In this document: positions 1 through 20,966 of the stretch, one piece after another | Layout: each line of letters begins with the position of its first letter | Position numbering within the stretch: position 1 is the first letter of the stretch | Virus record (IMG/VR): IMGVR_UViG_3300030103_002250 | Location: 1-20,966 of that record | Source of the DNA: a virus | Strand: one strand, 5' to 3' | DNA: 20,966 bases | Made by a program: the position numbers and the translations under genes | Notes under the pieces: generated by a model | Database searches by the model: none | Told to the model about the DNA's origin: nothing | The model's input: only the letters and a program-made list of their open reading frames with translations

Positions 1-884
1 CCAAACATCATAGGCGAGGTCACACGGTGCCCCACCATAATCTTAGCCACCACCTCCTCGCTTAGGAAGGTGTACTGCTTGTCGGCATCGGAAAGGGGGA
101 ACGGCTCGAAGTCGGGTTTCCTGTCGGGGCTATCTGAGTAGGTTACAATAAACTTACCCGCGTTCGTAGCCCCGGCCAGTTGGCGCTCGATGTCGTTACG
201 GATACGACGGCGCTCCTCCTGTGCTGGGACCCCGTTCTTAAAGTGGATTGTAAAGGACGGAGCGAGGCCGTTCTTGATGTTATTAATATGGTACTTCCCA
301 ATTTCCTTGTCTAGCTCGATGTAGTCAATTGAGCCAATGTAGTCGGGCTTGGGGTAGTAGTACGAGCCGGGTGAGAAGGGCTTGACGTACAGAATCTGTA
401 CGGGGTGCTCTACGCTCTGCTCAGGGTCGAAGGTCTTTACGAGCTGCGGCTCTTCGCGCTTGTCGCTCCAGTCCTTTGAATAGTACAAGAAGTCTATCTT
501 CTCGTCTTCGTCTACCTCTGCCGTCCGTACATTCTCAAAGGGGCAGTGGCGTACCTTGGAGATGGTCGTGCGGTCGATGGAGTACACCACCTCAAGCGCA
601 AACCCGCCCTGAATTTTGAGGTCGAGGCAAGCCTTTCGGATCTCATCTTGCAAGCCCCACTCCTCAATTTTTAGACGCGCTTCGAGGGTGTCGGCCTGTA
701 CGCCGTCGCCAAAAATCATATACGCAATCGAGGTACAGAGAGCGTTGTGTGTGGCGCTGCTCTTGTATAGGTCAATCAAGTATTGAGGGAAGAGGTTGTC
801 ATCGCCGTAAGACACCCACCCTTGATTCGAGGGCCGCTCGGCGTATGACCGCTCTTGGTATTCTTTGAGTTTGAGTAGTTCCAT
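1..884 (-). CDS. Phage portal protein (partial, C-terminus outside window)
   Basis: The portal forms the dodecameric ring at the capsid vertex through which DNA is packaged and to which the tail attaches. The reading frame opens with ATG at 884 (MELLKLKEYQERSYAE) and stays open for 294 codons to the window edge, so the C-terminal part is missing. I see a GWVSYGDDNLFPQYLIDLY segment near residue 20 and a run ending AKIMVGHRVTSPMMFG at the edge; both match the N-terminal half of portal proteins of Bacteroidota phages as I remember them. The start follows the stop of the upstream gene after one base (TAA-T-ATG), indicating translational coupling. It is odd that the portal lies downstream of the capsid and tail genes instead of next to the large terminase. 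Confidence 0.82.
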   Translation of the reverse strand, partial: MELLKLKEYQERSYAERPSNQGWVSYGDDNLFPQYLIDLYKSSATHNALCTSIAYMIFGDGVQADTLEARLKIEEWGLQDEIRKACLDLKIQGGFALEVVYSIDRTTISKVRHCPFENVRTAEVDEDEKIDFLYYSKDWSDKREEPQLVKTFDPEQSVEHPVQILYVKPFSPGSYYYPKPDYIGSIDYIELDKEIGKYHINNIKNGLAPSFTIHFKNGVPAQEERRRIRNDIERQLAGATNAGKFIVTYSDSPDRKPDFEPFPLSDADKQYTFLSEEVVAKIMVGHRVTSPMMF

Positions 885-885
885 A

Positions 886-1287
886 TTACTCGTAATATAT
901 TACGTTGTCGGGAATTGTAACCGTGGGGATGGTCCATGCGGCCTCGTCGCTTAATTTGACAGTGCCTATCTCACAGACCCCCACTACGCTTGAGTCTTCG
1001 GGGTCGGTGTTGTCCTCTGAGTTTTGCCCGTACACCTTGTAGGTGTAAAGTCCCGAGTTGGGTAGCAAAACGCCTCCGCCCTCGGGGTCTGCCTCAGCCG
1101 TGGATATACCTACCTTGGTGTACCTCTCGTTATCTACTGTGACATTCAGCACACAGGCCACCACCTCGGCGGTTGCTTGGTTGCTGATGGTCATCAGATA
1201 GTGCGTAAAAGACGGCAAAAACTTGCGAGCCTGAAAGGGCGCAAGGTATGCGAATTGGTTGCCCGTGTTAGGTAAGAGGTGAATCAT
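886..1287 (-). CDS. Conserved phage structural protein, function unknown (133 aa)
   Basis: I start this gene at the ATG at 1287 (MIHLLPNTGNQFAYL). The longer upstream extension would read through a terminator hairpin and is not credible. The protein is soluble and rich in beta-prone sequence, with a central ISTAEADPEGGGVLLPNSGLYTYKVYGQNSEDNTDPED stretch (split as ISTAEADPEG / GLYTYKVYGQNS / DPEDSSVVGV). The VYGQNS and DPxDxSVVG motifs recur in short proteins of Bacteroidota phages that sit among capsid and tail genes, from memory. Its place between a tail-tube-like gene and the portal suggests a minor virion, neck or capsid-decoration role, which is inference. The predicted terminator just upstream may make it less expressed than the capsid genes. 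Confidence 0.75.
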   Translation of the reverse strand: MIHLLPNTGNQFAYLAPFQARKFLPSFTHYLMTISNQATAEVVACVLNVTVDNERYTKVGISTAEADPEGGGVLLPNSGLYTYKVYGQNSEDNTDPEDSSVVGVCEIGTVKLSDEAAWTIPTVTIPDNVIYYE

Positions 1288-1297
1288 GCGTAGAGAT

Positions 1298-1325
1298 AAA
1301 AAAGGGGAGAGCCAACGCCCTCCCC
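1298..1325 (-). terminator. Intrinsic terminator after the tail-tube-like gene
   Basis: Read on the minus strand, 1325-1317 and 1312-1304 form a 9-bp stem (GGGGAGGGC paired with GCTCTCCCC, one G-T wobble) closed by a GTTG loop. It is followed immediately by six T (1303-1298). It lies about 50 bases after the stop of the 177-residue tail protein and just before the next start codon. This is a textbook rho-independent shape in the direction of transcription. It probably insulates the abundant capsid/tail-tube messages from the portal side, with partial read-through. Confidence 0.8.
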
Positions 1326-1373
1326 CTCCTTGTAACAATAACGGCCTAAGGTTGGCCCGGTATTTCGTTAGCC

Positions 1374-1907
1374 TTACGGTGCAGCCGTAATAGTAATCTC
1401 GCTTCCGTCGGGGTCGTTATCTGTCACAGCCAAGAAAGGAGCGGGGCTCACTTCTTGTGCTGAGAACTCCAACGTAAAGCCGTTTTGGTCGCCTGCGGCC
1501 TGACCCGTTTGGGCAGTACCTCCGGAGACTTCAACGCCGTTCTTGTGTCCCACGACAAACCAGTTATCGTTGTTATCCTGAACGAGGACAGCCATGCGGC
1601 CCTTTACGAGGTTAGAGATTTCTGCAATGTCTCCAACGACTGCCTTGTTAAAGGTGACGGAGCAAACTTGGTCGAAGAATACCGTACCTGCGGCAAGGTC
1701 GGCGGTGATGGTCTGCGTGAGAGACCCGCTGCCCCGCGTCATATCGTAAGTCTTGAACTCGACTGCTGTAGTAGCGTCTGCGACCTCGCCGGATACGATG
1801 GGGTCCCAAAGTCCGTCGGACCATTCTGCCACGTAGATACGCTTGATGCCACCGAGAGCGTCTTTACAACCTACTCCCCGGCCTGCCAATGTAAGAGTAC
1901 ATCCCAT
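1374..1907 (-). CDS. Probable major tail tube protein (177 aa)
   Basis: The protein starts MGCTLTLAGRGVGCKDALGG at ATG 1907 and is a compact beta-rich polypeptide without signal peptide or membrane segment. The pattern 'TLxxGRxxxCKDxxGGxKxIYxAEW', then a GSGSLTQTITADLAAGTVFF stretch, then GRMAVLVQDNNDNWFVVGHKNGVEVSGGT and a final QAAGDQNGFTLEFSAQE, matches a widespread Bacteroidota phage virion protein. In that group it usually lies near the major capsid protein and is thought to build the tail tube. It follows the capsid gene by 61 bases and is bracketed by a stable hairpin upstream and an intrinsic terminator downstream, which fits an abundantly made structural protein. The tail-tube role is inference; a minor capsid role is the alternative. 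Confidence 0.72.
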   Translation of the reverse strand: MGCTLTLAGRGVGCKDALGGIKRIYVAEWSDGLWDPIVSGEVADATTAVEFKTYDMTRGSGSLTQTITADLAAGTVFFDQVCSVTFNKAVVGDIAEISNLVKGRMAVLVQDNNDNWFVVGHKNGVEVSGGTAQTGQAAGDQNGFTLEFSAQEVSPAPFLAVTDNDPDGSEITITAAP

Positions 1908-1930
1908 GTTTTTAAGTTTTAGGGAGAGTC

Positions 1931-1952
1931 CGGGAGGCCCGAAGGCCCCCCG
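1931..1952 (-). other. Stable cUUCGg hairpin between capsid and tail-tube genes
   Basis: The minus-strand RNA folds into a 9-bp stem (one G-U) capped by a UUCG tetraloop closed by a C-G pair, the exceptionally stable cUUCGg class. It sits 16 bases after the capsid stop codon. No T-run follows (the next bases are GACTCTCCC then AAAACTTAAAAAC before the next ATG), so it is not a normal intrinsic terminator. It more likely protects the 3' end of the capsid message or marks a processing site. Confidence 0.7.
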
Positions 1953-1968
1953 TTGTCTCGGTTAGTTA

Positions 1969-2916
1969 TTAGGCCGAGCGACGGACGCAAGCCATAGAAG
2001 CCTCGTCCACAATCTGAGTACCTCCGTCGAACATCATGAGGATGCGAGTAAGGTCTGCTCCGGTTGTGTTGCGGAGGTCGATAAAGCGAGCCTCAACGTG
2101 ATCGGTCAAGACGTTAGTGCCGAAGTACAAGTTATCGACGCGAGAGGCCAAGAGCGTATCGTTGGGGAATCCAGCGGGAGTGATAATCTCGTAGCCGAGG
2201 TAGAACTTGGCCTGCTGAGTAGCCAACACTGGGTTGTTGTCGTTAGCAGCCAAGAATTGGAAGTAGAGTTGGAAGCTCTTCCGGCTCATGTAAATCTTTG
2301 TGCTGTCTTCGCCCACCAATGCGCTTGGCAAGTCAGCCACCAACGTGGCGAGGTGCAAAGCAATTCCTGTGCCCGTGGCGGCGTCGCCTGTGAAGGCTCC
2401 GGTCACGAGGTTTTCGTGAGAAGGTGTAGCCTCTGCCACGTAGCGGCTCATGACAGAGCCAAACAAAGAACCAGCACCACCGCCTGAAGTAGAGCCATCG
2501 GTGTGGTTGTACTGTCCGCGCCAGATGTTCTTCTCGATGTCCTCTGCAACGCGAGAGGCAACGTACTGCGCCAAGAATTGCTCGTAGTCACCGGGAACGG
2601 CTGCAAACGCGCCGCGCATCTGAGCAGATGCCCAAGAGGTGGCGAGCTCGTGGTTACAGATTTCCTCGTTGACTTGCAACTCGGTCATTTCAAGTTGGAC
2701 GTCAGAGATAGCCAGAGAGCCATTGCTTACGTCAAAGTCACAGGTACGAGCCTCTACGGTGCCGCCTGACACCTTGCGGAGGTTGGTCTTGAAACGAACG
2801 TTGTCAAGGACAGAGCAGTACCCGTTCGCGATGGTATCTGCGCTCAAAATTGCGGGAGCAACGAAAGGAACGGCGGCCGTCCCTTCGTAGTTGCTCGAAA
2901 TAGTCATTCTTGCCAT
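1969..2916 (-). CDS. Major capsid protein (315 aa, probable HK97 fold)
   Basis: Starting at ATG 2916 (MARMTISSNYEGTAAVPFVAP), this 315-residue protein has the size of phage major capsid proteins. It lies directly after the scaffold gene, with only 6 bases between scaffold stop and capsid start. The segment CDFDVSNGSLAISDVQLEMTELQVNEEICNHEL (read as CDFDVSNGSLAISDVQ and TELQVNEEICNHEL), the later ASRVAEDIEKNIWRGQYN and the GYEIITPAGFPNDTLLASRVDNLYFGT C-terminal portion match capsid proteins of Bacteroidota siphoviruses as I remember them. The leader before the start is A/T-rich (AAATAAATTCTT) with no Shine-Dalgarno. Assembly would proceed with the neighbouring scaffold and protease into a procapsid. 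Mature N-terminus and any cleavage site are not visible from sequence alone. Confidence 0.87.
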   Translation of the reverse strand: MARMTISSNYEGTAAVPFVAPAILSADTIANGYCSVLDNVRFKTNLRKVSGGTVEARTCDFDVSNGSLAISDVQLEMTELQVNEEICNHELATSWASAQMRGAFAAVPGDYEQFLAQYVASRVAEDIEKNIWRGQYNHTDGSTSGGGAGSLFGSVMSRYVAEATPSHENLVTGAFTGDAATGTGIALHLATLVADLPSALVGEDSTKIYMSRKSFQLYFQFLAANDNNPVLATQQAKFYLGYEIITPAGFPNDTLLASRVDNLYFGTNVLTDHVEARFIDLRNTTGADLTRILMMFDGGTQIVDEASMACVRRSA

Positions 2917-2922
2917 AAGAAT

Positions 2923-3846
2923 TTATTTAGAGAGTTGGTTTGCAAGGGCGCGGACGCGCTCTTCGATTGTCATGGTTGAAAGGTCAATTTTTGCGACCTG
3001 TTTAGCTGGGGCCTTGTGCTTGAGTCCGGGCTCTGCCGCGAACTTCTGCAACTCCTCCAGCTTGGCGTTGGTAGCTTCCAATGCCTCTTTAAGTGATTCA
3101 AGCTCCGTCTTCTCGGGCTTGTCTTCGCTCAATTCTACTTCCACCTCTACCTCTACCTCTTCGGCCACCTCTTCGGTTGCCTCCGGTGCTTCGGTGCTTT
3201 CCGTCATCTCCTCCTTCTCTTTGTCCTTGTACCCCATCTCCTCGTCTTCTTCCTTCTCGGCTTCGACTTCGGGTTCAGCGTACACTTCAGCGACAGCGGC
3301 GGCAATGGCCTGCGCCAACTCCTCGCCCAAGTCGGGGAACTTCTCGACCAACACGGCCAAGACTTCCTCTTGGTTAAATTCTACTTTCATATCTGTGGTT
3401 TGTTCCTCTTCCGAGGCGAGTTTCTTTTTGCCCTTCTTGGGTGGGTCCTTAGGTGCTGGGTCCTTTGGTGCGGGCGCCTCTTTGCGCTTGGTAGGCTTGG
3501 TGCTGTCGATATTGGGCTTGGCGTCAATACCCTTGGCGTCAGGCTTACCCTCGTTCTTGGCGTCGCCGCCTTGTGGCTTTGTGACCTTGTTCACCTTGCC
3601 CAGATCGCCGATGGAGATAACACCGCCGTCTGCGAGTGTGTAGTCTCCGGGGGGCAGAGGGATGCGCTCGCCCTCGTCGTTGATGATGTACGCCTCTTCA
3701 CCTTCTGCGAAGTCTTCGCCGTCGGTGTAGATAACCGTGCCGTTTTCCAATGCCGCTTCTGCCATGTCCACACGCAAAACCTCCTCTGCTGTGAGGTTGA
3801 CGTTGAACCTGTTGAAGACTTCTTGTACCCGTTCCTTGATAGTCAT
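2923..3846 (-). CDS. Putative capsid scaffold protein (307 aa)
   Basis: Scaffold proteins template procapsid assembly and are then removed, usually by the prohead protease. This protein is strongly acidic. Its middle is a Pro/Lys-rich linker (about residues 95-145) followed by Glu-rich low complexity (about 180-250, including a VEVEVEVEL run), and its C-terminal region is a predicted coiled coil (about 245-275, ESLKEALEATNAKLEELQKF). An N-terminal LPPGDYTLADGGVISIGDLG motif is typical of a Bacteroidota phage protein found beside capsid genes. The gene lies between protease and major capsid genes. The ends of the protein carry similar phrases (MTIKERVQEVFNRF at the N-terminus, MTIEERVRALANQL at the C-terminus). 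ATG 3846 is preceded by an A-rich leader inside a 34-base gap. Confidence 0.72.
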   Translation of the reverse strand: MTIKERVQEVFNRFNVNLTAEEVLRVDMAEAALENGTVIYTDGEDFAEGEEAYIINDEGERIPLPPGDYTLADGGVISIGDLGKVNKVTKPQGGDAKNEGKPDAKGIDAKPNIDSTKPTKRKEAPAPKDPAPKDPPKKGKKKLASEEEQTTDMKVEFNQEEVLAVLVEKFPDLGEELAQAIAAAVAEVYAEPEVEAEKEEDEEMGYKDKEKEEMTESTEAPEATEEVAEEVEVEVEVELSEDKPEKTELESLKEALEATNAKLEELQKFAAEPGLKHKAPAKQVAKIDLSTMTIEERVRALANQLSK

Positions 3847-3880
3847 AGAGTGCCTTTTTTTGTATAAGTTTTTTCTACCC

Positions 3881-4819
3881 TTATTCCTGAAGTTCTCCGA
3901 GTTCTTTTTTTAGAGCGGCAAAGAGTTCCTCCTTGAGTTTGGACTCGGCCCAGCGAAGACCCGCCTTACCACCCCACAACAGATACGAGATAGTCCCGCA
4001 CGCGTTGGTGTCGTTCTCGTCGTAGTATTCAGCCGCACGAGAGAGATAGGAGGCCATGCGCTTGACGGTCTCCAAAGAGACGGGCTCACCTTGTGCCAGT
4101 TGCTGCGCCCTCACCTTACCCGTCTGCGTGGCGCACTTGTTGCCGTTCTTCTCGTTTAGCTCAATGCCTCTCTTGGCGTTGTTGCGTACTGCCTCGGGGT
4201 AGTCGCTGTATGACTCCATAACAACCCGCGTACCTGACTTCGTGCGGCCGTCCTGTTTAACGATCGCCTTTGCAAGTTCTGCGAGCATCTCATCCTCTGC
4301 GTTCTTCTTCATCTTGTCGACGAAGTACCCCTCGATGGAGAAGCCTTTTACCTTGCCCTCCTTTACCCACTCCTGCCAGATAGCCTCGTTGTCAACCTTG
4401 ACGGCGACCATCCACGTCCCCACAGGTACGTCAAGGCCGTAGTGGTTGCTCTTGTCGTTCTGCTTGTCCTCGACCATCCACGACTCTACTACGGTCAGTC
4501 CGTTAATCTTGTGTTCGTGTTCAAGGGTGTGGCTCGCTTGGTTGCCGTGCTTGAGGTAAAGCTCTGCCGCCTTGCGCACCGTGCTCTTGGAGAAGTACAC
4601 GTAGAACTCATCATCCCCGTTCTTTCGGTAGATAGGCTTGTCAGGGACGAGGGCCGGGCCAATTAGGATTCTCTTGTCTGCGTCGGCTTCGGCAAAGTTT
4701 ACGCGCTGCTCTTTGAGCGCGATAAAGTCGAGCTCGATGGCGGGACGGTCTACGAGGCTGATGGCGTCAATGCCGTACAGCTCCGCCTCTTCGTCTATGA
4801 TAAGTTCTACGATTCTCAT
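3881..4819 (-). CDS. XkdF-like prohead protease with extra C-terminal domain (312 aa)
   Basis: The N-terminal two thirds (MRIVELIIDEEAELYGIDAI, then SLVDRPAIELDFIAL, GPALVPDKPIYR, and VKGFSIEGYF near residue 158) match the XkdF-like family of phage prohead serine proteases. Such enzymes clip scaffold and capsid during maturation. H97/H101 (SHTLEHEH) and S161 in GFSIEGYF are plausible catalytic residues; this assignment is inference. From about residue 198 a second domain begins (MESYSDYPEAVRNNAKRGI ... GKVRAQQLAQGEPVSLETVKRMASYLSR ... CGTISYLLWGGKAGLRWAE), a module seen in many phage head proteins. Its start codon overlaps the tape-measure stop as ATGA, so the two are translationally coupled. 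The scaffold gene follows after 34 bases. Confidence 0.8.
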   Translation of the reverse strand: MRIVELIIDEEAELYGIDAISLVDRPAIELDFIALKEQRVNFAEADADKRILIGPALVPDKPIYRKNGDDEFYVYFSKSTVRKAAELYLKHGNQASHTLEHEHKINGLTVVESWMVEDKQNDKSNHYGLDVPVGTWMVAVKVDNEAIWQEWVKEGKVKGFSIEGYFVDKMKKNAEDEMLAELAKAIVKQDGRTKSGTRVVMESYSDYPEAVRNNAKRGIELNEKNGNKCATQTGKVRAQQLAQGEPVSLETVKRMASYLSRAAEYYDENDTNACGTISYLLWGGKAGLRWAESKLKEELFAALKKELGELQE

Positions 4820-6606
4820 AATGCGGCTTGGTCTTGTATTTTTTTGTTTGCTTGTTGGGCGGTCGTGACGTTCTCACTGATAACGAACGCCTGTTGAGGT
4901 TGTGGTGTGGTGGCGATGTCACCCAAAAATGAAAGGTCGAGCACGGGGGCGGCGGGGGCTTGGGTGGCTTCGGTGGCAGCGGCAGAGAGTGCAGGTGGCG
5001 GAGCAGGCGGCGGGGTCGTAGCGTCACCCCCAATAGTTTGGCTTTGGATGCTCTTCACCTGTGCCAAGCCTGAAGCGATCGCGGCTACGCTTGCGGCGGT
5101 ACCCAAGGCAGGGCCCACCACTGGGATACCTGCCAAGCTCTTAAACGCTTGGACAGCACTCTCGTATGTCGATATAAGGGCTTGGGCCGTCTGTATCTTC
5201 TTGGAACGTTCAAAGGCTTTCTTCTGCTCGACCTCGCTATCACCTGCGAAGGCGTCGTTGAGGGCAGCCAAGGCTCCAAGGGTTTGTTTGGCTACATCCA
5301 AACGCGCGGCGCTGATTGCTTCGGCCGTATCCAGCTCTTCTTGTCTCTCCTTGTCTCGACGGGCTTTGTCTTTGGCCGCGGCTTCGTCTTTGGCTGCTTG
5401 CTCTTTATCTCTCGCCTCCTGTTCAGCTTGCTGTTTTTGGTCGAGAAACTTTTGCTCGATGGCGGCGAGGTCCGCTTGCAGTCGCTCCGTAGCGGCCCGC
5501 AAAAGTCCTTCGTCGTCTCCAGCAATGGCTACCCGCTCGTCAAACTTCTGCTGGACGGCCAACTCTTCGCGCTCCTGAGCAGTAAGGGTAAGTGCAAAAA
5601 GTTCGTCCTCTAACTTCTGACGCGCGGCAAGTTCTGCCTGTGCTGCCTTCTGCGCTTCCTCTCGCTCCTTGCGGGTGAGTTCTGCCTGTGCTTCTCGTTG
5701 TCTTATACCCTCGGCTCGTATGGTGTTGAGCTTGTTGTTCAGGGTGGTTTGCAGCTCCAGCGACTCCTGTTCTAATCGAAAAATTTCCGCTTCAAGTTCT
5801 GCGGCTTTCTCTCGGTCTTCCGTTGTGGTGTTTGAGCTTTCGAGCCGGGCTTGTGCAATGGCTAACTCTTCTTGTGCAATTCGTTTGCGCTCCTCAAAAA
5901 GCTCTCTCTCTAATTGTCCCGCACGCTCTGCGGCCGCCTCTCTCTCGTCAAGGCTTTTCGTTAGGTCTTCGGCTACGAGGTTAAGTTCTTTAATTTCTGC
6001 TCGTGTCTTGGCCGTGGCTACGGTCTGACGGATACGCGCGTCTTCCAACGCTTGTTCCCTGTCGATAAGCTCACTATACAGGTCAATCTGTCTTTGATAT
6101 TCGTTATTCTGATTCCCAAGGGCGCGTGTAAAGTCGTCTGCGGCGCCTCGAAAGTCTCCCGTAAAGAGCTTGAATATAGCCCCTCCGAGGGCGCTTATCT
6201 TTTGCTGTAGGACGTCAATAACAGCACGGACCGGAGCAAATGCCTTGGCCAGCTTTCGAGCGCCTTCTTCAGTCTTGCCAAATTGCTTTACAAGAGCAAC
6301 TATGCCAACCACAAGAGCACCGATGCCTGTGGCAATTATTGCCCCCCTCGTCAATTTTAGCCCTGTAATAAAAGCCTTCGTTCCCGTGGCCGCTTTCTTA
6401 AAACCTGAAACGGCGCCACCTGTTAAACTGTCGAGCTTGTCCGTAAGGATGTTGGTCGCGCTGCCCGCTTTGTCCATAGACTTGCCAACGTCGTCAATAC
6501 TGTCTGCCGTCTTCTCCGCATCCTTGGAGACTGTTTCCAACGCCTTCTCAATCTCACCCGTGTCGGCCTTTACCGTGTATATAATTTCTTGCTTGCTCAC
6601 AGCCAT
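4816..6606 (-). CDS. Tail tape measure protein (596 aa)
   Basis: Tape measure proteins set tail length and pass through the tail tube during infection. This one begins MAVSKQEIIYTVKADTGEIE and has a hydrophobic segment at residues 88-107 (GAIIATGIGALVVGIVALVK). It then has a very long charged helical region (about 170-470, many EREEA/QAEL heptad-like runs) and a second hydrophobic Gly/Ala patch near 490-520 (SLAGIPVVGPALGTAASVAA). That organisation, together with an N-terminal KKAATGTKAFITGLKLTRG motif, is standard for Bacteroidota phage tape measures. At 596 residues it is short; using the usual 0.15 nm per residue it would imply a tail near 90 nm. Its start overlaps the small membrane gene by 10 bases and its stop overlaps the protease start. 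Confidence 0.85.
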   Translation of the reverse strand: MAVSKQEIIYTVKADTGEIEKALETVSKDAEKTADSIDDVGKSMDKAGSATNILTDKLDSLTGGAVSGFKKAATGTKAFITGLKLTRGAIIATGIGALVVGIVALVKQFGKTEEGARKLAKAFAPVRAVIDVLQQKISALGGAIFKLFTGDFRGAADDFTRALGNQNNEYQRQIDLYSELIDREQALEDARIRQTVATAKTRAEIKELNLVAEDLTKSLDEREAAAERAGQLERELFEERKRIAQEELAIAQARLESSNTTTEDREKAAELEAEIFRLEQESLELQTTLNNKLNTIRAEGIRQREAQAELTRKEREEAQKAAQAELAARQKLEDELFALTLTAQEREELAVQQKFDERVAIAGDDEGLLRAATERLQADLAAIEQKFLDQKQQAEQEARDKEQAAKDEAAAKDKARRDKERQEELDTAEAISAARLDVAKQTLGALAALNDAFAGDSEVEQKKAFERSKKIQTAQALISTYESAVQAFKSLAGIPVVGPALGTAASVAAIASGLAQVKSIQSQTIGGDATTPPPAPPPALSAAATEATQAPAAPVLDLSFLGDIATTPQPQQAFVISENVTTAQQANKKIQDQAAL

Positions 6607-6770
6607 GAGAGGAGGGTTTTAAGGAGGAACACACACACACCAAAGAACACCCCGAGGTATACGAAGGTCAAGGTGTAGTCAAGCGGGATGAGCCACCACG
6701 GGAGCTCATCTTTGACTTTGTTTGCCTGCATGAGGTCTATCGCTCTCATGATGTGCTTCGGGTGTTTCAT
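6597..6770 (-). CDS. Small single-pass membrane protein (57 aa)
   Basis: The start ATG at 6770 overlaps the stop of the upstream tail-tip gene as ATGA, which is why I prefer it to a longer start inside that gene. The product has a charged N-terminal part (MKHPKHIMRAIDLMQANKVK) and a single strongly hydrophobic segment (residues about 31-55, YTLTFVYLGVFFGVCVFLLK) near the C-terminus. Its position between a tail-tip gene and the tape measure suggests either a membrane-inserted tail component or a lysis-related holin/antiholin. I do not recognise the family, and the role is open. Confidence 0.72.
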   Translation of the reverse strand: MKHPKHIMRAIDLMQANKVKDELPWWLIPLDYTLTFVYLGVFFGVCVFLLKTLLSWL

Positions 6771-9082
6771 TGTGGTTGGGTTTGTGGGTTCCGGGGACGG
6801 CATCGGTTGCCCGTGTTTCTGTTCAGCTCGTACCGATACCCGTATTTGATACAGCACTCCTTGGAGCCATAATCCGGCGAGGCTGGGGTAGAGTTGTTAA
6901 AGAGGATCGTGTTAGAAAGAGGCAGGTAGGACGTCGGGGTGTCTGCGCAGTCTACGCTTGCATCCTGAACCTTCAGCAGCTTAACCGTAGCAGTGCCCGG
7001 CCCGTTTAGGTCTGTGTTGAGTTCAAGGACCCGCCAGATAGCGCCGTCGATGTAGTACTTGTTGTTCCAATGGAACTGCAAGAGGTCGTAATTGTCGAAG
7101 CTCACGGTACACTCTAAGGTGCGTGCGTCCTCTGAGTACAACTCCCGAATATAGTCCTTCCAGTAGGTGTAATAAAGCGTGTTGAGAGGGTTGCACTGCT
7201 GCGGCACGAAGGCTGCCTCCATGCCGAAGTTCAAGTCCCGGTCCGTTAGGGTTGGGTTGCTTGCCGAGTATGGAGAGAACAAAGGGAACAGAGTGGAGGC
7301 GCTTGTAGTTTGTCCGAGGTCGTTGCGCAGGTAGTATTCGCCAAAGGAAGTGACAAGGCCACCCCAATACGCAAGCATGGCGAGCGGGTTCTCGATGCCG
7401 CTGCCGTCCGTTTTAAGACTGCGGTGAATAGGAAATGAGCTGCCCGGGATGAGGCTCAGGATATAGTTTCCGACGGACGTTTCTAACTTCTTGTCACCTG
7501 TAGCAAAGTCGTTCTCTGAGTCGAGTACCTTAAAGGCTCCGTACACCCTGTTGAGGTTGTTCTCTACGGCGTCTGAGATGAAGTCCAAGCCCTCACGGTA
7601 CGACCATTCGTATTCCTTGAACTGGATGTCGGTCGTTGGGCGCAGGGTCATGCTCTTGTCACGATGCACCTTGTTGTTCCAACTAATCTGTGTGCCCGTA
7701 TCAAAGTAGTCGTCCCACGGCTCCACGATAAATTCATCCGGCACCCCTGACGGGATGAATACAAGGTTGAACATCTTCTGAAGCGACAAGAGGAAGTCTA
7801 CCTGCTTCAGCTCCGGCATATTCCGAGAGAGGTCAATGTCTTGGCCGGAAAGCGGTTCACTGACAGCAAAGACCTCCATGGTCGTGGTATAGAACTGACC
7901 AATTGCCGGGGTCACAGTGCCTCCACGGTCGCCGTACATAGTGACGTTGGAGTTGCTAAGTTCATAGTATAGTGCGAGCGTATCTCCGTTCTCTAAGATA
8001 ATCGCGGGCCCGTTACCAAAACCTCCAAAACCCTCGTCGAATACACTGTCCACTGTCACGCTCACAGTGGTCCCCGGGTTGGTGCTGTCTAACAGCGTCT
8101 CCAACAGAGAACCGTTCTTATACAGCAAGAGTTTTGCACTGCCAGCCCCGACAAAATTTACGAAAGAATGAATGCGCACGGAGAAGCGTCCCGTGTAGGG
8201 TGCCGTGTAAATATGGGACGGGCCGTTGGTCCAATTGCTTGAGGGGTCAACGCTGCCCGAAATTGTGTCAAGCACAGGCAGCACTTGTAGAGATTTAGGC
8301 CCTACAAGGTCGCCATTGATGCCGCCGGCGAACGTATGGTCTTCCTCATCTACAGAGCCCGGAGAAGGTTTGCCGTTGTACGCGGGCAGGTAGATATTGC
8401 CGAAGTCTGTAGAGTCGAAGAAGTCGGAGATGTACGTGAGCCCGGCGTCCTCAAATATTTGATCTACCAAGCAGCGTGCGCGGATAAACGGCGTGAGCTC
8501 GCCTTGCCATAGTCCGTCATCACTCGCCCAAGGGGGGTTGTCTGGGAGGGACCAGTTGAAGCCCTTGTCAATGAGGCCGTATCTGACGTCGCCGCTGAAA
8601 AGACCAAAGCTCCAAGAGTTTACGATGTTGGAAAAATTGAGCGTGTGCTCGTAGTCGCTTAAATCAAGGTCGGAAAGCATCTTGTCTCCAACGGCCTTGG
8701 TCATGTTGATGCCGTCAGAGAAGAACACTACCTCCACCTCCTTACGCGGGCCTGTAGTCACCACGCCTTTTACCTGTATGTACCCAAGGATAACGGGCGT
8801 GCCGTTGGTGCCCAGAGCCGCGGGGTACTTCTGCTTAAAGAGGACCGTCCGCGTGTCTCCGTTCTCGTCGTCAGCAGGCACGTATCCCGGCTTGTCGATA
8901 AGGCCAAACCGCTCCTGTAGGGATTCGGTGAGAGGTAGGCGCATGGTCTGCGAGAAGCTACCCACGGGCGCCTGTATGTCTTGGACGTCAGAAAACCTAA
9001 ACGCGTAGTTGACCGGCTCGGCTTGGTAGTGATCTTGGCGCTCGTACTTATCGGACGAGGTTTTAAGGTATAGGTTCAGCAT
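6767..9082 (-). CDS. Large tail tip/baseplate hub-like protein (771 aa)
   Basis: The protein begins MLNLYLKTSSDKYERQDHYQ and soon contains a DIQAPVGSFSQTMRLPLTES segment (about residues 35-54), followed by FGLIDKPGYVPADDENGDTR. This N-terminal signature is shared by 700-800 residue virion proteins of Bacteroidota siphoviruses. Around residues 275-400 lies a jelly-roll-like insertion (SHIYTAPYTGRFSVRIHSFV, GSAKLLLYKNGSLLETLLDS) of the kind used for carbohydrate or receptor contact. The C-terminal half has motifs such as FLLSLQKMFNLVFIPS and WRVLELNTDLNGPGTATVKL that resemble hub-type proteins. Cysteines cluster at the very end (ECCIKYGYRYELNRNTGNRC). The gene overlaps the upstream tail gene by 7 bases and the downstream gene by 4. 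Tail tip or receptor-binding function is inferred from size, fold hints and location upstream of the tape measure. Confidence 0.7.
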   Translation of the reverse strand: MLNLYLKTSSDKYERQDHYQAEPVNYAFRFSDVQDIQAPVGSFSQTMRLPLTESLQERFGLIDKPGYVPADDENGDTRTVLFKQKYPAALGTNGTPVILGYIQVKGVVTTGPRKEVEVVFFSDGINMTKAVGDKMLSDLDLSDYEHTLNFSNIVNSWSFGLFSGDVRYGLIDKGFNWSLPDNPPWASDDGLWQGELTPFIRARCLVDQIFEDAGLTYISDFFDSTDFGNIYLPAYNGKPSPGSVDEEDHTFAGGINGDLVGPKSLQVLPVLDTISGSVDPSSNWTNGPSHIYTAPYTGRFSVRIHSFVNFVGAGSAKLLLYKNGSLLETLLDSTNPGTTVSVTVDSVFDEGFGGFGNGPAIILENGDTLALYYELSNSNVTMYGDRGGTVTPAIGQFYTTTMEVFAVSEPLSGQDIDLSRNMPELKQVDFLLSLQKMFNLVFIPSGVPDEFIVEPWDDYFDTGTQISWNNKVHRDKSMTLRPTTDIQFKEYEWSYREGLDFISDAVENNLNRVYGAFKVLDSENDFATGDKKLETSVGNYILSLIPGSSFPIHRSLKTDGSGIENPLAMLAYWGGLVTSFGEYYLRNDLGQTTSASTLFPLFSPYSASNPTLTDRDLNFGMEAAFVPQQCNPLNTLYYTYWKDYIRELYSEDARTLECTVSFDNYDLLQFHWNNKYYIDGAIWRVLELNTDLNGPGTATVKLLKVQDASVDCADTPTSYLPLSNTILFNNSTPASPDYGSKECCIKYGYRYELNRNTGNRCRPRNPQTQPQ

Positions 9083-10383
9083 CGCAGAGCCTGACTTACT
9101 TCAACTTCTAGGCGAATGGGAGCCAACCGCGAGGAGGCTTGGACGTGTGTGTAGTTCGTTGTTTTTAAGCTGCACGGGTACCACTGGTCTTCGTACCTCA
9201 CCATCATGTGTGAGGCGGTGACGGCGCTCTTGAAAAGCTCACGTTCTGCATTGGTGAAGAAGTCCTCAGAGAGGGAGAAGCTCCTCTTACCCTCTGCCTC
9301 CTGTTGGAAAGACTCCGGCATATACGCACGACGTGAGTTGACCGTGCCTATCTCTACATCCACGTCACTCATGACCTGAAAGCTCTCTCTACCTGAGACG
9401 TCGTAGCTGTCATTTACCCGGCCGTCAAAACGTAAAATCTCGGCTCCCTTGGTGCCTATCCAATAGAGCTGGGCTGGGGTGTGCTTCTGCGGTCTGCAAT
9501 CGCGATATACGCGAATGGCGCGCGACTTCTCCGCGTCGCTGGGGGTGCTGTCTATAAGCCGAATTTCGATGTAGTCCCACGGCTCTGTGCTAATGTCGTA
9601 GGTGGTGGCCCAAGTCGTATTGTCTGCAATGTTAGCAGGGCCGATAGGGATGATGTGGGTTGCCTCTCCAAAATCGTTGGTGTCTACGGCTTTGCTGAGG
9701 CTCAGTACGTTTTGTTGAGTGCTGCCCTCGTAGACTGTATATCGCACCGTGTCCCAGCTCGCCTCGTTGGTGTTCTTTGTGCCTTGGTAAACGTAGTCAT
9801 AGTTCCCGAGGTATAGCGCGTTGACTACACCTTGGTCTTGTGGTGCCATGTCGTAGCGAATAAACGTGTTTACCTCGCGATCTGTCAGCCAGCCTTTTGA
9901 TGTAGAGGAGACAGGGTAGAAATCGAATATGTCGTTATATCGTCCGCTGTTCCACTTTTGCTTCTTGGCGAAGCTCATAGGGATGTAGTTAAACGAACCG
10001 GCCAAGGTGCTCACCCCACCAGAGACACTGTAAATCTTGAACTGATACCCTCGTGTAGCGTTGTCAAACACACAAACCTCCTCAGCCGCCGGGAAGGCGT
10101 AAAAGCTACTGCCGTCTGCGTTGTACGGGCCATCTTGCCCCACGTTCTCTATATACTCGCTGACGTCAATTTTTGCGGCGTTGGTGGCGGTGTTGTAGGG
10201 GCGCACGTAAGCCTCCAAAAGGGCAGAGCCTACCGTGGTGTCGTCGGGTCGGTACTTGTACACCTCCACCAGCCAAGTATCTAACGTGGCACTCGAATCC
10301 GAGAAACCCACAACGGGCTTCTGCCGCTGCTCGATAGGGGACTCAGGAGGTACGGGATAGGTGGCAAAAAAAGTAAAAGCCAT
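9076..10383 (-). CDS. Tail-associated structural protein (435 aa)
   Basis: This soluble, beta-rich protein starts at ATG 10383 (MAFTFFATYPVPPESPIEQR), one base after the neck-protein stop. It has alternating short strands, a YIPMSFAKKQKWNSGRYND segment near residue 135, a TPAQLYWIGTKGAEILRFDG segment near 310 and a C-terminal SHMMVRYEDQWYPCSLKTTN region. The last of these resembles distal-tail or tail-tip proteins in Bacteroidota phages. It is immediately followed by the 771-residue tail-tip gene, so the two probably form adjacent layers of the tail tip. I cannot name the exact component; distal tail protein or fibre adaptor are both possible. Confidence 0.62.
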   Translation of the reverse strand: MAFTFFATYPVPPESPIEQRQKPVVGFSDSSATLDTWLVEVYKYRPDDTTVGSALLEAYVRPYNTATNAAKIDVSEYIENVGQDGPYNADGSSFYAFPAAEEVCVFDNATRGYQFKIYSVSGGVSTLAGSFNYIPMSFAKKQKWNSGRYNDIFDFYPVSSTSKGWLTDREVNTFIRYDMAPQDQGVVNALYLGNYDYVYQGTKNTNEASWDTVRYTVYEGSTQQNVLSLSKAVDTNDFGEATHIIPIGPANIADNTTWATTYDISTEPWDYIEIRLIDSTPSDAEKSRAIRVYRDCRPQKHTPAQLYWIGTKGAEILRFDGRVNDSYDVSGRESFQVMSDVDVEIGTVNSRRAYMPESFQQEAEGKRSFSLSEDFFTNAERELFKSAVTASHMMVRYEDQWYPCSLKTTNYTHVQASSRLAPIRLEVEVSQALRC

Positions 10384-10384
10384 G

Positions 10385-10948
10385 TTATTTGGGTTTTATA
10401 GTCAGGTTGCCCACCTTGAAGGACAGGCTTTTTACGAGGTCTTGGGCTAACGCTTCGCCCAACTTGTCGGTGTATTGGGGCACGATGCTCTCCAAGGCCA
10501 CAGCGTAGTATCTTAGGCCCGCGATGCCGTTGCGCTTGATCGACCGAGCTATGAGGTAGGCCGTGCTTGCGCGGCGGTCCCCTCCTCTTGGGCCGATGTT
10601 CTTTACGAACTTGCCGTCCTTGTCGCGTGGCCGAATGCCCTTAGCCTTCATCCACTTGAGTATAGAAGGCACCGGGAGCTTGGTTTCGTTCTTGTATGAG
10701 AATGGAGCCCCGCGATTCTTGCGGGTGCCATTCACACCCCAATGGATGAAGGCAGCGTAAGGAAGCGGACTCCCAAACGCTACCTGTCCATCTTTGATTG
10801 AGTACGTGAGCGACTTCTGAAGGCTGCGCGAGGCTACGCCGTAGGAGCGGTTTTTGCCTATCCTACGGGAGCCAAGGGTGCGCTTGGCGGCTAAGTTGAC
10901 CTCCTCGGCAAACTCGGCCAGTACCTTATCGAAGTCCTCCGTGTTCAC
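10385..10948 (-). CDS. HK97 gp10-like neck/tail completion protein (187 aa)
   Basis: I use the GTG start at 10948, which overlaps the upstream stop as GTGA. The sequence has the LPYAAFIHWGVNGT motif (about residues 62-75), followed by APFSYKNETKLPVPSILKWM, then ASTAYLIARSIKRNGIAGLR. This order (YAxFxHxGvxG, aromatic FSY, AYLIARSI..GI.G) is what I recall for HK97-gp10/neck-like proteins of Bacteroidota phages, which join the completed tail to the head-tail connector. The protein is basic, particularly at its N-terminal third (residues 20-35), which may reflect contact with DNA or with an acidic partner. The neighbours fit: tail-terminator-like gene upstream and tail-tip genes downstream. Confidence 0.7.
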   Translation of the reverse strand: MNTEDFDKVLAEFAEEVNLAAKRTLGSRRIGKNRSYGVASRSLQKSLTYSIKDGQVAFGSPLPYAAFIHWGVNGTRKNRGAPFSYKNETKLPVPSILKWMKAKGIRPRDKDGKFVKNIGPRGGDRRASTAYLIARSIKRNGIAGLRYYAVALESIVPQYTDKLGEALAQDLVKSLSFKVGNLTIKPK

Positions 10949-11106
10949 TTCTTAGGCTTGCCCAGAATAACTGCGTTCAAGATGCGCTTGATAACGTCCA
11001 CGATGGTGTCATCCTGTTCGCTAGAAGTTAGCGCCGTGATTGAGCCCGCGGCCGTGATCACGATGAGGGCGAGTTCTGCCCAGTTTTCCAAAATAAATTC
11101 CATCAT
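10945..11106 (-). CDS. Small holin-like membrane protein (53 aa)
   Basis: The short frame starts with ATG at 11106, overlapping the upstream stop as ATGA, and ends in a GTGA overlap with the next gene. The product begins MMEFILENWAELALIVITAA and has one hydrophobic segment (about residues 9-26), then a polar middle (SSEQDDTIVDVIKRI) and a Lys-rich end (GKPKK). Small proteins with this plan (ENWxxxAxxxIT..., DDTIVDxIK) are common in Bacteroidota phages and often listed as possible holins. No endolysin gene accompanies it in the window, so lysis is only a guess. Confidence 0.7.
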   Translation of the reverse strand: MMEFILENWAELALIVITAAGSITALTSSEQDDTIVDVIKRILNAVILGKPKK

Positions 11107-11276
11107 TTAGAGGGTGTTGGTTGGTTGTTTTCGAGGTTGTCCACCTTGCCTTGCAGGGTCTCAATTTCTGACAATCGTTCGTTGACGAACTCTACGAGGC
11201 GCTCAAGCATGGCGAGCTGTTCTTTGCCCGTTACGCAAGCCTTCTCTTCGTCGGTGAATTCAAAAGGGTTATGCAT
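11103..11276 (-). CDS. Small coiled-coil protein (57 aa)
   Basis: The frame runs from ATG 11276, inside the last codons of the upstream gene, to a TGA that overlaps the next start (ATGA). The product is acidic and helical: MHNPFEFTDEEKACVTGKEQ followed by a heptad-like stretch LERLVEFVNERLSEIETLQGKV and a polar tail. It has no membrane segment or known motif that I recognise. Its tight packing with the holin-like gene suggests a partner or accessory protein, but function is unknown. The overlaps at both ends are the best evidence that it is real. Confidence 0.66.
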   Translation of the reverse strand: MHNPFEFTDEEKACVTGKEQLAMLERLVEFVNERLSEIETLQGKVDNLENNQPTPSK

Positions 11277-12444
11277 GGGTAATATCTATTTGGATGCTCT
11301 GCGGCTTGACTACGATGGTGCCCGGGTTGGCAGCGACGTTTACAAGCATTGACGCGCTGTTTGAAAGCTGCCAAAAGTTCACCGTGGCGGCCGTGCTTGT
11401 TATTTGGTATTGGGTCTCTGTGCCATTTCCAATAATCGTCGCGTTGGTATAAGACGGGGCGGTAAAAAATCCGACGCCACTGCTGAGAGAGAAAATAGCT
11501 AACGCCCCCACAGGCGCCGTGACAAGAACAGTTATCGTGACTTGTACTGTGCTTGCAATCGCAACGGGTGCAGATACTAGTTGCGTGGCCGCTTGGTTCA
11601 TGCCCATATTCCACCCGGCTCGACAGTCTTGGTCGAAGGTCAATGTGCCCGCGAGGATAGAGCCAAATGACAAAAATTGGGCGCCAGTTCCCGTAAGGTT
11701 TACTGTGTGGGTGGAGTTGGCTACCCACCGGCTCTCTTGTCCCTCCGATGTAGGATACCCAGCAACCCACGCCCCGCTCTGATATACGAGCGTCTGCCCC
11801 TCTACCCCGGAAGGCAAGGCGCCACCAAAGGCCAAGGATACCTCTCCGTCTCCGTCATCTGTTAACGAGCCATTGGGTACGTTGATGGTGGCTACGCTCA
11901 ATACGTCGGGGCTTCCGTCCTCTTCGCGTACCCGGAGCAGGCCACGCGCCTTAAATGAGGGACTGCCACTGCCGGCCGGCTCTACTCCCGTAAGGGGAGC
12001 GTTGCATGAGTCGTAGGTGTAGGGGACGGAGATAGCAATGTCCAAGAGGCACCCGGCGAGGGCGTTGCTCTGCTCCTCCTCCAAAGGCGTCACTGACGCG
12101 TTGACAAGGTCGTAGTGGAACCCGAATTGGAAGATGTTACCTCCGTTCTGGATGTCTGCGAGGATGTCCTCGGCCACCTGCTCGGCATCGCTTATGCTCT
12201 CCCTTTGGAAGTCTACCTTATCCGCCTTGGAGGGAGGCAGAGAGAGAATGTATACCTCTAGGTTGTACGTCTTGGCCTTGGGGCTGTTGTAGTCGCCCCC
12301 GGTGTACACGAGGTGAAGGAGAGGGTACTGCTCAAACTTCTCTAAGTCCACGTCAGACGGTGAGCCGTATGAAAAGGTCTTGATGAAGAAATGGTTCTCG
12401 CAGAACTCCTCAAACTTCGATACGATGTTATTGAACGTGATCAT
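11269..12444 (-). CDS. Tail terminator-like protein fused to a fibre-like C-terminus (391 aa)
   Basis: The N-terminal 150 residues (MITFNNIVSKFEEFCENHFF, KTYNLEVYILSLPPSKADKV, SISDAEQVAEDILADIQNGG, NASVTPLEEEQSNALAGCLL, PYTYDSCNAPLTG) match a conserved Bacteroidota phage protein in the position of a tail terminator/completion protein. After residue 160 the composition changes to Gly/Ser/Thr/Val-rich beta sequence. A NVPNGSLTDDGDGEVSL phrase and an SGVEGQTLVYQSGAWVAGYP linker are both typical of phage fibre shafts, and the last 150 residues look like a trimerising fibre or whisker head. The product may therefore combine a neck/terminator domain with a surface fibre. Its start overlaps the -1-frame stop of the upstream gene as ATGA. 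Confidence is good for the N-terminal family resemblance, lower for fibre function. Confidence 0.68.
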   Translation of the reverse strand: MITFNNIVSKFEEFCENHFFIKTFSYGSPSDVDLEKFEQYPLLHLVYTGGDYNSPKAKTYNLEVYILSLPPSKADKVDFQRESISDAEQVAEDILADIQNGGNIFQFGFHYDLVNASVTPLEEEQSNALAGCLLDIAISVPYTYDSCNAPLTGVEPAGSGSPSFKARGLLRVREEDGSPDVLSVATINVPNGSLTDDGDGEVSLAFGGALPSGVEGQTLVYQSGAWVAGYPTSEGQESRWVANSTHTVNLTGTGAQFLSFGSILAGTLTFDQDCRAGWNMGMNQAATQLVSAPVAIASTVQVTITVLVTAPVGALAIFSLSSGVGFFTAPSYTNATIIGNGTETQYQITSTAATVNFWQLSNSASMLVNVAANPGTIVVKPQSIQIDITHA

Positions 12445-13144
12445 GCTATGCGTTGACGGTGTTGTTGTTCCCGCTTGAAGTTGAGGTCTTTGAGGTAAGC
12501 GAGATGTGTGAAGGCGTGACCAACTGAGAGCTTCGTGACCTCATCCATTTTGAGAACGTCCTCACCAGCCAAGGCGTAGAGGACGGGATACCAGCCCCAC
12601 TTTGTAGAGAACTCATCACCTCCCTCGCCGTACTCGTCAAAGAGTACTGCAAATCTCTCAGATGTTTGTGCTCGGAAGTCCAAAAAAAAAGCAGCGCACC
12701 TGCCACCAAGGGGGCGGGCATATCGAGGAAAGTCTCTGCGTCCTCCTTAGCCGTATAGGGCTCGATGGTGTAACTATCTCCCCACTTACGCGTGAGAGGT
12801 CTGTACAGGATGCTCATAGCCTTGTGTGGCGTCTTCCAGAAGTCCTTGGTGTAGGTCTCCATGTCTATCCACTCCCCGGCGCTGAACTCGTCCCAATTGG
12901 GAATGAAGCCGTAGGTCTTGCCGTTGAGCTCCAACGTTTTTTTGTGTCGTGCTACCTCTTGCTTCTGCAAGGTGTCGAGGTGCGCGTTGGCCTCTACGAT
13001 AAGAGGCTGGGGTAGCTTGCGCAGTTCAGCGAAGGAAAGACCTGTCACAGCCTGTACCCTCTTGATAGGGTCCTCGGTTGTTTCCAAGGTCATCAGGTGG
13101 CGCAGGGTTAAATCTTCGTATGAGGCGGGGAGACGCAGCTTCAT
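12441..13144 (-). CDS. Two-frame gene: candidate -1 frameshifted tail assembly chaperone
   Basis: Frame 0 begins at ATG 13144 (MKLRLPASYEDLTLRHLMTL) and reads 232 residues to TAG at 12446. At nine consecutive T (12690-12682, in codons CTT TTT TTT TGG) a shift of -1 continues as LDFRAQTSERFAVLFDEYGE to a TGA at 12441, giving a product of about 234 residues (154 + 80). The shifted C-terminus (KWGWYPVLYALAGEDVLKMD, then TKLSVGHAFTHLAYLKDLNF) looks like genuine protein, whereas the frame-0 tail is Ser/Arg/Thr-rich and shadow-like. The shifted stop forms an ATGA overlap with the next gene, matching the phage's style. The N-terminal part, with NGKTYGFIPNWDEFSAGEWI and FWKTPHKAMSILYRPLTRKW, is a conserved Bacteroidota phage protein. 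Position near the tail genes suggests an analogue of lambda G/GT, but a missing T in the assembly is a plain alternative. Confidence 0.68.
12681..12690 (-). promoter_or_regulatory. Nine-T slippery run (frameshift or transcriptional slippage site)
   Basis: On the minus strand the sequence is C-TTTTTTTTT-GG, in frame as CTT TTT TTT TGG. It contains the heptamer T TTT TTT in the proper phase for -1 slippage, and a 9-base homopolymer is also long enough for RNA polymerase to insert an extra U. Either event moves translation into the downstream frame. A 6-bp hairpin (GTACTC-TTTGAC-GAGTAC) lies about 34 bases downstream, too far for a classical stimulator. Confidence 0.6.
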
Positions 13145-13178
13145 ATAGTTACAAGTTCAAAGGGTTAGATTCCTGAAG

Positions 13179-14336
13179 TTATCCGAGGGCGTACTGCCCG
13201 AAGTTAGGGTTCGTCTGGTTCCATGTCACGGCGTAGCGTGAGGCGTCTACAAAGTGATTGAAGGCGTCCACAGGCTCGTTGAGTTGGCGCCCGTTCTTGT
13301 CCTCCTTGTACTTGTAGTTGCGCAGCTCCTTGATTCCGTTGACGCTGCGCTCTGTTATAAGGAGCGGACGGGAGCGCAAGAAGTCAATCCCGGAGCGCAC
13401 CGAGTCTCTACCCTTACGAGCTGGGTGGATGTTAAAGCCGTGGCCGTGTATCTCGTCAATGCTCTTAGGCTCGGCTGAGTCTGCCACCACCATCGTTTTG
13501 CCTATATCGGCCTCCCGTAGCGTCTGAGCTATGGCTGCATTGGTGAGCCCCGTGGCGTAACAAACCTCGTCGAGGCAGAACGCGTGGCCGTCTGTGTAGA
13601 CCTTTACAATCGCGGTGGGGTCGTTGGTATATCCGAAGTCAAGACCAAGGCTCATCAGCTTCCATCCCTCCGGCACCTGTGGCACCTGCTTCCAGTGTGT
13701 GAGGATGGTGGCACGGCTTACCCCACGCTCTCCGAGTCCGTAGACGCGCCAGTAGTCGGGGTCTGCCTCCTTGAGTCTCTCAATCTCTGCCACCGTTGCC
13801 TCGGGGAGAAACGGGTTGTCCTTGTAGGTTGTTTGGAAGAACTCGTGATCGTCACGGGTGAGCACGTGGTCGTATATCCAGTGGAACTCATCGGACGGGT
13901 TATAGTCGATGATGGCCCTGCCCGTTGTACGGAGCATGAGCTGCCGCCAATCTTCGAGGGTGAGTTCGTTGGCCTCGTTCACAAAGAGAATATCTCTCTT
14001 GCGTCCTCTGACCTTTTGCGGCTGGTCCACGGAGATGAACTCCACAAGGTTTCCAAAGAGGATGTACGTAGCCTCGCTCTTGTTGTGCAGCTCTACGTTG
14101 TATATGTCCTCCCTTTCGAGTATCTCGAAAAAGTCACGCATGACCGAGGCGCGTATGGCGGGGAAGGTCTTTCGTGCTATGGTGATGACGGCGCCGCTGT
14201 TCTCGTTGCGGTGGCACAGCTCAATAAGGGCCGTGAGGATAGAGTAGGTCTTGCCTGAGCGCGTGCCGCCTTGGTGTACCTGAATCTTGGCGGGCGAGTT
14301 CTTGACGTGGTGGTATGTGGCGGGTTGCCTTTTCAC
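13179..14336 (-). CDS. terL: Terminase large subunit (385 aa)
   Basis: TerL is the ATP-driven motor that cuts concatemeric phage DNA and packs it through the portal. Walker A is QGGTRSGKT at residues 22-30, and Walker B is ILFVNEAN at 116-123. The C-terminal nuclease shows D233 in GLDFGYTNDPTA, D286 in VVADSAEPKS and D364 in NHFVDASRYA, the expected acidic triad. At 385 residues it is short but complete, with the Walker A close to the N-terminus as usual in this group (PBSX/XtmB-like, Terminase_3 style). I use the GTG start at 14336, which overlaps the stop of the Mom-like gene as GTGA. The small terminase gene lies one gene away, separated by the Mom-like insertion. The chaperone-like gene starts 34 bases downstream. 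Confidence 0.93.
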   Translation of the reverse strand: MKRQPATYHHVKNSPAKIQVHQGGTRSGKTYSILTALIELCHRNENSGAVITIARKTFPAIRASVMRDFFEILEREDIYNVELHNKSEATYILFGNLVEFISVDQPQKVRGRKRDILFVNEANELTLEDWRQLMLRTTGRAIIDYNPSDEFHWIYDHVLTRDDHEFFQTTYKDNPFLPEATVAEIERLKEADPDYWRVYGLGERGVSRATILTHWKQVPQVPEGWKLMSLGLDFGYTNDPTAIVKVYTDGHAFCLDEVCYATGLTNAAIAQTLREADIGKTMVVADSAEPKSIDEIHGHGFNIHPARKGRDSVRSGIDFLRSRPLLITERSVNGIKELRNYKYKEDKNGRQLNEPVDAFNHFVDASRYAVTWNQTNPNFGQYALG

Positions 14337-14947
14337 CTAATCTTATATTCAAATTGGATTTGTTCACCATCGGCTTTTTTCCAGCCGGGGTATTGTTTGT
14401 CAAGAAAGGCCTGCGCTCTTGTCTTGTGCCTGTGCCACATGGTAACCGGATGCACTCGCTCGCCACTTGGCAAAATATAGAAGTCAGCTTTGATGCGCTT
14501 CGTCTCCGTGTAATTAGCGGCTCGATAAATTGTGCCGGTGTTTCCGACGCTTGTATCTGCATAGGTGCGGAGCGTGTGAATCATGGGAAAGGTATGTTTT
14601 AGATACTTGTGAAGCATCGACAAAACGATGGTCTCTGAATACTTTGGCATCTTGTCGTCAAGCCACATGCGATCAAATTCCACAACACCCTCTTCTTTTT
14701 TTTTGGGCCTTATGCCATATCCGATTTGAACCGCACCACACAGGCCGCCCCTATACATAACAACCAAGCTACAAAAACTATTTGTACATGGTTTCTTGCT
14801 ATAATGGTGTCGGGCAACGATACGGTCAACTTCCGACTTGTCAGCTCGCAAAATACAGATGTCTTTCTTGCTGTGTTGCCAACCAACAATTTGACCGAAT
14901 AGGTCTTTAACTGGTCCGGCCTTGTAGTGCTTTGGCTTGTGTCTCAT
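14333..14947 (-). CDS. Mom-like GNAT-fold DNA modification protein (204 aa)
   Basis: Phage Mu Mom, an acetyltransferase-fold enzyme, converts adenine in DNA to a carbamoylmethyl derivative that blocks host restriction. This protein has the family's recurring features as I remember them: IVARHHYSKKP (residues 43-53), a central LVVMYRGGLCGAVQIGYG strand pair, EFDRMWLDDKMPKYSETIVL (90-109) resembling the GNAT cofactor region, and YADTSVGNTGTIYRAANYTE (129-148). A basic KTRAQAFLDKQYPGWKK end follows. Exact catalytic residues cannot be assigned here. The gene is AT-richer (stretches near 40% GC) than TerL beside it (local values above 60%), which suggests separate acquisition. It sits between TerS and TerL and overlaps TerL as GTGA, so it would be made with the packaging genes, in time to modify DNA before encapsidation. 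It contains a nine-A run at codons for PKKKEE (14704-14696). Confidence 0.78.
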   Translation of the reverse strand: MRHKPKHYKAGPVKDLFGQIVGWQHSKKDICILRADKSEVDRIVARHHYSKKPCTNSFCSLVVMYRGGLCGAVQIGYGIRPKKKEEGVVEFDRMWLDDKMPKYSETIVLSMLHKYLKHTFPMIHTLRTYADTSVGNTGTIYRAANYTETKRIKADFYILPSGERVHPVTMWHRHKTRAQAFLDKQYPGWKKADGEQIQFEYKIR

Positions 14948-15038
14948 TCGGTCTTGTTTGGCCCGTAAAGGGAGGCAGTTTTACAACATGCCTAGGTATT
15001 AAGGAATTGCCTGTGCGTTTGCTTGCATGGGATTCCCT
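14948..15038 (-). other. Intergenic segment between TerS and the Mom-like gene
   Basis: This 91-base stretch is the longest gap in the window. It carries an 8-bp perfect inverted repeat, TAAAGGGA (14966-14973) and TCCCTTTA (15034-15041), the latter including the TerS stop codon. Between them are shorter pairs (AGGCA 14973-14977 with TGCCT 14989-14993; GGAAT 15003-15007 with ATTCC 15032-15036). I see no clear TAnnTTTG-type Bacteroidota promoter and no T-run terminator. It may be a structured leader or processing site for the Mom-TerL message, or a scar of insertion. Confidence 0.4.
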
Positions 15039-15401
15039 TTAAGATACGGTCGAATCGTCAGACACAAACCACGAGAGCGGCTTCTTATCGGCCACCTCAA
15101 TCTCTTGACGCTCGACGTACCCGCGCCCCTTGCCTTTGGTCTTCAAGAAAAAGATGGTGGCCGCTGGGTTGCCTTCTTTGATCAGCTTGTGCAGGTGGCT
15201 CTCGGCAAAGTCCAACGTTCGGTTCTCGATGCCCTTGACGGCCTCCCGGTACTCGGGGTCGTCCTTCATCCATTGGTAATGCGTCGTGCGTCCTACGCCT
15301 ACGGCATTGCAAGCCGTCGTCACGATACCCAGCGAACGCTCCAAGGCTTCGAGCATTGCCTCTTTTTTGGTGTTCGTCTTGTTCTGTTTTACTGCTTCCA
15401 T
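15039..15401 (-). CDS. terS: Terminase small subunit (120 aa)
   Basis: TerS recognises phage DNA and hands it to TerL. The protein begins MEAVKQNKTNTKKEAMLEAL and has an N-terminal helix-turn-helix of the terminase type (SLGIVTTACNAVGVGRTTHYQWMKDDPEYREAV, split here as SLGIVTTACNAVGVG and RTTHYQWMKDDPEY, about residues 23-55). A helical oligomerisation region follows (NRTLDFAESHLHKLIKEGNP), then a TIFFLKTKGKGRGYVERQEI segment characteristic of small terminases. Length and composition are normal. The start overlaps the end of the methyltransferase gene by 13 bases. In this genome the Mom-like gene separates it from TerL. Confidence 0.87.
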   Translation of the reverse strand: MEAVKQNKTNTKKEAMLEALERSLGIVTTACNAVGVGRTTHYQWMKDDPEYREAVKGIENRTLDFAESHLHKLIKEGNPAATIFFLKTKGKGRGYVERQEIEVADKKPLSWFVSDDSTVS

Positions 15402-16522
15402 AGCTCTGCCTTTTTACCTGTGAAGTCCTCCCATCGCTTTACGATTACGTCGCAGTATTTGGGGTCAAGTTCCATGCCGTAGCATTTGCGCCCTGTCTTC
15501 TCTGCCGCTATGAGGGTGGAGCCTGAACCTAAAAATAGGTCCACAATGTTCGTTCGACCCTTGCCCCAACGTTCAAAAAACCACTCGGCCAACTTAATTG
15601 GCTTTTGTGTAGGGTGTACACGCTTGTCTTCACTCCTTGCTTCAAAATGGCCTGTTTGTCTCAAAATTCGGCACATTTCTCGCTTGTGTTTTGCTTTGCT
15701 CCAACACAACTCAAAGTCACTTCCAAATGCTTTATCAAGTAGCCCTATATTTTCTTCATTGCTTCGTTTGTCCCATACAATCCAGCTTCCAAGGTTGGGG
15801 TAATTTCTGCCCAATGTCTCAACGTAGTAGTCCGCACCCCACAAAAATACCTCGTCACAATACTCAAAAGAAGAGAGCACTAAACTTGCGTCAAATTGCA
15901 CATCGTCGCCAATGACACGGTCGTGCTTCAACGACGTGGAAGTCATTTTGGTGTAGTCCGTATCTAAATTCATTCCATAGGGCGGGTCAGTCAAGACCAT
16001 GTCAGCCTTCTCTCCGTTCATGAGGCGCTCTACGTCTTCCGCCTTGGTCGAGTCTCCACACAGAAGGCGGTGATCTCCCAAGAGCCAAAGGTCGCCGGGT
16101 TTGGTTGTCGGCTCTTCCGGCACTTCTGGTACCTCGTCCTCATCGGTCAAACCTTCCACGGGCGCCTGTTCTAGTGGCACTTCCAAGCCCCACTCGTTGA
16201 GCTCTTCGGCGTCCCACTCGTTAGCAAGCAAGTCCCAGTCCCACTCCCCTGCGCTCACGTTGTCCTTGATCATGGCCCGCTTCTGCTTCGCCTCGTCCCA
16301 GTTAACTACGACACAGGGCACCTCCTTCCATCCTAACGCGACGCAGGCACGCAGTCTTTGGTTGCCTGCAATCACCTCATAATTTTCGTTCACAATGAGG
16401 GGACGGGCGTGTACGAGTTCTGGGTCTTCGGCGATAGACCGCATAAGTTGCTCCATCTTATTCTCCCGGATGGCTCGCGGGTTATTCGGGCTCGTTCTGA
16501 GCTTGCTCGTCTCGATAAGCAT
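15389..16522 (-). CDS. ParB-like domain fused to DNA adenine/cytosine-N4 methyltransferase (377 aa)
   Basis: The N-terminal 115 residues (MLIETSKLRTSPNNPRAIRE, then EVIAGNQRLRACVALGWKEV) form a ParB/sulfiredoxin-like domain. An acidic linker follows (PEVPEEPTTKPGDLW), then a methyltransferase with DPPY at residues 179-182 and the cofactor motif VDLFLGSGST at about 327-336, so the motif order is beta class. Such enzymes methylate exocyclic amino groups and protect phage DNA or regulate it. The specificity region (around residues 190-310) is AT-rich (lines near 35-42% GC) while the flanks are 50-60% GC, pointing to mosaic exchange. I choose the ATG at 16522; an upstream ATG at 16540 is possible, and both overlap the preceding gene. 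The end overlaps the TerS start. The earlier ATG of the open frame would lie inside another gene and is unlikely. Confidence 0.87.
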   Translation of the reverse strand: MLIETSKLRTSPNNPRAIRENKMEQLMRSIAEDPELVHARPLIVNENYEVIAGNQRLRACVALGWKEVPCVVVNWDEAKQKRAMIKDNVSAGEWDWDLLANEWDAEELNEWGLEVPLEQAPVEGLTDEDEVPEVPEEPTTKPGDLWLLGDHRLLCGDSTKAEDVERLMNGEKADMVLTDPPYGMNLDTDYTKMTSTSLKHDRVIGDDVQFDASLVLSSFEYCDEVFLWGADYYVETLGRNYPNLGSWIVWDKRSNEENIGLLDKAFGSDFELCWSKAKHKREMCRILRQTGHFEARSEDKRVHPTQKPIKLAEWFFERWGKGRTNIVDLFLGSGSTLIAAEKTGRKCYGMELDPKYCDVIVKRWEDFTGKKAELWKQ

Positions 16523-16718
16523 CTGCGGCGTTGAGGACATTGCGAAGGGTTTCTCTGATGTGATAATCTGACACGGCCAAGTTGAGGAGTATCTCCCAGC
16601 TCTCGGTGTCTTTGTGGAATACTCCAAAGTTAGCCACGTCTTCGCCTGTATCCGTTCGTGTAAACACAAGGAAGTCGTCGCTCTCGTTGAGCATCCTCTT
16701 GACTTTTCTAAGGGTCAT
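16482..16718 (-). CDS. Hypothetical protein (78 aa)
   Basis: The ATG at 16718 overlaps the stop of the DnaA-like gene (ATGA), which fixes the start better than the longer frame. The product begins MTLRKVKRMLNESDDFLVFT and contains GEDVANFGVFHKDTESWEIL and a helical, charged C-terminus ending QNEPE. I recognise no motif. The alternation of short strands in the first half and helix in the second suggests a small folded soluble protein. It lies between a DnaA-like protein and the methyltransferase, hence probably early or middle expressed. Confidence 0.66.
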   Translation of the reverse strand: MTLRKVKRMLNESDDFLVFTRTDTGEDVANFGVFHKDTESWEILLNLAVSDYHIRETLRNVLNAADAYRDEQAQNEPE

Positions 16719-17044
16719 GCGTTGATAAATTTCTTGTATTCGTTGTTGAACTTGCGGTCGATACTTATTAGCTCGTTGGCACGTCTGACCGAATAGCAAG
16801 AGGTTGTGTGGTTGGTGCGTGCTAAGGCGTGGGCAATTTCTTGGTATCTAAATCCATGATCGCGCAGGTACTTGCTTACGATGTGTCTAGTGTCTGCAAT
16901 GTGCCCTCGGCGGTTGCGGCTTACGAGGTCGCCCCACTCTAAGCCGAGCGCCTTGACACCACGCCGGGCGCGTTGCAAAACGAGGCTCTTATCGTATGAG
17001 AAGTCGTGAAGCATCCCAACGTTCAGGTAAAGGTTGTCAGTCAT
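16715..17044 (-). CDS. Stand-alone DnaA domain IV-like DNA-binding protein (109 aa)
   Basis: From about residue 45 the protein reads GHIADTRHIVSKYLRDHGFR, YQEIAHALARTNHTTSCYSV, RRANELISIDRKFNNEYKKF. This matches the C-terminal DNA-binding domain of DnaA, including the R-x-x-x-x-YLR helix and the xRxxHTT signature (here TNHTTS). There is no AAA+ ATPase domain, so it cannot act as a full DnaA. Isolated copies of this domain are common in Bacteroidota phages and may bind DnaA boxes or regulate early genes. I start at ATG 17044 (MTDNLYLNVGMLHDF), which overlaps the upstream stop by 8 bases; a start nine codons earlier is less likely. Confidence 0.8.
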   Translation of the reverse strand: MTDNLYLNVGMLHDFSYDKSLVLQRARRGVKALGLEWGDLVSRNRRGHIADTRHIVSKYLRDHGFRYQEIAHALARTNHTTSCYSVRRANELISIDRKFNNEYKKFINA

Positions 17045-17186
17045 CTTGCCCATCTCTCCACTGTTTAGCACATATCGCCATGCGTTGGCGCTCGTTAGGG
17101 TATTCTTCTGTCATGGTATTGTCAGCCATGCAGCGTCCGAGATACTCGGTCATCTTCTCGGTCTTTTCAGGTTTGGGAATCGGCAT
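17037..17186 (-). CDS. Small conserved Cys/Trp-motif phage protein (49 aa)
   Basis: The 49-residue product begins MPIPKPEKTEKMTEYLGRCM and continues TEEYPNERQRMAICAKQW. This is the 'PxPxxxExxxxyxxRCMxxxxxxxEYPxxxQRxAICxxxW' pattern that I remember from many Bacteroidota phages, usually at the head of larger head proteins or alone. The two Cys (residues 19 and 39) and Trp 43 are in the expected places. The gene overlaps both neighbours (20 bases upstream, 8 bases downstream). Function unknown. Confidence 0.76.
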   Translation of the reverse strand: MPIPKPEKTEKMTEYLGRCMADNTMTEEYPNERQRMAICAKQWRDGQDD

Positions 17187-17556
17187 TGTGTACGAGTTCT
17201 TTGAGTTGTTGTAGTAGCTTTCTGTTACAGGCGGCGCATCCGCTTGCCTTTTGTCCTCCCAAAAACTTCCGGGCCAGCTCTGTGAGTTCTCCCTTGGTTC
17301 TTAGGTCATTGTTGCGGTTTAGAAATTCACGTATCTGCTCGACGTCCTTGGGTGTTACAATCGCCTCCCACTTGTCCAGAGGGCATGAGGCAACCTTGAG
17401 CTTTGTCTTGGCGGGCATATAGCACCCACACAAAGGAGAGTCTGTAAAGGCTTCCGTCACCAAGGGGCCACAGCTCTTGGTATTCTCTACATAGTGCTCG
17501 CAATTGCGGCACGTGGCGAGGCGTTCAGCCCTTAAATGAGCGTTGACGAATAACAC
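17167..17556 (-). CDS. Cysteine-rich, probable zinc-binding protein (129 aa)
   Basis: The protein contains C16-x2-C19, C29, C43-x-C45, C58 in a CPLDKW context, and a separate C107-x2-C110 pair near the end. The first cluster with the trailing CP-x-x-KW is a small treble-clef-like pattern common in Bacteroidota phage proteins (TCRNCEHY ... GCYMPAKTKLKVASCPLDKW). Middle residues 68-100 are helical and charged. The only available start is GTG at 17556, inside the sigma-like gene, so the first dozen residues are less certain. Function unknown; a DNA- or RNA-binding regulator is possible. I considered a Mu Com-like activator of the Mom-like gene, but nothing beyond zinc ligands supports it. Confidence 0.7.
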   Translation of the reverse strand: MLFVNAHLRAERLATCRNCEHYVENTKSCGPLVTEAFTDSPLCGCYMPAKTKLKVASCPLDKWEAIVTPKDVEQIREFLNRNNDLRTKGELTELARKFLGGQKASGCAACNRKLLQQLKELVHNADSQT

Positions 17557-18010
17557 TGCGCAGTTTTTTCTTAGAGTTAGAGATAGACTTGTACAGGACG
17601 TTCACTTCAATACCCGATTGCTTGCCGAGTTCTACCATGCTCCACCCGTCAAGATATAACTCTAAAACGGTTCTGTCAAACCAAGAGAGGTGGTTAGCCA
17701 TGAGCAGAGCCTCTTCCTTTCTTATGGCCTCTTGTAGGTCGTAGTTAGAAATGTGCTGGTAGTCGGGGGCGTCTGTGATCTTGTACAGCTTGCGGAAGGT
17801 CCCCGTGCTAAGGTTCCACATAGAGGTGTGGACGTAGCCGGGGAGGTTGTCGAGTATGTTCTCATTCTTACGGAGGGCCAGCACGCACGAGAGGTACGTG
17901 TGGTGCAAGAGGTCGTCAGAATCGCGATGGAGGCGCCGCGCCACGTTGGCGAGGTCTCCGTAATTCTTCACAAACCAAGCATCAAAGTCCTTTCGTGCTT
18001 TTGAGCTCAT
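17525..18010 (-). CDS. Sigma-70-like transcription factor (161 aa)
   Basis: From ATG 18010 (MSSKARKDFDAWFVKNYGDL) the protein has a region 2-like helical part, with RLHRDSDDLLHHTYLSCVLA and NLPGYVHTSMWNLS at about residues 27-70. A C-terminal region 4-like helix-turn-helix follows (LSWFDRTVLELYLDGWSMVE, LGKQSGIEVNVLYKSISNSK, about 108-148). Size and layout match small ECF-type sigma factors and their phage relatives. It could redirect host RNA polymerase to middle or late phage promoters, which would explain why I find no ordinary host-like promoter in front of the late genes; this is inference. It overlaps the NinG-like gene by 29 bases and the zinc protein gene by 32. Confidence 0.76.
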   Translation of the reverse strand: MSSKARKDFDAWFVKNYGDLANVARRLHRDSDDLLHHTYLSCVLALRKNENILDNLPGYVHTSMWNLSTGTFRKLYKITDAPDYQHISNYDLQEAIRKEEALLMANHLSWFDRTVLELYLDGWSMVELGKQSGIEVNVLYKSISNSKKKLRSVIRQRSFKG

Positions 18011-18368
18011 CGACTTTTCGCTTGTAGTGGTGATACAGGGCTTCGAGTTCGTCGCGGGAGAACTTGCGCGTCTTCTTTGATTCAATCATAATACTCTCCG
18101 CCGTGCCTTCTCCGTACTGCTGGTCAAGGTGTATAGAAAAGAGGTACTGTTCGCCAGACCTAAAGCCGTTGCAACGCTTACACTGAAATTGGACATTGCC
18201 TTCCGCGTGCCATCGAGTGCTCATACACGCTCGGCTCATGAAGTGCCCAGCGTCTACCTCTGTCCAATGTCTCACGGATCCGCAGGTATAACACTCTCCA
18301 TACCCTCTGTCGTCACTCGCCCGAAGGCGGATGTACTGACTGAACACCGTGTCCACCTTCTTTACCAT
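17982..18368 (-). CDS. ninG: NinG/Rap-like recombination endonuclease (128 aa)
   Basis: Lambda NinG (Rap) is a structure-specific endonuclease acting on recombination branches. From ATG 18368 (MVKKVDTVFSQYIRLRASDD) the protein shows the family pattern: C26-x2-C29 (ECYTCG), then WTEVDAGHFMSRACMSTRWH with D39-x2-H42 and H54, and C63-x2-C66 (FQCKRCNGFRSG). The YLFSIHLDQQYG segment is also standard. The C-terminus is a basic helix (RDELEALYHHYKRKVDELKS). A longer frame runs upstream into the previous gene and lacks homology-like content. The gene sits between a conserved phage gene and the sigma-like gene in the replication/recombination cluster. Confidence 0.86.
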   Translation of the reverse strand: MVKKVDTVFSQYIRLRASDDRGYGECYTCGSVRHWTEVDAGHFMSRACMSTRWHAEGNVQFQCKRCNGFRSGEQYLFSIHLDQQYGEGTAESIMIESKKTRKFSRDELEALYHHYKRKVDELKSTKGL

Positions 18369-18960
18369 CGCGCTCCGGTTGGGAGTTCGGGTACGGGATG
18401 TGCTCCCACCGCCCGTTCTTGACTTGGACCCGCTTGATGTCTGCCCCCTTTTGGAGTTCTTTGGTTTCCTCTTCACGTCTCTTCTTGTAGTTGGCGTACA
18501 GGCTGTCAAGCTGATCGTCCGAGAGGCGTGTGGGTGCGTGCTTTTTTAGCTCGTTCCAGTTGCCTTCCCTTACGGCTGCTCTCTCGCCTTCGTACTGCTG
18601 AAATATATCGACAAGTTCGGGAAGTTTCAAACGCTCGTAACCGGGGCGGTATTCGCCCGTCTTGAGGCGGTGCATGATGATGGCCCACTCTTCGAGCTTC
18701 ATGGCCGGGAAGGTGTCCCGCAGATGGTGTACTGCGTCGAGTACGTCCCTGTCTGCTGTTATACTCTTGTTGTAGTCAAGATACTGAAGGGTCTCTTTCA
18801 GCATAATGATTAGTGCCGCCTCTGTTTTGGCGGGGGCCTCTCGGTACGCTACAAGTACATTCGTTCCTTTACTCCATGCTTTCTCCGGAGTCAGCCGCGA
18901 GGCGGCGGAGATGTTCTGCAAGGAGAGTGCCGTCGCTCGGGCCAGGTCGCTTGGTTTCAT
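18313..18960 (-). CDS. Conserved phage protein of replication region (215 aa), unknown function
   Basis: The protein starts MKPSDLARATALSLQNISAA at ATG 18960 and is mostly helical. A core TLQYLDYNKSITADRDVLDA, then TFPAMKLEEWAIIMHRLKTG and LPELVDIFQQYEGER, matches a recurrent Bacteroidota phage/plasmid family with a conserved 'lxxxexxxixxxikxGxYxxxxxrl...ixxxlxxYxxeR' segment (from memory, a DUF6633-type protein). No catalytic motif is visible. It follows the replication initiator, with a 92-base overlap, and precedes NinG, so a role as replication accessory or helicase-loader-like protein is possible but unproven. The C-terminal 40 residues are charged and low complexity. Confidence 0.72.
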   Translation of the reverse strand: MKPSDLARATALSLQNISAASRLTPEKAWSKGTNVLVAYREAPAKTEAALIIMLKETLQYLDYNKSITADRDVLDAVHHLRDTFPAMKLEEWAIIMHRLKTGEYRPGYERLKLPELVDIFQQYEGERAAVREGNWNELKKHAPTRLSDDQLDSLYANYKKRREEETKELQKGADIKRVQVKNGRWEHIPYPNSQPERDGKEGGHGVQSVHPPSGE

Positions 18961-19561
18961 TCTTTTGGTTTTTGAGGGGGAAGATACCCTGCCAGCCGTT
19001 TGCGATGCTTTGGTGTATCATCTGTACGGCTGTGGCCTCGTCCCCTTGTGAATCGTTCTGCAATTTGTGGAGGGCGGCTTGCTCGCCGCGCTGGGTGTAC
19101 CTCTTTGTCCCTCGTTCTTTGCGCTCTTGCTTCCACACATCCCAAGCCTCTGCAAATTCTTTGGACTCAAAAGGCAACACCACCCCCCTCTCTTTTATTG
19201 TATTGTTCTTTGTTCTTTCTCTTGTATTAGTAGAGGTAACATTTGGGGATGCTGCCTCCCCTTTTTGGGTACTCTGCCTCCCCATTTTGGGGATGCTGCC
19301 TGCACGAGTAGTAACGCATCTTACTCGTCCATTGAAAGTTACCTCTACAAACCCACGCTCTGCGAGCTTGCGGAGGCTTCTTCCAATCGTGTTTCGAGAT
19401 ATGCCGTACTCTGATTGTATGGTGTCGTTCGACTTCATGAACGAGCGACCGTTGCCCGTGAAGCTGTCTATCTCCGCGAGCAAGGCCTTCTCCACCAAGG
19501 TGAGGTCCTTGTCCAACCAAATCTCTGCGGCTATCCATACGCCCTTAAACGTTCTCTCCAT
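18869..19561 (-). CDS. Winged-helix replication initiator-like protein (230 aa) containing the putative origin
   Basis: I start at ATG 19561 (MERTFKGVWIAAEIWLDKDL). Residues about 20-80 form a winged helix (TLVEKALLAEIDSF, SNDTIQSEYGISRNTIGRSL, RKLAERGFVEVTFNGRV), the type found at the N-terminus of phage replication initiators. The linker (87-130) is polar and disordered, and it is encoded by the direct repeats and AT-rich tract described separately. The C-terminal part has FAEAWDVWKQERKERGTKRY and AVQMIHQSIANGWQGIFPLK, the 'W-x-x-W ... I-x-x-SIxxGWxGIF' pattern of phage replication proteins that recruit the helicase. By analogy with lambda O, the winged helix would bind the repeats in its own gene. 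It is followed by the conserved replication-region protein with a 92-base overlap. Confidence 0.8.
   Translation of the reverse strand: MERTFKGVWIAAEIWLDKDLTLVEKALLAEIDSFTGNGRSFMKSNDTIQSEYGISRNTIGRSLRKLAERGFVEVTFNGRVRCVTTRAGSIPKMGRQSTQKGEAASPNVTSTNTRERTKNNTIKERGVVLPFESKEFAEAWDVWKQERKERGTKRYTQRGEQAALHKLQNDSQGDEATAVQMIHQSIANGWQGIFPLKNQKNETKRPGPSDGTLLAEHLRRLAADSGESME
19191..19348. other. Putative replication origin inside the initiator gene
   Basis: The segment combines a 40-base AT-rich tract (19191-19230, 10 G/C of 40 by my count), three direct repeats of 22-bp period (19242-19301), and a 7-bp dyad ACGAGTA/TACTCGT (19304-19310 and 19322-19328). An 11-bp perfect inverted repeat, GTAGAGGTAAC (19230-19240) and GTTACCTCTAC (19338-19348), brackets the repeats. 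It lies in the linker-coding part of the initiator gene with the AT-rich tract on one side, as in ori-lambda inside gene O. Origin function is inferred. Confidence 0.62.
19242..19301. repeat. Three 22-bp-period direct repeats (iteron candidates)
   Basis: The units start at 19242, 19264 and 19286: TTTGGGGATGCTGCCT, TTTGGGTACTCTGCCT and TTTGGGGATGCTGCCT. The outer two are identical over 16 bases and the middle differs at three or four. The spacer is CCCCTT or CCCCAT. The period is exactly 22 bp, two DNA turns, and not a multiple of three. The repeats are therefore read in different frames and give different peptides, so conservation is at the DNA level. Confidence 0.78.
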
Positions 19562-19574
19562 GTGGTGAATATAG

Positions 19575-19602
19575 GGGGAGGCAATACACCTCCCCTTTTT
19601 TT
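19575..19602 (+). terminator. Intrinsic terminator on the plus strand, opposite to the genes
   Basis: On the plus strand, GGGGAGG (19575-19581), a 7-base loop CAATACA and CCTCCCC (19589-19595) form a perfect 7-bp stem, extendable by a G-T and an A-T pair. It is followed by seven T (19596-19602). It lies in the 40-base gap between the initiator and the upstream HTH gene. Read on the minus strand it lacks a T-run after the hairpin (CTATATTCACC), so it acts only against rightward transcription. Confidence 0.7.
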
Positions 19603-19829
19603 CATGTGTCCCTTGTTGGTTCAAGCTCTTTGAGCTCGTGCTCCCGGTACTCTACTTCTCCGTGGAGTTGTAGGTACGTGGTGTTCTTCTCCTCCACGAT
19701 CTGCTTAGCGTGCTTGAGGATACCCCGAGGGTTGTAGCGCAGCCAGTTTCCCACCGTTTGTTCTGTTACCCCGAGCTGGGCGGCGCACTCTTTCTGTGTG
19801 CCGTAGTGCTTCTTTATAAAGTCTCTCAT
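19602..19829 (-). CDS. Cro/CI-type helix-turn-helix protein (75 aa)
   Basis: The gene starts at ATG 19829, overlapping the upstream stop as ATGA. The product begins MRDFIKKHYGTQKECAAQLG, and TQKECAAQLGVTEQTVGNWL (residues about 10-30) is a textbook helix-turn-helix with the AAxLGVxxxTVxxW pattern. A YNPRGILKHAKQIVEEKN helix and an acidic C-terminus follow. It is likely a small transcription regulator of the early region, or an accessory origin-binding protein. It directly precedes the initiator gene with a 40-base gap that carries the antisense terminator. Confidence 0.8.
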   Translation of the reverse strand: MRDFIKKHYGTQKECAAQLGVTEQTVGNWLRYNPRGILKHAKQIVEEKNTTYLQLHGEVEYREHELKELEPTRDT

Positions 19830-20086
19830 GCCTTTGTGTATTTGATAAGTCCCCAAAGCAAAGAGACCTCCGTTTGTGGTTTCATGTAGCGCGTGTACTT
19901 GCCCTGCTTCAATACCGGGCGGTTGGTGTACTGACGGATAAGGCCGAGCTCTGAGCGTTTTAACTGTATGGCCGCTGGTGTGCGGCCCAAAGCAAGGGCT
20001 ATATCTTGGTCGTTGGCTCCTTTGACTCGAAGTTCTTTGAGGGTTTTAATCTGTCCCTCTGTCCATTGTTTGCGTGCGTTTCTCAT
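19826..20086 (-). CDS. Small Myb/SANT-like helix-turn-helix protein (86 aa)
   Basis: The product reads MRNARKQWTEGQIKTLKELR, VKGANDQDIALALGRTPAAI, QLKRSELGL over its first 50 residues. The W-T-x-x-x-I-x-x-L ... G-x-x-x-x-x-IA-x-x-LGRTPxAIxxKRxxLGL pattern is a SANT/GcrA-type DNA-binding fold common in small phage regulators. The C-terminal 35 residues are basic and then hydrophobic (PQTEVSLLWGLIKYTKA), family unknown. The start (20086) overlaps the previous stop as ATGA and the stop overlaps the next start the same way. Confidence 0.76.
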   Translation of the reverse strand: MRNARKQWTEGQIKTLKELRVKGANDQDIALALGRTPAAIQLKRSELGLIRQYTNRPVLKQGKYTRYMKPQTEVSLLWGLIKYTKA

Positions 20087-20289
20087 TGTGCGTATTTGTA
20101 AAGGTTGTCTAACGTTTCATTCTGTTTTGTGGGAGAGTCTATCTGGGCCCAAGTGTCAGGAGTTTCACCTAATTGTGTTTTCCAGTTCTTGTCTTCCCAC
20201 CTGCCTACTTCGTAAACAAAAAAACTTCCCATTCTCCAAGCGCATAGGTACCATCCCTCTTCGTTTGGTTGTCCGGTTTCCCACATCAT
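20083..20289 (-). CDS. Small Trp-rich hypothetical protein (68 aa)
   Basis: I use the ATG at 20289 that overlaps the upstream stop (ATGA), giving MMWETGQPNEEGWYLCAWRM at the N-terminus. The rest (VYEVGRWEDKNWKTQLGE, TPDTWAQID) is rich in Trp and Tyr. The 'P-x-x-x-G-W-Y-L ... W-x-x-x-W ... W-A-x-I' arrangement resembles short DUF551-like phage proteins, which have no established function. A longer frame upstream would run through the preceding gene and has low-complexity Arg/Gly content, so I reject it. Confidence 0.68.
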   Translation of the reverse strand: MMWETGQPNEEGWYLCAWRMGSFFVYEVGRWEDKNWKTQLGETPDTWAQIDSPTKQNETLDNLYKYAQ

Positions 20290-20858
20290 ACCTCGACCTC
20301 TTCCTTGATGACTGAGCGAGCCTTCAAAGCGAGCCGGGCGAGCTGCATCACAATCGAGTCGTAGTCCTTTTGAAAGGGGTCTCCTGCCGCTTGCATAGCG
20401 CAACCTACGGCCCAGCTTGCCACGATGCCTTTTACGTCGCTGTTGCTCCCTCCCTTGGCGCTCCCTCCACCTTGCTGAAAGCCGGGCTTGTCAAGTTTGA
20501 GGCGCGGTCCCCACTTGGTCTGCTGATGGTCCTTTACCACTACCTCGTCTCCGACCTTCCACTTGTCGGGTGTCATCGCGTTAACTTCTCCCACCATGCC
20601 GTTGTCGAGGATGACATCAAACTTGTGAAAGGTCTTTCCGTTGTGTTCAAACGTGCCCTGTGGGGTCACGCTCTGGATATTTACTTGGTCCATTGTGTTA
20701 TGGGTTTTAATTGGTTTTATCTTCTTGACGCGGCACCCGGGAGGAACCTTGTCCATTGCTTTTTGTTTGGCCTCTGCTTCGTCGCGTGCGGTGACTGTGA
20801 ACTTGTCCCAGTCGTCGTGGTCGAAGCCAAGGATGTATATAACCTCGTACGTATTCAT
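20286..20858 (-). CDS. Putative ssDNA-binding-like protein with N-terminal extension (190 aa)
   Basis: The frame starts at ATG 20858 (ATGA overlap with the upstream gene). Residues 1-50 form a small alpha/beta unit (MNTYEVIYILGFDHDDWDKF, TVTARDEAEAKQKAMDKVPP, RVKKIKPI). After a short linker the ATG at 20693 opens the second unit (MDQVNIQSVTPQGTFEHNGK, FHKFDVILDNGMVGEVNAM, WKVGDEVVVKD), then a Gly/Ser linker and a helical tail (VASWAVGCAMQAAGDPFQKD). The second unit resembles small OB-fold-like proteins placed near phage replication genes in Bacteroidota phages. The bases before 20693 are A-rich (AAACCAATTAAAACCC), as for an independent start, so a 135-residue short form may also be made. Binding of ssDNA is inference. 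Confidence 0.62.
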   Translation of the reverse strand: MNTYEVIYILGFDHDDWDKFTVTARDEAEAKQKAMDKVPPGCRVKKIKPIKTHNTMDQVNIQSVTPQGTFEHNGKTFHKFDVILDNGMVGEVNAMTPDKWKVGDEVVVKDHQQTKWGPRLKLDKPGFQQGGGSAKGGSNSDVKGIVASWAVGCAMQAAGDPFQKDYDSIVMQLARLALKARSVIKEEVEV

Positions 20859-20966
20859 CCTGTGATGCTGTTCTTGAAGTCATCCCAAAGGCCGTCGAAC
20901 TTCTTGTGGAAGTCTTTGAGCTCTTCTTGTATCTCACGTTGGAAGTCTTCTACAACTTGGTCACAG
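20855..20966 (-). CDS. Partial coiled-coil protein, C-terminus only
   Basis: The last 36 codons of a gene that enters from the right edge are visible, with a TGA that overlaps the next start as ATGA. The visible residues (DQVVEDFQREIQEELKDFHK, KFDGLWDDFKNSITG) are amphipathic and highly charged, and suggest a helical or coiled-coil end. The start and the remaining domains lie outside the window, so no function can be given. Confidence 0.6.
   Translation of the reverse strand, partial: CDQVVEDFQREIQEELKDFHKKFDGLWDDFKNSITG

Follow-up and report, generated by a model that had tools for sequence, protein, structure and literature searches.

A probable lambda-type replication origin within the initiator gene of an uncultivated phage

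An O-like replication initiator gene is found at positions 18869-19561, on the minus strand, of an IMG/VR virus record that is 20,966 bases long. This whole stretch of DNA is called the window, and all coordinates refer to it. The gene was assigned by Pfam and PHROG matches, and encodes 230 amino acids from its ATG. An alternative TTG start at 19624 would give a 251-residue protein; most relatives start at the ATG of the 230-residue form. The protein matches PF13730 (HTH_36; 9.1e-8, residues 40-93 of the 251-residue form), the 'replication initiation O-like' family PHROG_678 (1.2e-17), and also a family named replication initiation protein. Lambda O also matches PHROG_678 (1.7e-35), but a direct profile comparison between the initiator and lambda O gave no match. 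This pattern suggests that the two proteins are likely to be homologous, and that the relationship is distant.

The N-terminal part of the protein is a predicted winged helix-turn-helix domain (19346-19507, minus strand). Such a domain had been proposed in the preliminary description, and is upheld by the HTH_36 match, the O-like match to PHROG_678, and modelling with AlphaFold2 and Foldseek. In the AlphaFold2 model, this domain comprises helices and a two-strand wing, with pLDDT blocks mostly of 70-84. Residues 92-124 form a disordered linker, and the C-terminal domain is helical. Compared with the PDB by using Foldseek, the winged helix resembles ArsR/MarR-type and other winged helix-turn-helix regulators, none with E < 0.001, and a sequence search of solved structures with the initiator returned nothing relevant. 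The predicted recognition helix, ISRNTIGRSLRKL, is encoded at 19364-19402 (minus strand), and its sequence varies with that of the DNA repeats described below.

The genes surrounding the initiator, in the order HTH regulator, O-like initiator, helical protein and NinG, parallel the cII-O-P-ninG order of lambda. This order is widely kept among 46 relatives, although several of the loci are too short to include every gene. Upstream, where lambda has cII, a gene encodes a small HTH regulator (19602-19856; Pfam and PHROG matches; 43 of 46 relatives). The downstream gene overlaps the initiator gene, occupies the position of lambda P, and encodes an all-helical protein of 215 amino acids (18313-18960; 42 of 46). 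The NinG/Rap-like gene is located at 17982-18416 (PF05766, 3.6e-16; 39 of 46). All three genes are on the minus strand. The 215-residue protein matches only PHROG_35728, a family of unknown function, and fold searches found no match in the PDB and only uncharacterised phage proteins in a viral library. Lambda P recruits the host helicase DnaB (Mallory et al. 1990, cited in PMC5043065), and by analogy the 215-residue protein is perhaps a helicase loader. Because this protein has neither a family of known function nor a solved fold, a loading step is something that we infer.

Other genes in the region, also on the minus strand, have weaker matches. A 118-amino acid protein (16715-17071) resembles DnaA domain IV (Bac_DnaA_C, 5.6e-6, below the Pfam cut-off), and is found in the same place in 26 of the 46 relatives. 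The window contains no DnaA boxes conforming to the consensus TTWTNCACA. The product of the gene at 17525-18085 weakly matches a family of phage RNA polymerase sigma factors (phrog_1740, 7.4e-7), and the gene is syntenic in 31 of the 46.

The part of the initiator gene that encodes the linker contains a tandem array of three 22-nucleotide copies. These start at 19242, 19264 and 19286, which confirms the exact 22-bp period initially reported. When periods of 15-30 are scored, this array is the top periodic tract in the whole window, and its score was reached by none of 400 synonymous codon shuffles that preserve the protein. Since 22 is not divisible by three, each copy is translated into a different peptide, as had been correctly observed. 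The disordered linker of the AlphaFold2 model covers most of the repeats, so the proposed placement of the repeats in the linker, as in lambda O, also stands.

Each repeat unit is a 15-bp dyad, composed of a 5-bp arm, an A-rich centre and a second 5-bp arm, and is followed by a 7-bp spacer. To define the units, the dyad register was fixed on the GGCAG sequence of the spacer, and a free search for the register was dropped because the symmetry of tandem palindromes biases it. On the minus strand, iteron 1 (19279-19293) is the perfect dyad TCCCC-AAAAT-GGGGA, and iteron 2 (19257-19271; TACCC-AAAAA-GGGGA) has one arm mismatch. Iteron 3 (19235-19249; TCCCC-AAATG-TTACC) keeps its left arm, and its right arm is degenerate throughout the subfamily to which the window belongs. 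On the same strand, the spacers are GGCAGCA before iteron 1 (19294-19300), GGCAGAG between iterons 1 and 2 (19272-19278), and GGCAGCA between iterons 2 and 3 (19250-19256). An internal 7-bp dyad, described previously, was not found as such; the perfect dyad TCCCCA-AAA-TGGGGA (19279-19293) is the repeat unit itself. The GGCAG spacer core is common to most iteron classes and subfamilies despite their differing arms, and might be a second initiator contact, for example with the wing, or a bending signal.

The preliminary description also included an 11-bp perfect inverted repeat that brackets the array. This repeat is present (19230-19240 and 19338-19348), and is also detected as 17-nucleotide arms that are 88% complementary, but it is not conserved among relatives. 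The sequence GTTACC in the window corresponds to GATACC in relatives, and the upstream arm is lost in relatives L008-L010 and L011-L014. The bracketing repeat was therefore rejected as a structural element. Its upstream half drifts as ordinary coding sequence does, and its downstream half is part of an element, ACCTCTACTAATACAA, that is present in most relatives. The bracketing arrangement is probably due to chance.

An AT-rich tract (19190-19239, minus strand), recognised by its GC content and codon identity, adjoins the sites directly on their 3' side on the coding strand, which is also the side found in lambda. The tract is A-rich on the coding strand, and the reported GC content of 25% over 40 bases was recovered at 19190-19229. 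The array ends at an element of the form ACCTCTACTAATACAA, which follows the last iteron and is contained within the tract. Its core, ACTAATACA (19223-19231, minus strand), lies at the start of the tract, was delineated by codon identity and comparison of relatives, and can be recognised in 39 of 44 genes, either exactly or with one or two bases changed. Threonine codons in the tract are fixed by position as ACC, ACT or ACA, almost invariantly. AT-richness alone would not require such fixed codons, so the tract, judging from codon choice, is conserved as a specific sequence and not only as AT-rich DNA. It is a probable unwinding element.

Relatives of the initiator were gathered in two sets, one of 18 close relatives and a wider one of 80 loci with identities as low as 41%. 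In total, more than a hundred relatives indicate that the DNA of this region is preserved in its own right. No relatives were found in the genome collection. The persistence of the repeats among relatives had been put forward as a check, and the outcome is clear: a tandem array occupies this linker in every complete relative examined (41-95% identity), and its period is 22, or 21 in two cases. Codon identity, defined as use of the same codon given the same amino acid in pairs of sequences, was calculated for 44 non-redundant genes. It is 0.88 in the iterons and 0.89 in the AT-rich tract, compared with 0.44 in the N-terminal domain, 0.57 in the C-terminal domain and approximately 0.36 expected from codon usage. 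Codon identity also climbs at the extreme C-terminus, where the initiator gene overlaps its downstream neighbour. Within the repeats and the AT-rich tract, the choice of synonymous codons hardly varies, and so this DNA is under selection of its own inside the coding sequence. The expectation that the repeats are conserved as DNA, beyond the peptide, is thus borne out. GC skew was also considered as an origin marker, and was uninformative: all likely genes run in one direction, and the window is an incomplete, one-strand fragment of 21 kb.

The arms of the dyads are complementary in the fixed register. Averaged over the first two units per gene, 4.03 of 5 positions pair, compared with at most 2.4 at every shifted register. 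For all units except the last in each array, the value is 3.91, compared with 1.98 when arms are permuted between units. Arm sequences differ by subfamily, and both arms change: TCCCC/GGGGA (the class of the window), TCGCC/GRCGA, TGGTC/GACCA and TTATC/GATAA are found, and further classes have GTAAA or GAAAG, each with its complement. These data support the dyad within each repeat, and not the dyad bracketing the array, as the likely functional unit.

Differences between arms follow differences between predicted recognition helices. In a partial Mantel test of the 39 genes with a 22-bp period, with the rest of the N-terminal domain and the C-terminal domain held constant, the partial r is 0.64 (permutation p 0.001), a value from which shared ancestry is incompletely removed. 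The corresponding partial correlations of arm difference with the rest of the N-terminal domain and with the C-terminal domain are 0.003 and 0.12. Two unrelated C-terminal modules are each found with all three main classes of N-terminal domain, although the second module occurs only once with class TCGCC. Across both modules, and without exception, the iteron class goes with the class of the N-terminal domain. Such exchange of C-terminal modules argues against pure descent as the reason why arms and helices track each other.

Very probably, the array and its adjoining tract, which lie in the linker-coding part of the initiator gene, serve the phage as an origin of replication of the lambda ori/O type. 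A lambda-like origin within this gene was the central proposal of the preliminary description, and is supported by the arrays of relatives, by conservation at the level of DNA, and by the O-like, winged-helix character of the gene product. Points against it are the failed profile match to lambda O, the degenerate right arm of iteron 3, and a putative loader that resembles no recognised family or fold. In the proposed mechanism, an initiator dimer would bind each dyad via its N-terminal winged helix. The phased dimers would wrap or bend the DNA, and would open the adjoining AT-rich tract. The C-terminal domain would then recruit a helicase loader, which may be the 215-residue protein of the overlapping gene downstream. 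In lambda, O dimers bind inverted-repeat iterons, and the bent O complex opens an AT-rich tract under negative supercoiling, with transcription also required in vivo (PMC5043065, PMC7466680). O proteins, which are dimers, also bind the single-stranded DNA of the AT-rich region (PMC7466680).

The layout within the lambda O gene (J02459, iterons at 39034-39118) is similar to that of the window. Iterons that are A-centred inverted repeats, ATCCCTCAAAACGAGGGA, occur in the linker of O, and an A-rich tract, ACTATTACAAAAGAAAA, comes after them, with both order and side as in the window. However, lambda has four irregularly spaced sites, whereas the window has three at exactly 22 bp that share the GGCAG spacer. 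Because of this irregular spacing, the lambda array alone is not significant by our periodicity score. Also, the C-terminal domain and the downstream gene of the window are not recognisably O and P. Replication modules specific to the phage type, such as rep-lambda and rep-P22, are found among lambdoid phages (PMC3349717).

Several cultivated-phage names attach to more distant versions of this arrangement. Pseudomonas phages Cruim01, Skulduggery and HU1 and Lysinibacillus phage vB_LspM-01 share with the window an N-terminal domain of the FKGVWIP-EIWL type, and have linker arrays of 22-23 bp with AATACA just after them. Their iteron sequences and C-terminal domains differ from those of the window. 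The gene after the initiator may differ as well, as it is annotated as a DnaC-like loader in Skulduggery and a replicative helicase in HU1. Considered singly, the arrays of vB_LspM-01 and Cruim01 are significant, and those of Skulduggery (matched by 3 of 200 codon shuffles) and HU1 (1 of 200) are marginal. In two other initiator subfamilies, found by starting from vB_LspM-01 and Cruim01, 57 of 73 genes, which are not all independent, have an array that is matched by at most 2 of 100 codon shuffles, and 50 of these 57 have a period of 22 or 23. The matching gene of Bacteroides phage C3_41T2LP consists of the HTH part only, without an array.

Of 59 non-redundant distant relatives, 46 have the sequence AATACA at the array or beyond it, compared with 24.7 expected and a maximum of 33 in 200 codon shuffles. 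Asn-Thr pairs at the array are encoded by AATACA 98 times and by the equally AT-rich AATACT 11 times; elsewhere, the counts are 18 and 17. It is possible, but on balance doubtful, that O-like unwinding tracts carry a specific single-strand signal, ACTAATACAA (AATACA being its core on the coding strand), that is read by the initiator or the loader much as DnaA-trios are read by DnaA. This signal would be shared from the Pseudomonas and Lysinibacillus phages to the family of the window, with ACTATTACAAAAG of lambda as a relative. Alternately, a general strand bias for A may account for the preference.

Other functions for the repeats can be envisioned. Instead of an origin, they might be an operator, bound by either the initiator or the adjacent HTH protein to repress or block the transcription of the operon that encodes it. 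Most winged-helix proteins with this fold regulate transcription, the dyads are operator-like, and phage and plasmid initiators can autoregulate too. However, the array lies more than 250 bp inside the coding sequence and is always joined to an AT-rich tract constrained as DNA, and the protein family is annotated as functioning in replication initiation. No match resembling a sigma-70 promoter was found in 18800-20966, although this consensus may not be that of the host. An operator is thus unlikely. An even smaller probability is assigned to an origin of the plasmid type, in which Rep monomers would bind non-palindromic direct repeats. Phased direct repeats of 22 bp beside an AT-rich tract also fit the plan of iteron plasmids (PMC5043065), and origins of the RK2, P1, F and R6K type have helically phased repeats that adjoin such a tract, as in the window. 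However, the direct repeats of these plasmids bind monomers, and this arrangement is what distinguishes them from the inverted repeats and O dimers of lambda (PMC5043065). The units in the window are palindromic, with both arms changing together, and the protein matches O-like families.

The weak fold matches of the winged helix include TubR, which raises the idea of a centromere-like partition site bound by a TubR-like protein. Yet a scan of neighbouring genes revealed neither a partition ATPase nor a partition GTPase, and the protein itself contains a second domain, at the C-terminus, and matches O-like profiles, so that this function is highly improbable. The same low standing applies to chance, or to a low-complexity peptide linker that merely looks repetitive. 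Linkers do often vary and repeat, but this explanation is refuted by the out-of-frame period, the codon shuffles and the codon identity of the iterons, and arrays recur in distant families.

The presence of an origin within an initiator gene is already known, as are phage-type-specific replication modules, and the lambda plan has been studied mainly in enterobacterial phages. The new aspects are the breadth of the pattern, the covariation measured within one gene, and, possibly, a sequence-specific unwinding signal. No survey of phage origins reporting such a pattern was found in the open-access literature. The lambda plan thus recurs in uncultivated phages and in several distant families, and in each case one gene must spell both a protein and a set of predicted binding sites for it. 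A single gene holds both site and recognition helix, and the two covary among many natural variants; the set could therefore serve to read a recognition code for winged-helix initiators. It could also help to find the origins of phages that are known from sequence alone.

Array length is subject to the reading frame. In lambdoid phages with six iterons, copy number within the gene changes in frame-preserving steps, two iterons corresponding to 13 amino acids (PMC7466680). In contrast, with a 22-bp unit, the family of the window can preserve the frame only by gaining or losing units in threes (66 bp), which is its smallest in-frame step. The array at L085:3001-3744 has seven iterons compared with four in close relatives, so that three units (66 bp) have been gained without loss of the frame. 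At L018:917-1562, the array is 44 bp (two units) shorter and the gene is frameshifted, which represents either collapse of tandem repeats in assembly or a broken, dead gene.

Between the HTH regulator gene and the start of the initiator, a G+C-rich hairpin, GGGGAGGTGTATTGCCTCCCC (coding strand), is found at 19573-19597. It is kept in several relatives, whatever their iteron class, and is a candidate for a terminator or for translational control.
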